This document shows, one piece after another, positions 1-64,000 of a DNA stretch of 64,000 nt (positions are counted from its first letter, which is position 1; each line of letters begins with the position of its first letter). The position numbers and the translations under genes are program-made. The notes under the pieces are model-generated. The model made no database searches and was not told the origin of the DNA. It saw only the letters and a program-made list of their open reading frames with translations. This DNA is from Caulobacterales bacterium (GTDB lineage: Bacteria > Pseudomonadota > Alphaproteobacteria > Caulobacterales > Caulobacteraceae). The stretch lies in contig CANJID010000006.1 in NCBI GenBank assembly GCA_947474395.1, forward strand, positions 1 through 64,000, given 5' to 3'.

Positions 1-128
1 ATATTCTAGCCTATGTCCCTATTGCGGGATAGGCGGTGAATCAGGACTGAGGAGCTGCGCCCCCTGCCCTCGCTTCGCCAAGCGGGGATTTTCGACCTTA
101 GTCTGACAGCGCCGCCAGCCGAGTTCGC

Positions 129-1529
129 ATGAAGAACCGAATAGACCCTCCAGCGGCTTTGCCCGCGATGGCCCTTGTCGGGGGTGCGCTTGCGCTGCTC
201 CCGTCCGCCGCGGAGGCGCACATCAAATGGTTCGGCAAATACGTTGTCGGCGCCCCCCCGGCGCCGATCTCGGCCACGCTCGCCAACGGCTGGTTCTGGC
301 TTGCGATCGTGCTGGCGCTGACGTTCTTCCTGGCGACCCTGGCCGTAGAGCGCACGACCCTGGGCGAGCGCGTGCTGACCGGCCTGGACAAGCTGTCGGC
401 GCCCTTATGGGGTCGGCTCGACGACTTGATGCGGGCCGTCATCGCGGCCTTCTTCGTGGCCATCTTCGCCATGGGCGGCGTCTTTCTCACGCCCGACCTG
501 AAGACGGCGAACGAGATGGTCAGCTGGCTGCAACTGCTGATCGCGCTCGGCATCTTCTGGCGCAGGACCATGCCGTTCTCGGCGGCGGCCATCGTCCTGC
601 TCCTGGTCTTAGCGCTGAGCGCCTACGAGCTCTTCCACATTCTGGATTATCTCGCCTTCGCCCTCGGGGTGGCGGGCTACCTGGTCCTCGCAGCGTCCAA
701 CAATCCGGAGTGGCGCAAGCATCGCTTCGACGCCCTGTGCTGGGGCATGGCGGTCGCCTTGATGTGGTCGAGCCTGGAGAAGTTCGCCTACGCCCAGTGG
801 TTCTATCCGCTCATCGAGCAAAAGCCTTTCCTGACCTTCGACATCCCGCAGGACCGGTTCATCCCGATGGCGGGCGTCGCCGAGTTCACCATGGGCCTGG
901 GCCTGCTGTGGACGCCGCTTGTCCGACGCCTGTCGGGGATCGCGCTGGTCATTATCTTCTCAACAGCGGCGATTCCGTTCGGCCGGATCGACGCCATCGG
1001 ACACTCGATCTTCATCGCCATCGCCGTCTGCGCTGCGGTGAACCCGACGCGCGAGCAACGCTTCCTGCCGGCGTTGAAACGGCGGCTGGCGGTCGCGCCG
1101 GTGGGACTGGCGGCGGCGCTGACGATCTTCGTGACCAGCTACTGGGGACTTCACATCGTCTTTTATGGGCCGAACGGGGCTGCCGGTCGGCTGACGGAGA
1201 GGCTGGCTGAGGTCGGAAGCGCGGCGGACACGAGGCAAGGAACGCCGGTCCCGGGCCCGGCGACCGAGGCGTTCGAGGCGACCATGACGAAGATGCACCC
1301 GCCGATGATGGCGGGCCTGATGAACCCGGATCCGGATGTCGCGTTCGTGCTCGGGATGATTCCTCACCACCAGGGCGCCGTCGACATGGCCAAGGTCGAA
1401 CTGCGTTATGGGTCCGATCCGGCGAACCATCACCTCGCCACCGAGATCATCCAAAGCCAGATGATCGAGATCCAGCAGATGCGGCGTTGGCTGCAGGTCC
1501 GGCAAATCCAGCCGCCCGACAGCAAGTAG
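129..1529 (+). CDS. DoxX-like membrane protein fused to a C-terminal DUF305 domain
   Basis: This 466-residue protein has two parts. Residues about 1-350 are strongly hydrophobic with roughly eight membrane segments and look like a DoxX-type membrane protein; the short HIKWF motif follows a possible signal segment ending near AEA (about residue 30). Residues about 375-466 look like a DUF305 domain, with the histidine-rich motif GMIPHHQGAVDMAK and a second histidine in NHHLATEII. DUF305 proteins are often found with copper or other metal resistance genes and are usually small periplasmic proteins, so a periplasmic metal-related role is an inference. No partner gene lies beside it: the thiolase downstream is on the other strand. 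The start is the first ATG of the frame and lacks a strong Shine-Dalgarno; the ATG at 168 would also keep the hydrophobic segment. Confidence 0.8.
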   Translation: MKNRIDPPAALPAMALVGGALALLPSAAEAHIKWFGKYVVGAPPAPISATLANGWFWLAIVLALTFFLATLAVERTTLGERVLTGLDKLSAPLWGRLDDLMRAVIAAFFVAIFAMGGVFLTPDLKTANEMVSWLQLLIALGIFWRRTMPFSAAAIVLLLVLALSAYELFHILDYLAFALGVAGYLVLAASNNPEWRKHRFDALCWGMAVALMWSSLEKFAYAQWFYPLIEQKPFLTFDIPQDRFIPMAGVAEFTMGLGLLWTPLVRRLSGIALVIIFSTAAIPFGRIDAIGHSIFIAIAVCAAVNPTREQRFLPALKRRLAVAPVGLAAALTIFVTSYWGLHIVFYGPNGAAGRLTERLAEVGSAADTRQGTPVPGPATEAFEATMTKMHPPMMAGLMNPDPDVAFVLGMIPHHQGAVDMAKVELRYGSDPANHHLATEIIQSQMIEIQQMRRWLQVRQIQPPDSK

Positions 1530-1620
1530 AGCGGCGACATAGGCGGCGCTGGCCCCGCCATATCATGAACTTCCTGCGCCTGGCGCTCCCGGATTGCGGG
1601 CGCCCCGCCGGCGCCTAGCC

Positions 1621-2808
1621 TCAAACGAATTCGAACAGGCCGGCCGCGCCCATGCCGCCGGCGATACACATGCTCACGACGCCGTAGCGTGCGCGGCGAC
1701 GCTGGCCCTCGATCAGGAGATGGCCGACCAGACGCGCGCCCGTCATCCCGAACGGGTGGCCGACGGAGATGGCGCCGCCATCGACGTTGAGCTTGTCCGG
1801 ATCGATCCCCAGCTTGCCGGCGCAATACAGCGCCTGGCTGGCGAAGGCCTCGTTCAGCTCCCAAAGGTCGATGTCGTCCGCCTTGAGCCCGTGCCGCTGC
1901 AGCAGCTTGGGAACGGCATAGACGGGCCCGATGCCCATCTCGTCGGGTTCGCAGCCCGCCACCGCGAACCCGCGGAAGATCCCCAGCGGCGTCAGGCCCG
2001 CCCGCCGGGCCTCGTCCGCCTCCATCACCACGCAGGCCGAGGCGCCGTCCGACAGCTGCGAGGCGTTGCCGGCGGTGACGAACTGGTCCTCGCCCCGGAC
2101 CGGCTTGAGCGCCGCAAGAGATTCGTAGGTCGTGCCGGGTCGGTTGCAGTTGTCCATGGCGGCGTTGACCTCGCGCTCGCTGGCCTCGCCGGTCGCTTTG
2201 TCGACAACCCTCATGGTCGTGATGATCGGCACGATCTCGGCGTCCATCCGCCCTGCGGCCTGGGCCTCGGCGGTGAGGCGTTGGCTGCGCTCGGCGTATT
2301 GGTCCTGGGCCTCGCGGCTGACGCCGTAGCGGGCCGCGACGATATCGGCAGTCTCGATCATCGGCATATAGAGCTCGGGCTTGTGGGCCATGAGCCAGGG
2401 GTCGATGCCCGAGGCCCCATCCTCGCGGGTCTGGATCTGGGAAATGCTCTCGACGCCGCCCGCGACGACGGCGCGCGCCCCGTCGACGATGACGCGCCCC
2501 GCTGCCGCGGCGACGGCGTTCAGACCGGACGCGCAGAAACGACTGAGGGTCATTCCCGCGACTGACAGGGGCAGTCCTGCGCGCAGGGCGGTTTGGCGGG
2601 CGATGTTTCGGCCAGTCGTACCTTCCGGATAGCCACAGCCCAGTATGACATCCTCGATCAGCGCCGTGTCGATCGCCGCCCGATCGACCGCATGACGGAC
2701 CGCGTGGGCGGCCATGGCGGCGCCGGACAGGATGTTCATCTCGCCGCGATGGGCCTTGGTCAGGGGGGTGCGGGCGGTCGACACGATTACGGCTTCGCGG
2801 GTGCTCAT
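1621..2808 (-). CDS. Thiolase (acetyl-CoA acyltransferase family)
   Basis: A full-length 395-residue thiolase. The nucleophilic cysteine is in [11 protein letters not shown] (C92), the catalytic histidine in [11 protein letters not shown] (about 351), and the second catalytic cysteine in [12 protein letters not shown] (about 381). The N-terminus ([15 protein letters not shown]) is typical. It either condenses two acyl-CoA units or cleaves 3-ketoacyl-CoA; the sequence alone does not separate a degradative (FadA-like) from a biosynthetic (PhaA-like) enzyme. The gene stands alone, with a 0.5 kb gap upstream and a convergent neighbour downstream. The ATG at 2808 follows a GAGAG ribosome site, which supports this start. 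Confidence 0.93.
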
Positions 2809-3355
2809 GGGCTCTCTCGATCAGGACGGCCGAAGAAGATTACACTGCCAGCTGTTCGTTGGCGAAGTCCCACAGGCTTGCGCCCGCCTCGGAGAGTTCG
2901 ACCAGGAGACGCGCCGGCCCGAAGTCCACGTCCGACGGCGGCGACAGCGAACTCCTACTGGATGTCGAGTTCCTAAGGCCTGTAGCCGGGCGAAGCCACC
3001 GTCCGTAATGGCGGTCGCCTCATGACGGACCCGCCCTACTCGCGCACCAGCCGGGCCCCGGCGGCGGCCATAGACGAGGAGCTGGCGGAGGCAGTGGAGC
3101 GAACGAAGCAGACGCTTCGGTCGCGAGGCTGGACGGATGACCGGACGGTCATGGCGCTCTTGGCCGCTCCAACACCCACGCTTGACCCGGTCGTCGTCGT
3201 GACGAAGCCCGTTCGGAAACGGTGGTTTGGAAAGAAGCCGGGCGTTTACCAAAAATCTCAACGGCCCGTTTCCCTCGACGACCCTACTATTCGCCCATGT
3301 TCGACGGGGCTCGCCCCGTCCCGCGGGCCGACCGTGGCGACAAGGGGGAGCCTCG
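2809..3355. other. Gene-poor gap with two weak ORF remnants
   Basis: No convincing gene fills these 547 bases. On the plus strand an ORF from 3022 to 3399 (125 residues) starts well (MTDPPYSRTSRAPAAAIDEE) but loses protein-like composition after about 85 residues and runs into the GGDEF-EAL gene. On the minus strand, just upstream of the thiolase, about 45 codons end in a plausible coding tail (LVELSEAGASLWDFANEQLA, then V and TAA at about 2842). That frame has no start codon after the in-frame stop upstream, so it may be the remnant of a lost gene. Confidence 0.4.
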
Positions 3356-5017
3356 ATGGAACGGGTCATGAATCGCGCCGACGTGAGTGCGCTGCTTGAA
3401 AAGCCCTCTTGGCCCGTCGCGGAGCTGCGGGATCTAGGGCGCAGGTCTCAGGCGGCCGCTGAAGTTGCGCGGCAGAGTGAGGACGTCAACTTCGACTCCT
3501 TCGGGCCCTTTGTCGTGGCGACATTCGTCAGCATGGGCGCCCTGATCTTCCTGCTGCACGACTCCCCCGCCCTGCTGCCAGTGCTTCTGGTGGTGTGCGG
3601 GCTTTCAGGCATGGCTGTCATCATCTTCGGGCGCGGCCGCCGCCTCGCCCAGCACCTCTTGGCGCGCGAGGCTGACGCCATGCACCGGGCCTTCCATGAC
3701 GGCCTCACAGCCCTGCCGAACCGGCTGCTCTTCATGGATCGCCTCAACCACGCGCTCCAGCAGCTCTCCCGCGGCGAGGGAGCCGTCGCCGTACTCGCCC
3801 TGGATCTCGACCGCTTCAAGGAGGTCAACGACACCTTCGGACACCAGTTTGGCGACGAGCTCCTGCGTGAGGTGGCGCGCCGCCTCAACGAGACCTGTCG
3901 GAACACCGACACCCTCGCCCGCCTCGGCGGCGACGAGTTCGCCATCGTCCAGAGCAACGCCTCGGTGCAGTCCGCCGCCAGCCTCTCCGACCGGATCATC
4001 CGCGCCCTCGCGGAGCCCTTCGACCTTTCCGCCGGCCGGGTGTATGTCGGCTCATCGATCGGCATCTCACTGCTTGCGCGCTCCGCCGTCGATGCCGCCG
4101 ACGGCCTTCGCCAGGCCGACTTGGCCCTCTACCGCGCCAAGGATGGGGGCGGCGGGCAGTACTGCTTCTTCAAGCAAGAGATGGACGCCGCCTTCAAGAC
4201 CCGTCGCGCGGTCGAGATGGACCTGCGCGAAGTCCTCGCCCAGGGAGGCCTGACCATGGCCTATCAGACCCAGGTGGGCGCCAAGGGCCAGGTCCAGGCG
4301 GTCGAGGCCCTGGTCCGCTGGACCCACCCCGTTCGCGGCCCGATAGCACCCGAGTTCTTCGTGCCCATCGCCGAAGAGTGCGGCCTGATCGAGCAGCTCA
4401 GCATCTTCACCCTGCGGACCGCCTTCACCGACGCTCGGAATTGGCCGGAGAGCGTCAAGGTGGCCATCAACGTCTCGCCCGCCCACCTGAAGATGCGCAG
4501 TTTTCTCGACACAATCGTCGCCCTCCTCGACGAGACCGGCGCCGACGCGAATCGCTTCGAGCTTGAAATCACCGAGAGCCTGTTCCTCGGCGAGGACCCC
4601 CAGGTGCAGACCACCCTACGGCGGCTGCGGGAGATGGGCTTCTGCCTGGCCCTGGACGACTTCGGCACCGGCTACTCGTCCTTTAGCTTCCTGCGCCACT
4701 ATCCTGTCGACAAGATCAAGATCGATCAGTCGTTCGTGGCCGCCCTGGGCGCCGACGCCGAGTCGGACGCCGTGGTCAGCGCCATCATCAAGCTGGCCAG
4801 CGCCATGAAGCTCGCCGTCGTCGCCGAGGGCGTTGAGACCAATGACCAGCGCAAGCGGCTCTCGGCCGCCGGCTGCTCGGATGTACAGGGCTTCCTGTTC
4901 AGCCGTCCGGTTTCTGCCCTCGAGGTGGCCTGCCAGGTCGACCAGCCCACCGATGAGTACGCAGCCAGCGAGGTCCTACGCCGGTTGACAGAGCCCCGAC
5001 CCGCAGCCGCCCGCTGA
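3356..5017 (+). CDS. Membrane-anchored GGDEF-EAL protein (c-di-GMP synthase/phosphodiesterase)
   Basis: A 553-residue c-di-GMP enzyme. Two membrane segments (about residues 38-85) are followed by a GGDEF domain with an intact GGDEF active site (191-195) and an RNTD inhibitory-site motif just upstream. An EAL domain follows with EALVRW (317), ELEITES, DDFGTGYSS (434), KIDQSFV and VVAEGVET, so the phosphodiesterase residues look complete. Both activities are therefore possible, and the net direction cannot be read from sequence. No PAS or other sensor domain is visible. I place the start at the ATG at 3356 because a GGGGGAG ribosome site precedes it and the hydrophobic region follows; a longer frame from 3227 has non-protein-like composition. 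Confidence 0.93.
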   Translation: MERVMNRADVSALLEKPSWPVAELRDLGRRSQAAAEVARQSEDVNFDSFGPFVVATFVSMGALIFLLHDSPALLPVLLVVCGLSGMAVIIFGRGRRLAQHLLAREADAMHRAFHDGLTALPNRLLFMDRLNHALQQLSRGEGAVAVLALDLDRFKEVNDTFGHQFGDELLREVARRLNETCRNTDTLARLGGDEFAIVQSNASVQSAASLSDRIIRALAEPFDLSAGRVYVGSSIGISLLARSAVDAADGLRQADLALYRAKDGGGGQYCFFKQEMDAAFKTRRAVEMDLREVLAQGGLTMAYQTQVGAKGQVQAVEALVRWTHPVRGPIAPEFFVPIAEECGLIEQLSIFTLRTAFTDARNWPESVKVAINVSPAHLKMRSFLDTIVALLDETGADANRFELEITESLFLGEDPQVQTTLRRLREMGFCLALDDFGTGYSSFSFLRHYPVDKIKIDQSFVAALGADAESDAVVSAIIKLASAMKLAVVAEGVETNDQRKRLSAAGCSDVQGFLFSRPVSALEVACQVDQPTDEYAASEVLRRLTEPRPAAAR

Positions 5018-5023
5018 AGTGGC

Positions 5024-5398
5024 TTACCGGCAACGGCAAACCGAATATTCGACCACGCCATTCGGGCCCGCGCGAGGTGGGGTGTACGGCGAAGCCCGAC
5101 CTATCCGCTCAGCGGAGGCGTCCGTTCCTGGCGGGGGGATGCGGGCCCGCGGCCAATCATCGGAAGCACGCAGCGGCTGGGATCCGAATTCGGCGGGCCA
5201 GTCGAAGTAGGTGTACGGCGAGATCGATCGCAGACGGGTGCGTGACCAAGCGGAATGCGGCGGGGCTGTTGTCGCGTGGTGATCGGCGGGCGCGGAGCGG
5301 GCAGGCGGGAACGGCGGCCTGGCCGAGGCCCCGGCGCTAATCGAAAGCGCTGCCAAGAGAACAACGAGATCGAGTTTCAGTGCGCACTTCCTCAACAA
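5024..5398 (-). CDS. Possible small secreted protein, unknown
   Basis: A 124-codon frame with a TTG start that overlaps the stop of the Ku gene by a few bases and fills almost the whole gap to the GGDEF-EAL gene. The first 26 residues look like a signal peptide (LDLVVLLAALSISAGASA). The rest is proline- and arginine-rich and resembles no family I know. The stretch contains two copies of a GGTGTACGGCGA direct repeat (about 5080 and 5210), giving SPYT twice in the protein. The signal-like start and tight packing support a gene; the TTG start and odd composition argue against one. If it is not a gene, these 374 bases hold nothing else I recognise. Confidence 0.3.
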   Translation of the reverse strand: MLRKCALKLDLVVLLAALSISAGASARPPFPPARSAPADHHATTAPPHSAWSRTRLRSISPYTYFDWPAEFGSQPLRASDDWPRARIPPPGTDASAERIGRASPYTPPRAGPNGVVEYSVCRCR

Positions 5399-5988
5399 CC
5401 TAATCGGTGACGGATGTTCTTGTCGGGCTTGGCGGCGGGAATGTCCTTGAAGAAGTCCGCCGGGGCGCGGACCTCGTCCTTGGTCCGCAGGGAATAGGCG
5501 ACGATCCCCTCGTCGCGGGGCTCCAGGGCCATCAGCCGCTCGCGGGTGTGCAGCACCACCCGGCCGATGGCGACGCGGCCCGACTGGACCATGGCCTCGC
5601 GGATAACCGCATAGGCCTCCGCCGCCATCTTGCCGTCGGGGACCAGGAAATAGGGGTCGTTCCAGTAGAGCCGGTCGATCTCCGACAGGTCCACGAACCG
5701 CTCGATGTCGAGGGTGCGGGTGCTCTCCAGGCGCACCGAGCGGATCTCGTCCTCGGTCAGCAGGACATAGCGCCCCTTCTCCACCTCATAGCCCTTCACC
5801 AGGTCCGACCGGTTGATCGGCCCGGTCTCCGGGTCGGTGGTGACCATCTTGATGCGGTTGTTGGTCTTGGGGTTGATCAGGTTGAAGTGCACGTCGCCTC
5901 TGGGGCTGACGGCCGTGTAGAGCGCCACAGGGCAGGTGACGAGGGACAGGCGCAGGTGGCCCTGCCAGGTGGGACGGGCGGCGGCCAT
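5392..5988 (-). CDS. ku: Ku-family DNA end-binding protein, C-terminally short
   Basis: Bacterial Ku forms a ring on broken DNA ends and recruits the ligase LigD for end joining. This protein starts with the typical TWQGHLRLSLVTCPVALYTA and contains RTLDIERFVDLSEID, YWNDPYFLVPDG, HTRERLMALEPRDEGIVAYS and the DEVRAPADFF segment that ends the core barrel. It stops at 198 residues, whereas family members usually run to about 260-300; the helical C-terminal arm is missing. I find no continuation in any frame downstream, so this looks like a real loss. The ATG at 5988 has a GAGGAG ribosome site 7 bases upstream; longer frames add unlikely sequence. No ligD lies in the window. Confidence 0.85.
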   Translation of the reverse strand: MAAARPTWQGHLRLSLVTCPVALYTAVSPRGDVHFNLINPKTNNRIKMVTTDPETGPINRSDLVKGYEVEKGRYVLLTEDEIRSVRLESTRTLDIERFVDLSEIDRLYWNDPYFLVPDGKMAAEAYAVIREAMVQSGRVAIGRVVLHTRERLMALEPRDEGIVAYSLRTKDEVRAPADFFKDIPAAKPDKNIRHRLGC

Positions 5989-6077
5989 GGCGAAACTCCT
6001 CGAGACTGGGCGGCGGCTTGACCTTGCCGGAACGCCGTCCGAAACGAAATGTTCAGCCGCCAAGGAGCCATCGCCCC

Positions 6078-6329
6078 ATGCCGCCGGAAGACGACGCGGT
6101 CCTGGTCGACGCGCGGGGCCATCGCTGCCCGGTGCCGACCTTGCGCCTGCGCCGGGCGCTGGAGCCCTTGGGCGTGGGCGCGCGGGTGCGGCTGCTGGCG
6201 GACGATCCCATGGCGCGGATCGACGTGCCCCACTTCGCCGAGGCCGCCGGCTGCCGGGTGATCGAGGGTCCGGCCGAGGGCGCGAGGGAGCTCGTCTTCC
6301 TGATTGAAAAGGTTACCGCGCAAGCCTGA
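6078..6329 (+). CDS. TusA/SirA-like sulfur carrier protein
   Basis: An 83-residue protein of the TusA fold. The family signature CPVP is at residues 17-20 (RGHRCPVPTLRLRRAL), with the reactive cysteine C17, and the second half carries the expected alternating strands and helix (VRLLADDPMARIDVPHF). TusA proteins pass persulfide sulfur between enzymes for tRNA thiolation, molybdenum cofactor or sulfur oxidation; which applies here is unknown. The start at 6078 follows AAGGAG at 6062-6067. It diverges from ku and lies about 90 bases upstream of popA in the same direction. Confidence 0.85.
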   Translation: MPPEDDAVLVDARGHRCPVPTLRLRRALEPLGVGARVRLLADDPMARIDVPHFAEAAGCRVIEGPAEGARELVFLIEKVTAQA

Positions 6330-6419
6330 GGGGATGGCGCTTTGCAGCCCCCTGTTCGCCCCTGCTATCTTGGGCGACGGCGAATCTACTGCTCGCCCAA
6401 TCTCCGGACTGGAGGACGT

Positions 6420-7745
6420 GTGGCGGCTAACGCCCGGGTGCTGATCGTGGCGCGAGACGACCAGTTGGCCAGCGAGCTGGCCGGCGGGCTCGACCGGCTG
6501 GGCTGGCGCACGGTCACCGCCCGCGGCCTGCAGGGCGCCATCGCCGCCATCGACGACCTGCCCGTGGAAGCCTGCGTCGTCGACCTGGCCGACGTCGGCG
6601 GCGACATCCCCTTTCTGGCCGAGCGGCTGAAGGCCGCCGCCGCCCCCCGCCGCCTGCCGATCCTGGCGCTGGGCGCTCCGGATCCGATGCTGGAGACCTG
6701 GGGCTACGACATCGTCCTGTCGCCCCCCGTGCACCCTGCCCAGGCCGCATTGCGCTTGGAGGCGCTGCTGCGCGCCGCCGTCGCCGAGGAGGAGTTCGTC
6801 CTGCGCCGCGAGACCTTCGCCGACCGCGGCAAGGTGTTCGAGACCGGCGAGAACGACGCGGGACCCTTGCGCATCCTCACCGTGGGCGAGCCGGCGCCGA
6901 AGTTCCTGGCCCTGGCCCACGCCCTGACCCAGGGCGGGACCGAGCTCGTGGGCGCCTTCACCGCCTACACCGCCTTCGACTACCTGCACGACCGCTCGTT
7001 CGACGCCGTGGTCCTGTGGGCCGGCGAGGCCCACGCCGAGGCCCTCTCGATCGCCAGCGGTATGCGGCGCAACACCCGGCTCTACCACATCCCCACCGTG
7101 CTCTATCTGCGCGAGGGGGCAGAGGTGGCCTACGCGGAGGCCTTCCACCGGGGCCTGTCGGACGTCGCCACCGCCGAGACGCCGGAGTCCGAGACCGCCC
7201 GCCGTGTGATCGCGCTCGCCCGCGCCTACCGCCGCGAGACCGCCATTCGCAACGCCCTGGACCGGGCCCGCAGCTCAGGCCTGATGGACGCGGCCACGGG
7301 CCTCTTCACCCGCGACCTCTTCGCCAGCCACCTGGGCCGCCTGGCCAACTCGGCTCGCGCGCGCCGCCGGCCCATGTCCGTGGCCGTGCTGCGGATCGCC
7401 GAGCGCCCCGACACCGCCAAGATGCGCTCCGAAGGCTGGCTCGACCGGGCCATCCCGCAGATCGGCTCCATGATCGGCCGGCTGGTGCGCGCCGAGGACA
7501 CCGCCGCGCGGCTGGGGCCGGATCTCTTCGCCCTCGCCCTGCCCGCCGCCGACCTCGCCTCGGCCAAGGTGGCGGCCGACCGCATCGCCGCGGTGATCGC
7601 CTGCACCGCCTTCGAGGCCGGCGAGGCGCGCCAGCCCTTCACCATCGATTTCGAGATCGGCGTCGCCCAGCTCGAGTCCGGCGAAACCGCCGCCAAGACC
7701 CTGGAACGGGCGGCGGCCGGAGCCCCGGCGCGGAAAGCGGTCTGA
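6420..7745 (+). CDS. popA: PopA, c-di-GMP receptor with degenerate GGDEF domain
   Basis: This 441-residue protein has two receiver-like domains (about 1-130 and 150-275) and a C-terminal GGDEF-family domain (about 280-441). The active-site motif is degenerate (GPDLF at 366-370), so it should not make c-di-GMP. The inhibitory-site motif RAED is intact, with R357 and D360. A receiver aspartate falls at D55. These positions agree with those I recall for Caulobacter PopA, which binds c-di-GMP at its I-site, goes to the cell pole and helps deliver CtrA and other substrates to ClpXP during the G1-S transition. The GTG at 6420 is preceded closely by GGAGGA; longer frames add unrelated residues. Confidence 0.9.
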   Translation: MAANARVLIVARDDQLASELAGGLDRLGWRTVTARGLQGAIAAIDDLPVEACVVDLADVGGDIPFLAERLKAAAAPRRLPILALGAPDPMLETWGYDIVLSPPVHPAQAALRLEALLRAAVAEEEFVLRRETFADRGKVFETGENDAGPLRILTVGEPAPKFLALAHALTQGGTELVGAFTAYTAFDYLHDRSFDAVVLWAGEAHAEALSIASGMRRNTRLYHIPTVLYLREGAEVAYAEAFHRGLSDVATAETPESETARRVIALARAYRRETAIRNALDRARSSGLMDAATGLFTRDLFASHLGRLANSARARRRPMSVAVLRIAERPDTAKMRSEGWLDRAIPQIGSMIGRLVRAEDTAARLGPDLFALALPAADLASAKVAADRIAAVIACTAFEAGEARQPFTIDFEIGVAQLESGETAAKTLERAAAGAPARKAV

Positions 7746-7753
7746 CGCCACTC

Positions 7754-7930
7754 AGTCCTTTCCCCTCTGGGGAAAGTGTCCCGAGCTTGCCTCGGGACGA
7801 TAGGGGCTGCAGGGCTGAACCTGACGCGTAATATCCCGCCGTTCCTGCCCCGCTAAACCCCAACCTCGCGCCCTTGAGCCCCTATCGTCGGCCCGTTCGG
7901 GCCGCCACTTCCCCCAGAGGGGGAAGGACT
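7754..7930. repeat. Inverted pair of intergenic palindromic elements
   Basis: Left arm 7754-7808 and right arm 7877-7930 are inverted copies of one roughly 55-base element, separated by about 68 bases. Each arm has two internal hairpins: a CCCCTCTGGGG-type palindrome and a GC-rich one (GTCCCGAG/CTCGGGAC on the left, CGGCCCGAACGGGCCG on the right). Each arm ends in CGATAGGGGCT toward the centre. The pair lies between the convergent genes popA and 7938-8519, so it may also act as a two-way terminator. Confidence 0.75.
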
Positions 7931-7937
7931 AGGAGCC

Positions 7938-8519
7938 CTACCGCGCGGGGGCCGGCACCGCGGGCGCCGGGGCCGGCTTCGGCAGGGTGCCGCCTTCGGC
8001 CAGGATTTTCATGTTCCTCAGGCCTTCCATGAACCGCGTCCGGCGGTTGTTCTTGTCGGCCGCGCGGGCGGCGTCGTCGGCCAGGTTCGAATTGTCGAAG
8101 AACAGGGAATAGATCAGCTTCGTCGTGGTCGCCGAGGTCGGCTTGGCCTCGATGGTCCCGTGGTAGAGCTGGTAGAATCCGCTCGCCCGCACCGGCTGGG
8201 TGTAGGTGTGCGACAGGTCGGTCTTGGCCACCAGAATCTCGATGATCGAGCCGTTCAGCGTCCGCACGGCGCCGAGCTCCCCGTCCTTGCCCGAGCTCAT
8301 GACGCAGCTCAGGCCCTGGAACCACTCGCCGATGTCGCAGAACTTGCCGATCCGCGCCCACACCTGGGCGGCCGGACGGTTCACGTCGATCTCCATCACC
8401 ACCGAGTCGTAGTGCGGGTTCGGCACCGCCAGCGGCGCGGGGGCCGGAGCGCCGGCTGAGGCGGCGGTGGCCGCAAGCAAGGTCAGGCCGCTGACGGCGG
8501 CGGCGAGAAGAGCCTTCAT
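7938..8519 (-). CDS. Secreted SRPBCC (START-like) family protein
   Basis: A 193-residue protein with a clear signal peptide (MKALLAAAVSGLTLLAATAASA, cleavage about residue 22). The mature part reads like a helix-grip SRPBCC/polyketide-cyclase-type fold: an opening strand (VVMEIDVNRPAAQVWARIG), GEWFQGLSC, and later strands ending in a helix. Such folds bind hydrophobic ligands; the ligand is unknown. The tail is rich in Ala and Pro (PAPAPAVPAPAR). It stands alone between two palindromic repeat pairs, with mfd downstream on the same strand. The ATG at 8519 begins the signal peptide. Confidence 0.75.
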   Translation of the reverse strand: MKALLAAAVSGLTLLAATAASAGAPAPAPLAVPNPHYDSVVMEIDVNRPAAQVWARIGKFCDIGEWFQGLSCVMSSGKDGELGAVRTLNGSIIEILVAKTDLSHTYTQPVRASGFYQLYHGTIEAKPTSATTTKLIYSLFFDNSNLADDAARAADKNNRRTRFMEGLRNMKILAEGGTLPKPAPAPAVPAPAR

Positions 8520-8585
8520 TGTCGTTTCCCCCGAGACGGCCTCGCGCCGCCGGTTATCCCCACGGAGCGGAGTATGGCGGCTCTG

Positions 8586-8691
8586 CCCCCCCTGGGGGAA
8601 GTGTCCGCCCGAACGGGCGGACGAAGGGGGCTGAAGGGCGTCGCGTTAGCCCCCTTCCCCCGCTTCGCGGGTACTTCCCCCAGAGGGGGAA
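8586..8691. repeat. Second inverted pair of the palindromic element
   Basis: Arms 8586-8632 and 8648-8691 face each other and carry the same CCCCCTCTGGGGGAAGT core as the pair at 7754-7930. The variable hairpins are GTCCGCCCGAACGGGCGGAC on the left and CCGCTTCGCGG on the right, and both arms end in GGGGGCT toward the centre. It sits between mfd and the SRPBCC gene, just after the mfd stop codon, so it could end or stabilise the mfd transcript. Confidence 0.75.
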
Positions 8692-8695
8692 GAGC

Positions 8696-11600
8696 CTAGG
8701 CCGCCGTGGCCAGCGCCACCCGCGCCAGGTCGGTGAGGATGCGTTCGGCGGCGTTGAGGCGCTCGGCCGGGGTTTCCCACTCGCCCTTCACCACCATCTT
8801 GTGGTCGGGGCGCAGCCGCCACAGGGCGCCGGCCTTCTGCACCTGGCTGATCAGGCCGACGGGGTTGGGGAACTGGTCCTCGCGGAAGGTGACCACGGCG
8901 CCCTTGGGCCCCACGTCGATCTTGGAGACATTGGCCTGGCGGCAGAGGCCCTTGATCGCAACCACCTTCAGCAGTTGGCCGGCCTCGGCCGGCAGGGGCC
9001 CGAAGCGGTCGATCAGCTCGGCGGCCAGGGCCTCGCGGTCCTCCGGCCGTTCGGCTTCCGACAGGCGCCGGTAGAGCGACAGGCGCACATTGAGGTCGGG
9101 GACATATTCGTCCGGGATGAGCACCGCCGCCCCGGCGTTGATCTGGGGCGACCAGCCGCGGCCGTCGACCACCGCCTCCGCCCCGCCGGCGCGAAGCTCG
9201 GCCACCGCGTCCTCCAGCATCTGCTGGTAGAGCTCGACCCCGATCTCACGGATGTGGCCCGACTGCTCCTCGCCCAGCAGATTGCCCCCGCCCCGGATGT
9301 CGAGGTCGTGGCTGGCGAGCTGGAAGCCCGCGCCCAGGCTGTCCAGCGACTGCAGCACCTTCAGCCGCTTCTCGGCGGTGGCGGTGATGACCTTGTCAAC
9401 CGGGGTGGTCAGGTAGGCGTAGGCCCGCGCCTTGGCCCGGCCGACCCGCCCGCGCAACTGGTAGAGCTGGCTGAGGCCGAACATGTCCGCCCGGTGCACG
9501 ATCAGGGTGTTGGCGGCGGGGATGTCGAGGCCGGACTCGACGATGGTGGTCGAGAGCAGCACGTCGTACTGGCCGTCGTAGAAGGCGCTCATCACCTCCT
9601 CCAGCCCCGTCGGCGACATCTGGCCGTGGCCGACCACGAACTTGATCTCGGGGACCTGCTCGCGCAGGAACCGCTCCAGCTCCGGCAGGTCGGCGACGCG
9701 CGGGGTGACGAAATAGGCCTGGCCGCCGCGGTACTTTTCCCGCAGCAACGCCTCGCGGATCACCACCGGGTCCTGCGGGGTGACATAGGTGCGCACCGCC
9801 AGGCGATCGACCGGCGGGGTGGCGATGATCGACATCTCCCGGATGCCCGAGAGCGCCAGCTGCAGGGTGCGCGGGATCGGCGTCGCCGTCAGGGTCAGCA
9901 TGTGCACGTCGGTGCGCAGCGCCTTCAGCTTCTCCTTATGCTTGACCCCGAAGTGCTGCTCCTCGTCGACGATGACGAGGCCCAGGTCCCTGAACTTCAC
10001 GTGCTCGGACAGGATCGCGTGGGTGCCGACGATGATGTCCACCTCGCCCGTCGCCAGGGCAGCGCGGGTCTCGGCGGCGTCCTTGGCGGGGATCAGGCGG
10101 GACAGGGCGCGAAGCTTCACCGGCCAGCCGGCGAAGCGCTCGGTGAAGGTGCGGATGTGCTGGCGGGCCAGGAGCGTGGTCGGGCAGACCACCGCCACCT
10201 GCTTGCCGGTCATGGCCATGACGAAGGCGGCCCGCAGGGCGACCTCGGTCTTGCCGAAGCCCACGTCGCCGCAGATCAGCCGGTCCATGGGCCGCCCCGC
10301 CCCGAGATCCCCCAGCACGTCGGCGATGGCGTTGAGCTGGTCCTCGGTCTCCTCGTAGGGGAAGCGGGCGCAGAACTCGTCGAACAGGCCGTGCGGAGGA
10401 TCGACCGCGTCGGTGGACTTCAGCTGGCGGGCGGCGGCGATCTTGATCAGCCCCTCGGCCATTTCGCGCAGGCGTTCCTTGGCCTTGGCTTTCCGCGCCT
10501 GCCAGGCCGCGCCGCCCAGGCGGTCCAGCATCACCCCTTCGGAATCCGAGCCGTACCGGGTCAGGAGGTCGATGTTCTCCACCGGCAGGTAGAGCCGCGC
10601 CTCCCCGCCGTACTGGATGTCCAGGCAGTCGTGCGGCGCCCCCTGCACCTCCAGGGTCTTCAGCCCCTCGTAGCGGCCGATGCCGTGGTCGATGTGCACG
10701 ACGAGGTCCCCCGGCGTCAGCGAGGTCGCCTCGGCCAGGAAGTTGGCGGCGCGGCGGCGGCGGCGCGGCCGGGCCAGCCGGTCGCCCAGCATGTCGGTCT
10801 CGGAGATGACGGCGAGGTCGGCGGTCTCGAACCCGTGGTCGACGGGCAGCACCACCCGCTGCAGCGGCTTGCCCTTGGCGCCCGCCACCCCGAACCCAAG
10901 CACGTCCTGCCAGTCCTTGGCGAAGCGGATCGGCGTCAGGCCGTGGTCGCCCAGCATCATGGAGAGCCGCTCGGACGAGCCGTCGGACCAGGAGGCGAAC
11001 AGCACGCGTTTGCCCGCTTTAGAGAGAGCCCTGGCATGATCCGCCACCGCCTCGAACAGGTTGACGCTGTCCTGCGCCCGCTCGGCCGAGAAATTGCGCC
11101 CCGCCCGTGCGCCCAGGTCCACCACCCCGGGGCCTTCCGGCCGCTGGAACGGGGTGAAGCGGCGCACCGGGAATTCGTCCAGGTAGAGGTCCCACTCGTC
11201 CTTCGACAGATAGAGGGCCTCCGGCGCCAGGGCGCGATAGCCGGTCCCGCCCCGCACCTTGTGGGCTTCCTGGCGGGCGTCGTAGGCGTCGGCGATCATG
11301 GCCAGCCGCTCGTCGCGCGCCTCCTCGGCCAGGGCGTCCAGGGCGATCAGGGCCCCGTCGCCGACATAGTCGAACAGGGTCTCCATCCGCGGATAGAACA
11401 GGGGCAGCCAGTGCTCCATGCCGGCGCGCCGCCCACCCTCGCTGACCGTGGCGTAGAGGGGATCGTCGCCCGCCGCCCCGAAGGCGGTGACGTAGCCGGT
11501 GCGGAAACGGGAGATCGACTCCTTGTCCAGCAGGGCCTCCGAAACCGGCAGCAGGTCGATGGCCGAAAGCTGGCGGGTGGAGCGCTGGGTCTCCGGGTCG

Positions 11601-12205
11601 AAGGCGCGGATCGATTCCAGGGTGTCGCCGAACAGGTCCAGCCGCACCGGCTCCTCGGCCCCCGGCGGGAAGACGTCGATCACCCCGCCCCGCACGGCGA
11701 ACTCTCCGCGCTCGGAGACGGTGGAGGCGCGGCTGTAGCCGTTGACCGCGAAATAGCGCTCCAGCTCCGGCATATCGACGTCGCGGCCGGTGCGGGCGAG
11801 GTAGCTGGCCGCGGCGATGACGGCGCGCGGCGGGATGCGCTGCACCAGGGCGTGGGCGGTGACCACCACGACGAGCGGCGCCTTGTCCGCAGCCTTGCGG
11901 TGGGCCAGCGCCGAGAAGGCCGCCATCCGCGTCGCCGCCACGCTCGGCGAGGGCCCGATCCGGTCGTAAGGCAGGCAGTCCCACGAGGGGATCGGCAGCA
12001 CCGCCAGGTCCGGCGCGAAGAAAGCCAAGGCGTCCACGAACATGCCGGCGCGGGCCGTGTCGCGGGCCACGAAGACGCTCACGCCCCCATGCGCGCGCGC
12101 CATGTCGGCCATGACCAGCGCATCGAAGCCCTCCGGCGCGCCGGCCAGCTCCAGGGCCCCCTTGGCCTTTGCGATTCCGGTCACGTCCAAGGCCCGCTCC
12201 AACAC
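8696..12205 (-). CDS. mfd: Mfd, transcription-repair coupling factor
   Basis: Mfd removes RNA polymerase stalled at DNA damage and recruits UvrA. The 1169 residues match the family length. The N-terminal UvrB-like part (about 1-380) includes PIPSWDCLPYDRIGPSP. An RNA-polymerase-interacting region follows (GDLVVHIDHGIGRYEG, about 505-520), then a helicase motor with GDVGFGKTE (about 640), DEEQHFG (about 745), TATPIPRTL and the translocation motif region GLSQLYQLRGRVGR, then the C-terminal UvrA-masking domain. The start is a GTG at 12205 with a weak ribosome site. sdhE lies upstream on the same strand. Confidence 0.97.
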   Translation of the reverse strand: MLERALDVTGIAKAKGALELAGAPEGFDALVMADMARAHGGVSVFVARDTARAGMFVDALAFFAPDLAVLPIPSWDCLPYDRIGPSPSVAATRMAAFSALAHRKAADKAPLVVVVTAHALVQRIPPRAVIAAASYLARTGRDVDMPELERYFAVNGYSRASTVSERGEFAVRGGVIDVFPPGAEEPVRLDLFGDTLESIRAFDPETQRSTRQLSAIDLLPVSEALLDKESISRFRTGYVTAFGAAGDDPLYATVSEGGRRAGMEHWLPLFYPRMETLFDYVGDGALIALDALAEEARDERLAMIADAYDARQEAHKVRGGTGYRALAPEALYLSKDEWDLYLDEFPVRRFTPFQRPEGPGVVDLGARAGRNFSAERAQDSVNLFEAVADHARALSKAGKRVLFASWSDGSSERLSMMLGDHGLTPIRFAKDWQDVLGFGVAGAKGKPLQRVVLPVDHGFETADLAVISETDMLGDRLARPRRRRRAANFLAEATSLTPGDLVVHIDHGIGRYEGLKTLEVQGAPHDCLDIQYGGEARLYLPVENIDLLTRYGSDSEGVMLDRLGGAAWQARKAKAKERLREMAEGLIKIAAARQLKSTDAVDPPHGLFDEFCARFPYEETEDQLNAIADVLGDLGAGRPMDRLICGDVGFGKTEVALRAAFVMAMTGKQVAVVCPTTLLARQHIRTFTERFAGWPVKLRALSRLIPAKDAAETRAALATGEVDIIVGTHAILSEHVKFRDLGLVIVDEEQHFGVKHKEKLKALRTDVHMLTLTATPIPRTLQLALSGIREMSIIATPPVDRLAVRTYVTPQDPVVIREALLREKYRGGQAYFVTPRVADLPELERFLREQVPEIKFVVGHGQMSPTGLEEVMSAFYDGQYDVLLSTTIVESGLDIPAANTLIVHRADMFGLSQLYQLRGRVGRAKARAYAYLTTPVDKVITATAEKRLKVLQSLDSLGAGFQLASHDLDIRGGGNLLGEEQSGHIREIGVELYQQMLEDAVAELRAGGAEAVVDGRGWSPQINAGAAVLIPDEYVPDLNVRLSLYRRLSEAERPEDREALAAELIDRFGPLPAEAGQLLKVVAIKGLCRQANVSKIDVGPKGAVVTFREDQFPNPVGLISQVQKAGALWRLRPDHKMVVKGEWETPAERLNAAERILTDLARVALATAA

Positions 12206-12242
12206 AACTGTGCCGGCGCACGAAACGCCGGGCTGCTTCCCT

Positions 12243-12300
12243 TAGTCCCTCCCCCTCTCGGGGAGGTGGATCGGCGCGCAGCGCCGAGACGGTGGGGGCT
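12243..12300. repeat. Single palindromic intergenic element
   Basis: The sequence has a CTCCCCCTCTCGGGGAGG palindrome followed by a second hairpin (TCGGCGCGCAGCGCCGA) and a GGTGGGGGCT end. Its layout (short GC palindrome, variable hairpin, G-rich GGGGCT end) matches the elements at 7754-7930 and 8586-8691, though the core differs. It lies between mfd and sdhE. Confidence 0.6.
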
Positions 12301-12322
12301 AAACGCCGCCCCCTTTTTTCTT

Positions 12323-12601
12323 CTACCCGCCCAAATCCTCCCGCGCCCCACGCGCCTCGAACCGGAAGGCCTTGATCCGCGCCATCATCGGCGTCTCGAA
12401 GGCCTCCGGGGTGTCCACGCGCCCGATGATCCAGGCGTAGAGGTCCTGGTCCGCCTGGTCGAGCAGCCGCTCCAGCTCGTCCAGTTCCGCCGCGCTCATC
12501 CCCGCCGAGAAGGTGTCGACAAACGGCCCCAGGATCAGGTCCGCCTCCCGAAACCCCCGCCGCCACGCACGGAACTTCAGTCTCTTGAGGCGAGGGTCCA
12601 T
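12323..12601 (-). CDS. sdhE: SdhE, succinate dehydrogenase flavinylation factor
   Basis: A 92-residue protein of the SdhE/YgfY/Sdh5 family, which helps attach FAD covalently to the flavoprotein subunit of succinate dehydrogenase. The family motif RGxxEADLILG is seen as RRGFREADLILGPF near residue 15, followed by the typical helices (ELDELERLLDQADQDLYAWI). In many alphaproteobacteria sdhE sits with mfd and recG. Here it is directly upstream of mfd, but recG is 5.7 kb away. No succinate dehydrogenase genes are in the window. Confidence 0.92.
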   Translation of the reverse strand: MDPRLKRLKFRAWRRGFREADLILGPFVDTFSAGMSAAELDELERLLDQADQDLYAWIIGRVDTPEAFETPMMARIKAFRFEARGAREDLGG

Positions 12602-12805
12602 GGGCGCATCCGCGAGGGGGATTGGCCATATAGAGGGCGCAGGCCGTGGCCGCCAGCGGGAGCGGGCGGGATTTCGCGCAGGCAGGCAAGGAGGCAGGCC
12701 GCCCCGAAGGCGGCGGACGACCCTTTCTTAAGGGTGGTGCGCGATAATGGCGTCACTGCAGGCCCGCACTGTCGGCTGGGCGGCGTTCTGCTTGACGGTG
12801 TCGGG

Positions 12806-15607
12806 ATGGATGCGGGCGACCTGATTCACGCGCAATTCTCGGCCCTGGCCCTCAAGCACCCTGAGGCCCTGGCCGTCGCAAGCGTCGATGGCCCGATCAC
12901 CTACGGCCGGTTGGACGCCCTCTCGCGACAGCTCGCCGCGCGCATCGTCTCAAGCGATCGGCGGGGAGGACCTGTGGTCGGCATCCTGGCCGAGCGCGGG
13001 GCCCGCACGGTCGTCGCCGCACTCGCTTGCGCCCGGGCCGGCAGACCCTTCGTGATCCTCGACCTCTCCTACCCCCAGGCCCGCCTCGAGGCGCTGGTCG
13101 AGGTCTGCGGGCCGGGCCTTCTGCTCGCGGCGGGGGCGCAAGCGCCCAAGGGTGCTTTGGCCTTCGACCTGCCCATGCTTGGCGTGGTTCTGGACCCTTC
13201 GCCCCACGACGCGCCGGCCGCCGCGCATCCGGGCGGAGAAGCCTCGCCGGACGGGCCCGCCTATCTCCTGTTCACCTCAGGGAGCACGGGCTCGCCCAAG
13301 TGCGTCGCCTGCTCACATCGGCCGCTGGTCAACTTCATCGACTGGCAGGTCAGGACCTTCGGTCTCACCGCGGACGACCGCTTCACCATGCTGTCGGGGC
13401 TGTCGCATGACCCGATCCTGCGGGACATCTTCACCCCGCTGAGCATCGGCGCCTCGATCCATATCCCCCCGCAAGACGTCCTCACCGCCCCCGGCGGCCT
13501 GTACGACTGGTTCGTGGCGGCGAGACCGACGGTCGCGCATATGACGCCGCCGCTCGGCCATCTGCTGACCTCGGTGCGACGGGGGACCGGGCGGCTGGAC
13601 GACCTGCGCCACGTCTTCTGGGGCGGCGATGTACTGCGATACGCCCTGGTGGACGCCCTGACCGACCTGGCCCCCCGCTGCGAGAGCGTGAACTTCTACG
13701 GGGCCACCGAGACGCCGCAGGCGGCGAGCTTCTTTCGCGCCTCGGCGGAGACGGGCGGCGACCGGGCGCCGATCGGCGTCGGCATCGACGGCTTCCGGCT
13801 CGAGATCCGCGACGAGGACGGCGCCACGATTGCCGACGGCCGGCCCGGCGAGATCGTCGTCCGCTCCCGGTTCCTGACCATGGGCTACGTCACCGGGGGC
13901 CGGCTGCCCCCGGCTCGCCCGTGCGACGAGGAACAGACCTACGCCACCGGCGACATGGGCCATCGCCGCGCCGACGGCCAGATCGTCATCCAGGGGCGGC
14001 GGGACGATCAGGTCAAAATTCGCGGCTACCGCGTTGAATTGGGAGAGATCACAGCCTGCGCGCTGAAGGCCGCGGACGTGGGCCAGGCGATCACCCTCGA
14101 TATCGGTGCGCCGGACCAGGTCCGGCTCTGCTGCTTCGTCCAGCCTGCAAACGACGGCGAACTGGACCCCCCGGCCGTGCGAGAGCACATCGCGGCGAAC
14201 CTGCCCGCCTACATGGTGCCGGACTCCGTCGTGGCGGTGGGCGCGTTCCCGCTGCTGCCCAACGGCAAGATCGACAGGCAGGCCCTGATCCGTAGCGAGA
14301 CCGAGCGGGCGAACGCGGCGGACCGGCCGACCGGGTCGCTTACCCCGACCCAGGCGGCCCTGGTGGACCAGTGGCGAAAGTTCCTCCGCCGCGACCGCAT
14401 CGACGTGGAAGAAAGCTTCGCCTCACTGGGCGGCGACAGTCTCTCCTATGTGAACGCCTACCTGTCGCTGGAGGAGGTCCTGGGCCGTGTCCCGGACCGC
14501 TGGACCACCATGAGCATCGCCGAACTGGCGGCGACGAAGAGCGCCCGCGCCGGGCGCGGCCTGTTCGTTGGTGTCGAGAGCGCCATGTTGATGCGCGCCG
14601 TGGCGATCGCCGCGGTGGTAGGCAGCCACTTCCAACTCTTCGTCACCGGCGGCGCGGCCACGAGCGCCCTGCTTTGGGTTTCGGGCTATCTCTTCGGCGG
14701 CCTGCAACTCCATGAGGCGGATCACCAGTCGAGCGCGAAGCCCGTCGGCCGGCTGCTGAGAAGCGTGCTGATACCGGTCCTGGCGATCGAGCTTCCGCAG
14801 GCGGCGGTCAAGTTCGCCATGCACTACCACGCCAAGTGGTCCAGCGTTTTCCTTTACGTCGACCTGCTCGACTTCACCGGAATGGACACCGACGGGCCGA
14901 ACGCCTACGGCGGCGCCGAATACCTGATGTGGTACATCGACTGCGTCTTCCACATCATGCTCCTCTACGCGGCTCTGATCCTCGTGTTTACGCATGTGGT
15001 GAAGCTTCGACGGCCGGCCGTCGCGGCCGCATGCGCCGCGGTGGCGCTCGGTCTGTTTGGCCGGTTCGTGGCCCCGGTCCTCTTCCTTCCAGACTTCTGG
15101 AAGGCCCAGGTCGATCCGATGTCCTACTTCAACCATGCGCCGACCACGCACCTGGCCACCTTCGCCCTCGCCGCCCTCGCCGGATTCCTGAAGGGCCGCT
15201 GGCGGATCGCCACCATGGCCGCGGTGCTGGCCTATGCGATGCTGAGCGCGCCGAGCTATGGCGCGGGCGACGCCATCGCCATCGCCTTGGTCGCCGCCTT
15301 CCTGATTTTCGTCCCGAAGCTCGGCGTCCCGCGCGTCCTGTCGACGCCGATCTACCTGGTCGCCGGCGCGTCCCTCTTCATCTACCTGCTCCACTTCAAG
15401 TTCCTGGTGGTTTTCAATCACCTGCACCTCCCTGCCATCGCGGCCTGGCCGGGAGCGCTGGTGGGCGGCGTGGTCGTCTGGAGCCTGTGGAACTGGGGGG
15501 CGCAAAGGGCCGCGGCGATCTGGACGGCACGGCCGCGCCATAGGCTGGACCTCTGGCGCGACGGCACGACGCGGCGGAGCAGCCTGGCCGCCCTCCTGCG
15601 CGGCTGA
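12806..15607 (+). CDS. Adenylation-carrier-acyltransferase-3 fusion (NRPS-like, Lys2-type A domain)
   Basis: A 933-residue three-part protein. Residues about 1-495 form an amino-acid adenylation domain with A3 TSGSTGSPK (about 156), A4 HDPILRDIF (201-209), A5 NFYGATE, A7 YATGD, A8 GRRDDQVKIRGYRVELGEI and A10 LPNGKIDR. The A4-A5 stretch (MLSGLSHDPILRDIFTPL, HMTPPLGHLLT) strongly resembles the 2-aminoadipate reductase Lys2. Residues about 510-580 are a carrier domain with LGGDSL and the phosphopantetheine serine S545. Residues about 595-925 have about ten membrane segments and features of acyltransferase-3: an early helix with H608, VSGYL, then IYLLH. There is no condensation, thioesterase or reductase domain. 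The inference is that an activated amino or acyl group is passed from the carrier to an envelope acceptor. No phosphopantetheinyl transferase is nearby. The ATG at 12806 has a weak ribosome site; a GTG at 12734 would add 24 residues. Confidence 0.85.
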   Translation: MDAGDLIHAQFSALALKHPEALAVASVDGPITYGRLDALSRQLAARIVSSDRRGGPVVGILAERGARTVVAALACARAGRPFVILDLSYPQARLEALVEVCGPGLLLAAGAQAPKGALAFDLPMLGVVLDPSPHDAPAAAHPGGEASPDGPAYLLFTSGSTGSPKCVACSHRPLVNFIDWQVRTFGLTADDRFTMLSGLSHDPILRDIFTPLSIGASIHIPPQDVLTAPGGLYDWFVAARPTVAHMTPPLGHLLTSVRRGTGRLDDLRHVFWGGDVLRYALVDALTDLAPRCESVNFYGATETPQAASFFRASAETGGDRAPIGVGIDGFRLEIRDEDGATIADGRPGEIVVRSRFLTMGYVTGGRLPPARPCDEEQTYATGDMGHRRADGQIVIQGRRDDQVKIRGYRVELGEITACALKAADVGQAITLDIGAPDQVRLCCFVQPANDGELDPPAVREHIAANLPAYMVPDSVVAVGAFPLLPNGKIDRQALIRSETERANAADRPTGSLTPTQAALVDQWRKFLRRDRIDVEESFASLGGDSLSYVNAYLSLEEVLGRVPDRWTTMSIAELAATKSARAGRGLFVGVESAMLMRAVAIAAVVGSHFQLFVTGGAATSALLWVSGYLFGGLQLHEADHQSSAKPVGRLLRSVLIPVLAIELPQAAVKFAMHYHAKWSSVFLYVDLLDFTGMDTDGPNAYGGAEYLMWYIDCVFHIMLLYAALILVFTHVVKLRRPAVAAACAAVALGLFGRFVAPVLFLPDFWKAQVDPMSYFNHAPTTHLATFALAALAGFLKGRWRIATMAAVLAYAMLSAPSYGAGDAIAIALVAAFLIFVPKLGVPRVLSTPIYLVAGASLFIYLLHFKFLVVFNHLHLPAIAAWPGALVGGVVVWSLWNWGAQRAAAIWTARPRHRLDLWRDGTTRRSSLAALLRG

Positions 15608-15637
15608 GGGAGGTTTCCGCCCGCTCCGTTCGCCGAC

Positions 15638-16078
15638 CTAAAGCCCCCGCGGCGGCTTCCCGCCCCGCTTCGCCTTCTCCAGGAAGTGCATCCCCTCCAG
15701 CTTCAGCCCGTCCGGGTCGAGGAAGAAGACGGCGTAATAGCCTTCGCCGTAGCTCGGGTAGGCGGCGGGCGGGTCGACCACAACGACACCCTCGCGCTGG
15801 AGAAACGCGCCGAGCTCGTCCACCTCCTCACGGGCGGCGAGCTCGAAGGCGTAATGGTGGTAGCCGATCCCACCCTGGCGGTGGGGATGGGCGCGCCCCT
15901 CAGCGTCGGCCTCGGTAATCCAGAACATGGTCACCCCGTTGTTCCAGCCGACCGTGCGGCCGAACTCCCACTCCCGCACGAAGCCCAGGAAGGTGAGCAA
16001 GCTGTCGTAGAAGCGGCGCGAGACGTCGAAGTCGCTGACGCGGATGGCGAGGTGGTCGATGCCGACGACCTTGGGCAT
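15638..16078 (-). CDS. VOC-family (glyoxalase-like) protein
   Basis: A 146-residue single-domain protein of the vicinal oxygen chelate superfamily. It opens with GIDHLAIRVSDFDVSRRFY, where the histidine is a usual metal ligand, has a second candidate in YHHYAFELAA, and ends with the conserved FFLDPDGLKLEGMHF, where the glutamate is a usual ligand. The fold covers glyoxalase I, ring-cleaving dioxygenases and resistance proteins, so the substrate is not predictable. It converges with the A-carrier-AT3 gene, 30 bases apart, and diverges from the GAF gene. Confidence 0.85.
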   Translation of the reverse strand: MPKVVGIDHLAIRVSDFDVSRRFYDSLLTFLGFVREWEFGRTVGWNNGVTMFWITEADAEGRAHPHRQGGIGYHHYAFELAAREEVDELGAFLQREGVVVVDPPAAYPSYGEGYYAVFFLDPDGLKLEGMHFLEKAKRGGKPPRGL

Positions 16079-16123
16079 GGGGGCGGGCTCCTGGCGGAGG
16101 GACTACCAATCCTCCTCAACATA

Positions 16124-16155
16124 CCGCTTATCCCGGCTTCCGCCGGGATGAGCGG
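16124..16155. repeat. REP-like perfect palindrome
   Basis: Two 14-base arms (CCGCTTATCCCGGC at 16124-16137 and GCCGGGATGAGCGG at 16142-16155) surround a TTCC loop, with one G-T wobble in the RNA stem. The right arm is identical to that of the hairpin at 20430-20461, so this is one extragenic palindrome family. It sits in the divergent gap between the VOC and GAF genes. Confidence 0.75.
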
Positions 16156-16219
16156 AGGTGAGAGCGTTCCGGCCGCGTCCAACAACTGCTACGGTGGCGC
16201 GAGTTCAGGAGGCCGCACG

Positions 16220-16810
16220 ATGGATCCGCACATTCCGGCCGACGCACCCCACGACCTCTTCATCACCGAGGCCCTGGACACCCGCCCGCTCGGCGCGCCC
16301 GACTACAAGGGCGAGGCCCGCGCCATCCAGGCCCTGGCCGTGCGCATGGCGGACGATCCGGAAGGGGTCCTGCCCCAGTTCGTCGATCTGGCGATGCAGA
16401 TCACGGGCGCGGCCTCGGCCGGTCTCAGCCTGTGGGAGCCCGACCCGGCGCCCGGCGTGTTCCGCTGGCGCCACCTGCGGGGGACCCTGAGCCCCTTCGA
16501 GGGGGCGACCACGCCGCGCAATTTCAGCCCTTGCGGCATCACGCTGGACCGCAACTGCCCCGTCCTGACCCTGCATCCGGAGCGGACCTACAACTGGATC
16601 AGCGACGCGGGCGTGGTGGCGCCCGAGGTGCTGCTGGTGCCCCTCCATGACGGGGCCGGCGAGCCGTTCGGCACCCTCTGGGTCGTCGGCGAGACCGAGG
16701 GCCGGTTCACGCGGGACCACGCGCACGTCCTGGCCGACCTGGCCGAATGCATCGGTGGCGCGCTGCGCACCTCGCCGGCCAAGCCGGTCGAGGTCGCGGC
16801 CGAGGGCTGA
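16220..16810 (+). CDS. GAF-domain protein
   Basis: A 196-residue protein that is mostly one GAF domain. It shows the opening helix (IQALAVRMADDPEGVLPQFV), ITGAASAGLSLWE, a central ligand-pocket region with FSPCGITLDRNCPVLTLHPE, and the closing strand GEPFGTLWVVGE followed by a long helix. This subtype, with CGITLDRN near the middle, often appears as the sensor of histidine kinases, but no kinase domain follows here and no partner gene is adjacent. The ATG at 16220 has a CAGGAGG ribosome site 7 bases upstream. Confidence 0.8.
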   Translation: MDPHIPADAPHDLFITEALDTRPLGAPDYKGEARAIQALAVRMADDPEGVLPQFVDLAMQITGAASAGLSLWEPDPAPGVFRWRHLRGTLSPFEGATTPRNFSPCGITLDRNCPVLTLHPERTYNWISDAGVVAPEVLLVPLHDGAGEPFGTLWVVGETEGRFTRDHAHVLADLAECIGGALRTSPAKPVEVAAEG

Positions 16811-16842
16811 TCGGGCCCCCAAGGTGATTCAGGCGGCTTGAG

Positions 16843-17250
16843 TCAGGCGGCGCCGAGGACCGCCTTCTCCACGTCGTGGACGCTGTGGCCGGTCAGGTCC
16901 TTGGCGATCTCCCCGGCGAGGATGGCGGTGAGCTGGTGGTGGTAGTGCTTGCGCACCGCCCCCAGGGTCCGCGGCGCGGCGATCACGACCAGATTGGCGA
17001 TCTTGCCCTCCAGGACCTTCTTGTTGAGGAATTCCGCCACCCCGGCCGAGTGGCCGTCCTCGTCGTCCTGGGCGCCGTCGGGGTTGGCCGCGCTGCTGTG
17101 GCGCCCGGCGCTGGAGCCCTGGTGGTCGCTGTCGATGGCGTCGTGGGCCACGGCGACCAGCTTGAGGCCCCCCTCGTCGCCGTCGTTCCGGAACAGGTTG
17201 AACTTCTCGCCGTCGGCGACGGCGACGACAGCGCCATTGGGAAGTTGCAT
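16843..17250 (-). CDS. Host-attachment-family protein (baeRF-like)
   Basis: A 135-residue protein resembling the 'host attachment protein' family, which is related to the Rossmann-like baeRF (release-factor-like) group. It begins with a strand (GAVVAVADGEKFNLFRN), has NLVVIAAPRTLGAVRKHYH in the middle, and ends with the family's conserved segment LAGEIAKDLTGHSVHDVEKA. The name comes from early Agrobacterium work and its molecular role is not settled; the baeRF relation suggests an RNA- or ribosome-linked function. It converges with the GAF gene. Confidence 0.75.
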   Translation of the reverse strand: MQLPNGAVVAVADGEKFNLFRNDGDEGGLKLVAVAHDAIDSDHQGSSAGRHSSAANPDGAQDDEDGHSAGVAEFLNKKVLEGKIANLVVIAAPRTLGAVRKHYHHQLTAILAGEIAKDLTGHSVHDVEKAVLGAA

Positions 17251-17394
17251 TTGGGGCTCCGGGGGAATCTTCGCCGCGACAGGCGGCGGCCAGGCAGGGA
17301 AGTCCTGCCTGTTGGAAAGCCCGGCCGAGCGTGGCGGTTCCGGAAATTCGCTCTAAGCTCGCCCGCTCGCAGGCTTGAGCTCGGAGCCCACCGC

Positions 17395-17775
17395 TTGACC
17401 CTCGGCGCAGCGACCACCGCCCTGAAGGTCGTCCTCGACGCCAAGCGGGGGGCCGTGGCCGAGCCCCTGACCGCCCCGCGAGGCGTGGTCCCGCTGGTCC
17501 TGATCTACAAGGTGATGGGCAAGATGTTCGCCATTCTCTCGGTGCGCGAGCGGCAGAACGTTATCCTGAAGTGCGACCCCCACCTGGCGGAGGTCCTGCG
17601 TGAGAAATACGACGGTGTCGGCCACCGCTCCCACCTCGACCGGCGGTTCTGGATCGCCGTGGACCTCGACGCCGACGTGCCGGCCGACGAGATCGAGCAC
17701 CTCGCCGCCATGTCCTACGACCTTGTCTGCGCGGGCCTGACCCGCAAGCAGAAGGCGGAGCTGGCCGCGCTCTAG
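17395..17775 (+). CDS. MmcQ/YjbR-family protein
   Basis: This gene encodes a small MmcQ/YjbR-fold protein, recognised from VMGKMFAILSVR, ILKCDPHLAEVLREKYDGV, GHRSHLDRRFWIAVDL and the closing helix SYDLVCAGLTRKQKAEL. The fold resembles DNA-binding domains, but few members have a known function. The start is uncertain: no ATG precedes the domain, so I use the TTG at 17395, which gives 126 residues with the usual N-terminal helix. The stop shares the bases CTAG at 17772-17775 with the stop of the convergent gene downstream. Confidence 0.75.
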   Translation: MTLGAATTALKVVLDAKRGAVAEPLTAPRGVVPLVLIYKVMGKMFAILSVRERQNVILKCDPHLAEVLREKYDGVGHRSHLDRRFWIAVDLDADVPADEIEHLAAMSYDLVCAGLTRKQKAELAAL

Positions 17776-18158
17776 CGCTTCCGGACCGCGTGGGCGCCGG
17801 GAATGATGGCCAGGCGCTGGGCGGCGCAGACGCGCAGGAAGACGCCCAGGGCGGCGTAGTGGGCGCGCAAGTGCGGCTGGCGGTTGGCCAGGGCCTTCAC
17901 CCGGTCGGCCCCGGCGGCTTCCGCGCCGCGCTTGACCGACGAGGGCGGGATGGTGTCGCCAACCGACGGGTTGAACCCCGTCAGCTCGGACAGGGCCGCG
18001 GCGTCCACCACCAGGGCGCCGCCGTAAAACACGTCGTCCGTGCCGATCTGCCCGGCGGCGGCCGTGAAGGCCGAGGTGGCGGATTCGGGAAGACCCTCCG
18101 GGCTCTCCGGGTCCAACGCCTGCAGGCGCCAGAGGCCGTCCGGTTGTTTGCGCGCCAT
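17772..18158 (-). CDS. Conserved-looking protein of unknown function
   Basis: I do not recognise this 128-residue protein. It starts MARKQPDGLWRLQALDPES and has a central part reading ALVVDAAALSELTGFNPSV, then a basic helical tail ending LAIIPGAHAVRKR. There is no signal peptide or membrane segment. The ATG at 18158 has an AGGAG ribosome site 6 bases upstream, and codon use is like its neighbours, which supports a real gene. It converges with the MmcQ/YjbR gene and diverges from recG. Confidence 0.65.
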   Translation of the reverse strand: MARKQPDGLWRLQALDPESPEGLPESATSAFTAAAGQIGTDDVFYGGALVVDAAALSELTGFNPSVGDTIPPSSVKRGAEAAGADRVKALANRQPHLRAHYAALGVFLRVCAAQRLAIIPGAHAVRKR

Positions 18159-18339
18159 CAAAACTCCTGAAGCGGGGAAGGCCGCATGCAAAAGGCCCCG
18201 TGGGGCCGAATTGAGTCCTCCGGGCTTTTAGCCGCCATGACCGGCTGCGGCAACGCTCCGGAAAGAACGATGCCCGACGACGGAGGTTCCGGCCAGCGCG
18301 GCTGAGCAGGCCCGCGCGCCTAGGCTACACTGTCCGCCC

Positions 18340-20418
18340 ATGCGGCCGGAGATTCTCTTTCCCCTGTTTGCGCCCGCGACCTCGCTGAAGGGCGTGGGGC
18401 CCAAGATCGCGCCCCTGGTGGAGCGGGCGGCGGGGCCGCGGGTGCGCGACCTGCTGTTCCTTGGTCCCGTGCGGGTGATCGAGCGGCGGCGCGTCACCGT
18501 CGCCGAGGCGCGCGAGGAGGAGGAGCAGATCCTGGTGGTCGAGATCCAGGACCACCTGCCCCCGCGCGGCGCGGGCCAGCCCTACCGCATCCGGGCCATG
18601 GACGAGACCGGTTTCATTTTCCTCAACTGGTTCAAAGGCTACGGGCCGCACCTTGCGCGGAGCCATCCCCCCGGATCGAAGCGGGCGGTGGCGGGCAAGG
18701 TGGAGCGGTTCCGCGACGTGGAGATGCACATCTCCCACCCGGCCTACCTCCTGGCGGCGGACAAGATCGACGAGATACCGACCCACGAGCCGGTCTATCC
18801 GGCCGCCGTCGGCCTGCCCTCGCGGACCCTGCGCCGCCTTTGCTGGGAGGCCCTCGATAAGGCCCCCGAACTGACCGAATGGCAGGACCCCGCCTGGCTG
18901 GCGCGCCAGGGCTGGCCGAGCTGGCGGGGAGCGCTGGCCGCCATGCATGCCCCCGAGAGCGAGCGCGACCTCGGTCCTGAGACAGCCGCCCGCCGGCGCC
19001 TCGCCTACGACGAGCTCCTGGCCCATCAGCTCGCCATGGCCCAGCGCAAGGCCGCCCGCCGCGCCGAGCCCGCGCACCGGGTCGCCCGCAGCGTCCTGGC
19101 CGACCAGGTGGAGGCCGCCCTGCCCTTCGCCCTGACCGGCGCGCAGGTCCGGACCCTGGCCGAGATCCGCGCCGACCTGGACTCCGGCGAGCGCATGTCG
19201 CGGCTGGTGCAGGGGGACGTGGGCGCGGGGAAAACCGTGGTCGCCATGCTGGCCATGGCCGACGTGGCCGCGGCGGGGCGCCAGTCGGTGCTGATGGCGC
19301 CGACGGAGATTCTCGCCCGCCAGCACTTCGAGACCTTGGCGCAACCCTTGGAATCGCAAGGTGTCCGCGTCGTCCTGCTGACCGGTCGGGACAAGGGGGC
19401 CATCCGCGCCGAGAAGCTGGCGGGCCTGGCCTCGGGCGAGATCGCCGTGGCCGTCGGCACCCATGCCCTCTTCCAGTCAGAGGTAGCGTTCAACGACCTC
19501 GCCCTGGCGGTGATCGACGAGCAGCACCGCTTCGGCGTCAACCAGCGCCGCGACCTGCAGGAGAAGGGCGAGGCGGTGCACCTCTTGGCCCTCTCGGCCA
19601 CCCCCATCCCCCGCACCCTGGAACTGACCTACTACGGCGACCTCGACGTCTCCCGCCTCGACGAGAAGCCGCCGGGCCGCAAACCGGTGGCCACCACCGC
19701 CTCTCCCACCACGCGCCTGGACGAGGTGATCGAGCGGTTGCGCAAAGCCGTCGCCGGCGGCGCCCAGGCCTTCTGGATCTGCCCCCTGGTCGCCGAGTCC
19801 GACCTGCTGGACGTGCAGGACGCGGTGGACCGCGCCCGCATCCTGACGGAACGGCTCGGTCCCGGCGTCGGCCTGATCCACGGCCAGATGCCGGGGGCGG
19901 AAAAGGACGCCGTCATGGCCGGGTTCGCCGACGGGCGGATCAAGGTGCTGGTCGCCACCACCGTGGTCGAGGTGGGGGTCAATGTGCCCAACGCCACCAT
20001 CATGGTGATCGAGCATGCCGAGCGGTTCGGCCTCGCCCAGCTGCACCAGCTGCGCGGCCGGGTCGGGCGCGGGCAGGCCCAGAGCGCGTGCCTGCTGCTC
20101 TACGACCCGCCCCTGGGCGCCACGGCTCAGGCGCGCCTCGACATCCTGCGCCAGACCGAGGACGGATTCCTGATCGCCGAGAAGGACCTTGAACTGCGCG
20201 GCGGCGGCGACCTGATGGGGCTGAAGCAGAGCGGGTTTCCCGACTATCGCTTCGCCGACCCCGCCGCCCACCGCGACCTGATCGCCGCAGCCGCCGACGA
20301 CGCGCGCCTGACGCTTGGGCGCGACCCGGAGTTCACCAGCCCGCGCGGCAAGGCGCTGCGGGTGCTGGAGGCCCTGTTCGACTGGAAGGCGGATACGAAC
20401 TGGTCGGCTGCGGGCTGA
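18340..20418 (+). CDS. recG: RecG, branched-DNA helicase
   Basis: RecG reverses stalled replication forks and migrates Holliday junctions. The 692 residues match the family. The N-terminal wedge domain contains the opening SLKGVGPKIAPLVERAAG and an OB-like fold with YRIRAMDETGFIFLNWF. The motor follows with GDVGAGKT (about 293), DEQHRFG (about 393), SATPIPRTLELTYYGDLDVS, EVGVNVPNATIMVIE and QLHQLRGRVGRG, then the C-terminal GGGDLMGLKQSG. It faces away from the minus-strand genes to its left and ends just before a strong hairpin. Confidence 0.97.
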   Translation: MRPEILFPLFAPATSLKGVGPKIAPLVERAAGPRVRDLLFLGPVRVIERRRVTVAEAREEEEQILVVEIQDHLPPRGAGQPYRIRAMDETGFIFLNWFKGYGPHLARSHPPGSKRAVAGKVERFRDVEMHISHPAYLLAADKIDEIPTHEPVYPAAVGLPSRTLRRLCWEALDKAPELTEWQDPAWLARQGWPSWRGALAAMHAPESERDLGPETAARRRLAYDELLAHQLAMAQRKAARRAEPAHRVARSVLADQVEAALPFALTGAQVRTLAEIRADLDSGERMSRLVQGDVGAGKTVVAMLAMADVAAAGRQSVLMAPTEILARQHFETLAQPLESQGVRVVLLTGRDKGAIRAEKLAGLASGEIAVAVGTHALFQSEVAFNDLALAVIDEQHRFGVNQRRDLQEKGEAVHLLALSATPIPRTLELTYYGDLDVSRLDEKPPGRKPVATTASPTTRLDEVIERLRKAVAGGAQAFWICPLVAESDLLDVQDAVDRARILTERLGPGVGLIHGQMPGAEKDAVMAGFADGRIKVLVATTVVEVGVNVPNATIMVIEHAERFGLAQLHQLRGRVGRGQAQSACLLLYDPPLGATAQARLDILRQTEDGFLIAEKDLELRGGGDLMGLKQSGFPDYRFADPAAHRDLIAAAADDARLTLGRDPEFTSPRGKALRVLEALFDWKADTNWSAAG

Positions 20419-20429
20419 TCGCCAAACAT

Positions 20430-20465
20430 CCGCTCATCCCGGCGAAAGCCGGGATGAGCGGTTTT
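20430..20465 (+). terminator. Hairpin terminator after recG (REP-like palindrome)
   Basis: A perfect 14-base-pair stem (CCGCTCATCCCGGC / GCCGGGATGAGCGG) with a GAAA tetraloop at 20430-20461 is followed by TTTT on the plus strand. It starts 11 bases after the recG stop and ends just before the end of the convergent lipoprotein gene, as expected for a rho-independent terminator. The same palindrome with a TTCC loop is at 16124-16155, so a repeated element seems to serve as terminator here. Confidence 0.75.
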
Positions 20466-20468
20466 AGA

Positions 20469-20828
20469 TTACCGCTGACGGTAGTCGCGGTCGTCGTAGC
20501 GGCCATAACGACCGTCACGATCGTACCCGCCGAAACCGTAGCCGCAGGGGTCGTCCTTCTTGGAGAGTTGGTTGCCGGCCACCCCACCGGCCACGCCGCC
20601 GATGGCGGCGCCCGCGGCGTCGTTCTTGGCGATGGCCGCGCCGGCCAACGCTCCGGCGATGGCTCCAAAGGCGGTCGCCGCCGCCCGGTTGTTCTCATAG
20701 TCCCGCTGGCAAGCCGACTTGTAGGGGTCGCGGCCATAGCCAGAGCCGTAGCCGCCGCCGCCATCCGTCGTCGCACAGCCGCCGATGGTGAGGGCGGCGG
20801 CGGCGAGGGCGAGGATTTGCAGTTTCAT
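20469..20828 (-). CDS. Glycine-zipper outer-membrane lipoprotein
   Basis: A 119-residue lipoprotein. The signal peptide ends in a lipobox (ALTIGGC, cysteine about residue 18). The middle has a glycine-zipper hairpin (AIAGALAGAAIA and GAAIGGVAGGVAGNQL), as in the 17 kDa surface antigen and Slp/OsmB-type lipoproteins, and the tail is rich in Gly, Tyr, Asp and Arg. Glycine zippers in these proteins are thought to insert in or associate with the outer membrane, often as envelope stress or structural proteins. It converges with recG. Confidence 0.8.
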   Translation of the reverse strand: MKLQILALAAAALTIGGCATTDGGGGYGSGYGRDPYKSACQRDYENNRAAATAFGAIAGALAGAAIAKNDAAGAAIGGVAGGVAGNQLSKKDDPCGYGFGGYDRDGRYGRYDDRDYRQR

Positions 20829-20894
20829 GGGAGCCTCCTGGTTGCGTCACCAACGCAGCGCCGCCAGGGCCGTTCCCACCTCCCAAGGGGTCGG

Positions 20895-22070
20895 TCAGTC
20901 GATGCGGTGGATCGGCGAACCCCGAACCACGATGGCGCGGTCCAGCGGCGGGGCGGGGCGGTCGACGTCCGGAAGGCCCAGCAGGGCGGCGCTGCGAGAG
21001 CGGGCGTCCGCTTCAATATCCGCGTAGAAGAGATTGTATGGATTGGCTTTCAGACGGTCCGCCCATGAGCCCGCCGAGCGGAACGACGGCGACTCCGGCC
21101 GCGAGACGCGGAGCAGCCCGCCGACGCACTGGGCCGAGACCTGCTTGGGCAGGAAGGCGGGGCGCACCCCCCACTCCAGGTTCGAGGCGTTGGCCGCCCC
21201 GAGGTTCGTGGCCGAAGCCGCCAGCTCGGAATCGGCGGTCCCGTTGAGGGGGTTCACGCACAGGGGCAGGCGCTTAGCCAGAGGCTCGAGCTTGCCGGTC
21301 GGGGCCCAGACCAGGGCGCGGTCGAGGATCTGCCTGGCCGCGAAGTCGTCGCCAACGCGCACGTCGGTCCAGGCGACCACGCAGCGCGCTTCGTAGCGCT
21401 TGGTGCAGGCCGGCAGGGGCAGGCTTCCCGCCGGGACCGTCGTCTCCATCAGATAGGCCCCCGCCAGGCGCCGTACGAGGGCTGGGTCGGGCGCCACCAC
21501 CTCGCTCAGCAGCCGCGCGGCGAGCTGACCCCCCTGCTCCACCCCGGCCAGGATGAAGGGCCGGCCGCCGTTGTAGTCGGCGAGGTAGCGCTCGAAGGCG
21601 GCCTTCACGTCGCCATAGGCGAAGCGCCGGGCTTCGCGGGCGTCGTCGCGCAGGGTCAGGAAGGAATAGAGGCTGGCCTGCCGGTACTTCGGGGCGAACA
21701 CCCGCGCCACCCGGAAGAAGGGCCCGGCGTAATTCGGCAGCATGGTGCGGAACAGCAATCGCTGCGACTTCGCCTCGTCGAGTGGCGCGTTCCAGTCCTT
21801 GCCCCCGTCGTAGGTGGTGGGGTGGACGAAGAAGACGTCCACCGGCGGATTGGCCGTGGTCCACCGCTTCGGATCGAGGGGCTCGATGGCCCAGGAGTCG
21901 GCCTTGGAATAGTCGGGCGGGGCGGGCGGGCGGTACACCTGATAGGGCTGCTTGGGGTCGAGGTAGGTGCGCAGGATGTCCTCGCGCCAGACGAAGGCGG
22001 CCAGGGCCAGCACCGCCACGACGCCCCCGGCGACGGCCGCCCACCTCTTGCCCGTCATCCGAAGCTTCAT
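20895..22070 (-). CDS. DUF3089 alpha/beta-hydrolase-like protein lacking the usual serine
   Basis: A 391-residue protein with one N-terminal membrane anchor (about residues 10-28) and a DUF3089-type body: DVFFVHPTTYDGGKDWNAP, YSFLTLRDD, AFERYLADYNGGRPFILAG. In this family the last motif normally leads into a nucleophile elbow of the GHSQG type. Here it reads AGVEQGG, with glutamate 178 where serine is expected. Unless another serine substitutes, it should not work as a serine hydrolase. The end is LDRAIVVRGSPIHRID. It lies upstream of the lipoprotein gene and just downstream of hldD on the same strand (4 bases), so it may belong to the hldE-hldD unit. Confidence 0.78.
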   Translation of the reverse strand: MKLRMTGKRWAAVAGGVVAVLALAAFVWREDILRTYLDPKQPYQVYRPPAPPDYSKADSWAIEPLDPKRWTTANPPVDVFFVHPTTYDGGKDWNAPLDEAKSQRLLFRTMLPNYAGPFFRVARVFAPKYRQASLYSFLTLRDDAREARRFAYGDVKAAFERYLADYNGGRPFILAGVEQGGQLAARLLSEVVAPDPALVRRLAGAYLMETTVPAGSLPLPACTKRYEARCVVAWTDVRVGDDFAARQILDRALVWAPTGKLEPLAKRLPLCVNPLNGTADSELAASATNLGAANASNLEWGVRPAFLPKQVSAQCVGGLLRVSRPESPSFRSAGSWADRLKANPYNLFYADIEADARSRSAALLGLPDVDRPAPPLDRAIVVRGSPIHRID

Positions 22071-22074
22071 CGCC

Positions 22075-23076
22075 TCACCGATAGGGGTCTGGCTGGGAGA
22101 GGTAAGCCTTCACATAGTCGGCGACTCCGTCCTCCAGGGAGGTGAAGGGCTTGTCGTAGCCGGCCTCGCGCAGGCGCGCCATCGCCGCCTCGGTGAAGTA
22201 CTGGTACTGGGCGCGCAGAACCTCCGGCATGTCGAAATACTCGATCGCCGGGGCCTTGCCCGCGGCGCGGAAGGTGGCGGCGGCGAGGTCGGCGAAGGAG
22301 CGGGCCTGGCCGGTCCCGAGGTTGTAGACGCCGTTGACGTCCGGATTTTCCATCAGCCAGTCAACGACTTGCGCCGCGTCCTTCACATAGACGAAGTCGC
22401 GCAGCTGCCCCCCGTCGGGATAGCCTTCCAGGTGCGACTTGAAGAGGCGCACCGTCTTGCCCTCAGCTGCCTGCGGCCAGATCTGGTGGACCACCGAGCG
22501 CATGGAGCCCTTGTGGTGCTCGTTGGGCCCGTAGACGTTGAAGAACTTCAGCCCGGCCCATTGGACCGGCGCCCGGCCCCGGTCGGCCTCGCGGCGGGCG
22601 TAAAGGTCGAACAGGGCCTTGGACCAGCCGTAGGCGTTGAGCGGGCGAAGGCGGCTGAGGGACTGCACATCGTCCGCGTCGTCGAAGCCAAGGGCGCCGT
22701 CGCCGTAGGTCGCCGCCGAGGACGCGTAGATCAGCCGCTTGCGGTGGTCGGTGCACCAGTTCCACAGGTCCCGCGACAGGCCGAAGTTGGTGCGCACGAT
22801 CAGGTCGACGTCGGGCTCGGTGGTGGAGGAGATCGCCCCCATATGCACCACCGCCTCGACCTGGTTCTGGTGGCGGGCCAGCCAGTCGAACATGCCCTCC
22901 GGCTCGACCAGGTCGGAGAGGGCGTGCTTGGCGAGGTTCTTCCACTTGGCGAGCTCGGCGGTCTCCAGCCGGTCGCACACGGCCACCTCGTATTCGCCGG
23001 TCTCGGCCAGGTCCGCCACGATGTTGGAGCCGATGAAGCCGGCGCCCCCCGTCACCAGGATGATGCGGCGGCTCAT
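22075..23076 (-). CDS. hldD: HldD, ADP-glyceromanno-heptose 6-epimerase
   Basis: HldD is an NADP-dependent short-chain epimerase that makes ADP-L-glycero-D-manno-heptose for the lipopolysaccharide inner core. The 333-residue protein has the Rossmann motif VTGGAGFIGSNI, the family-typical CDRLETAELAKWKNL, the catalytic YGWSK (about 145) and the KFFNVYGPNEHHKGSM segment that marks HldD among epimerases. Its start overlaps the hldE stop by 4 bases, so both are translated from one message. Confidence 0.95.
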   Translation of the reverse strand: MSRRIILVTGGAGFIGSNIVADLAETGEYEVAVCDRLETAELAKWKNLAKHALSDLVEPEGMFDWLARHQNQVEAVVHMGAISSTTEPDVDLIVRTNFGLSRDLWNWCTDHRKRLIYASSAATYGDGALGFDDADDVQSLSRLRPLNAYGWSKALFDLYARREADRGRAPVQWAGLKFFNVYGPNEHHKGSMRSVVHQIWPQAAEGKTVRLFKSHLEGYPDGGQLRDFVYVKDAAQVVDWLMENPDVNGVYNLGTGQARSFADLAAATFRAAGKAPAIEYFDMPEVLRAQYQYFTEAAMARLREAGYDKPFTSLEDGVADYVKAYLSQPDPYR

Positions 23077-24542
23077 CCGCCCTGCCCCATGCGGGCGATG
23101 GCGGCGGTGGTGGAGTAGCCCTCGACCAGGGGCGCCAGCCTGACCTCGCCGCCGTACGACTGGACCAGATCCCCGCCCACGACGCCCTCCAAGGTGTAGT
23201 CGGCCCCCTTGATCAGCACGTCGGGTTTGATCGCCTCGATCAGCGTGATCGGCGTGTCCTCGTCAAAAGGCGTGACCAGGTCCACGGAGCCGAGACCGGC
23301 GAGAACCAGGGCGCGGCTGTCGAGATCGTTGATCGGGCGCCCCTCCCCCTTCAGTCGCTTGACCGAGGCGTCGCTGTTCACCGCCACGATCAGCCGGTCG
23401 CACCAGGCCCGCGCCTGGGCGAGGTAGGCCACGTGCCCCCGATGCAGGATGTCGAAGCAGCCGTTGGTGAAGCCGACCCGCAGGCCCGCCGCGCGCCACA
23501 GGGAGGCTTCCTCGATGGCCCGCTGCAGGGTGGCGACCTTGGCCTCGGCGGGGGCGAGGTGGTTGGCCATCTCGGCGGCGACCAGCTCGGCGGGGGTGAC
23601 CACGGCGGTGCCGATCTTCCCCACCGCGACGCCCGCGGCCAGCATGGCGAACTCCACGGCCTCGGGCAGGCTCGCACCCGCCGCGAGCGCCGCGCCGACT
23701 CCGGCCAGGGTGGTGTCCCCGGCCCCGGAATTGTCGAACACCGTGCGCGGCGGCGGCCGGAAGTGGACCACCGGCTCGCCCCGCACCGCGAGCGATGCGC
23801 CCTTGCCGCCCCGCGTCACCAGGATCGCGCGGGCCAGGCACCCGTCGAGGGCGGCGGCGAGGCCGTCCTCGAAGTCCGCGTCGCTGTCCATGCGTCGGTC
23901 CAGCACCAGGGAAAGCTCGCGGTCATTGGGCTTGATCAGGTCCACCGCCCCGTACTTGGCGAAGCTGCGGCCCTTTGGGTCGACGATGATCGGCGCCCCC
24001 GCCGCCTTGGCGGCCTTGCGCACGGCGGCCATGACGGTCAGCGACACCGCCCCCTTGGCGTAGTCGGAGATCAGCACGGCGGCGCAGCCCTGAATCGCGG
24101 CGGCTGCGGCGGCGGCAAGCGAGTTGTCGGCGGAGGGCGCCAGCGGCGCGTCGTTCTCGTAGTCGAGCCGCAGGAGCTGCTGGCCGGAGGCGACGAAGCG
24201 GGTCTTGACGGTGGTGGTGCGGCCCCGCTCGGTGACGAGGTGGCCCTCGATGGCGGTCTCGGCCTCGATCAGGCGGGCGGCCTCGTCGGCAGCCGGGTCG
24301 TCGCCCACGACGCCGACCAGGGCGACGGTCGCGACGCCCAGCGCCGCCAGGTTTCGCGCCACATTGCCGACGGCGCCCAGCATCACCGCCTCGGAGCGAC
24401 CCGCCAGCACAGGGATCGGGGCCTCGGGGGAGACCCGCGCGACCTCGCCGTAGACATAGCGGTCGACCATGACGTCGCCGACGCAGGCGATCCGGGCTTG
24501 GCCTGCGCGGCTCAGGATGGATTGCAGCGAGGTAAGGTCCAT
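23073..24542 (-). CDS. hldE: HldE, bifunctional heptose-7-phosphate kinase and heptose-1-phosphate adenylyltransferase
   Basis: The protein carries both steps that lead to the HldD substrate. Residues about 1-320 are a ribokinase-type (PfkB) kinase with RIACVGDVMVDRYVYG near the start and the anion-hole motif FDNSGAGDTTLAGV. Residues about 345-489 are a nucleotidyltransferase with GFTNGCFDILHRGHVAYL and the later VNSDASVKRLKG. The 489-residue length fits a fused enzyme. It is the first gene of the hldE-hldD pair; tpiA lies upstream on the same strand. Confidence 0.95.
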   Translation of the reverse strand: MDLTSLQSILSRAGQARIACVGDVMVDRYVYGEVARVSPEAPIPVLAGRSEAVMLGAVGNVARNLAALGVATVALVGVVGDDPAADEAARLIEAETAIEGHLVTERGRTTTVKTRFVASGQQLLRLDYENDAPLAPSADNSLAAAAAAAIQGCAAVLISDYAKGAVSLTVMAAVRKAAKAAGAPIIVDPKGRSFAKYGAVDLIKPNDRELSLVLDRRMDSDADFEDGLAAALDGCLARAILVTRGGKGASLAVRGEPVVHFRPPPRTVFDNSGAGDTTLAGVGAALAAGASLPEAVEFAMLAAGVAVGKIGTAVVTPAELVAAEMANHLAPAEAKVATLQRAIEEASLWRAAGLRVGFTNGCFDILHRGHVAYLAQARAWCDRLIVAVNSDASVKRLKGEGRPINDLDSRALVLAGLGSVDLVTPFDEDTPITLIEAIKPDVLIKGADYTLEGVVGGDLVQSYGGEVRLAPLVEGYSTTAAIARMGQGG

Positions 24543-24593
24543 GGGCTGGCTATAGGGGCCTTATCGCCGCGCGCAAGCAAGCAGGCGCGGACC

Positions 24594-25346
24594 TTAACCG
24601 GCGCGGACGATCGGCAGGAAGTCGTCCGCTTTGAGCGAGGCGCCGCCGACCAAGGCCCCGCCAACCTCGGCGAGGGCCAGGATGTCGGCCGCGTTGGAGG
24701 GCTTCACAGAGCCGCCGTAGAGGATCGGCGCCGTGGCGCCCGAAGCGCCGAGCTGGGCCTTCATGGCGGCGCGGATCTCGCGGTGGACCTCCTCGATCTC
24801 CTCGAGGGTCGGCGTCAGGCCGGTGCCGATGGCCCAGACCGGCTCGTAGGCCAGGGCGAAGGCCTTGCCGGAAAGGCTTGTCGGCAGGGAGCCGGCGATC
24901 TGGCCGCGCACGATTGCAAGGGTCTTGCCCGCCTTGCGCTCGTCCAGGGTCTCGCCGACGCAGATGATGGGCTCCAGGCCCGCGCGAAGGGCCGCCTCGA
25001 CCTTGGCGGCGACCTCGGCGTCGGTCTCGTTGTGGTAGGCGCGGCGTTCTGAGTGGCCGAGGATCACGAGGCTCGCGCCCGCCTCCTTCAGCATCTCGGC
25101 CGAGACGTCGCCGGTGAAGGCGCCGGAGGCGGATCCGTGGCAGTCCTGCCCGCCGACCTCGACCGCCGTTCCGGCCAGCTTGCGGGCCATGCGCTCGACC
25201 AGGGTGGCGGGGGGACAGAGCCCGACCCGGTGCGGCGAAGGCTCGTCCTTCAGGGAATCAGCCAGGGCCGCCGCCTCGGAGATTTCGGCCGAAAGGCCGT
25301 TCATCTTCCAGTTTCCGACGATGAATCTTGCGGCCGGCGCGGGCAT
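24594..25346 (-). CDS. tpiA: Triosephosphate isomerase
   Basis: TpiA interconverts dihydroxyacetone phosphate and glyceraldehyde 3-phosphate in glycolysis. The 250 residues have the expected order: FIVGNWKMN with the catalytic lysine, ILGHSERRAYHNE with the catalytic histidine, CVGETL, AYEPVWAIGTG with the catalytic glutamate, the ILYGGSVKPSNA phosphate loop, and GALVGGASL. It is divergent from the ppiD-like gene, about 150 bases apart; promoters for both should lie in that gap. Confidence 0.97.
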   Translation of the reverse strand: MPAPAARFIVGNWKMNGLSAEISEAAALADSLKDEPSPHRVGLCPPATLVERMARKLAGTAVEVGGQDCHGSASGAFTGDVSAEMLKEAGASLVILGHSERRAYHNETDAEVAAKVEAALRAGLEPIICVGETLDERKAGKTLAIVRGQIAGSLPTSLSGKAFALAYEPVWAIGTGLTPTLEEIEEVHREIRAAMKAQLGASGATAPILYGGSVKPSNAADILALAEVGGALVGGASLKADDFLPIVRAG

Positions 25347-25495
25347 GGGGAAAGGCTTCTTGCTGTGCAGCTTCGATGGCTAAGCCAAGCCGCGGCCGCT
25401 GTCACCAGCGTCTTCGCCTTGCTCCTGCCTTCACGGCTCTACTATACCGCCGAGACCGCGCGTCCTCCCGCGCCAAGAAGAAAGCCCGCCGCCCG

Positions 25496-27463
25496 ATGTT
25501 CGCCCACATCCGCGCCTTCGCCAAATCCCCCTTCGCGGTCGGCCTGATCGGCCTCCTGCTAATCAGCTTCGCGGTGTTCGGCATCTCCGACGTGTTCCGT
25601 AACCAGATGGTCAAGGACGCCGTGGTCCAGGCCGGATCGCGCACCGTCAAGTCGGCCGAGTTCAAGCAGGCCTTCGACACCAACCGCAAGCGCTACGAGC
25701 AGCAGAGCGGCCAGACCATCACCGCCGAACAGGCCGTCGCCTCCGGGCTCGACAAGCAGCTCGCCAACAGCATGGCCGACAACCAGTCCTTCGCCGAGCT
25801 GCTGACGCGCCTGGACGTGAAAGCCTCGCCCAAGCTGATCGCCTCGGAACTGGCCAAGATCCCCACCTTCCACGATCCGATCAGCGGGCGTTTCGACAAG
25901 AAGGCCTATACCGACTGGCTGCAGCAGCAGGGCATCACCGCCGAGATGCTGGAGACCGAGTTCGGCGACAACATCGCCCAGACCCACTTCATCTCCGGCC
26001 TCCTGGCCGGGATGCAGGCGCCGCGCCTCTACGGGGCGATCGGGGCGACCTACAATCGCGAGGGGCGCACCTTCACCTGGTTCCAGGTCAACCCGGCCGC
26101 CGGCGGCGCCCCGCCCGAGCCGACCGACGCCCAGCTCAACGCCTACATCAAGGCCAACGCCGCCCGCTTCACCCGGCCGGAGATGCGCGAGCTGACGGTG
26201 GTCCATTACAGCGCCGCCGACATCGCCAAGGCCCTGCCGATCAATCCGGCCGACGTGCAGAAGCGCTTCGACTTCGAGAAGGACGCCCTCTCGACCCCGG
26301 AAAAGCGCACCGTGATCCAGATCCCGGTGAAGGACGCCGCCAAGGCGGGCGACGCCGTGGCGCGGCTGCGACAAGGCGAGGACCCCAACGCGGTGGCCAA
26401 GAGCCTCGGTGCGCAGCCGGCCGTCTATACGGACTCCCCCAAGAGCGCGATCGCCGACCGCAAGGTGGCCGACGCCGCCTTCGCCCTCAAGGAGGGCGAG
26501 GTCGCCGGCCCCATCGCCGGCTCGCTGGCGACCGCCATCATCAAGGTGACCAAGGTCACCCCCGGCCACGCCGTCACCCTGGCGGACCCCGGCGTCCGCG
26601 AGCGGATCGAGGGCGAGGTACGCAAGGACGTCTCCACGGAGAAGGTCTATGAGCTGGTGCAGAAGTACCAGGACACCCGCGCGGGCGGCGGCACCCTGGC
26701 CGAGGTCTCCAAGAAGCTGGGCCTGACTCCCGTCACCCTCGCGGCGGCGGACAAGGAGGGCAAGTCCCTGACCGGCCAGCCTGTGGGGCTCGCCAGCGGC
26801 GATCCCAAGCAGCCCGTCATTCCCCTCCCCCCCAAGACCCTGGAAGCCGCCTTCGCCCTGCCGCTGGGCGGCGAGACCGACATGGAAGAGGGCGCGAGCG
26901 GCGAATACTACGCGGTGCGGGCCGACAAGGTCCTGCCCCAGGCGCCGGTGACCCTGGCCGAGGCCAAGGCGGCGGTGATGAACGCCTATATCCGCGAGGA
27001 GCTGATCAAGCGCGCCACGGCCAAGGCCAATGAGCTGGCCGCCCGCATCCGCAAGGGCGAGGCCATAGCCACGGTCGCCGGCGGCGGCGTGGGCGGACCC
27101 GTCCGCACCACCCCCGACCTGCACCGCAGCGACGGCGAAGGAAAGCCGTTCGGGCGCGAGTTCGTCGGCGCCCTGTTCGCCGCCAAGAAGGGCGAAGTGG
27201 TCACCGTGTTCGACCAGCAGCTCGGCTTCATCGTCGCCAAGCTGGACGACATCGGCTTCGGCCCCACGGTGGAGCTCGCCCGCGCCGCCGAGACCCAGCG
27301 CCAGCCCCTGTCCCAGGCCATCCTGCGCGACCTCAGCGAAGCGGTGCGCCTGGCCGCCCGCGACCAGATCAAGCCCAAGGTCGACGACAAGCTCGCCCGC
27401 AGCGCCCTGGGCGTCGACCCGGACGCCATCCCCGTCCCGGCCGCGGGGGGCGCCGCCCAGTGA
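25496..27463 (+). CDS. PpiD/SurA-like periplasmic folding factor (peptidyl-prolyl isomerase family)
   Basis: A 655-residue membrane-anchored chaperone. One helix near the N-terminus (FAVGLIGLLLISFAVFGISD, about residues 12-31) anchors it in the inner membrane, followed by a SurA-N-like chaperone region (VVQAGSRTVKSAEFKQAFD) and long helical segments. A parvulin-type domain (KMEGEV and GPIAGSLATAIIKV region) lies centrally. PpiD proteins assist outer-membrane and secreted proteins leaving SecYEG; many have weak or no isomerase activity. The ATG at 25496 directly precedes the anchor, while the longer frame from 25328 is not protein-like. Its stop overlaps the trpE start, a combination also common in relatives. 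Confidence 0.85.
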   Translation: MFAHIRAFAKSPFAVGLIGLLLISFAVFGISDVFRNQMVKDAVVQAGSRTVKSAEFKQAFDTNRKRYEQQSGQTITAEQAVASGLDKQLANSMADNQSFAELLTRLDVKASPKLIASELAKIPTFHDPISGRFDKKAYTDWLQQQGITAEMLETEFGDNIAQTHFISGLLAGMQAPRLYGAIGATYNREGRTFTWFQVNPAAGGAPPEPTDAQLNAYIKANAARFTRPEMRELTVVHYSAADIAKALPINPADVQKRFDFEKDALSTPEKRTVIQIPVKDAAKAGDAVARLRQGEDPNAVAKSLGAQPAVYTDSPKSAIADRKVADAAFALKEGEVAGPIAGSLATAIIKVTKVTPGHAVTLADPGVRERIEGEVRKDVSTEKVYELVQKYQDTRAGGGTLAEVSKKLGLTPVTLAAADKEGKSLTGQPVGLASGDPKQPVIPLPPKTLEAAFALPLGGETDMEEGASGEYYAVRADKVLPQAPVTLAEAKAAVMNAYIREELIKRATAKANELAARIRKGEAIATVAGGGVGGPVRTTPDLHRSDGEGKPFGREFVGALFAAKKGEVVTVFDQQLGFIVAKLDDIGFGPTVELARAAETQRQPLSQAILRDLSEAVRLAARDQIKPKVDDKLARSALGVDPDAIPVPAAGGAAQ

Positions 27464-28986
27464 CCTCAAGCCCGGCCTTCGAGGCCTTCGCCGAAACCTA
27501 TGCCCGCGGCGAGGCCCAGGTGGTCTGGCGCCGGCTGGTGGACGACCTGGAGACGCCGGTCTCGGCCTTTCTGAAGATCGGCCACGGGCGGCCCTACGCC
27601 TTCCTGTTCGAGTCGGTGGAAGGCGGCGCCTATCGCGGCCGCTACTCGGTCATCACCCTGAAGCCCGACCTGGTCTGGCGCTGCAGCGGCGATCACGCGG
27701 AGATTGCCGAGGGCGCCGACATCGCCAAGGGGACTTATCGGGCCGAAGCCAAGCCGGCGCTGGATTCCTTGCGCGCCCTGATCGACGCCTCGCGCATCGC
27801 CTTGCCGGAGAGCCTGCCGCCCATGGCCGCGGGGCTGTTCGGCGCGATCGGCTACGACATGATCCGTCTGGTCGAGCCGGTCGGCCCGGCCAAGCCCGAC
27901 CTCCTGGGCCTGCCCGATTCAGTGATGACCCGCCCCTCGGTGGTGGCGGTGTTCGACGCCATCGGCCAGGAGCTGGTGCTGATCACCCCGGTGCGCCCCG
28001 GCAAGGGCGACGCCAAGACCGCCTACGCGGAGGCCGAGGCCCGGCTGGCCGAGATCGAGACCGATCTCCACCGCCCCCTTGCCCGCTCCGCCCCCGGCAA
28101 GCCGCACGAGCAGCAGCCCCCCGCCTCCCCGGTCAGCCGGGAGGCCTATGGCAAGATCGTCAACCGGGCCAAGGAGTACATCGCCGCCGGCGACATCTTC
28201 CAGGTGGTGCCGAGCCACCGCTTCCGGGCGCGCTTCGACCTCGACCCCTTCGCCTTCTACCGCTCGCTCAGGCGGCTGAATCCCTCGCCCTTCCTGTTCT
28301 TCCTCGACTTCGGCGACTTCCAGCTGGCGGGCTCGTCCCCTGAGATCCTGGTGCGTCTGCGCGACGGCAAGGTCACCATCCGCCCGATCGCCGGCACCCG
28401 CCCCCGCGGCGCGACGCCGGAGGAGGACGCGGCCCTGGAGAAGGAACTGCTGGGCGACGCCAAGGAGCGGGCCGAGCACCTGATGCTCCTGGACCTCGGC
28501 CGCAACGACGTCGGCCGGGCGGTGATGCTCCGCGACGAGGGCCGCAACGATGCGCCCGCTTCGACGCCGCGGGTGCGGGTGACCGACAGCTTCTTCATCG
28601 AGAAATATTCGACGGTGATGCACATCGTCTCCAACGTGGAGGGCGACGCGCCGGAGGGGCTCGACCCCGTGGACGTGATCCTGACCGCCCTGCCCGCCGG
28701 CACCCTCTCGGGCGCGCCCAAGGTGCGGGCCATGCAGATCATCGACGAGCTGGAGACTGAAAAGCGCGGCCTCGCCTACGCCGGATGCGCCGGCTACATC
28801 TCGGCCACCGGCCAGGTCGACACCTGCATCATCCTGCGGACGGCCCTGTTCAAGGACGGGATGATGTACGTCCAGGGCGGCGGCGGCGTGGTCGCCGACA
28901 GCGATCCCGTCGCCGAATACGAAGAAACCCTGCACAAGACGCGGGCCCTGCGCCGCGCGGCGGAAGAGGCCTGGCGGTTCGCCTGA
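27460..28986 (+). CDS. trpE: Anthranilate synthase component I
   Basis: TrpE, with TrpG, converts chorismate and glutamine to anthranilate, the first committed step to tryptophan. The 508-residue protein has an N-terminal regulatory region with ESVEGGAYRGRYS, the usual feedback site, and the chorismate-binding core with GDIFQVVPSHRF, FLDFGDFQLAGSSPEILV, RPIAGTRPRG, HLMLLDLGRNDVGR and GTLSGAPKVRAM. The GTG start overlaps the ppiD stop (GTGA), so translation is probably coupled. trpGDC follow 1.9 kb downstream, separated by an RTX gene and a minus-strand gene. Confidence 0.96.
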   Translation: MTSSPAFEAFAETYARGEAQVVWRRLVDDLETPVSAFLKIGHGRPYAFLFESVEGGAYRGRYSVITLKPDLVWRCSGDHAEIAEGADIAKGTYRAEAKPALDSLRALIDASRIALPESLPPMAAGLFGAIGYDMIRLVEPVGPAKPDLLGLPDSVMTRPSVVAVFDAIGQELVLITPVRPGKGDAKTAYAEAEARLAEIETDLHRPLARSAPGKPHEQQPPASPVSREAYGKIVNRAKEYIAAGDIFQVVPSHRFRARFDLDPFAFYRSLRRLNPSPFLFFLDFGDFQLAGSSPEILVRLRDGKVTIRPIAGTRPRGATPEEDAALEKELLGDAKERAEHLMLLDLGRNDVGRAVMLRDEGRNDAPASTPRVRVTDSFFIEKYSTVMHIVSNVEGDAPEGLDPVDVILTALPAGTLSGAPKVRAMQIIDELETEKRGLAYAGCAGYISATGQVDTCIILRTALFKDGMMYVQGGGGVVADSDPVAEYEETLHKTRALRRAAEEAWRFA

Positions 28987-29215
28987 GGCCACGCGCGCCC
29001 GGCCGCCCCTTGAGTTAATCCCTTATTCGCGGCCGCACCGCCTGAATCGTCCCGACGAAATCTTTTCGCCAAATGCGAGAAGTCCGGTAGCGCCACTCGC
29101 AGTGGCTGAATATGGTCACCCACGTGCAGTCTATTCCTCGGTGGCGGCGCCCACGGTGACGAGACATCGCGCTTCAGGGCGGGGGGGGCCCTGTTCCAAT
29201 CAAGTGGGGGAATAG

Positions 29216-30514
29216 ATGGCGACGCTGATCGTTGGAAACGTGGGGGTCAACACCGACCTCCTGGAGATGGCCGATATCCTGCTGGGAACCGTGGCCTTCG
29301 CTACCGGCAGCCAGATCAGGGTCAACTACGGAAGCTCGATCAGCGACCTCTTTACGGGGTCATTCCAGTACAATTCCCAAGGCGATCTTGTCGGAGGCAC
29401 GCTAACCGGCCTTGAAGAAACCCAAGGCTCTTCTCTACTTTACAGAGTGACCGGCGTTTCAATTCCGGTGGCGACTTTTCTCTCCTGGGTCCTTACAAAC
29501 GACAACATCGCCGCGCGGTTGGCGGTCTTTGCCGGCGCAGACACTGTCACGGGCTCGCCCAGCGACGACCTCCTCCGCTCCTACGCCGGCGCTGACACCA
29601 TATCCGCGGGCAACGGCAACGACCAACTCGACGGCGGGTCCGGGAACGACAGCCTGGACGGCGGCGTGGGTCTCGACATCGCCATGTATAGCGGCAACGC
29701 GCGGAACTACGCCTGGACGCTGGGAAGCAACGGCGCCTGGACCGTGATCGACTATCGATTGGCGAGTCCCGAAGGCGTGGACAGCCTCCGCAACATCGAA
29801 CTCCTGCAGTTCGCCGACCAGACGATCAGCTTGGCCGCCACGCCCGCCCAGGCGTTGCAGAGCGCGTTCGACCATATCCTCCGGTTCGTCCCGACGAGCG
29901 ACGCCAGCCTCAACAATCTCACCGCCAGGGTCGCCGCCGGAACCATGACGCAGGCCGCCGCCGTCGCTGCGCTTGTCCAGCTCGCAGACAGCTCGACCTC
30001 GGTCGCTACCTTGGCCTACCAGTTCTTCACAGGCCGCATCCCCAGCGGCGAGGGGCTGGACTACCTTGTCTCCCCGACCGGCGGTAATCCCAACAACCTG
30101 GCCAGCGCCTACTACCAGTCGTTCAACCTCGAGAACCGCTTCATCAACTTCGCGGTGAACCTGGGCAAGCTGGGCGAAGGCAAGGCCCAATTCGAGGCGG
30201 CCTACGGGTCCAAGACCCTGATCGACGCGGCAAAGACCGCCTACGCAACGATCTATGGTTCGACCCCCACGGACGCCAAGGTCCACCTGCTGATCGACAG
30301 CCGGGCCGACTATTTCGCCTACTACGGCCAGGATGGGGTGAATGGCATCGGAACGAAGGCGGCCATGGTCGGCTGGCTCCTCGCCGAGGCGGTGAAAGCC
30401 GATATCGGCACTATGCAGACCGCCAACATGGCCTTCCTGACCGACCTCGCGGACGGCGCCGCATATTCCGCCAACCTCGTGGGCGTTTACGGGGGCACGC
30501 CCTACCTCGGCTAG
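29216..30514 (+). CDS. RTX calcium-binding surface protein with RsaA-like C-terminal domain
   Basis: A 432-residue protein in three parts. Residues about 1-100 are of unknown fold (VGVNTDLLEMADILLGTVAF). Residues about 105-155 hold RTX-type repeats (AGADTISAGNGNDQLDGG, GSGNDSLDGGVG) that bind calcium. Residues about 205-432 read like the N-terminal domain of the Caulobacter S-layer protein RsaA: YQFFTGRIPSGEGLDYLV, YYQSFNLENRFINFAVNL, then a DLADGA segment. In RsaA that domain attaches the S-layer to O-antigen lipopolysaccharide. RTX proteins are normally exported by type I systems using a C-terminal signal; no exporter is in the window and the last residues are the RsaA-like part. There is no Sec signal. 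A GGGGGA ribosome site precedes the ATG. The 229 bases upstream hold no gene. Confidence 0.8.
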   Translation: MATLIVGNVGVNTDLLEMADILLGTVAFATGSQIRVNYGSSISDLFTGSFQYNSQGDLVGGTLTGLEETQGSSLLYRVTGVSIPVATFLSWVLTNDNIAARLAVFAGADTVTGSPSDDLLRSYAGADTISAGNGNDQLDGGSGNDSLDGGVGLDIAMYSGNARNYAWTLGSNGAWTVIDYRLASPEGVDSLRNIELLQFADQTISLAATPAQALQSAFDHILRFVPTSDASLNNLTARVAAGTMTQAAAVAALVQLADSSTSVATLAYQFFTGRIPSGEGLDYLVSPTGGNPNNLASAYYQSFNLENRFINFAVNLGKLGEGKAQFEAAYGSKTLIDAAKTAYATIYGSTPTDAKVHLLIDSRADYFAYYGQDGVNGIGTKAAMVGWLLAEAVKADIGTMQTANMAFLTDLADGAAYSANLVGVYGGTPYLG

Positions 30515-30545
30515 CTAGCGACCGCCTTCGACGCCGCTGCCTGGC

Positions 30546-30830
30546 TCAGCGGACGACCAGCGCCCGCGCATCCGTGGCCGGGATGCCGGCGGGGCGGGTC
30601 ATGGAGGGCGGGCCCATGACGATGGCAGTGGCCAGGAGCACTGTCCCGGCGGCGAAGAGGGCGGCGGCGCCCAGGAGGGCCAGGACCGGCTCGACCACGG
30701 GGCGCGGCTCGCCGAGCTGGGCGCGGGCCAGGGAAATGGCTGGCGAGACCAGGCGGACAGCGACGGGTATCTCGAGCGCAGTCGCCGGAGGCTCCTCCTC
30801 GTCGGCAATATCGAAGGTCAGCGGCCCCAT
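30546..30830 (-). CDS. Small single-pass membrane protein, unknown
   Basis: A 94-residue frame on the strand opposite the trp genes. It starts [20 protein letters not shown], has one hydrophobic segment ([20 protein letters not shown], extended to about 23 residues near positions 46-70) and a short polar tail. It has no ribosome site I can see, but leaderless or weak sites are common in this group, and its composition is protein-like. A competing frame at 30511-30870 is not. I know no function; the position between the RTX gene and trpG suggests a conserved insertion in the trp region. Confidence 0.5.
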
Positions 30831-30926
30831 GGGCGAACGGAACGCCCGATTCCGGCCCCCTGTCCAGCACGCCTGAGGACTTACGCCCCTTGGCGTTGGC
30901 GCGCTGTCAGCCTAGATGTCAGCCCC

Positions 30927-31517
30927 ATGATCCTGGTGATCGATAACTACGACAGCTTCACCTACAACCTCGTCCATTACCTGAACGAGCTGGGGGCGCA
31001 GACCCGCGTGCGCCGCAACGACGCCCTGACCGCCGATGAGGCCCTCAGCTTGGGCGCCGAGGCGATCGTGCTCTCCCCCGGCCCCTGCACCCCGGACGAG
31101 GCGGGCATCTGCCTCGATCTCCTGGCCCATGCGCCGGACAGCCTGCCGATCCTGGGCGTCTGCCTCGGCCACCAGTCGATCGGCCAGGCCTTCGGCGGCA
31201 AGGTGGTGCGGGCCAAGGCGCTTATGCACGGCAAGACCAGCCCGATAAGCCACGACGGCGCGGGCATATTTGAAGGCATGCCCAACCCCTTCACCGCCGC
31301 GCGCTACCACAGCCTGGCCGTGGTGGGAGACCCCCTGCCCGACGTTCTGGTCCCCACCGCCTGGACCGAGGACGGCGAGATCATGGGGCTGAAGCACCGC
31401 GACCGGCCGATCTACGGGGTGCAGTTCCACCCCGAATCGATCGCCACCGAGGGCGGGCATCGCCTGCTCTCCAACTTCCTCGACCTCGCGGGCGTCAAGC
31501 GCGTCGCGGCCGCTTAG
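30927..31517 (+). CDS. trpG: Anthranilate synthase glutamine amidotransferase (TrpG/PabA)
   Basis: A 196-residue class I glutamine amidotransferase that supplies ammonia to TrpE, and possibly to PabB for folate. It has the start [19 protein letters not shown], the nucleophile elbow [11 protein letters not shown] with the catalytic cysteine, and the His-Glu pair in [15 protein letters not shown]. trpD follows 9 bases downstream and trpC after that, so trpGDC is an operon. One copy serving both anthranilate and aminobenzoate synthesis is a possibility the window cannot settle. Confidence 0.95.
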
Positions 31518-31526
31518 GCGTCGCTC

Positions 31527-32540
31527 GTGTCGGACGCCTTCAAGCCGCTGCTGTCCCGGCTCGCCGACGGCGCGACCCTGTCTGAGGAGGACGCGGAGGC
31601 CTTCTTCGCCGCCTGTTTCCGGGGCGAGCCCACCCCCGCCCAGATCGCCGCCGCCGTGACCGCCATGCGCCTGCGCGGCGAGACGGTGGGCGAGATCGTC
31701 GCCTGCGCCCGGGTGATGCGGGCGGCGTCGACCAGGCTCGAACACCCCTACGAGGTCATCGACGTCTGCGGCACCGGCGGCGACGGCCTGCACACCCTCA
31801 ACATCTCCACGGCCGTCAGCTTCGTGGTGGCGGGCGCCGGTGTGAAGGTCGCCAAGCACGGCGGGCGCGCGGCCTCGTCCAAGTCCGGCGCGGCGGACGT
31901 CCTGACCGCGCTCGGCGTCAACATCGCGGCAACGCCGGAACAGGAGCTGCGCTCGCTGGACGAGGCCGGCATCTGCTTCATGTTCGCCCAGGCCCACCAT
32001 CCGGCCATGCGCTTCGTCGCACCGGTCCGCTCCGACCTCGGCTTTCGCACCGTGTTCAACCTCCTGGGCCCCCTGACCAATCCGGCGGGCGCGAAGCGCC
32101 AGGTCGTGGGCGTGGCCTCCTCCCGCTTCGTCGAGCCCCTGGCGCGGGCGCTGGGCGCGCTCGGCGCCGAGCGGGCCTGGGTGGTGCACGGCCAGGGCAT
32201 GGACGAGCTGACCACCACCGGCGAGACCGAGATCGCCGAATGGCGCAACGGAGGCGTGCGGCTCTTCACCGTCGCGCCGGAGGCCGTGGGCCTGAAACCC
32301 GCCGAACTTTCGGACCTGAAAGGCGGCGACGCCGAGTTCAACGCGGCGGCCGTGCGCGCTGTCCTGGGCGGAGCGCCCGGTCCCTACCGCGACGTGGTCC
32401 TGCTGAACGCCGCCGCGGGCCTGCTGGTCGCCGACAGGGTCGAGACCCTGAAGGAAGGCGTCGCCATGGCCGCCGCCTCCATCGATTCCGGCGCTGCGAC
32501 GCGGGCCCTGGATGGGCTCATCCTGGCCACCAACAGCTGA
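31527..32540 (+). CDS. trpD: Anthranilate phosphoribosyltransferase
   Basis: TrpD joins anthranilate to phosphoribosyl pyrophosphate, the second tryptophan step. The 337-residue protein has the PRPP loop [16 protein letters not shown], the [16 protein letters not shown] motif, and [12 protein letters not shown] and [15 protein letters not shown] in the right order. It starts with GTG at 31527, 9 bases after trpG, and ends 6 bases before trpC. Confidence 0.96.
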
Positions 32541-32546
32541 GCCCTC

Positions 32547-33335
32547 ATGTCAGACACCCTCGCCCGTATCGCCGCCTACAAGCGTGAAGAGGTCGCCGCG
32601 CGGAAGACCCGCGCCTCGCAGGCCGACATCGACGCCGCCGCGAAGGCCGCCTCCGCCCCTCGCGGTTTCGCCCGCGCCCTGAAGGCGAACGCCAGGCCCG
32701 GACGCCCCGCCCTGATCGCCGAGATCAAGAAAGCCAGCCCTTCCAAGGGCCTGATCCGACCGGACTTCGACCCGCCGGCGCTCGCCCGCGACTACGCGGC
32801 CGGCGGCGCGACCTGCCTGTCGGTCCTGACCGACACGCCGAGCTTCCAGGGGGCGGACGCGTACCTGACCGCGGCGCGGGACACCGTTTCCCTGCCGTGC
32901 CTGCGCAAGGAGTTCCTGGTCGATCCCTGGCAGGTCGCCGAATCACGATCCTTCGGCGCCGACGCGGTGCTGGTGATCCTGGCCATGATCGACGATTCGC
33001 TCGCCGCCGACCTGATGGCCGAGGCGCTCCGATTCGGCATGGACGCCCTGGTGGAGGTCCACGATGAGGCCGAGATGGTCCGGGCCGTGGCCCTCGGCTC
33101 GACCTTCGTCGGCATCAACAACCGGGATCTGCGCACCTTCAAGGTGGACCTGAGCGTGACCGCCCGGCTCGCCCCCACGGCCCCGCAAGGCGCTCTATTG
33201 GTTGGCGAAAGCGGCATCTTCACGAGGGAGGACGCCGCCGAGATCTCCGCCGCCGGCGCCTCGGCGATCCTCGTCGGCGAGAGCCTGATGCGGCAGGACG
33301 ACGTGACGGCGGCGACCCGCGCCCTCCTCGGCTGA
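32547..33335 (+). CDS. trpC: Indole-3-glycerol phosphate synthase
   Basis: TrpC closes the indole ring from carboxyphenylaminodeoxyribulose phosphate. The 262-residue TIM barrel shows the family's opening [31 protein letters not shown] with the catalytic lysine, the middle [27 protein letters not shown] and the phosphate-binding GESGIF. It is separate from TrpF, unlike the fused enterobacterial enzyme. It is the last gene of trpGDC; lexA follows 94 bases after its stop with its own promoter. Confidence 0.96.
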
Positions 33336-33352
33336 AGCCCCTCCACGTTCAC

Positions 33353-33381
33353 TTGACATTAACAAAGAACACTTACAGAAC
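33353..33381 (+). promoter_or_regulatory. lexA promoter with SOS box
   Basis: A -35-like TTGACA is at 33353-33358. At 33367-33381 lies GAACACTTACAGAAC, that is GAAC-N7-GAAC; on the other strand it reads GTTC-N7-GTTC, the alphaproteobacterial LexA operator. The box covers the expected -10 region, so LexA bound here would block polymerase, giving autoregulation of lexA. A third GAAC at 33387-33390 is spaced 5, not 7, and may be chance. Confidence 0.85.
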
Positions 33382-33429
33382 ATCGGGAACGTTTGCGGTT
33401 TGTTCCGCGGTTTTCGAGGTCACGACGCC

Positions 33430-34125
33430 ATGCTCACGCGCAAGCAGCACGAGCTTCTCATGTTCATCCATGAGCGGATCAAGGAGAGCGGCGTTTCGCC
33501 TTCGTTCGACGAGATGAAGGACGCCCTGGACCTGGCCTCCAAGTCCGGCATCCACCGCCTGATCACGGCCCTCGAGGAGCGCGGATTCCTGCGCCGCCTG
33601 CCCCATCGGGCCCGCGCGCTTGAGGTGGTGAAGCTGCCGGAACAGGCGACCACTTCGGCTCCCGCGCGGGGCCGCCAGCCCTTCACGCCGCAGGTGATCG
33701 AGGGCTCGCGTCCTCCCGCCGAGTCCTCCCCCGCCAACGACGTGCGCGAGCTTTCGGTCCTGGGGCGCATCGCCGCCGGCACGCCGATCGAGGCGATCCA
33801 GCACGAGCGCGACCGCATCTCGGTGCCGGAGTCCATGCTGGGCTCGGGCGAGCATTTCGTGCTCGAGGTGCAGGGCGATTCCATGATCAACGCCGGCATC
33901 CTGGACGGCGACATGGTGGTGATCCGCCGTGGCGACACCGCCAACAACGGCGAGATCGTCGTGGCCCTGGTGATGGGCGAGGAAGCCACCCTGAAGCGCC
34001 TGCGCCGCCGCGGCGGCTCGATCGCCCTGGAAGCGGCCAACCCCAACTACGAGCCCCGCATCCTTTCCCCCGACCAGGTGCAGGTGCAGGGCAAGCTCGT
34101 GGGCCTCATTCGTCGCTATCACTGA
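33430..34125 (+). CDS. lexA: LexA, SOS repressor
   Basis: LexA represses DNA-damage genes and is self-cleaved with RecA's help. The 231-residue protein starts [20 protein letters not shown] with the winged-helix DNA-binding domain ([20 protein letters not shown]), a linker, the Ala-Gly cleavage site in [11 protein letters not shown], the catalytic serine in [14 protein letters not shown] and the catalytic lysine in [11 protein letters not shown]. The start at 33430 is the usual family start; a frame beginning at 33400 would add 10 atypical residues. Its 3' end overlaps the convergent comEC by 20 bases. Confidence 0.97.
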
Positions 34126-36220
34126 GGGCGGTCCAGGGGCGCTGACCGCGGATCGGCTGGGTCCAGACCACGCGCCAGCCCTCCGGCGCGCGGCTGATCT
34201 CGGCCGGCCCGCCTCGCGCCAGGGCTGCTTGGCCCAGCACCAGCTTGCCTGAACAGGCGGGGAGGCTCGCCTCCCCCGTGCGCAGGATGACGATGTCGGC
34301 CGCCCCGCACATGGCCGAGAGGTCCCCCGGCGAAGGCCGGATCAGCCTTTGCCAGATGGCCAGCCGCACCGGCGCGGCCGGCAGGGTCTCGCAGACGTCC
34401 CGCGTGCAGCGGATGTAGGCCTCGCGGTCCGGCGACTGCGGATCGAGCAGGGTGAGCCCCCGTCGCCGGGCCCAGACATCGGCGGCGAAGGCCTGGCCGC
34501 GGGGCCGGATCATCAGGGCCTTCCCGTCCATCGACAGGGCCGCGTTGGCGCCGCCGCCGGCCACCCACACAGCCGGCGGGGCGCTCCTCGGCCAGAGCAT
34601 GGCGGTCAGGAACACCGGCAATCCCAGCCAGCGCAGCTTTCCCCGCCACAGGCAGATGAACAGCAGGCCGACGAAGCTAACCGCCAGGGTCTCGTTGGGG
34701 GCGCTGGCGACGATGGCCACGGCCCGGGGCGCGGCGGCGAAGAAGCGGGCGACGGCGTCGAGCGCGTTCAGTCCCCACCCGGCCAGATCCAGGAACGGGC
34801 TCGGCAGACCGACGGCTTCCGCCACAGCCCCCAGCGCCAGGGCCGGCATCACCACGAAGCTGGAGAGCGGCTCGACAGCCAGGTTCGCCGGCAGGCCGTA
34901 GAGGGTGACGCGGTTGAAATGCTGGACCGCGAAGGGGGTGGTCGCGGCGCTGGCGACGAAGCTGGCGGCGACAGCGGCCCAGAGCCACCCCGTCGTCCGC
35001 TGGATCGCCAGGATCCACAGGGGCGCCTTGATCTCTCGGATGCCGCGCGGCCAGGACTCGGCGAGCGCCAACAAAGCGGCCGTCGCCGCGAAGGACATCT
35101 GGAAACCGGGCTGAACCACGGCCTCGGGCTGCAGGGCCATGACCACCAGGGCGGCGGTGGCCAGCGCATGCAGGCTCAACGCACGCCGGTCGAGCAGGAC
35201 GGCGAGGAAGGCGATTCCCGCGGTGATGGCCGAGCGCTGCGCGGGCGGCGGCCAGCCGGAGATGACCAGATAGACCAGGATCGCGGTCATGGCCGCCCCG
35301 GCCGCCACCTTCTTGCCCGAGACGCGAAGGGCCGCCCATGGCCAGGCGGCGATGAGCAGGCGGGCGGCGAAGAAGACGAAGCCGCCGACGATGGCCATGT
35401 GCAGGCCGGAGATGGAGAGGATGTGGGCGAGCCCCGAGTCCCGCATCACGTCGGTCTCTTCTCTGGAGATCCAGGCTTCGTGGCCGGTGGTCATGGCCGC
35501 GGCTATGCCGCCCTCCGGCGCCGGCATGTCGGCGACGATGCGTCGGGCGAGGCTCCAGCGGGCGGCGTTGACCGCCATCAGCAGGCGAAAGCGCCAGGGG
35601 GGCCTCGGCAGGGCGATGGTGGTCGGCGGAGTCAGGACCAGGGCCGAGCCGCCGATCTGCTGGTGGAAGGCGTCGCGGGCGAAGTCGTAGGCGCCGGGGC
35701 TGGCGGGCGCGGGCGGCGGGTTGAGCAGGCCCGTGAAGCGGATCGCCGAGCCCGGGCCGAACAGGGCGTCGGGCTTCACGCTGGCGCGCAGGCGCCGGGG
35801 CACGTCGCGGGGCGCGACCCCGGCGATGGAGACCGGCGCGATGAGCAACCGCCCGCCGGTGGCGCCGGGGCTGACGACATCGACCACCCAGCCCTCCACC
35901 TCCAGCGGCCGTCCTGAACTCGGGGCCACCGGAGCTGCCACGGCGAGGGTGCGCACCTTGGCGGCGAGGAAGCCCGCCGAGGCGAAGGCGATCAGGCTGA
36001 GCGCGATGAACAGGGCGCGGCTGCGCCCCCAGCGAGCCGCGAGCGCCGCCAGGGCGGCGGTCAGGATCGCCAGGGCCAGAAGCGGCAGGAGCGGCGGCTC
36101 GATCCGGAGCTGGAAATAGCCCGCACAGCCCAGGCCGAAGGCGACCGGGGTCCACAGGCTCCAGCGATGGACCTGGGCGGCGGCTTCCTCGCGCAGGCCC
36201 GCGATCGACCAGGGCCGCAC
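34106..36220 (-). CDS. comEC: ComEC/Rec2-family membrane protein
   Basis: ComEC forms the inner-membrane channel through which single-stranded DNA enters during natural transformation. The 704-residue protein has N-terminal membrane helices, a soluble OB-like (DUF4131) region with [13 protein letters not shown], and the Competence domain with [39 protein letters not shown] and [17 protein letters not shown]. The C-terminal part (after about 560) is weakly beta-lactamase-like and lacks an obvious HxHxDH metal motif, as in the shorter alphaproteobacterial proteins. The start is a GTG at 36220. It diverges from gltX and overlaps lexA by 20 bases at the stop. No other competence genes except the TfoX-N protein at 60.6 kb are in the window. 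Confidence 0.93.
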
Positions 36221-36413
36221 GGGCGCGGCGGCGGCGAGATCGGCGTTGGCGATGACGCGTCCCTCCCCACAGGCGCCTCAGCCTCAAGAAAACAGGCTCC
36301 CGCTCCTGAGGCAACCGCAGGTGGAGGCCGCCCCCGCAAAACAATATCTCCGTCTGTTTGGGTGGCCGCTTCAGCGTGCTAAGCACCCGCTCCCTTCGCC
36401 AAGCCGAGAGCCG

Positions 36414-37823
36414 ATGTCCGACCGCCGTCCCGTCGTCACCCGTTTCGCCCCCTCGCCGACCGGCTTCCTGCACATCGGCGGGGCGCGCACGGCCCTGTTC
36501 AACTGGCTCTACGCCCGCCACACGGGCGGGACCTTCCTGGTGCGCATCGAGGACACCGACCGCGAGCGCTCCACCCCGGAGGCGGTGCAGGCGATCTTCG
36601 ACGGGTTGGAATGGCTGGGACTGACGTCCGACCGCGAGACCGTGTTCCAGGCCTCCCGCGCGCCCGCCCACGTGGCCGCCGTCGAGGCCCTCTTGGCCAA
36701 GGGCCGGGCGTACCGCTGTTACATGACCGTCGAGGAGCTGAACGCCGAGCGCGAGACGTCCCGCGCCGAGGGCCGCGCCATCCGCTCGCTCTGGCGCGAC
36801 CGCGAGGCGGGCGCCGGCGAGAACCGCCCCTACACCGTGCGATTCAAGGGCCCCCTGACCGGCGAGACGGTGATCGCCGACCTGATCAAGGGCGATGTGA
36901 CCCTCCAGAACAAGGAGCTGGACGACCTCGTCCTGCTGCGTTCCGACGGCTCGCCTACCTACAACCTCGCCGTGGTGGTGGACGACCACGACATGGGCGT
37001 CACCCACATCATCCGCGGCGACGATCACCTGAACAACGCCGCGCGCCAGGCGCTGATCTACGAGGCGCTGGACTGGGAGCGGCCGGCCTTCGCACACCTG
37101 CCCCTGATCCACGGGCCGGACGGGGCCAAGCTCTCCAAGCGCCACGGCGCGCAAGCCGTGGGCGAGTTCGCCGACATGGGCTACCTGCCCGAGGCCATGC
37201 GCAACTACCTGGCGCGGCTTGGCTGGGGCCATGGGGACGACGAGATCTTCTCCGACGCGCAGGCGATCGAATGGTTCGAGGTCTCGGACGTGGGCGCCTC
37301 TCCCGCCCGCCTCGACTGGGCCAAGCTCAACCACGTCAACCAGCACTACATCCGCCTGGCCGACGACGCCCGGCTGGCGGCCCTGGTCGAGACCATCCAC
37401 CACGACCGCCAGGTCCCGCCGAGCGACGCGGGACTGGCCCGCATGCGCGCCGCCGTGCCGCTGGTGAAGGAAGGCGCCCAGACCCTGCTGCAGCTGGCCG
37501 ACCTGACCCTGTTCGTGATGAAGGCCCGCCCTCTCGACCTGGACGACAAGACCCGGGGCCTGCTGACGGACGAGACCAAGGCCCGCCTCGTCCGGTTACG
37601 CTCGGCCGTCTCCGCGTCCGAAGATTGGACCGTGGCGGCGCTCGAGCCCGTCATCCGGGCCTTCGCGGAAACCGAGGGCGTGGGAATCGGCAAGTTCGGC
37701 CCGGCCCTTCGCGGGGTGCTCAGCGGCGGCTCTCCGGCCCCCGATCTCGCCTCGGCCCTTGTGGCGCTTGGACGCGACGAGGCGCTGGCCCGCATCGCTG
37801 ACGCGGTGGGAACGGACGCATAA
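36414..37823 (+). CDS. gltX: Glutamyl-tRNA synthetase
   Basis: GltX charges tRNA with glutamate. The 469-residue class I synthetase begins RFAPSPTGFLHIGGARTALF, the HIGH-type motif, followed by RIEDTDRERS. The KMSKS-type motif appears as GAKLSKRHGAQAVGE. The C-terminal anticodon-binding region follows. It may be a non-discriminating enzyme that also charges tRNA-Gln in bacteria lacking GlnRS; gatCAB is not in the window. The ATG at 36414 is the family start; the 168 bases upstream in frame are not protein-like. A hairpin terminator lies just downstream. Confidence 0.96.
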   Translation: MSDRRPVVTRFAPSPTGFLHIGGARTALFNWLYARHTGGTFLVRIEDTDRERSTPEAVQAIFDGLEWLGLTSDRETVFQASRAPAHVAAVEALLAKGRAYRCYMTVEELNAERETSRAEGRAIRSLWRDREAGAGENRPYTVRFKGPLTGETVIADLIKGDVTLQNKELDDLVLLRSDGSPTYNLAVVVDDHDMGVTHIIRGDDHLNNAARQALIYEALDWERPAFAHLPLIHGPDGAKLSKRHGAQAVGEFADMGYLPEAMRNYLARLGWGHGDDEIFSDAQAIEWFEVSDVGASPARLDWAKLNHVNQHYIRLADDARLAALVETIHHDRQVPPSDAGLARMRAAVPLVKEGAQTLLQLADLTLFVMKARPLDLDDKTRGLLTDETKARLVRLRSAVSASEDWTVAALEPVIRAFAETEGVGIGKFGPALRGVLSGGSPAPDLASALVALGRDEALARIADAVGTDA

Positions 37824-37840
37824 TCAAGCGCTTCCGGACA

Positions 37841-37881
37841 GGGTTAAGGACGGCGTTAACCCAACCCGAAATAGGGTTTTT
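37841..37881 (+). terminator. gltX terminator region with two hairpins
   Basis: A hairpin GGGTTAA/TTAACCC (37841-37847 and 37856-37862) is followed directly by AACCC-GAAATA-GGGTT (37863-37878) and a run of T. The second hairpin with T tract looks like a rho-independent terminator 40 bases after the gltX stop. The arms of the two hairpins are complementary to each other, so they could also form alternative pairs. Confidence 0.5.
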
Positions 37882-38004
37882 CGCAGCGCAGCAAAGAGAC
37901 CTTTGCAGGGCCGTACAACCGTCTATAAGGCGAACGCTCCTCCTAGAGCGCGACGCTATTGCCGTGCGTTCCAACGCACGGCCCGGAACCTGGAAAGGTG
38001 AGGC

Positions 38005-39306
38005 ATGGAGAACAAGGGCACCCCGAACGGCGCCGCGTCGATCTCGATCGGTGGCAAGGATCTTGGCTTACCGATTCTGAAGGGCACGCTCGGCCCTGAC
38101 GTGGTCGACATCCGAAAACTGTACGGCGAGACCGACGTCTTCACCTACGACCCGGGCTTCACCTCCACGGCGGCCTGCGAGAGCCAGATCACCTTCATCG
38201 ACGGCGACAAGGGCGTGCTGCTGCATCGCGGCTACCCGATCGGCCAGCTGGCCGAGCAGTCGAGTTTCCTCGAGGTCTGCTACCTCCTGCTGAACGGCGA
38301 GCTCCCGACCGCGGACGAGCTGACCAAGTTCGAGCGCACCATCACCCTGCACACCATGCTGCACGATCAGATGGACCGGTTCTTCCAGGGGTTCCGGCGC
38401 GACGCGCACCCCATGGCGGTGATGGTCGGCACGGTCGGCGCTCTGTCGGCCTTCTACCACGACAGTACCGACATCACGGACCTGCAGCAGCGCACCATCT
38501 CGGCGCACCGGCTGATCGCCAAGATGCCGACGCTGGCGGCCCGCGCCTACAAATATACGATCGGCCAGCCCTTCATCTATCCGCGCAATGAATTGGGCTA
38601 CGCTGAGAACTTCCTGCGCATGTGCTTCGCCGTGCCGGCGGAGGACTATCAGGTCAATCCGGTCCTGGCCAAGGCCATGGACAAGATCTTCATCCTGCAC
38701 GCCGACCACGAGCAGAACGCCTCCACCTCCACCGTGCGCCTGGCCGGTTCCTCGGGAGCCAACCCCTTCGCCTGTATCGCGGCCGGCATCGCCTGTCTCT
38801 GGGGGCCCGCCCACGGCGGCGCCAACGAGGAGGCGCTGAACATGCTGAAGGAGATCGGCACGGTCGACCGCATCCCCGAGTACGTCCAGGGGGTGAAGGA
38901 CCGCAAGTACCGGCTGATGGGCTTCGGCCACCGCGTCTACAAGAACTACGACCCCCGCGCCAAGGTGATGCAGCAGACCTGCCACGAGGTGCTGGCCGAG
39001 ACCGGCCACGGGGACGACCCGCTCCTGAAGGTCGCCATGGAGCTGGAGAAGATCGCGCTGAACGATCCCTACTTCGTCGAGCGCAAGCTCTACCCGAACG
39101 TCGACTTCTACTCCGGCATCACCCTGCGCGCCCTCGGCTTCCCGGCTGAGATGTTCACCGTGCTGTTCGCCCTGGCGCGGACCGTCGGCTGGATCGCCCA
39201 GTGGAAGGAGATGATCGAGGACCCCAGCCAGAAGATCGGCCGCCCCCGTCAGCTCTACACCGGCCCGGCGATGCGGGACTACACGCCGGTCGACAAGCGC
39301 GGCTAG
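38005..39306 (+). CDS. gltA: Citrate synthase
   Basis: GltA condenses oxaloacetate and acetyl-CoA at the entry to the TCA cycle. The 433-residue protein is a type II, hexameric-type citrate synthase with [20 protein letters not shown], the active-site histidines in [16 protein letters not shown] and [14 protein letters not shown], and the catalytic aspartate in PNVDFYSGI. The ATG at 38005 follows GGTGAGG. It stands alone, with terminator hairpins on both sides (37841-37881 and 39320-39343). Confidence 0.97.
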
Positions 39307-39319
39307 ACCCCCGTTCTAG

Positions 39320-39343
39320 GTCGGCCGGACGTATCCGGCCGAC
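39320..39343 (+). terminator. Hairpin after gltA
   Basis: A perfect 10-base-pair stem, GTCGGCCGGA/TCCGGCCGAC, with a CGTA loop lies 13 bases after the gltA stop. There is no T tract, so it may act as a transcript-end stabiliser or a weak terminator. The remaining 236 bases up to hmp hold nothing I recognise. Confidence 0.5.
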
Positions 39344-39579
39344 GCCAGGGTTCCAAGTCCAGGAAACCGGAGCGCGTTCGTGCACCAGCCGTCGCGCGGC
39401 GCGGTCCTCGCCCGTTTCCGGTGGGTTTCAGCGCAATCGCGTCCCCTAGCACGCCCGAGGGCGGCCGCCAGCTAAGGGGTTTCCCGTAATTGGCACGTAT
39501 CGCGAAGTAATCGAAACAGACCCCTGCATCCGTTGGCCCTCGCCGAAAAGGCGGGCCGCCAGCCCAAAAGGGGAAATCC

Positions 39580-40815
39580 ATGCCGGCTCCGCTCAGCGAC
39601 AAGACCATCGCCACCGTCAAGGCGACCGTCCCAGCCCTGGAGGCCCACGGCCTCGCCATCACGCAGCGGATGTACCACCACCTGTTCGCCAACGAGGAAA
39701 TCCGCGACCTGTTCAACCAGTCGCACCAGGGACCGAACGGGTCCCAGCCGAAGGCCTTGGCCGGCGCGGTCCTCGCTTACGCCCAGAACATCGACAACCT
39801 GGGCGCCCTGACCGGGGCGGTGGAACGCATCGCCCAGAAGCACGCCGGCCTGAACATCCTGCCCGAGCACTATCCGCACGTGGCCACCGCCCTCCTGCAG
39901 GCCATCAAGGACGTGCTCGGCGAAGCGGCGACGGACGACATCCTGGGCGCCTGGGGCGAGGCCTACTGGTTCCTCGCCGAGCTGCTGATCGGGCGCGAGG
40001 GCCAGATCTACCGTGAGCAGGCGGCCGCCCCCGGCGGCTGGTTCGGCTGGCGCGACTTCGTCATCGACCGCATCGAGGCCGAGAGCGAGACGATCAAGTC
40101 CTTCTTCCTGCGCCCCGCCGATGGCGGGACCGTCATCCGCCACAAACCCGGCCAGTTCCTGACCTTCCAGCTGCGCCTTCCGGAGCGGGGCCCCGTGAAG
40201 CGGAACTACAGCATCTCCAGCGCGCCGGACGACGCCGGCTATCGCATCACCATCAAGCGTGAGCCCGCCCCTGCCGACCGGCCGGACGCGCCGGCGGGCG
40301 CAGCCTCGAGCTGGTTCCACGACGAGGCCAGGCCAGGGACCGTCCTGAAGGTCGCGCCGCCGGCCGGCGACTTCTTCCTGGACGAAGGCCCGAGCCCGGT
40401 GGTGCTGCTCAGCGGGGGCGTCGGCCTGACGCCGTTGGTCAGCATGCTGGAAAGCCTCGCCGCCGACGGGAAGCGTCCCCCCACATGGTTCGTGCACGGA
40501 ACGCAGAACAGCCGGGTGCACGCCATGGCCGCCCGGGTGCGCGAGCTCGCCGCGACCACGACCGGCGTCAAGCTGGCGGCCTTCTACGCCGAGCCGGGAA
40601 ACCGGGACGTGCGTGGGGAGCACTACGACGAGCAGGGCTTCATCACCCTCGACTGGCTGAAGGCCAACACGCCCTTCGAGCAGGCGGTGTTCTACCTCTG
40701 CGGCCCCAAGCCGTTCCTGCGGGCGCTGGTCTCCGGCCTGCACGCCGCAGGGGTCGGGCCCGAGCGCATCCGCTACGAGCTGTTCGGCCCCACCGACGAG
40801 CTGATGGCCGCGTGA
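39580..40815 (+). CDS. hmp: Flavohemoprotein, nitric oxide dioxygenase
   Basis: Hmp turns nitric oxide and oxygen into nitrate using NAD(P)H. The 411 residues hold a globin domain (1 to about 138) with B10 tyrosine Y32 in QRMYHHLF and proximal histidine H88 in AQKHAGLNIL, then a ferredoxin-reductase-type FAD domain with KRNYSISSAP and an NAD domain with GGVGLTPLVSML and YLCGPKPFL. All key residues are present. No NsrR gene is next to it, and I see no clear NsrR operator upstream, so its control is open. The ATG at 39580 has an AAAAGGGG ribosome site. Confidence 0.95.
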   Translation: MPAPLSDKTIATVKATVPALEAHGLAITQRMYHHLFANEEIRDLFNQSHQGPNGSQPKALAGAVLAYAQNIDNLGALTGAVERIAQKHAGLNILPEHYPHVATALLQAIKDVLGEAATDDILGAWGEAYWFLAELLIGREGQIYREQAAAPGGWFGWRDFVIDRIEAESETIKSFFLRPADGGTVIRHKPGQFLTFQLRLPERGPVKRNYSISSAPDDAGYRITIKREPAPADRPDAPAGAASSWFHDEARPGTVLKVAPPAGDFFLDEGPSPVVLLSGGVGLTPLVSMLESLAADGKRPPTWFVHGTQNSRVHAMAARVRELAATTTGVKLAAFYAEPGNRDVRGEHYDEQGFITLDWLKANTPFEQAVFYLCGPKPFLRALVSGLHAAGVGPERIRYELFGPTDELMAA

Positions 40816-40912
40816 GGTCCCGGCGCCGCCTCGGCGGCGCCAACACCTTTCAGCCCTTCTCGAGGGCTAGGATCCAACCAAGGGGGCGTTGCGTCTCCTG
40901 GAGGCGAACACC

Positions 40913-41107
40913 GTGTTGCACGTATCCTGGACTCATATCGCCGCCGGCCTGGCGGTGATGATGCTGGCCATCGGCCTTCTGTTCGGCGGACTTAGGTTCG
41001 CTCAGTCGGGCGGGAACAGGACCCTCGCCAATCCCCTGGCCATCGTCCTGCTGATCGGCGGCCTGGCCGTCGCGCTCTGCGTCCCGGCCTTCATCATCAG
41101 GCTCTGA
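40913..41107 (+). CDS. Small membrane protein with two predicted helices
   Basis: A 64-residue protein, almost all membrane: HIAAGLAVMMLAIGLLFGGL and ANPLAIVLLIGGLAVALCV, joined by a short polar loop (RFAQSGGNRT). I recognise no family. The GTG at 40913 follows GGAGG by 8 bases, better than the TTG at 40889, which would add 8 residues. It sits after hmp in the same direction, about 100 bases away, and converges with another small membrane protein gene. Confidence 0.6.
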   Translation: MLHVSWTHIAAGLAVMMLAIGLLFGGLRFAQSGGNRTLANPLAIVLLIGGLAVALCVPAFIIRL

Positions 41108-41116
41108 CTGAAATAC

Positions 41117-41482
41117 TCACGCCGCCGGCTTGGGCGCGGCTTCAGGCGGCGGCGCGGCGGGGGTTTCCTGCAGCGGGGCCGACCCGCCTACAGGCGGCGG
41201 CCCGTCGAACTGCCGGAACCGGTAGAAACGAGCGCCGGGTCCGGGCCCTCCGGGGCCCATGAAGGCCGGGCCGCCGCGCATCGGGAAGCGTCCACGCCCG
41301 CCATTATGGGCGGCGGCGAAGATCGCCCCAAGGATCACCAGCCCCGCCAGGGCGAAGGACCAGATGGCCAGCACCTGGCCCGCCTTCTTGAACGTGCCTT
41401 GCGAGCTGTTGGCGAAATAAAGCACGAGGTAACCGGCGATCGTCAGCGCCGTCGCCGGCAGCAGAGCCAGAAAGTAGATCAT
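41117..41482 (-). CDS. Small two-helix membrane protein with Gly/Pro-rich tail
   Basis: A 121-residue protein. Two membrane helices (IYFLALLPATALTIAGYLVL and VLAIWSFALAGLVILGAIFA) are followed by a Gly-, Pro- and Arg-rich tail (MRGGPAFMGPGGPGPGARFY) and a Pro-Ala end. The ATG at 41482 has a GGGAGGG ribosome site; the frame before it is not protein-like. I recognise no family. The disordered tail might lie in the cytoplasm or periplasm; the sequence does not settle this. Confidence 0.6.
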   Translation of the reverse strand: MIYFLALLPATALTIAGYLVLYFANSSQGTFKKAGQVLAIWSFALAGLVILGAIFAAAHNGGRGRFPMRGGPAFMGPGGPGPGARFYRFRQFDGPPPVGGSAPLQETPAAPPPEAAPKPAA

Positions 41483-41619
41483 CGCGCGTCCCTCCCGAGA
41501 CGCAGCCACTGTAAGCTCGTTCGCGCCATACTTGAAAACCGCCCGGAATTGGCCGCGAATGGCCGCCAGATTTGAGGCGTGGAGCCCCGTCGAGGCTCCC
41601 AAGGGCGGGAAAGAAACTC

Positions 41620-42519
41620 ATGACCTACGACGAGGACAAGCGGGACGACGAGGGTTCGGCCGGCGCGGTTTCACGGCGCGGCTTCACGGCCGGCTCCGTG
41701 GCGGTCACGGGCCTGGCGGCGGCTTCAACCGCCGGCGCGGCGGCCGTGCAGGTGGTGGAGACCAACGTCTCGGTGAAGACCCCCGACGGCGTGTCGGACG
41801 GCGTCTTCGTGCATCCGGCGGGATCGGGTTCGTGGCCCGGCGTGCTGATCTGGCCGGACGCCTTCGGCCTCAGGCCCGCGATGCGCGACTTCGCCAAGCG
41901 GCTGGCGGCGGATGGCTATGCGGTCCTGGTCCCCAATCCCTTCTACCGGACGGCCAAGGCCCCGGTGTTCGACAATGTGGCGACCTTCGACTTCGCCAAC
42001 ACCGCCGACCGGGCCAAGCTGACCACCATGACGGGGCCGCTGAACGGCCCCGGCGCGGCCGAGCGCGACGCGGTCGCCTACGTCGCCTGGCTCGACGCCC
42101 AGCCTCAGGTGAACAAGGCCAAGAAGATCGGCACCCAGGGCTACTGCATGGGCGGGCCGTTGGTGATGAAGACCGCCGCGGCCGTACCGGCCCGGGTCGG
42201 CGCCGTCGCCTCGTTCCATGGCGGGGGGCTGGTCACCGCCAATCCGGACAGTCCGCACCTCCTGGCCCCCAAGATCAAGGCGCGCCTCTATATCGGCATC
42301 GCCTCCAACGACGACATGGGCCAGCCCGACGCCAAGGACAAGCTGAAGGCCGCCTTCGCCGCCGCCGGCGACCCGGCCGAGATCGAGGTCTACGCCTCCC
42401 GCCACGGCTGGTGCGTGCCCGACATGCCCGCCGCTCCGGGCATGCCGATCTACAACCGGCCGGACGCCGAAAAGGCCTGGGGAAAGCTGGTGGCGCTCTA
42501 CAAGACCGCGCTGGCCTAG
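41620..42519 (+). CDS. Dienelactone hydrolase family protein with Tat signal
   Basis: A 299-residue alpha/beta hydrolase. The N-terminus has a twin-arginine signal (SRRGFTAGSVAVTGLAAAST), so it should be exported folded. The catalytic cysteine typical of dienelactone hydrolases is in GYCMGGPL, with a probable aspartate in ASNDDMGQPD and the histidine in YASRHGWCVPD. Substrates of exported members are usually unknown. The ATG at 41620 is the first in frame consistent with the Tat motif about 20 residues in. It stands alone. Confidence 0.88.
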   Translation: MTYDEDKRDDEGSAGAVSRRGFTAGSVAVTGLAAASTAGAAAVQVVETNVSVKTPDGVSDGVFVHPAGSGSWPGVLIWPDAFGLRPAMRDFAKRLAADGYAVLVPNPFYRTAKAPVFDNVATFDFANTADRAKLTTMTGPLNGPGAAERDAVAYVAWLDAQPQVNKAKKIGTQGYCMGGPLVMKTAAAVPARVGAVASFHGGGLVTANPDSPHLLAPKIKARLYIGIASNDDMGQPDAKDKLKAAFAAAGDPAEIEVYASRHGWCVPDMPAAPGMPIYNRPDAEKAWGKLVALYKTALA

Positions 42520-42631
42520 GGTTCGGCGGCGCCTTAGCAGGACCGTTGCATCTGCATCCCGACATCCGCCGGGGCGACAGCTCCGGCGGAAGAACGGCGT
42601 CCAAGCCGGCTTGGGGATCGAGGAGACCTGG

Positions 42632-43528
42632 ATGAAGAGTGAAGCTAAGGCCGGACTGCGCGCGGCGCTCCTGGCGGGGATGATTGTTTCGGCCGGCCTG
42701 GCGCCGGCGATCGCCGCCGCGCAACAGGGGCAGGTGAATCCGGGCGGGGGCGAGGTGCGCGGCCTGAACGGCGGAGCGAGCCCGACCACGCGGCTGTTGG
42801 CGCCCCCCCCGCCCCCGCCGCCGGAGGTGGGCACGGCCCTGTCGCCGCCGACCTCGAAGCGCGTCACCGACCGGTCCAGCCTCAACGGCACCTGGGACCT
42901 CTACAACGACCGCAACAACCCCGCCCTGGCGCCGACCCCGGCCATCCCTCCCGCGCCCCTGAAGCCGCAGTACCAGGCCCGGATGGAGGCCCGCCAGAAG
43001 GCGCTGCAGGAGGCGGCCGCTCGCTATCAGCCCATCGCCGAGAACGCCGCCGACTGCCTGCCCGAGGGCTTCCCCGGCATGCTGCGCGCCTCCTTCCCGA
43101 TGGAGGTCCTGGTCACGCCCGGCCAGATCACCATGGTCAACGAAGCCTTCAACCAAGTACGGCGCATCTACCTGGACGAGCCCCAGGGCGTGCCCGGGAA
43201 GGTCGAGCCGGTCTGGTTCGGCCACGCGGTCGCCAAGTGGGAAGGCGACACCCTGGTGGTGGACACCATCGGCGTGAAGGAAGAGGCCGGGTTCCGCAAC
43301 AACCCCCACTCGGACAAGATGCGGATCACCGAGCGGATCAGGATGATCGACAAGGACCACTTCCGCGACGACCTGACGGTGGTGGACCCGGAAACCATGA
43401 CCGGCCCCTGGAAGTTCGCCTACGTCTACAAGCGCCTGCCCGGCTACAAGATGCAGGAGTACGTCTGCGAGGCGAACCGGATCTTCCACGACGAGAACGG
43501 TGCGCAGCGGCTGAAGGTCAGCCAGTAA
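42632..43528 (+). CDS. Secreted protein of unknown function, upstream of DUF6152 gene
   Basis: A 298-residue protein with a signal peptide (LRAALLAGMIVSAGLAPAIA, cleavage about AAA-QQ) and a proline-rich linker (LLAPPPPPPPEVG). The body contains LNGTWDLYNDRNN, ADCLPEGFPGMLRASFP, WFGHAVAKWEGDTLVVDTIG, and TERIRMIDKDHFRDDLTVVD. The WEGDTLVVDT-type motif is common in secreted proteins of Sphingomonadales and Caulobacterales placed next to DUF6152 genes, as here. I know no function. The ATG at 42632 has a GAGGAG ribosome site; the next gene follows 41 bases downstream. Confidence 0.75.
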   Translation: MKSEAKAGLRAALLAGMIVSAGLAPAIAAAQQGQVNPGGGEVRGLNGGASPTTRLLAPPPPPPPEVGTALSPPTSKRVTDRSSLNGTWDLYNDRNNPALAPTPAIPPAPLKPQYQARMEARQKALQEAAARYQPIAENAADCLPEGFPGMLRASFPMEVLVTPGQITMVNEAFNQVRRIYLDEPQGVPGKVEPVWFGHAVAKWEGDTLVVDTIGVKEEAGFRNNPHSDKMRITERIRMIDKDHFRDDLTVVDPETMTGPWKFAYVYKRLPGYKMQEYVCEANRIFHDENGAQRLKVSQ

Positions 43529-43569
43529 CGGGCCTACTAAGGCCGGCGCTGGCCGGCGGAGGAGCGCGC

Positions 43570-43971
43570 ATGAGGCGGATCACCTGCCTGCTGCTGGCGG
43601 CCGGGCTTGCGCTTGCGGGCCCGGCCTTCGCGCATCATTCGCTGATCGGCTACGACCAGGCCAAACGGGTCACGCTCGAGGGCGTGGTGGCCGACTTCCG
43701 CTTCGGCAATCCGCACCCGTTCCTGACCATCAACGTCGGACCGGATCGCCATGCCTGGCGGCTGGAGATGGACAATCTCTACGAGCTGAAAGAGATCGGG
43801 ATCACCCGGGACACCTTCCAGCCGGGCCAGAAGGTGGTGGTCAGCGGCGCGCCCGACCGCACGGGAGCGAGCCAGCTCTACCTCTACCGGCTCGACCGCC
43901 CGGCCGACGGCCTGCAGTACGAGCAGATCGGCTTCACGCCCTATCTGCGGACCGTGCCCAAGGGGCGCTAA
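43570..43971 (+). CDS. DUF6152-family periplasmic protein
   Basis: A 133-residue secreted protein. The signal peptide ends in GPAFA and the mature protein begins HHSLIGYDQAKRVTLEGVV, the family's mark, followed by FRFGNPHPFLTINV and GITRDTFQPGQKVVVSG in an OB-like arrangement. The histidine pair right after cleavage could bind metal; this is an inference. It probably forms an operon with the gene just upstream. Its stop shares bases 43968-43971 (CTAA) with the convergent lpxB stop. Confidence 0.8.
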   Translation: MRRITCLLLAAGLALAGPAFAHHSLIGYDQAKRVTLEGVVADFRFGNPHPFLTINVGPDRHAWRLEMDNLYELKEIGITRDTFQPGQKVVVSGAPDRTGASQLYLYRLDRPADGLQYEQIGFTPYLRTVPKGR

Positions 43972-45146
43972 CCTGCTTTCAGGAAGGCGATCAGGGCCCC
44001 GGCGGCCTGGTCGGACGGATCGCCCTGCCCGCGGCCCATCTTCTCCAGCGCCGCGGTCTGTTCGGTCGCCTGAGCGGCGGCGAAACCGGGATCGTCGAGA
44101 CGTTTGCCGAGTTCCCGCGCCAGGGCTTCCCCGGTGCACCTTGTCTGGATCAGCTCGGGAGCCACCTCGCGCCCGGCGGCGACGTTGAAGAGGGTGATGT
44201 AGGGGGTGCGGATCAACAGGCTGGCCGCGAAATGGGTGACCGGGCCCAGCCGGTAGGCGATCACCATCGGGACCCCGGCCAGAGCCAGTTCGGTGGTGAC
44301 CGTGCCGCTGCAGGCCAGCGCCACGTCGGCGGCGACGAAGGCGTCGGCCTTCAGGGCCTCGTCCTCGATCAGGTGCGGCGGGTTGCGCCAGCCGGCCACG
44401 CCCTCGCGCACGACGTCGGCGACGGTGGAGGCGACCGGCATGACGACGTGCAGGCCGGGGCGCGTCGCCTTCAGCCGGTCCACGGCCTCCTCGAACGGGG
44501 GCAGCATGCGGCGGATTTCGCCCCGGCGGCTTCCCGGCAGGACCAGCAGGATAGGCTCGCCCTCTCCCGCCCCGATGTGGGTGAGAAGGCGTGCGGGGTC
44601 CGCAGCTGAGAAATCGCGGGCGAGCGCCGGATTGCCGACGAAGACGGTCTTCAATCCCGCCTTCTCGAACCAGGGGGCGTCGAAGGCGTGGATGGAAAGC
44701 AGCAGATCGACCGCCCCGGCCAGGGTGCGGGCGCGCCCGGGCCGCGAGGCCCAGACCTGGGGGCCGACATATTTGACCAGGGGCAGCTTGGGATCCTGCT
44801 CCCGCAGGCGGTGGGCCACGCGCAGGGTGAAGCCCCAGGAGTCGATCAGCACGGCCACGTCGGGCTTTTCGCGGGCGGCGATGGCGGCGGTCTCGCGGGC
44901 CCGGCGCAGGACCCTTGGGTAGGCGCGGATGCCGTCGGCGTAGCCGAAGATGGCGAGTTCGGCGATGTCGAAGGGGCTCTCGATCCCCTCGCGGGCCATG
45001 GCATGGCCACCCAGGCCGACGAAGCGGACGCCCGCGGATCCCAGGCGCGCGCGCAGGGCCCGCATCAGGCCGGCGCCCAGGATGTCGCCGGAAGCCTCGG
45101 CGGCGACCAGCATGACCGTCAAGGGCGTCAAGGTCTGGGGGGCCAC
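43968..45146 (-). CDS. lpxB: Lipid-A-disaccharide synthase
   Basis: LpxB joins lipid X to UDP-diacylglucosamine to form the lipid A disaccharide. The 392-residue protein has the family's opening VAAEASGDILGAGLMRAL, RVRFVGLGG-type region, VAVLIDSWGFTLRVA, YVGPQVWASRPGRA and LLVLPGSRRGEI, and the later YRLGPVTHFAASLLI. It is the last gene of the minus-strand array, 2 bases after lpxI, and converges on the DUF6152 gene. Confidence 0.95.
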   Translation of the reverse strand: MAPQTLTPLTVMLVAAEASGDILGAGLMRALRARLGSAGVRFVGLGGHAMAREGIESPFDIAELAIFGYADGIRAYPRVLRRARETAAIAAREKPDVAVLIDSWGFTLRVAHRLREQDPKLPLVKYVGPQVWASRPGRARTLAGAVDLLLSIHAFDAPWFEKAGLKTVFVGNPALARDFSAADPARLLTHIGAGEGEPILLVLPGSRRGEIRRMLPPFEEAVDRLKATRPGLHVVMPVASTVADVVREGVAGWRNPPHLIEDEALKADAFVAADVALACSGTVTTELALAGVPMVIAYRLGPVTHFAASLLIRTPYITLFNVAAGREVAPELIQTRCTGEALARELGKRLDDPGFAAAQATEQTAALEKMGRGQGDPSDQAAGALIAFLKAG

Positions 45147-45148
45147 GT

Positions 45149-46000
45149 TCAGCCTTCGGGGGGAATGCCGTGGACGAACAGGCCCAGGCGGTCCGCGGCG
45201 GCGATGACGGCGGGGCGGTCCAGGACCAGCATGGCGCCCGCCTCTCCCACGATCCCGGCCAGCCCGCAGGCGGCGGCGGCCTCCACGGTGGCGACACCGA
45301 TGGTCGGCAGGTCGACCCGGCGCTCCTGGATCGGCTTGGGCAGCTTGGCGAGCACGCCGTGGCGTGCCTCCGCCGTGCCCCGCCAGTCGGGATTGAGCGT
45401 GGCGCAGCGGGCCAGCATGGCGTCCGTGCCTTCTTGCGTCTCCACCGCCAGGACAGCGCCCCCGACGACCACGACGCCCTGGCCGATGTCGTAGCGGCCA
45501 ATGCCGCGCGCGACGGTGACGGCACGCTCGATGTCGCTCTTATGGCTTGCGGCCGGGGCGAGCGCGCCAAGCGGCCCCACGCCCAACACCAGGGTGCGGT
45601 TGATCGTGTCCGCTCCCTCGACCGCGAAGCCTTCCTTCTCGAACTCGCCGACCAGCCAACGCAGCAGGGCGTCGTCGCCATTCAGGGCCGCGGCGATGGC
45701 GCCCGGCAGGGCCTGGACCCCGCGCAGGTCCGGCTTGAGCTTGGCGAAGTCGGGACGATCGACCTGGCCGGCCATGCAGATCGCGCCGCAGCCGGCGGCC
45801 TTGAAGAGCTTGATGGCGCGGCCGAGCTCGCCCAGGCCGCACTCGGCGCCTTCATAGGCGTCCATGGCGGGGCCGGCGAAGCCCCGCAGGCGCAGGACGA
45901 ACAAGGGCCGGCCCTCGGCGCGACAGCGCATCGCGAGGGATACGGGAAGCTCGCCGCCCCCGGCGATCAGGCCGAGCTTGGGCGGCGAGGCGCTGGTCAC
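45149..46000 (-). CDS. lpxI: UDP-2,3-diacylglucosamine pyrophosphatase LpxI
   Basis: LpxI hydrolyses UDP-2,3-diacylglucosamine to lipid X, replacing the unrelated LpxH of enterobacteria; it was first described in Caulobacter. The 283-residue protein has [34 protein letters not shown] and the C-terminal [21 protein letters not shown]-like region, then [19 protein letters not shown]. It lies between lpxA and lpxB and overlaps the lpxA stop by 4 bases, which confirms the role. Confidence 0.95.
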
Positions 46001-46785
46001 AGCGTCGGCAGGCAGAGCGGCCGGTTGGCGTCGGCCCGGATGAACTCGACGATCTCGGAGACCTCCGGCGAGGCGGAGTAGACCCGCGCCACGTCGTCCA
46101 GTCGCTCCTGGAAGGTGCCCTCGTCCGCGAACAGCAGGCGGTAGGCGGCACGCAGGTCGTTGATCGACTCGCGGGTGAAGCCGCGACGCTTCAGGCCCAC
46201 CAGGTTCAGCCCCTCGAGGTGGGCGTGGTTGCCCCAGACCGAGCCGAAGGGGATGACGTCCTTCACCACCAGGGCCCCCGCCCCGACGATGGCGTGGCGG
46301 CCGATGCGCACGTGCTGGTGCACCCCGGCGAGCCCCCCGATGATCACGAGGTCGCCGACGACGACGTGTCCGGCGAGGCCCGAGCCGTTGACCATGGTGA
46401 CCCGGTCGCCGAGCTGGCAGTCGTGAGCGACGTGGGCCCCGACCATGTAGAAGCCGTCGTCGCCGACCCGGGTGACGCCTCCGCCCAGGACGGTGCCGGC
46501 GTGCATGGTGACATGCTCGCGGATGGTGTTGCGGGCGCCGATGACCAGCCTGGTCTCTTCGCCCTTGTGGGCGGTGTGCTGTGGATCGCCCCCGAGCACG
46601 GCGAAGGCGTTCACGGACGTCCCCTCGCCGACCTCGGTGAAGCCGCCGACCACGACGTGGCTGACCAGGCGCACCCGGTCCTGCAGGACCACGTTCGGGC
46701 CAACGATGCAGAAGGGGCCGATCTCCACGTCCATGCCCAGGGCGGCGCCCTGATGGACGATGGCCGTGGGGTGGATCGTCACCAT
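45997..46785 (-). CDS. lpxA: UDP-N-acetylglucosamine acyltransferase
   Basis: LpxA starts lipid A synthesis by moving a 3-hydroxyacyl chain from ACP to UDP-GlcNAc. The 262-residue left-handed beta-helix opens [20 protein letters not shown] and shows the hexapeptide pattern throughout, the catalytic histidine in [15 protein letters not shown], and the C-terminal helical part ([18 protein letters not shown]). The start at 46785 follows the fabZ stop by 2 bases; longer frames run through fabZ. Confidence 0.96.
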
Positions 46786-46787
46786 GG

Positions 46788-47261
46788 CTAGCGGCCTTCG
46801 ACCACCATGGCGGCGAACTCGACCTCGGCGGCCATCTTGTCGCCGACGAAGGCCTTGCCGCCGAACTTGAACACGTCGGAGCGCGCGCGCAGCACCTTCA
46901 CCGGCATGCGCAGGACATCGCCCGGACGCACCGGATAGCGGAAGCGCACGGCGTCCATCGACATGAACATGATGGTCTTGCCGGTGACGTCGGCCTCCAG
47001 CGACTTGGACATCAGGACCGCGCCGGTCTGGGCGATGGCCTCGATGATCAGCACGCCGGGCATGACCGGATTTTCGGGGAAGTGCCCCTGGAAGAAGGGC
47101 TCGTTCATGGTCACGCACTTGATGCCGACCATGGATTCGTGGGGGCGGTAGTCCTCCGCCCGGTCGATCAGCAGGAAGGGATAGCGGTGCGGAATGCGGC
47201 GCAGGATCTCGGCCATGTCGATGGCCAGCCCCGCTTCGGCTGCGACGAGAGTCTCAGTCAT
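46788..47261 (-). CDS. fabZ: 3-hydroxyacyl-ACP dehydratase FabZ
   Basis: FabZ dehydrates hydroxyacyl-ACP in fatty acid synthesis, competing with LpxA and LpxD for the same substrate, which fits its place between their genes. The 157-residue hot-dog protein has [14 protein letters not shown], the active histidine in [12 protein letters not shown] and the glutamate in IEAIAQTGA, then the terminal [10 protein letters not shown]. It overlaps the lpxD stop by 8 bases. Confidence 0.96.
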
Positions 47262-48282
47262 CCGCGCTCGTTCTCCTCTCGACGCCCGCCTTGCGTATCA
47301 GCCAGGCGGTTTCGCGCATGAACTGGCGCAGCTGCCGGGCCGGAGCCCCGCCCCAGGTCTCGTCAGCCGGCACGTTATTCATCACGCCGGCCGCGGCGGC
47401 GATACGGGCGCGATCGCCGATGTCGATGTGGTCCGACACCCCCGCCCGTCCGCCGAACTGTACGTTGTCGCCCACGTTCACACTCCCGGAAATCCCGGTC
47501 TGGGCGGCCAGCACGCAGTTGCGTCCGATGCGGACGTTGTGGGCGATTTGGACAAGGTTGTCGATCTTGGTGTTTTCGCCCACGACGGTGTCGTCCCAGG
47601 CCCCGCGGTCGATGCAGGATCCGGCGCCCACGGTCACCCCGTCCTGCAGGATCACACGGCCGAGCTGGGGCACGTCAGCCTTGTCGCCGCCCAGGTCGGC
47701 CACGCCGAATCCGGCCTCGCCGATCATCGCGCCGGAAAAAAGGGTCACCCGGTCGCCGATCAGGGCGTGGCCGATGCTGGCGTTGGAGCCGATGACGCAG
47801 TCTCGGCCCATGGCGACGCCGGGGCCGATCACCGTATTGGCGCCGATCTCGGTGCGGGCGCCGATGCGCGCGCCGGGGCCGATCACCACCCCGTGGCTCA
47901 ACATCACCCCCTCCTCAAGCACCGCGTCCGGGTGGATGGCGGGATCGGTGATGGAATGGCGGCGGGGGCGGAACAGGCGGATGGCGGCCAGGGCGTAGGC
48001 CATCTGGGGCGCGCGCGCGACCAGGACGGCGCATCCGGCGGGCGCGCCCTCGGCGTACTCGGATCGAATGAAACAGGCGCCGGCCCGGGTGTCAGCCAGG
48101 GAGGCGACGTGGCGGCGGTCGCCGAGAAAGGCGATGTCCCGCGGGCCCGCCCTGCCGAGGGGAGCCGCGGATTCGACCCGCCGCTCGCCGTCGGCCTGGT
48201 TCGCCAGCACAGAGCCGGTCAGTTCGGCCAGCTCGGCCAGGGAGACGGGACCCAGGAACTCGAAGAAACGCGGATCGGGCAT
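47254..48282 (-). CDS. lpxD: UDP-3-O-(3-hydroxyacyl)glucosamine N-acyltransferase
   Basis: LpxD adds the second acyl chain in lipid A synthesis. The 342-residue protein has the uridine-binding N-terminal domain (FFEFLGPVSLAELAELTG) and a long hexapeptide beta-helix, with the histidine-containing segment IDNLVQIAHNVRIGRN near the active site and ISGSVNVGDNVQFGGRAGV. I use the ATG at 48282, where MPDPRFFEF begins and GAGGTGG lies upstream; an ATG at 48315 would add 11 Arg/Gly-rich residues. Confidence 0.95.
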   Translation of the reverse strand: MPDPRFFEFLGPVSLAELAELTGSVLANQADGERRVESAAPLGRAGPRDIAFLGDRRHVASLADTRAGACFIRSEYAEGAPAGCAVLVARAPQMAYALAAIRLFRPRRHSITDPAIHPDAVLEEGVMLSHGVVIGPGARIGARTEIGANTVIGPGVAMGRDCVIGSNASIGHALIGDRVTLFSGAMIGEAGFGVADLGGDKADVPQLGRVILQDGVTVGAGSCIDRGAWDDTVVGENTKIDNLVQIAHNVRIGRNCVLAAQTGISGSVNVGDNVQFGGRAGVSDHIDIGDRARIAAAAGVMNNVPADETWGGAPARQLRQFMRETAWLIRKAGVERRTSADD

Positions 48283-48373
48283 CCGGCCACCACCTCGCCG
48301 AACTGGGGCATCCATTTACTCTTAAGGCGATCCGCGCCGCGGATCGCCTCAAAAAGCTAAGTTCGCAGGCCTG

Positions 48374-49042
48374 TTACGGGCGGGCCGGCGTGGTGGCCTG
48401 GTCGAGACGGGCGCGCTCGAACGTGATCGTGGTCCGCTTGGTGTTCAGCGAGGTCGTGACCGCCGGGCTGATATCCATCGAGGTGTTGGCCGCGATCAGG
48501 GCCGTCTGGTCGACCACCACCGCGCAGTTGCGCTGGGTGTAGACCGTCACCAGCAGCGGGTTGACGTCGTTGACGATGGTCTGCAGCGCGCGGTTCTTGG
48601 TCTCGTCCAGTTCCTGGGCCCGGAGCTGTTCCTTCTCCTGGTAGGCCTGGATACGGGCGTTGATGGCGTTGGCGCGCTGGGTGAACTGATCCGGCGTGAT
48701 GGTCGCGCGCTGGTTCTGCAGCGCCGTACCGTCGTTCTGGATCGAGGTGCGCTCCGGGTTGAGCTCGGCCTCGACCTGGGCCGCGAGCTGCTGCATCCGC
48801 GCCAGATAGGCCTTGCCGACGAGGGAGTCGCCGATGGCCTTGTCGAACGAGAAGATGCAGACCCCGCCGATCGGCGGGCCCGGCGGGGGCGTGAAGTTGG
48901 CCGGAGCCGGAGCTGCGGCGGCCGCCGCAGCGGGAGCAGTGGCGGCCGGACGAGCGGCGGTGGCGGCAGCGGCGGCGTTCGCGGCGAGCGGAGCCGCGAG
49001 GGCGATGGCGGCGACAGCCGCGCAGAGGCGCATCTGGGTCAT
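48374..49042 (-). CDS. OmpH/Skp-family periplasmic chaperone with Ala-rich linker
   Basis: A 222-residue exported protein. After the signal peptide (LCAAVAAIALAAPLAANA) comes an unusual Ala/Pro-rich stretch of about 30 residues, then the OmpH/Skp body: GGVCIFSFDKAIGDSLVGKA, long coiled-coil helices (AYQEKEQLRAQELDETKNRA) and LLVTVYTQRNCAVVVDQTAL. Skp holds unfolded outer-membrane proteins for the BAM complex. It lies 8 bases downstream of bamA and upstream of lpxD, the classic order. The linker is longer than in enterobacterial Skp. Confidence 0.85.
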   Translation of the reverse strand: MTQMRLCAAVAAIALAAPLAANAAAAATAARPAATAPAAAAAAAPAPANFTPPPGPPIGGVCIFSFDKAIGDSLVGKAYLARMQQLAAQVEAELNPERTSIQNDGTALQNQRATITPDQFTQRANAINARIQAYQEKEQLRAQELDETKNRALQTIVNDVNPLLVTVYTQRNCAVVVDQTALIAANTSMDISPAVTTSLNTKRTTITFERARLDQATTPARP

Positions 49043-49050
49043 GGGCTCTT

Positions 49051-51477
49051 CTAAAACTGAGTGGCGGTGGAGAAACGGAAGGTTTCGGTCTTGTCGTAGG
49101 GCGCTTTAGCCAGAATCTTGCTGAAGTCGATCCGCAGCGGCCCCATCGGAGAGGTCCAGTATACACTGATGCCGGCCGAGGCGCGCAGCTTCAGATCGTC
49201 GCGAACCGTCGCGGACTGGATCGAGCCTCGATCCAACAACCCGACAGTACCCCCGTACAGGAACAGTTCGGTCTTGATGCCGTACTGGTCAGGCAGCCGG
49301 TTCGGCAGGCTCAAGGTTAGGTTGCCGATGGCGTAGGCGTTGCCGCCGAGGGATTCGTCATACTGGGTGTCGCGCGGGCCGATGCCGGCCGTCTCGAAGC
49401 CCGGGAAGGTGTTGCCGCCCTTGTAGAAGCGGTCGTTGATCCGGACCTGATCGCCGGCCCAGCCGGTGATGTAGCCGGCCTGGCCCTGCACGGTCAGGAT
49501 CCAGGCGGGGGTGAAGCCGTGGTACCAGGCGCCGACCGTCTCGGTGCGGATGTACTTCACGTTGCCGCCGAAGCCGGCGAAGTCCTGGGTGAAGCTGAAG
49601 GTGAAGCCGCGGGTCGGCCGGATCGGATCGTTCCGCCGGTCGAGGACGAGGCTGTAGCCCATCAGCGACGTCAGGTGCGCCCCGAGCTGGTCGCAGATGG
49701 TCAGCGAGGTCAGGCCCAGTTCGCAGCTCCCGCCGCTGACGACCACGCGGTCGGTGCGCAGCTGGTAGCGGGTCTGCAGATAGGTCGTGGTGTTGAGCGG
49801 GAAGCCCAGCCGCAGGCCCATGCCGAGGGATTCGGTGTCGAAGCCCGTGTAGTCGGTGAAGTTGTACTTGTAGGAGTACAGGTCCACCCCGCCGCGCAGG
49901 TCGCGTCCGAGGAACCGCGGCTCTGTGAAACGGAAGTCGATCTGCTGGCGCAGGGAGCCGATCGAGGCCCGCAGCGAGACGTCCTGGCCGCGGCCGCGGA
50001 AGTTGTGCTCGCTGACGCCGATGTCCAGCAGCAGCTTGTCGAACGAGGAATAGCCGGCGCCGAAGCTGAGCTCGCCGGTGGGCTGCTCCTCGACCTTGGC
50101 GCGCAGGATGGTGCGGTCCGCGGCCGAGCCCGGAATATTCTCGACCTCGACGGTCTTGAAGAAGCCGAGGCGCTTGACCTCGGTCTTGGAGCGGTCGACC
50201 AGCACGCGGTTGTAGGCGTCGCCCTCGGCCAGCCGGATCTCGCGGCGGATCACCGGGTCCAGGGTGCGGGTGTTGCCGACGATGTCGATGCGCTCGATGT
50301 AGACGCGCGGCCCCTCGCGGACCTCGAAGGTCACATCGACGGTGTTCTTCTCGCGGTTCGGCACGTAGCGCGGGCGGATGTCCACGAACGCGAAGCCCGC
50401 GGCGCCGGCCGCGAAGGTCAGGGCGTCGACGGCGGTCTCGATGCGGTCGCTCTGGTAGATCTCGCCGGGGCGGATCGGCAGCAGGGCGCGCAGGATGTTG
50501 GCGTCCAGCCGCTTCAGGTCGGTGGTGACCTTTAGGTCGCCGAAGCGGTACCGGGGACCCTCGTCGATCGTGTAGGTGACGGCGAAGGTCTTCTGGTCGG
50601 GCGACAGCTCGGCGATCGAGGAGGACACCTTGAAATCATAGTAGCCGCGGTTGGTGTAGTGCTTGCGCAGCTGCTCGCGGTCGTACTCGATCCGGTCGGG
50701 GTCGTAGTTGTCGTTGGACTGGAAGAACTTCCACCAGTGGGTCTCGCGGGTGGCGATGACGTCGCGCAGCCCGTTGTCCGAGAATGCCTGGTTGCCGAGG
50801 AAGTTGATGCGGGTGATGCCGGTCTTGGGGCCTTCCTCGATCTTGAAGATCAGGTCCACGCGCCGCTGCGGCAACTCGACGATCTGCGGCGTAACGGCGG
50901 CGGAGATGCGGCCGGCCCGCCGGTAGAGCTCGACGATGCGCTGCACGTCCTGCTGGACGTTCGACTTGGTGAAGATGCCGCGCGGGTGGACGGTCACCTC
51001 GTCGCGCAGCTTCTCGTTGTTGAGGGCCGAATTCCCCTCGAACACCACCTGGTTGATGATCGGGTTCTCGACCACGCGGATGACCAGCTGGTCGCCGCGC
51101 AGGCTGACGACCACGTCGTCGAACAGCTCGGTGCGGAACAGGGTCTTCACCGCGAGGTCGATGCGGGCGGCGTCGACCACCTCCCCGACCTGGATCGGCA
51201 CGTAGGAGATGATGGTGGCCGCCTCGATCCGCTCGTTGCCCTCAACGGCGAAGGTGCGGACGATGCCGCGCTCGACGGCGGGACCCACGGGAAGGGGCGC
51301 GAGGTTGACCGGCGGCGCGCCGGCGGGCGCGGCCGGCGTGTTGGGCTGGTCAGGCACCTGGATAGGCGTCAGCCCTCCGGCCGGCGCCCCTGCGAGGGCG
51401 CCTGTGGCGAGCATAGTAGAAGCCATGAGGGCCACGCCGAGGGCGAGCGCGGAGCGACAGGCGCGGATTCGAACCAT
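49051..51477 (-). CDS. bamA: BamA, outer membrane protein assembly factor
   Basis: BamA inserts beta-barrel proteins into the outer membrane. The 808-residue protein has a signal peptide (residues about 1-29), a Pro-rich linker, five POTRA domains (for example RTFAVEGNERIEAATIISYV and YIERIDIVGNTRTLD) and a 16-strand barrel with GGVDLYSYKYNF and the conserved lid-lock region TRGFTFSFTQDF. It ends in FRFSTATQF, with the C-terminal phenylalanine that closes the barrel. Between rseP and skp, it is in the usual order. Confidence 0.96.
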   Translation of the reverse strand: MVRIRACRSALALGVALMASTMLATGALAGAPAGGLTPIQVPDQPNTPAAPAGAPPVNLAPLPVGPAVERGIVRTFAVEGNERIEAATIISYVPIQVGEVVDAARIDLAVKTLFRTELFDDVVVSLRGDQLVIRVVENPIINQVVFEGNSALNNEKLRDEVTVHPRGIFTKSNVQQDVQRIVELYRRAGRISAAVTPQIVELPQRRVDLIFKIEEGPKTGITRINFLGNQAFSDNGLRDVIATRETHWWKFFQSNDNYDPDRIEYDREQLRKHYTNRGYYDFKVSSSIAELSPDQKTFAVTYTIDEGPRYRFGDLKVTTDLKRLDANILRALLPIRPGEIYQSDRIETAVDALTFAAGAAGFAFVDIRPRYVPNREKNTVDVTFEVREGPRVYIERIDIVGNTRTLDPVIRREIRLAEGDAYNRVLVDRSKTEVKRLGFFKTVEVENIPGSAADRTILRAKVEEQPTGELSFGAGYSSFDKLLLDIGVSEHNFRGRGQDVSLRASIGSLRQQIDFRFTEPRFLGRDLRGGVDLYSYKYNFTDYTGFDTESLGMGLRLGFPLNTTTYLQTRYQLRTDRVVVSGGSCELGLTSLTICDQLGAHLTSLMGYSLVLDRRNDPIRPTRGFTFSFTQDFAGFGGNVKYIRTETVGAWYHGFTPAWILTVQGQAGYITGWAGDQVRINDRFYKGGNTFPGFETAGIGPRDTQYDESLGGNAYAIGNLTLSLPNRLPDQYGIKTELFLYGGTVGLLDRGSIQSATVRDDLKLRASAGISVYWTSPMGPLRIDFSKILAKAPYDKTETFRFSTATQF

Positions 51478-51506
51478 TCTATGAACCGTCGGCGGGGCGG
51501 CGGGGC

Positions 51507-52730
51507 TCAGGAGAACAGCCCGCCGAGGAGTTTGAACACGCGCAATTGCTGCAAGTCGTTCCAGGTCGCGAACAACATCAATCCCAACAGCAAAGCAAGC
51601 CCCACGCGGTACCCGGCTGCCTGAACCTTGGCCGCAAGCGGGCGGCGGGCCAGGGCCTCGTAGACGTAGAACAGCAAATGGCCGCCATCGAGCACAGGCA
51701 CGGGCAGCAGATTCATGAACCCGATTCCGACCGAGAGGGCGGCGGCCAGGCCCAGGAGCGCCACCAGGCCGCCGGCGACCTGGCTGCCGAAATTCGATGC
51801 GCCCTCGGCGCCGGCCTGGGCGATCTTGCCGGAAAAGGCGCCGATCCGCAGGGGCCCGCCGAGCTGGTCGCCCGACTCCAGGCCCCGGACCATACGGCCA
51901 AGGTACTGCAGGGTGGTGCTCAGGGTCTCGCCCGTCTTCTGCACCCCGCCGACCATGGCCTCGACCGGGGTGTAGTGCTTGACGAACACGTCCTCGCGGG
52001 CGCCGAGCGTGCCGAGGCCCAGGGAGCCCATCTTGTTGCTGAAGCCCGTGAGAGGATCGACCTGAGCCTTGCGCTCCGGAATCGCCGTCAACTGAACCGG
52101 GGCGCCGCCGCGATCGACGGTGAAGCGGATCGGCTCTCCGGCGCGGAAGATGACGTAGCGCTTGATCTCGTAGAAATCGCTGATCGGGCGGTCCTCGATG
52201 GCCTTCACAAGGTCGCCCTTCATGAAGCCTGCGCGCTCCGCGGGGCTGCCAGGCTCGACCATGCCCACGCGCGGCTTCCAGCCCACTTCGCCGAAGGTCC
52301 CCAGCAGGAAGGCGAACAGGACGATGGCCAGGAGGAAGTTGGCCACCGGTCCGGCGAGGACAACCAGCGACCGGGCCCAGATCGGCTTGAAGTGGAAGTA
52401 GCGACGCTCGGCCCCTACCCCTTCACGCTGGCGGATATTGGCTTTGAGCTGGGCGAGGTCATCGGCGTCCGGAACCGAGGAGCTGGCCTCGGCGTCGCCG
52501 GAAAAGCGCACATAGCCGCCGAGAGGGATCCACCCCACCCGCCACTCTACGCCGCCCTTGTCGGTCCAGCTGAAGATCGCCTTGCCGAAGCCGATGGCGA
52601 AGCGGTCGACCGCCACGCCCAGAGCCCGCGCCATCGCGAAGTGACCCAGTTCGTGGATGGTGACGACGAGCGTCAGCACGAACAGGAACGGCACGACGTA
52701 GATCAGGATGTTGTGGATCAAAGCGAACAT
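51507..52730 (-). CDS. rseP: Site-2 metalloprotease RseP (MmpA in Caulobacter)
   Basis: An intramembrane zinc protease of 407 residues. The zinc site HELGH is in VVTIHELGHFAMARAL near residue 26, the PDZ domain lies centrally (GMVEPGSPAERAGFMKGDL), and the third zinc ligand motif NLLPVPVLDGGH is near residue 340. RseP cleaves RseA to free sigma-E in enterobacteria. The Caulobacter orthologue MmpA cleaves the polar protein PodJ. Which substrates apply here cannot be read from the sequence. It sits between dxr and bamA. Confidence 0.95.
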   Translation of the reverse strand: MFALIHNILIYVVPFLFVLTLVVTIHELGHFAMARALGVAVDRFAIGFGKAIFSWTDKGGVEWRVGWIPLGGYVRFSGDAEASSSVPDADDLAQLKANIRQREGVGAERRYFHFKPIWARSLVVLAGPVANFLLAIVLFAFLLGTFGEVGWKPRVGMVEPGSPAERAGFMKGDLVKAIEDRPISDFYEIKRYVIFRAGEPIRFTVDRGGAPVQLTAIPERKAQVDPLTGFSNKMGSLGLGTLGAREDVFVKHYTPVEAMVGGVQKTGETLSTTLQYLGRMVRGLESGDQLGGPLRIGAFSGKIAQAGAEGASNFGSQVAGGLVALLGLAAALSVGIGFMNLLPVPVLDGGHLLFYVYEALARRPLAAKVQAAGYRVGLALLLGLMLFATWNDLQQLRVFKLLGGLFS

Positions 52731-52752
52731 GGGCGGGCGGGAACCTTCCGGG

Positions 52753-53955
52753 TCAGTTCAAACGATCCAATCGCGACACGACTTCTGTCGCGACCCGACG
52801 GGCGTGGTTGTCCACCTCGAGGGCGGTCTCCAGCGCGTCGTCCCACGCTCCCCCGCCGAATCCCCCGTTGGCCGACATGCGGTCCAGGGTCTCCGACACA
52901 GCGGCCGCAATATCGAGAAAGCCGATCCGGCGGTCAAGGAAGGCCGCCACGGCTGTCTCATTGGCCGCATTGAAACTGTTGGGCGCGGTTCCTCCGAGCC
53001 GAAGCACCTCGCGGGCGAGGGACAACGCCGGAAACCTCTGCAAGTCCGGCGCCTGGAAGGTCAGGGAACCGATGGCGGCCAGGTCGAGCTTGGGCGCGGG
53101 CCAGGGCAGCCGGTCGGGCCAGGCGAAGGCGCAGGCGATGGGCGCGCGCATGTCCGGCGGTCCGAGCTGGGCCAGGGTGGACCCGTCCTCGTACTCGACC
53201 ATGGAATGGATGATCGACTGCGGATGCACCAAGACCTCGATCTTCGTTTCGGGGGTCGCGAACAGGTATGACGCCTCGATCATTTCGAGGCCCTTATTCA
53301 TCATGGTCGCGGAATCGATCGAAATCTTGGCGCCCATGGACCAATTCGGATGGGCCACCGCCTGCTCGGGCGTGGCGCCCGACATGGCCTGCAGGGTCCA
53401 GTCCCGGAACGGGCCGCCCGAGGCGGTGAGAATCAGCTTGGACACCCGGTCGATGCAGGCCGGCTGCAGCACCTGGAAGATGGCCGAGTGCTCGGAATCC
53501 ACCGGGATCACCACCCCGCCGGCCGCCTTGGCCGCGGCGAGCAGGGCCGGGCCGGCGCAGACCAGGCTTTCCTTGTTGGCCAGGCCGATCACCGAACCGG
53601 CGCGGGCGGCCGCCAGGGTGGGCGCCAGGCCCGCCGAGCCGACGATGGCCGCCATAACCCAGTCCGCGCCGTCGCCCGCGACTTCCACAATGGCCTGAGC
53701 CCCGGCGGCGGCGGCGACGCCCGAGCCGTTCAGGCGCTCCCTCAGTTCGGGCAGCAGCGATTCGTCGGCGATCACCGCGGTACGGGGGCGCCACTTCAGG
53801 GCCTGCTCGGCCAGCAGCGCTACATTTCGGCCGGCGGTAAGCCCGGTCACCGACACCTCGGCGGCCCCTTCGGCGACGGCGCGCTCCAGCAAATCGAGGG
53901 TGGAGACCCCGATCGAGCCGGTCGATCCCAGCACGGTCACCGTACGCAACGCCAT
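52753..53955 (-). CDS. dxr: 1-deoxy-D-xylulose 5-phosphate reductoisomerase
   Basis: Dxr makes methylerythritol phosphate, the first committed step of the MEP isoprenoid pathway. The 400 residues begin [19 protein letters not shown], the NADPH-binding motif, and include [27 protein letters not shown] with the metal ligands, and SGGPFRDW and [20 protein letters not shown] further on. Its ATG at 53955 shares one base with the cdsA stop (TGATG), so the two are translationally coupled. The product feeds UppS. Confidence 0.96.
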
Positions 53956-54830
53956 CAATTCGCTCCCACATCGACCAGCAGCCGCGCCGCCGCCATGACC
54001 ATGGCCGCGAACATCACGCCGTCTACACGGTCCAAGAGGCCGCCATGGCCTGGAATCAATTGTCCGGAGTCCTTTACCCCGAACCGGCGCTTGAGCATCG
54101 ACTCCCAGAGGTCGCCGGCCATCACGGCCAGGGCGGCGACGAAGCCGATGGGCACGGCCCAGGCCACGGGCGGGCCCCCGGGCAAGGGGCGCCACAAGGA
54201 ATAGACGACCGCGGCGGCGACCCCCGCGATCAGGCCGACGATGAAGCCGGACCAGGTCTTCTTCGGAGAAACCCGCGGCCAGAGCTTGGGGCCCTTGAGA
54301 ATGGTCCCGGCCGCGAAGGCCGCGCTGTCGGCGGCCCAGGCGACCGACAGAAGGGCGGCGACCCAGCCGCGCCCCTCATGGCCGCTGTGCAGCCACTCGA
54401 TGGCGACCGCCGGGGCGCCGATGTAGAGCACCCCGAAGGCCTCATCCATCGGACGTTCGGCGACGCCCCGCAGGCGGGCGATCAACGCCGCCGCCAGCGC
54501 GCCCAGGGGCAGCAACAGCCAGGCCAGCTCCATGTGGCCCAGCCCGGGCGCAATGAGGAAGTCCAGCTTCACCGCCACGAGCGCCACGCCGACGGCGCCG
54601 AAGATCGGGGCCGCCGCACGGATCGGCGCGTGGGGCGCCGACATCAGCGCCCATTCGCGGGCGAGCAGTCCCACGGCCGCGAGCATGAGGGCCAGGAACA
54701 GCCACTCTCCGATCCAGACAGCCAGCAGCACCACCGGAATCAGGATGGCCGCGGACAGGGCCCGCAGCTTCAGATTGGAATAGTCGAAGCTAGCCGGCGG
54801 CGCGGACATCGTCGACGTCGGCTCCGCCAT
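53955..54830 (-). CDS. cdsA: Phosphatidate cytidylyltransferase
   Basis: CdsA activates phosphatidate to CDP-diacylglycerol for phospholipid synthesis. The 291-residue integral membrane protein has about eight helices and the family signature near the C-terminus: [18 protein letters not shown], preceded by VSPKKTWSG. The start is uncertain: I use the ATG at 54830 ([12 protein letters not shown]); a GTG at 54842 and an ATG at 54809 are also in frame. In all cases it overlaps the 3' end of uppS. Confidence 0.93.
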
Positions 54831-55554
54831 AGCGCCGCTCACGGGCCAGGAACTCGTCCATGGCGGCCTTCAGGTGCTCAGGGCCATAGTCGGGCCACAG
54901 GACATCCTGGAAAACCAGCTCGGCATAGGCGGCCTCCCACAGGAGGAAGTTGGACAGGCGCCGCTCGCCCGAGGTGCGGATGATCAGGTCCGGGGGCGGA
55001 CCGGCGGCGGTGGACAGAAATCGTTCGAACCCGGCCTCGTCGGCGGCGTCCGGAGACACCTCCCCGGCGATGGCGGCGCGGGCGTAGGCCCGGGCGGCGC
55101 AGGCGATGTCCGCCCTGCCCCCGTAGTTGAAGGCGACCTGCAGGTTGAAGCGCTCATTGAAGCGGGTTCGGGCTTCCGCCCGCTCGATCACCGCCAGGAT
55201 ATCGGGGGCGAGGTCGTCGCGCCGGCCGATCACCCTGATACGCACGCCCTCGGCCTCCAGCCGGTCGAGGTCGGAGGCGACATAGCGCTTCAAGAGGGCC
55301 ATCAGCTCGGACACTTCCGAGACCGGGCGGCGCCAGTTCTCGGTGGAGAAGCCGAACACGGTCAGCCACTGGATCCCCAGCTCGGGAGCGGCCTCGACGG
55401 TGCGTTTCAGGGCGTTGACCCCGGCCTGGTGGCCGAGGGTGCGCGGCAGGCCGCGGCTCTTCGCCCAACGGCCGTTGCCGTCCATGATGATGGCGACGTG
55501 GCGGGCGGCGTTGGCGGACGCCGTCGGGCTATTCAGCCCCAAAATCGGCGACAT
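54790..55554 (-). CDS. uppS: Undecaprenyl diphosphate synthase (cis-prenyltransferase)
   Basis: UppS adds isopentenyl units in cis to farnesyl diphosphate and makes the C55 carrier for peptidoglycan and O-antigen. The 254-residue protein has HVAIIMDGNGRWAKSRGLPR with the catalytic aspartate, VFGFSTENWRRP, and the C-terminal DLIIRTSGERRLSNFLLW and AYAELVFQDVLWPD motifs. The ATG at 55554 follows GGGAG; a GTG at 55578 would add 8 residues. It lies between frr and cdsA. Confidence 0.95.
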   Translation of the reverse strand: MSPILGLNSPTASANAARHVAIIMDGNGRWAKSRGLPRTLGHQAGVNALKRTVEAAPELGIQWLTVFGFSTENWRRPVSEVSELMALLKRYVASDLDRLEAEGVRIRVIGRRDDLAPDILAVIERAEARTRFNERFNLQVAFNYGGRADIACAARAYARAAIAGEVSPDAADEAGFERFLSTAAGPPPDLIIRTSGERRLSNFLLWEAAYAELVFQDVLWPDYGPEHLKAAMDEFLARERRYGGADVDDVRAAG

Positions 55555-55588
55555 AACGCCCGCTCCCTCCCCGTCCACCGGAGATCAT

Positions 55589-56152
55589 TCAAACCTGCAT
55601 GATCTCATGCTCTTTGGTTTTCAAGGCCTCGTCGATGCGCTTGATGGCCCCATCGGTGGCCTTCTGCACCTCTTCGCCGAGCTTCTTGTGGTCATCCTCC
55701 GAGATGACGTGATCCTTCTCGAGCTTCTTCAGCTCCTCCATCCCCTCGCGGCGGACATTACGGACCGCGATGCGCTGCTGCTCGGCGTACTTTCCGGCGA
55801 GCTTGACCAGGTCCTTGCGGCGATCCTCGGTCAGGGCCGGGACGGGCACGCGCAGGTTCTGGCCGTCGGTGATCGGATTGAGGCCGATGCCGGCGTTGCG
55901 GATGGCCTTCTCGACGGCGATCACCAGGGCCTTGTCCCAGACGTTGACGGTGATCATCCGCGGCTCGGGGACGGTGATCCCCGCCACCTGGTTCAGGGGC
56001 ATGGACGAGCCGTAGGCGTCCACGTGGATGGGCTCCAAGAGGCTCGCCGAGGCGCGCCCGGTGCGCAGGCCCGAAAACTCGGCCAGCAGGGCCTGGACGG
56101 CCTTGTCCATGCGGACGGAGAACTTCGACAGGTCGGCGTTGGCTTGGCTCAT
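55589..56152 (-). CDS. frr: Ribosome recycling factor
   Basis: Frr splits post-termination ribosomes together with EF-G. The 187-residue protein has the expected coiled stem and hinge: [40 protein letters not shown], and the C-terminal [16 protein letters not shown]. It follows pyrH after 4 bases on the same strand. Confidence 0.97.
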
Positions 56153-56156
56153 GATC

Positions 56157-56915
56157 TCAAGACCTTGTCGTTTCGGAGGTGTCCTCCGAGATCACCGTGT
56201 GCACGCCGGTCCCGTTCAGAACGTCCAGAAGGGCGCCTGGACGGCGGATCGAGAACACGACGATCGGTATGGCGTTTTCGCGCATCAGGCTGATCGCCGA
56301 GGCGTCCATCACCTTAAGGTCCTTGGAGAGAACCTCAAGGTAGCTGAGGTGGGGGAAGCGGGTAGCCTCGGGGTTGCGCTTGGGGTCGGCGGTGTAGACC
56401 CCGTCGACGCTGGTGCCCTTCAGCAGGGCGTCGCAGCCCATCTCGGCGGCGCGCAGGGCTGCGGCGGTGTCGGTGGTGAAGAACGGATTGCCGGTGCCGG
56501 CGGCGAAGATCACCACCCTGCCCTTCTCCAGGTGCCGCATGGCGCGGCGGCGGATGTAGGGCTCGCAGATGGTGTCCATGCGGATGGCCGACTGCACCCG
56601 TGTGTCGACCCCTTGCGCCTCAAGGGCGTTCTGCATGGCCAGCGCGTTCATCACCGTCGCCAGCATGCCCATGTAGTCGGCGCTGGCCCGCTCCATGCCC
56701 TTGGCGGCGGTCGACAGGCCCCGGAAGATGTTGCCCCCGCCGATGACGAGGCAGAGCTGTACGCCGGTGCGGGCGATCACCGCGATGTCGCGCGCCACGG
56801 CTTCGACCGTTTGCATGTCGATGCCGTAGGGGGAATCCCCCATCAGCACCTCGCCGGAGACCTTGAGCAGGACCTTGCGGTAGCGCAGGCCGGTCGGTGC
56901 TCCCTCGCGCGTCAT
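56157..56915 (-). CDS. pyrH: UMP kinase
   Basis: PyrH phosphorylates UMP to UDP; bacterial UMP kinases are hexamers regulated by GTP and UTP. The 252-residue amino-acid-kinase-fold protein starts [16 protein letters not shown] and has [32 protein letters not shown] and [20 protein letters not shown]. The ATG at 56915 begins the family's usual N-terminus; the longer frame from 56996 is unlikely. Confidence 0.96.
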
Positions 56916-57048
56916 GTCTCTGGGCGTCCTTTGGAGGATTCTTGGGAAACGGGGATTCGCGAGCGCCGAGCATAGCCGAATATGCGAACGGCGCACCTTT
57001 CGGCGCGCCGCTCGTTCAGTTCAATCGGGCAGTTCAATCAGCCCTGGA

Positions 57049-57966
57049 TCAGGCCTGGCCGGTCATCGCCGCGACCTCGGCCGCGAAGTCGCCTTCGGGG
57101 CCCTTTTCCACGCCCTCGCCGAGGGCCAGCCGCACGAAGCCGGTCAGGGCGACCGGTGTCCCCAGTGCTTTGGACTGTTCGGCAAGAAGCGCCTCGATCG
57201 TCTGGTCGGGGTTCATGACGAAGGCCTGCTTCAGGAGCACGACTTCCTCGTAGAACTTGCGCAGACGCCCCTCGACCATCTTCTCGATCACCGCGGGCGG
57301 CTTGCCGGAATCGGCGGCCTGCTCGACCAGGATCGCCCGCTCCCGCTCCACCGCCGCCGGGTCGAGGTCGTCGACCGAGAGGGACTGGGGCGAGGTCGCC
57401 GCGATGTGCATGCCGATCTTGCGGCCGAGCTCGGTGAGCTGGGCCTTGTCGCCCGCAGAGGCGAGCGCGACCAGCACGCCGATCTTGCCGAGACCCGGCG
57501 CGACCGCGTTGTGGACATAGGCCGCAACCACGCCTTCGGGCACGACGAAACGAGCCGCGCGACGCACCATCATGTTCTCGCCGATGGTGGCGATCAGGTT
57601 GGTGATCTTGTCGGCCATGGCCGCGGCCACGGCGTCGGCGCCTTCGTTGTCGAGACCCGCCTGGGCGGCTTCGCGAGCGGCGTTCTGGAACGTGTCGTTG
57701 CGAGCCACGAAGTCGGTCTCGGCGTTCAGCTCGACCACAGCGCCGGTCATGCCGGCGCCGTCGTCGCGCAGGGCCGTGGCCACGAGGCCTTCACTGGCGA
57801 CGCGGTCGGCCTTCTTGGCCGCCTTGGACAGACCCTTGGCGCGCAGCCAGTCCATCGAGGCTTCCATATCGCCGTCGTTTTCGACCAGCGCCCTCTTGCA
57901 GTCCATCATCCCGACGCCGGACTTGTCGCGCAGTTCCTTTACGAGGCCAGCCGTGATTTCGGCCAT
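57049..57966 (-). CDS. tsf: Elongation factor Ts
   Basis: EF-Ts exchanges GDP for GTP on EF-Tu. The 305-residue protein has the N-terminal UBA-like region ([20 protein letters not shown]), the characteristic [14 protein letters not shown], and the terminal dimerisation part. It follows rpsB and precedes pyrH, the order found in most bacteria. Confidence 0.97.
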
Positions 57967-58047
57967 GGCTTCACCCTCCGATCAAAGTTCGTGACTGATC
58001 CGCCCGCATAGGCGGATCCCATTGCAATCCCGCGACGAGAGGAGCGC

Positions 58048-59046
58048 CTACTCGGCGTTCGCCTCGACGGGCTCGGTCGTTTCCACCGCGGCTTCGGCGG
58101 CAGGCGCCTCGGCTTCGGGCTCGGCGGCAGCCGGTTCCGCAGCGGCTTCGGCAGCCGGTTCCGGGGCGGCTTCGGCAGGCGCCGCTTCCGCTTCGGGCTC
58201 GGCGGCCGCTTCCAGTTCGGCGGCGACCGCGGCCGCTTCAGGCTCGGCCATCACCGGCTCCGGCGCGGGCTTCGGCTTGGCGGCCCGGGCTTCCTTGGCC
58301 AGCACCGGTTCGACCGGCGGGGCTTCCATGGCGCCGATGTCCACGCCCTGGGCCGACTGGCCGGCGGCGAGACCATCGAGGACGCTGTCGGCCACCAGGT
58401 CGCAGTAGAGCTGCAGGGCGCGGGCCGCGTCGTCGTTGCCGGGCACCGGATAGGTGATGCCGTCCGGGTTGGAGTTGGTGTCCAGGATGGCGATCACCGG
58501 GATGTTCAGCTTCCGGGCTTCCTGGATCGCGATCGACTCCTTGTTGGTGTCGATCACGAACATCAGGTCGGGGATGCCGCCCATGTCCTTGATACCGCCC
58601 AGGGACAGCTCCAGCTTTTCCCGTTCGCGGGTCAGCTGCAGCAGCTCCTTCTTGGTCCGGCCTTCGCCGCCGCCGTCCAGCACGGTTTCCAGCTCGCGCA
58701 GACGATTGATCGACCCCGAGATGGTGCGCCAGTTGGTGAGGGTGCCGCCGAGCCAGCGGTGGTTCACATAGTACTGCGCGCAGCGCTTGGCCGCCGTGGC
58801 CACCGGCTCCGAAGCCTGACGCTTGGTGCCGACGAAGAGCACGCGACCGCCCGCCGCGCCGACCTCTCGAACCTTGAGCAGGGCCTGGTGCAGCAGCGGA
58901 ATGGACTGCGACAGATCGATGATGTGGATGTTGGACCGCGAGCCGAAGATGTAGCGGTCCATCTTCGGGTTCCAGCGGTGAGTCTGGTGACCGAAGTGCG
59001 CGCCAGCTTCCAGAAGCTGACGCATGGAGAATTCAGGGAGCGCCAT
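58048..59046 (-). CDS. rpsB: Ribosomal protein S2 with long acidic Ala/Glu-rich tail
   Basis: The first about 250 residues are a normal S2: [70 protein letters not shown] and [20 protein letters not shown]. The protein then runs about 80 residues further as a low-complexity tail rich in Ala, Glu and Pro, ending EPVEANAE. Extended S2 tails occur in several alphaproteobacteria. The ATG at 59046 gives the family's usual start. It is the first gene of the rpsB-to-lpxB array, with about 175 bases upstream for its promoter. Confidence 0.96.
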
Positions 59047-59220
59047 GGTGTTCTTTGCCTTTCCCGGTTGAACCACCGCAGACCAAACCCCTCCTTGGAG
59101 AGGACCGGAACGGAAACGCGCCGGGATTGACCGGTACGCCGCCGAACGCCTGCGTGCGAAGTGGCGGGGGAGATAGGCGGTTAGGGGCGCAAATGCAAGG
59201 GTTGAGGCTGGCGGACGCCC

Positions 59221-59694
59221 CTAAGCGACGATCGCCGCCGTCCGGGCGTCTAAAGCCTTCACCGCATCCTTCGGGTCCAGCCTCACCTGCAGGCCGCGCT
59301 GGCCGCCGTTGATGAAGACGAGGGGGTGGGCCAGGGCCGCCGCCTCCACCACCGTCGGGACACGGCGCTTCTGGCCGAAGGGGCTGACGCCGCCGATGAC
59401 GTAGCCGGTCAGGCGCTCGGCGTCGGCGGGCTTGAGCATGGCCGCCGCTTTTCCTGAGAAGGCGCGCGCCAGGGCCTTCATGCTGACCTCCCGGTCGGAG
59501 GGGAGCACCACGCAGACCGGCTTGCCGTCCACCTCGGCCATCAGGGTCTTGAGAACCGCCTCGGGCGAAACGCCGAGGGCCTGCGCCGCCTGCAGTCCGA
59601 TCTTCGGGGCGTCAGGATCGTAGTCGTAGGTGTGGACGCTGAAGGGCACGCCGGCCTGCTGCAGCGCCAGGGTCGCGCGGGTGGTCCTGGACAT
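59221..59694 (-). CDS. ybaK: YbaK/EbsC-family Cys-tRNA(Pro) deacylase
   Basis: A 157-residue YbaK-family editing protein, which removes cysteine wrongly attached to tRNA-Pro. It has VPFSVHTYDYDPDAP, the conserved lysine in ALGVSPEAVLKTLMAEV, CVVLPSDREVSMKALARA and GYVIGGVSPFGQKRRVPTVV. The ATG at 59694 is the first plausible start. It is near, but not clearly part of, the translation genes that run from rpsB. Confidence 0.93.
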   Translation of the reverse strand: MSRTTRATLALQQAGVPFSVHTYDYDPDAPKIGLQAAQALGVSPEAVLKTLMAEVDGKPVCVVLPSDREVSMKALARAFSGKAAAMLKPADAERLTGYVIGGVSPFGQKRRVPTVVEAAALAHPLVFINGGQRGLQVRLDPKDAVKALDARTAAIVA

Positions 59695-59902
59695 GGAGCC
59701 AAGATAGCGGCGCTCCGGCCGGTTCGCGAACAGCCAAGACCGCCCGCGCCTTGGTTGCGCGGCGGTGAACCGGCTCCCCACGCGGCGGCTCAAGAACTTT
59801 CACGAAATCCGACTCGACCGCGACGGGCGGCGCCACCCTGCGACGTGGAACAACCGCGAACTTAACAATGGAAATGTCGCCCGGGGGGGCGCTCGGCGAT
59901 CA

Positions 59903-60226
59903 ATGACAACCCTGTACCGTAGCGTGTCTTCCAAGCTGCCCGCCGAGTTGCGCCGGGCCGCCGGTTCGCTGATCGAGTTCTCCGAACGCCGTAACCGCAA
60001 GCAGCCGCCGATCGCAATGCAGCGGATCACCATGGTGATCTTCGCGGCCTGGCTGCGCGAGCAGGACCAGGAGGCGACGGGCATCGCCGCCAAGGAGTGG
60101 ATCGACGCCGTGGAGAGCGCCGCCCAGTGCGCCAGGGCGCTGACGCCGCCGCAGGTGCAGGCGCTCCAGGCGACGCTGGTCGAATATTCCGAGCGCGACG
60201 AGTCGGGCCCGGCCCCGTCAGGCTGA
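59903..60226 (+). CDS. Small helical protein, unknown
   Basis: A 107-residue, mostly helical protein without signal or membrane segment. It reads YRSVSSKLPAELRRAAGSLI, then IAMQRITMVIFAAWLREQDQ, and ends in an acidic, proline-containing tail. I recognise no family. The ATG at 59903 is the first start consistent with protein-like composition; the frame upstream from 59765 is not. It shares its orientation with the next small gene. Confidence 0.5.
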   Translation: MTTLYRSVSSKLPAELRRAAGSLIEFSERRNRKQPPIAMQRITMVIFAAWLREQDQEATGIAAKEWIDAVESAAQCARALTPPQVQALQATLVEYSERDESGPAPSG

Positions 60227-60301
60227 CGCTTCCGTAACGCCGCGGTTCAGCCGTCCTTCATCCGTCATGGGCCATGGTCCGTTTCGTGAAGGAAGGTTGT
60301 C

Positions 60302-60592
60302 ATGCGCTCGAAACCGCACACTGGACCCAAGACCTACGACGCGACCCCGCAGATGTTCGAGGCGCTGATCGAGGTCGCCATGGATGAGGCCTCCGACGAG
60401 GAAGCCGCCGAGGTCGCCCTGCGCGGGGTCCGGGCCGTGCTGGAGGCCGTCGACCAGGCTCGCCGGATCGGCACGAACGTCGCCTTGCCGCCACCGACCT
60501 ATGACGCGCACGGCATCGTCTGGGCCCCTCGCCTCGCCGACTATCCGGACGCGTCCGACCAGGAATTCTGGGTCGTGCAGACCATCCACTAG
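60302..60592 (+). CDS. Small protein, unknown
   Basis: A 96-residue protein. It has a helical, acidic middle (MFEALIEVAMDEASDEEAAE, VALRGVRAVLEAVDQARRIG) and a terminal part with YDAHGIVWAPRLADYPDA. I recognise no family. The ATG at 60302 follows GAAGGAAGG, a good ribosome site. It converges with the TfoX-N gene, whose stop is 6 bases away. Confidence 0.55.
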   Translation: MRSKPHTGPKTYDATPQMFEALIEVAMDEASDEEAAEVALRGVRAVLEAVDQARRIGTNVALPPPTYDAHGIVWAPRLADYPDASDQEFWVVQTIH

Positions 60593-60598
60593 GGCCGT

Positions 60599-60964
60599 CT
60601 AGACCCGCTTCTTTTTCGGCTTGGCCGCCGCCTTGGCCCGCGCCACCGCGAGCGCCTTGCGCGCCCAGGCCACCGCCTCGTCCGGCTCGTCCAGCGCCGC
60701 CTCCGGCATCCGCCAGTAGCCCATGTCGATGGCCTGGCCCGCGCGGGCGCCGTGGCCCGGGACGTAAGAGAAGGGCGTGGAGCCGGCCTCCGCCAGCTCG
60801 GCCTTCAGGGCCTCGTCGGTCTTTATGTAGAGAACGTCCTCGTCGATCAGGGCGAACATGACCGCGTCCGCATAGACCCCTGCCCCGCCGAACATGCGCC
60901 GGATCGAGACCGGACCGAGGCCCTCCAGCAGTTCGGTGACGAAGGCGGCGAAGCCCGGGCTCAC
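60599..60964 (-). CDS. TfoX N-terminal domain protein
   Basis: A 121-residue protein that is essentially the TfoX-N/Sxy domain: GPVSIRRMFGGAGVYADAVM, ALIDEDVLYIKTDEA, FSYVPGHGARAGQAIDMGYW, followed by a basic lysine-rich end. Full TfoX/Sxy proteins control competence with CRP; the N-terminal-only proteins of alphaproteobacteria have no settled role. It is 3 bases downstream of sufA in the same direction, so it is probably the last gene of the suf transcript. Confidence 0.85.
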   Translation of the reverse strand: MSPGFAAFVTELLEGLGPVSIRRMFGGAGVYADAVMFALIDEDVLYIKTDEALKAELAEAGSTPFSYVPGHGARAGQAIDMGYWRMPEAALDEPDEAVAWARKALAVARAKAAAKPKKKRV

Positions 60965-60967
60965 GGC

Positions 60968-61360
60968 CTACTCGGCGGCCGCGGCCGGGATGATGGTGAC
61001 GCTCTCGCCGCAGCCGCAGGCGTCGGTCTCGTTCGGGTTCCTGAACACGAACTTGGAGGCGAGCCGGGTGGTCTCGTAGTCGATCTCGGTGCCGATCAGG
61101 AACAGCACCGCCTTGGGATCGACCAGGATGACGACGCCCTTGTCCTCGACCACCTCGTCGAGGGGGCCGGCGGCTTCCGCATATTCCATGACGTATTCCT
61201 GGCCGGCGCAGCCGCCGTTCTTCACCCCGACGCGCAGGCCCGCGTAGGGCTTTTCGGCCCGGTCCATGATCTCGCGCACGCGCGCCGCCGCGCTGTCGGA
61301 CAGGGTCACGACCTTGGGACGGGGGCGACGGACGCGGGCGGTGGGGACGATGGTTTCCAT
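60968..61360 (-). CDS. sufA: SufA/HesB-type iron-sulfur carrier
   Basis: An A-type Fe-S carrier of 130 residues. The three cluster-binding cysteines are in GGCAGQEYVM and at the end in ACGCGESVTI. The family motifs TLSDSAAARVREIM and LFLIGTEIDYE are also present. It receives clusters from the SufBCD scaffold and passes them to target proteins. Its start shares one base with the sufT stop. Confidence 0.93.
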   Translation of the reverse strand: METIVPTARVRRPRPKVVTLSDSAAARVREIMDRAEKPYAGLRVGVKNGGCAGQEYVMEYAEAAGPLDEVVEDKGVVILVDPKAVLFLIGTEIDYETTRLASKFVFRNPNETDACGCGESVTIIPAAAAE

Positions 61361-61737
61361 CAGAACATGTTCAACTGAAGCTTGGCCTCGTCGGACATCT
61401 TGTCCGAGGTCCAGGGGGGATCGAACACCAGGTTGACGGTGCAGGACTTCAAGCCGGGTATCTCCAGCACGGCGTCGCGCACCCAGTCGGGCATCTCGCC
61501 GGCGACTGGGCAGCCCGGCGCGGTCAGGGTCATGTCGATGACCACGTCCTTGTCGTCGGAGACGTCGACTTTGTAGATGAGCCCCAGCTCATAGATGTCG
61601 ACCGGGATCTCGGGGTCGTAGACCGTCTTGAGCCGCTCGATCAGGGAATCGGTCAGCCGGTCGAGCTCCTCCTGGCTGAGCGCCGGAGTGTCCGAGACGG
61701 GGGCCGCCTGGGCGGCGTTGAGGCCTGAATCGTCCAT
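61360..61737 (-). CDS. sufT: SufT (MIP18/DUF59-family) Fe-S assembly protein
   Basis: A 125-residue protein of the MIP18/DUF59 family, with LKTVYDPEIPVDIYELGLIY, the cysteine-containing MTLTAPGCPVAGEMPDWV and VNLVFDPPWTSDKMSDEAK. SufT proteins help Fe-S cluster maturation and are commonly coded in suf operons. It is coupled on both sides: its start shares a base with the sufS stop and its stop with the sufA start. Confidence 0.93.
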   Translation of the reverse strand: MDDSGLNAAQAAPVSDTPALSQEELDRLTDSLIERLKTVYDPEIPVDIYELGLIYKVDVSDDKDVVIDMTLTAPGCPVAGEMPDWVRDAVLEIPGLKSCTVNLVFDPPWTSDKMSDEAKLQLNMF

Positions 61738-62993
61738 CAGCTGAAGAAACTCTTGGCTTTGAGAAGGGCGTCCACGAACGCGTCCGCCTCCTCCAGGGTG
61801 TTATATAGGGCGAAGGATGCGCGGGCGCTCGATGACACACCGAAGCGGCGCATCAGGGGCTCGGCGCAGTGGGTTCCGGCCCGCACGGCGACCCCGTAAC
61901 GGTCCAGTATCTGGGCGACGTCGTGGGCGTGGGCGCCTTCGACGGTGAACGCCAGGATCGCGCCCTTGCCCGGCGCCGTGCCCAGCATGCGCAGCCAATC
62001 CACCCCTTCCAGCCCGGCGACGGCGCGGTCGTAAAGCGCCTGCTCGTGGGCCTCCACGGCCTCGCGGTCGAGGGTCTCCAGCCAGTCGATGGCGGCGCCC
62101 AGGCCGATGGCTTCCAGGATGGGCGGGGTGCCCGCCTCGAACCGGTGAGGCGGATCCGCATAGGTGATCAGGTCCTGGGAGACCACGCCGATCATCTCCC
62201 CGCCCCCCTGGTACGGCGCGAGCGACGCGAGCCGCTCAGGCTTGCCGTAGAGCACGCCGATTCCGGTGGGGCCGTACAGCTTGTGGCCGGAGAAGACGTA
62301 AAAGTCGCAGCCCAGGGCCTGGACGTCGATCGGCCGGTGCACCACCGCCTGGGCTCCGTCCAGCAGCACGATCGCCCCCGCCGCGTGCGCCGCCTCGACC
62401 ACCGCGCGCACGTCGGTGATCGAGCCGGTGACGTTGGACATGTGGGTCAGGGCCACGACGCGGGTCTTGGGGCCCAGGAGGGCGCGATAGGCGTCGAGGT
62501 CCAGCGCCCCCTCGTCGGTGACCGGGACGAAGCGCAGGACCACGCCCTTGCGCTCGCGCAGGAAGTGCCAGGGCACCAGGTTGGCGTGGTGCTCCATCTC
62601 CGAGACGACGATCTCGTCCCCGGCGTTCAGCGTCAGGCCGATGGAGGCGGCCACGAGGTTGATCGCCTCGGTCGCGCCCTTGGTGAAGACGATGGCCTCG
62701 CGGTTTTCCGCATGGATGAACCGGGCGACGCTTTCACGCGCCTTTTCAAAGGCGTCGGTGGTCTCGTTGGCCAGGGTGTGCAGGCCACGGTGCACGTTCG
62801 AATAGGAGTGCTCCATGGAATGGATCATGGCGTCGATCACCGCCCGCGGCTTCTGGGCCGAGGCGGCGCTGTCCAGATAGACCAGCGGCTTGCCGTTGAT
62901 CTCGCGCTTGAGGATCGGGAACTGCTCCCGGACCGCGGCGACGTCGAAGGCGGGGGTCACGGGGCTTCCAGAGACAATCACGGGCGCATTCAT
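61737..62993 (-). CDS. sufS: SufS cysteine desulfurase
   Basis: SufS takes sulfur from cysteine, using pyridoxal phosphate, and hands it to the Fe-S scaffold. The 418-residue protein has NVHRGLHTLANETTDAFE, VSEMEHHANLVPWHFL, the lysine that binds the cofactor in FSGHKLYGPTGIGVLYG, and the active cysteine in RAGTHCAEPLMRRFG. It starts within the last 4 bases of sufD. SufE is not in the window. Confidence 0.95.
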   Translation of the reverse strand: MNAPVIVSGSPVTPAFDVAAVREQFPILKREINGKPLVYLDSAASAQKPRAVIDAMIHSMEHSYSNVHRGLHTLANETTDAFEKARESVARFIHAENREAIVFTKGATEAINLVAASIGLTLNAGDEIVVSEMEHHANLVPWHFLRERKGVVLRFVPVTDEGALDLDAYRALLGPKTRVVALTHMSNVTGSITDVRAVVEAAHAAGAIVLLDGAQAVVHRPIDVQALGCDFYVFSGHKLYGPTGIGVLYGKPERLASLAPYQGGGEMIGVVSQDLITYADPPHRFEAGTPPILEAIGLGAAIDWLETLDREAVEAHEQALYDRAVAGLEGVDWLRMLGTAPGKGAILAFTVEGAHAHDVAQILDRYGVAVRAGTHCAEPLMRRFGVSSSARASFALYNTLEEADAFVDALLKAKSFFS

Positions 62994-64000
62994 GGGCGAA
63001 GCGCCTCAAGCCGGCGGAAAGCCCAGCCGCGGGCGGCCTCTCGCGCGCCCTCGTGCTCGATCCGCTCGATCGCCTCGCCGACAAAGGCCTCTGTCAACAT
63101 GATGCGGGCGTCGTCGAGGGGCACGCCTCTGCTGCGGATGTAGAACAGGGCTTCCTCGTCGAGGGCCCCTACCGTGTTGCCGTGGGCGCAGGCGACGTCG
63201 TCGGCGTAGATTTCCAGCTCCGGCTTGGCGTCGATCTCGGCCCGGTCGGAGAGCAGCAGGGCGTCGTGGCGCATGCGGGCGTCGGTCTTGTCCGCGCCCT
63301 CGCTGACGACGATGCGGCCCTGGAACACCCCGCGGGCGCTCCCGCCGGCGACGCCCTTGGTCAGCTGCGAGGTCTCCCCGCCGATGCCCTCGTGGGTGAC
63401 CACCGTGGTCACGTCCGCATGGCGGGCGCCGTCGACGAGGTAGGCGCCGTCGAGGCGGGCCGTCGTGCCGGCTCCCGGATTGTGCAGATGGGTCTCGTGG
63501 CGCTGCAGTTTGGCGCCGGAGGCCAGGACCGTCTGGGCGTAGCGAGCGCCGGGGGCGAGCTTCACCTCCGCCGTCGAAACCGAGACCGCGGTGTCGGGCT
63601 CGTCCAGCACCACCAGCCGCTCCAGCCTGGCGCCCTTGCCGAGCTCGATCTCCAGGATGGTGTTGGCGAAATAGCCCTCGCCGCGCCCTTCGTAGCTCTC
63701 CAGCAGGGTCGCCATGCAGTCGGCGGCGACCACGACCTTCAGGCGGGACAGGTGGGCGGTGTCGATGGTGTCGGAGATGAAGCGCACCGCCACGGCCTCA
63801 TCACCCAGCAGCAGCAGATCGGGGCCGGACTCATAGCCGTTGACGAACACCAGCTCACGGTCGGCCAGGCCCTCGAACGGTCCAGGCCAGCCCGGCGCGG
63901 AGGCCGGGGGCGAAGGCGGCGGAGCAGTCCGCAGGGCGCGGGCGAGGTCGGAATAGCGGAACGCCTCGTCCCTGCGCGTCGGCAGGGGCGAACCGGTCAT
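62990..64000 (-). CDS. sufD: SufD, Fe-S scaffold subunit
   Basis: SufD forms the SufBC2D scaffold on which clusters are built. The 336 residues have an N-terminal helical part (TRRDEAFRYSDLARAL), a beta-helix core with VVLDEPDTAVSVSTAEVKLA and FQGRIVVSEGADKTDARMRHD, and the conserved end AHGNTVGALDEEALFYIRSR. The ATG is at the last three bases of the window and fits the family's start, so the gene may be complete; sufC and sufB probably lie further right. Confidence 0.93.
   Translation of the reverse strand: MTGSPLPTRRDEAFRYSDLARALRTAPPPSPPASAPGWPGPFEGLADRELVFVNGYESGPDLLLLGDEAVAVRFISDTIDTAHLSRLKVVVAADCMATLLESYEGRGEGYFANTILEIELGKGARLERLVVLDEPDTAVSVSTAEVKLAPGARYAQTVLASGAKLQRHETHLHNPGAGTTARLDGAYLVDGARHADVTTVVTHEGIGGETSQLTKGVAGGSARGVFQGRIVVSEGADKTDARMRHDALLLSDRAEIDAKPELEIYADDVACAHGNTVGALDEEALFYIRSRGVPLDDARIMLTEAFVGEAIERIEHEGAREAARGWAFRRLEALRP

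Follow-up and report, generated by a model that had tools for sequence, protein, structure and literature searches.

The gene at positions 12806 to 15607 of the forward strand of the window (the whole 64,000-nucleotide stretch of Caulobacterales DNA that was analysed) encodes a 933-residue protein in which an NRPS-type adenylation domain is followed by a carrier domain, with its serine at residue 545, and then by a polytopic C-terminus, the final ~345 residues being membrane helices. The reading frame begins with ATG at 12806, ends with a stop codon at 15605-15607 and has no internal stop. GC content by codon position (0.70/0.50/0.88) is of the coding type, with the third position slightly below the 0.93-0.95 of the neighbouring genes. 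The gene lies between mfd-sdhE and recG, with sdhE and mfd upstream and ORFs for VOC and GAF-domain proteins downstream. The neighbourhood examined contains no adjacent glycan genes and no DltD gene, and the gene's own context thus says little. A 2362-aa, TTG-started ORF at 8519-15607 that encloses the gene was rejected as an artefact reading antisense to mfd; this high-GC frame could mislead gene callers on the start. The features are as follows, all on the forward strand.

12806 to 15607 (end includes the stop codon), forward: A-T-AT3 gene, 933 amino acids (ORF, translation, homologues of the same layout)
12848 to 14278, forward: adenylation domain, residues 15-491 (Pfam AMP-binding, TIGR01733, TIGR03443, alignment to LgrA)
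14357 to 14506, forward: carrier (T/PCP) domain, residues 518-567 (PP-binding, PCP structure match, invariance in relatives)
14438 to 14440, forward: codon of carrier Ser545 (position in the translation)
14564 to 15529, forward: predicted AT3/TmAT membrane domain, residues 587-908, about ten transmembrane helices (PF01757 in relatives, HGSNAT fold, motifs)
14594 to 14629, forward: R-X10-H motif (R597 to H608) in transmembrane helix 1 (alignment; motif per PMC9833829)
14750 to 14761, forward: R649-LL-R652, a displaced remnant of RXXR (canonical R..R-[ILV]-x-P context not kept)

An earlier note on this DNA had placed adenylation, carrier and membrane domains in a single chain, which was borne out by Pfam, by motifs and by homologues of the same layout. 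Judged from these sequences, chance is excluded as the source of the three-domain layout, given that homologues with 57%, 39% and 35% identity, together with a fourth that is split over two contigs, keep both the layout and the key residues.

Adenylation and carrier domains

Pfam identified AMP-binding at residues 15-361 (198 bits) and AMP-binding_C at residues 433-488. Among NCBIfam models, the adenylation part scored 309 bits with the domain model TIGR01733, followed by TIGR03443 (aminoadipate reductase) as the highest full-length model at 261 bits; TIGR01734, the model for DltA, reached 187 bits, far below its cut-off of 560. The domain contains TSGSTG at residues 157-162. In our alignment, Asp202 corresponds to GrsA Asp235, which binds the alpha-amino group in NRPS adenylation domains, and Lys488 corresponds to GrsA Lys517, the catalytic lysine. 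By its sequence, the domain is of the amino-acid kind, and the acid loaded in the subclade of the window protein is probably an amino acid, given that Asp202 and Lys488, with their presumed functions, are both kept. The specificity pocket in the alignment reads DPRLFGFQAK, which may resemble a Lys2/aminoadipate signature. Pocket residues alone name no substrate; a text search for an aminoadipate-type signature gave no paper, and naming the substrate from the pocket code was dropped, with the aminoadipate link taken no further than the TIGR03443 score.

The phosphopantetheine site, Ser545, sits in the sequence GGDSLSYV (542-549) and is invariant among the relatives. The PP-binding profile (518-565) scored 20.5 bits against a cut-off of 20.8 in the full protein and 21.8 bits, above the cut-off, when the C-terminal part was scanned alone. 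The modelled carrier matches PCP structures such as 4pxh_D (Z 9.7, rmsd 1.9 over 71 residues). The protein therefore has the features of an NRPS module, namely equivalents of Asp235 and Lys517 (Asp202 and Lys488) and then a carrier with Ser545, and the full amino-acid-type adenylation domain and carrier serine of the earlier note were confirmed via Pfam, TIGR01733, these two residues and the GGDSLSYV motif. Pfam found no condensation, thioesterase or reductase domain in the protein. The genome, which is 99.65% complete, has a single match to the PPTase family PF01648 (G000:C28:36961-37248), an AcpS-sized frame of 157 amino acids, and the PF01648 search found no Sfp-type PPTase in it; AcpS, or a PPTase that escaped recognition, must thus modify the carrier, which is a weak point of the self-loading reading given below.

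The membrane domain

Scanned with Pfam, residues 580-933 of the window protein match neither PF01757 nor any other model, and single profile searches with the protein's C-terminus gave no matches. The nearest homologue, from a Caulobacter sp. MAG (L031, 57% identity), scores 30.4 bits with PF01757 against a cut-off of 31. Across the family, PF01757 is matched by 22 of the 27 members and the MBOAT profile by none, which, at the level of the family, favors AT3 in the comparison of Acyl_transf_3 and MBOAT profiles that the earlier note had proposed. The motifs R-X10-H, RXXR and SXXXY have been defined for AT3 proteins, R-X10-H and RXXR being the key ones (PMC9833829). All family members have the histidine of R-X10-H, and the first residue of the motif is R or K. 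Further AT3 landmarks of the window protein are VSGYL (625-629) after helix 1, W709, S856-LFI-Y860 (the SXXXY of helix 9) and IYLLH (859-863).

An AlphaFold2 model of residues 508-933 had a pLDDT of 86 and a pTM of 0.86; the domain arrangement in the full-length model is unreliable (pTM 0.56). The best structural match of the partial model was human HGSNAT (Z 12.3-13.4, ~270 (271) residues, rmsd ~5), followed by GWT1 (Z 7.4), both of which are united with AT3 in the TmAT superfamily (PMC12423673). Foldseek alone ranks HGSNAT weakly (rank 3, E 0.18, probability 0.96), so the fold assignment rests jointly on VIA-align and the motifs; the structure-model alignments were built without the plasmid-record sequences. 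Taking relatives, motifs and predicted fold together, rather than a direct Pfam match, we conclude that the membrane part is a divergent AT3 (AT3/TmAT) domain and not an MBOAT. The ~330 acyltransferase-3 membrane residues of the earlier note stand in this sense, with H608, VSGYL, IYLLH, the relatives and the fold in agreement and a direct Acyl_transf_3 match missing. Homology to MBOAT/DltB was ruled out by profile, motif and fold. A transporter, which the earlier note had named as one of the findings that would speak against its reading, was rejected as well: the Foldseek rows for transporters are weak (TM-scores ~0.15, large rmsd), HGSNAT stands above them after realignment, and the fold is HGSNAT-like instead.

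We considered that the C-terminal domain could serve only to anchor the protein in the membrane, or act as an exporter, and lack transferase activity, as its divergent sequence and the missing Pfam match in the window protein might suggest. This is highly improbable against the fold match to TmAT enzymes and the (near-)invariance of H608, W709 and Y860 across 27 proteins, some of which are ~15% identical in the membrane part.

Relatives, split loci and the RXXR motif

The order A-T-AT3 has a sparse distribution that takes in other Caulobacterales, Rhizobiaceae, Rhodobacterales and Rhodococcus; the search for the same order elsewhere that the earlier note had called for thus succeeded in several lineages, and the layout is not unique to this genome. 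In profile searches, matches spanning carrier and AT3 came from 7 of 299 genomes in the order, a count that includes the genome of the window, and from 7/398 genomes sampled across the phylum, where that genome is not counted. In other A-T proteins the match was confined to the carrier, and some of these bear other AT3 domains. A profile scan of the genome contigs gave one relative only. Among related genomes of the same family, full-length homologues are found in G032, G059 (two copies of different types), G052 (split over two contigs) and G018, and the domain order is kept in homologues down to ~22% identity. Copies on plasmids were found in Leisingera, Rhizobium, Sinorhizobium, Shinella, Roseateles and Rhodococcus, where they are annotated as 'AMP-binding protein' and once as 'acyltransferase family protein'.

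The family contains two adenylation types. The subclade of the window protein (with L031, L002, L003, L004 and Pseudorhodobacter L093), a single well-supported clade in the AT3 tree, has the Asp and DxRxFGFQAK; the other members lack the Asp and read S/C-Y/F-S-x-TAMxRK, a pattern like that of acyl- or aryl-acid ligases. By these motifs, most relatives carry an acyl-acid-type adenylation domain, and only in the subclade of the window protein is an amino acid a plausible substrate. The loading of an amino or related acid, as the earlier note had it, accordingly keeps the amino acid for this subclade and loses it for most relatives.

In two loci the parts are encoded separately. In L072 (G571), an A-T ORF (1-1701) overlaps an AT3 ORF (~1697 to 2710); in L063 (G096), an A-T ORF is convergent with an AT3 ORF. 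Both loci adjoin a gene for a GT4 glycosyltransferase, which in L072 follows the AT3 ORF. In the AT3 tree, the AT3 of L072 branches off first within the main fused clade, and the tree requires at least three separate changes to the carrier-fused state. Orthologues split into unrelated genes, which would have spoken against the earlier note, were not what we found, as both split cases are adjacent A-T and AT3 genes. Given that the two parts are fused in some genomes and neighbours in others, they are expected to work together.

Several related arrangements were seen alongside the family. An A-T protein in G007 (L011:1213-4224) has a ~330-aa non-membrane C-terminal domain with no Pfam match, possibly a novel processing domain. 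In L085:5377-8304 and L086:6488-9373, the AT3 domain joined to A-T belongs to a lineage of its own, which is very divergent (Pfam 30 and 19 bits) and forms a long branch away from the AT3 clade of the window protein. A second AT3 gene overlaps the start of the A-T-AT3 ORF in L074:6350-7396 and L075:5800-6813, apparently giving tandem AT3 proteins; the second AT3 in L074 is canonical and has RXXR. A gene for a DUF418 membrane protein (L047:9245-10459) follows the second A-T-AT3 gene of G059.

In AT3 proteins, RXXR lies at the cytoplasmic face of helix 3, its conservation is high but not absolute, and it has been linked to the 3'-phosphate of acetyl-CoA (PMC9833829). Canonical RXXR-x-x-P was found in 0/29 carrier-fused AT3 domains versus 43/50 other AT3 domains, counts that ignore shared ancestry (the Fisher test is uncorrected). 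The controls were unfused or SGNH-fused AT3 domains from related genomes, with most loci picked by Pfam score; lower-scoring controls, fetched to reduce this selection bias, keep RXXR less often (~9/13). R-X10-H is kept in the carrier-fused domains despite the loss of RXXR. Neither split partner has canonical RXXR-x-x-P, the split AT3 of L072 having RFAR, and the L047/L077 lineage has Gln in place of the first Arg, with stand-alone relatives keeping RXXR. The window protein retains R649-LL-R652 near the right place in a displaced register.

A protein-bound phosphopantetheine arm lacks the 3'-phospho-AMP moiety, and a carrier-bound donor therefore predicts loss of the RXXR contact. From the sequences, the loss of RXXR fits replacement of acyl-CoA by a tethered phosphopantetheine thioester as the donor. 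A possible alternative, though a quite unlikely one, is that the AT3 domain uses ordinary acyl-CoA while the A-T part does a separate job, the fusion being one of convenience, as assumed for VanT. AT3-racemase fusions do exist (PMC9558356) and R649-LL-R652 is still there in the window protein, but the canonical motif is missing in 29/29 fused domains, including those of lineages that arose separately, the two genes remain adjacent in split loci, and the linker is short, the T helix ending at ~575 and TM1 starting at ~592 in the model. With a carrier-bound donor as the preferred reading, we see an even chance that these proteins form a separate class of transmembrane acyltransferases, in which AT3 is fed by a fused or neighbouring carrier. 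Such a class would have had at least three separate origins, with canonical RXXR lost in every one. Its loading domains would vary, being of the amino-acid type in the window clade and suited to other acids in the rest, and its members could decorate surface glycans with aminoacyl or unusual acyl groups. If true, this would widen the range of groups placed outside the cell, including amino acids and acids without a CoA pool, and the loss of RXXR gives a direct, testable prediction on donor binding across the AT3 family.

Proposed reaction and acceptor

In many bacteria, O-antigens, capsules and peptidoglycan are modified by AT3 proteins, which are believed to use cytosolic acyl-CoA. We somewhat favor the view that the window protein is a membrane-bound, self-loading acyltransferase, which would load an acid on its own carrier and transfer it across the membrane, most likely to an envelope glycan. 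Its anatomy, motifs, family and co-occurrence are established directly; the substrate class, donor, direction and acceptor are what we infer. The adenylation domain would activate a carboxylic acid with ATP, probably an amino acid in the window subclade, and the fused carrier would then take up the acid on its phosphopantetheine arm at Ser545. In HGSNAT, acyl-CoA enters from the cytosol (PMC12423673). The carrier could dock at the cytosolic mouth of the fused AT3 tunnel and feed its thioester in place of acyl-CoA, after which His608 of R-X10-H would help to move the acyl group through the membrane and onto an extracytoplasmic acceptor. This acceptor, which would receive the group on a hydroxyl or amino function, is most likely a surface polysaccharide or the lipid-linked precursor of one.

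An envelope acceptor is favored given that several relatives sit in polysaccharide loci, in support of the lipopolysaccharide, capsule or lipid that the earlier note had supposed. L045, which is 39% identical to the window protein, belongs to a locus of the Wzx/Wzy type that also has genes for Wzz, Poly_export, Wzy_C, a flippase, an epimerase and glycosyltransferases, and L049 adjoins genes for a nucleotidyltransferase (NTP transferase) and a GHMP kinase. The two split pairs, L063 and L072, with their GT4 genes, count among these loci as well. L073 lies in a dTDP/UDP-sugar locus with an Alg14-like GT, and L077 is beside a flippase and three glycosyltransferases, GT25 and GT2 among them. Glycan loci make up only ~1/3 of the loci examined, and their enrichment versus whole-genome counts is modest: glycosyltransferase-1 within 8 kb in 2/14 genomes versus ~0.75 expected by a rough estimate, which is not clear enrichment, and a nearby flippase in 2/14 genomes versus ~0.2 expected, which is suggestive only. 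The association of the relatives with glycan loci is thus suggestive.

The same self-loading chemistry could instead serve a small-molecule acceptor (a siderophore, a lipoamino acid or another natural product), which we hold to be a tentative but real possibility. The window gene stands alone, the Pseudorhodobacter copy has an overlapping upstream condensation-domain ORF, and iron ABC transporter genes follow the R. fascians and R. gordoniae copies, for which such a role is kept open. AT3 enzymes can also acylate small antibiotics, MdmB and Asm19 being cited in PMC9833829. Against this, L045 and L049, the nearest members with informative neighbours, are in polysaccharide gene sets, and no thioesterase or reductase is fused to the window protein.

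Vibrio cholerae AlmEFG is a Gram-negative system in which adenylation, carrier and transferase functions, as separate proteins, aminoacylate an envelope component, lipid A; the Gram-negative host that the earlier note had pointed out is therefore not what is new here. Its A-T plus transferase logic is shared by the window protein, and with a fatty acid hydroxylase gene near L049 it speaks for a third acceptor of the same chemistry, a membrane lipid or lipid A. This acceptor is unlikely, as AlmG is an LpxL-like glycyltransferase from a family other than the AT3/TmAT of the window protein's C-terminal domain; the one-chain layout is a further difference from AlmEFG. AT3 acceptors in the literature are mostly carbohydrates (PMC9558356).

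With an envelope glycan as the preferred acceptor, the protein can be set beside other known systems. The Dlt system (DltA, DltC, DltB, DltD) has the same logic of adenylation, carrier thioester and outward membrane transfer, and the adenylation domain resembles DltA; here, however, there is one chain, AT3 in place of the MBOAT DltB, no DltD found in the neighbourhood, and different hosts. The comparison with Dlt made by the earlier note holds for the functional logic and not for relationship, DltB being an MBOAT with a fold different from that of AT3 (PMC12423673). With AT3/TmAT proteins (PF01757; OafB, OatA; HGSNAT fold), the window protein has in common R-X10-H, SXXXY, the ten-helix fold and presumed transmembrane acyl transfer, but it adds its own A and T domains, has lost the canonical RXXR context and probably takes its donor from the carrier thioester. 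The AT3 fusion partners named in PMC9558356 and PMC12423673 are SGNH, racemase and NRF. AT3-SGNH, AT3-racemase (VanT) and NRF-AT3 proteins likewise join AT3 to a partner domain; here the partner sits at the N-terminus, on the cytosolic side, and is the probable source of the acyl donor. Single-module NRPS-like enzymes (A-T-TE, A-T-reductase) also have an A-T didomain and one C-terminal processing domain, which here is a polytopic acyltransferase. The earlier note knew of no described system with this exact layout, and we likewise found no description of an A-T-AT3 fusion in the open-licence literature searched, though an account elsewhere is possible. The A-T-AT3 proteins would be candidates for enzymes that attach amino acids to bacterial polysaccharides through ester or amide bonds, and a self-loading AT3 would offer a single-protein system for studying acyl passage across the membrane.

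Other gene neighbours were seen at individual copies. The Rhodococcus A-T-AT3 genes L088 and L091 are carried on plasmids of two different species, each immediately ahead of genes for a ferric-iron-type ABC transporter (binding protein, permease and ATPase). The condensation-domain ORF of Pseudorhodobacter (L093:6143-7366) overlaps the upstream end of the A-T-AT3 gene and could reflect a frameshifted C-A-T-AT3 protein. The plasmid copies of Shinella (L092) and Roseateles (L090) lie downstream of 5-oxoprolinase (Pxp) genes, with a MerR regulator adjoining in both.
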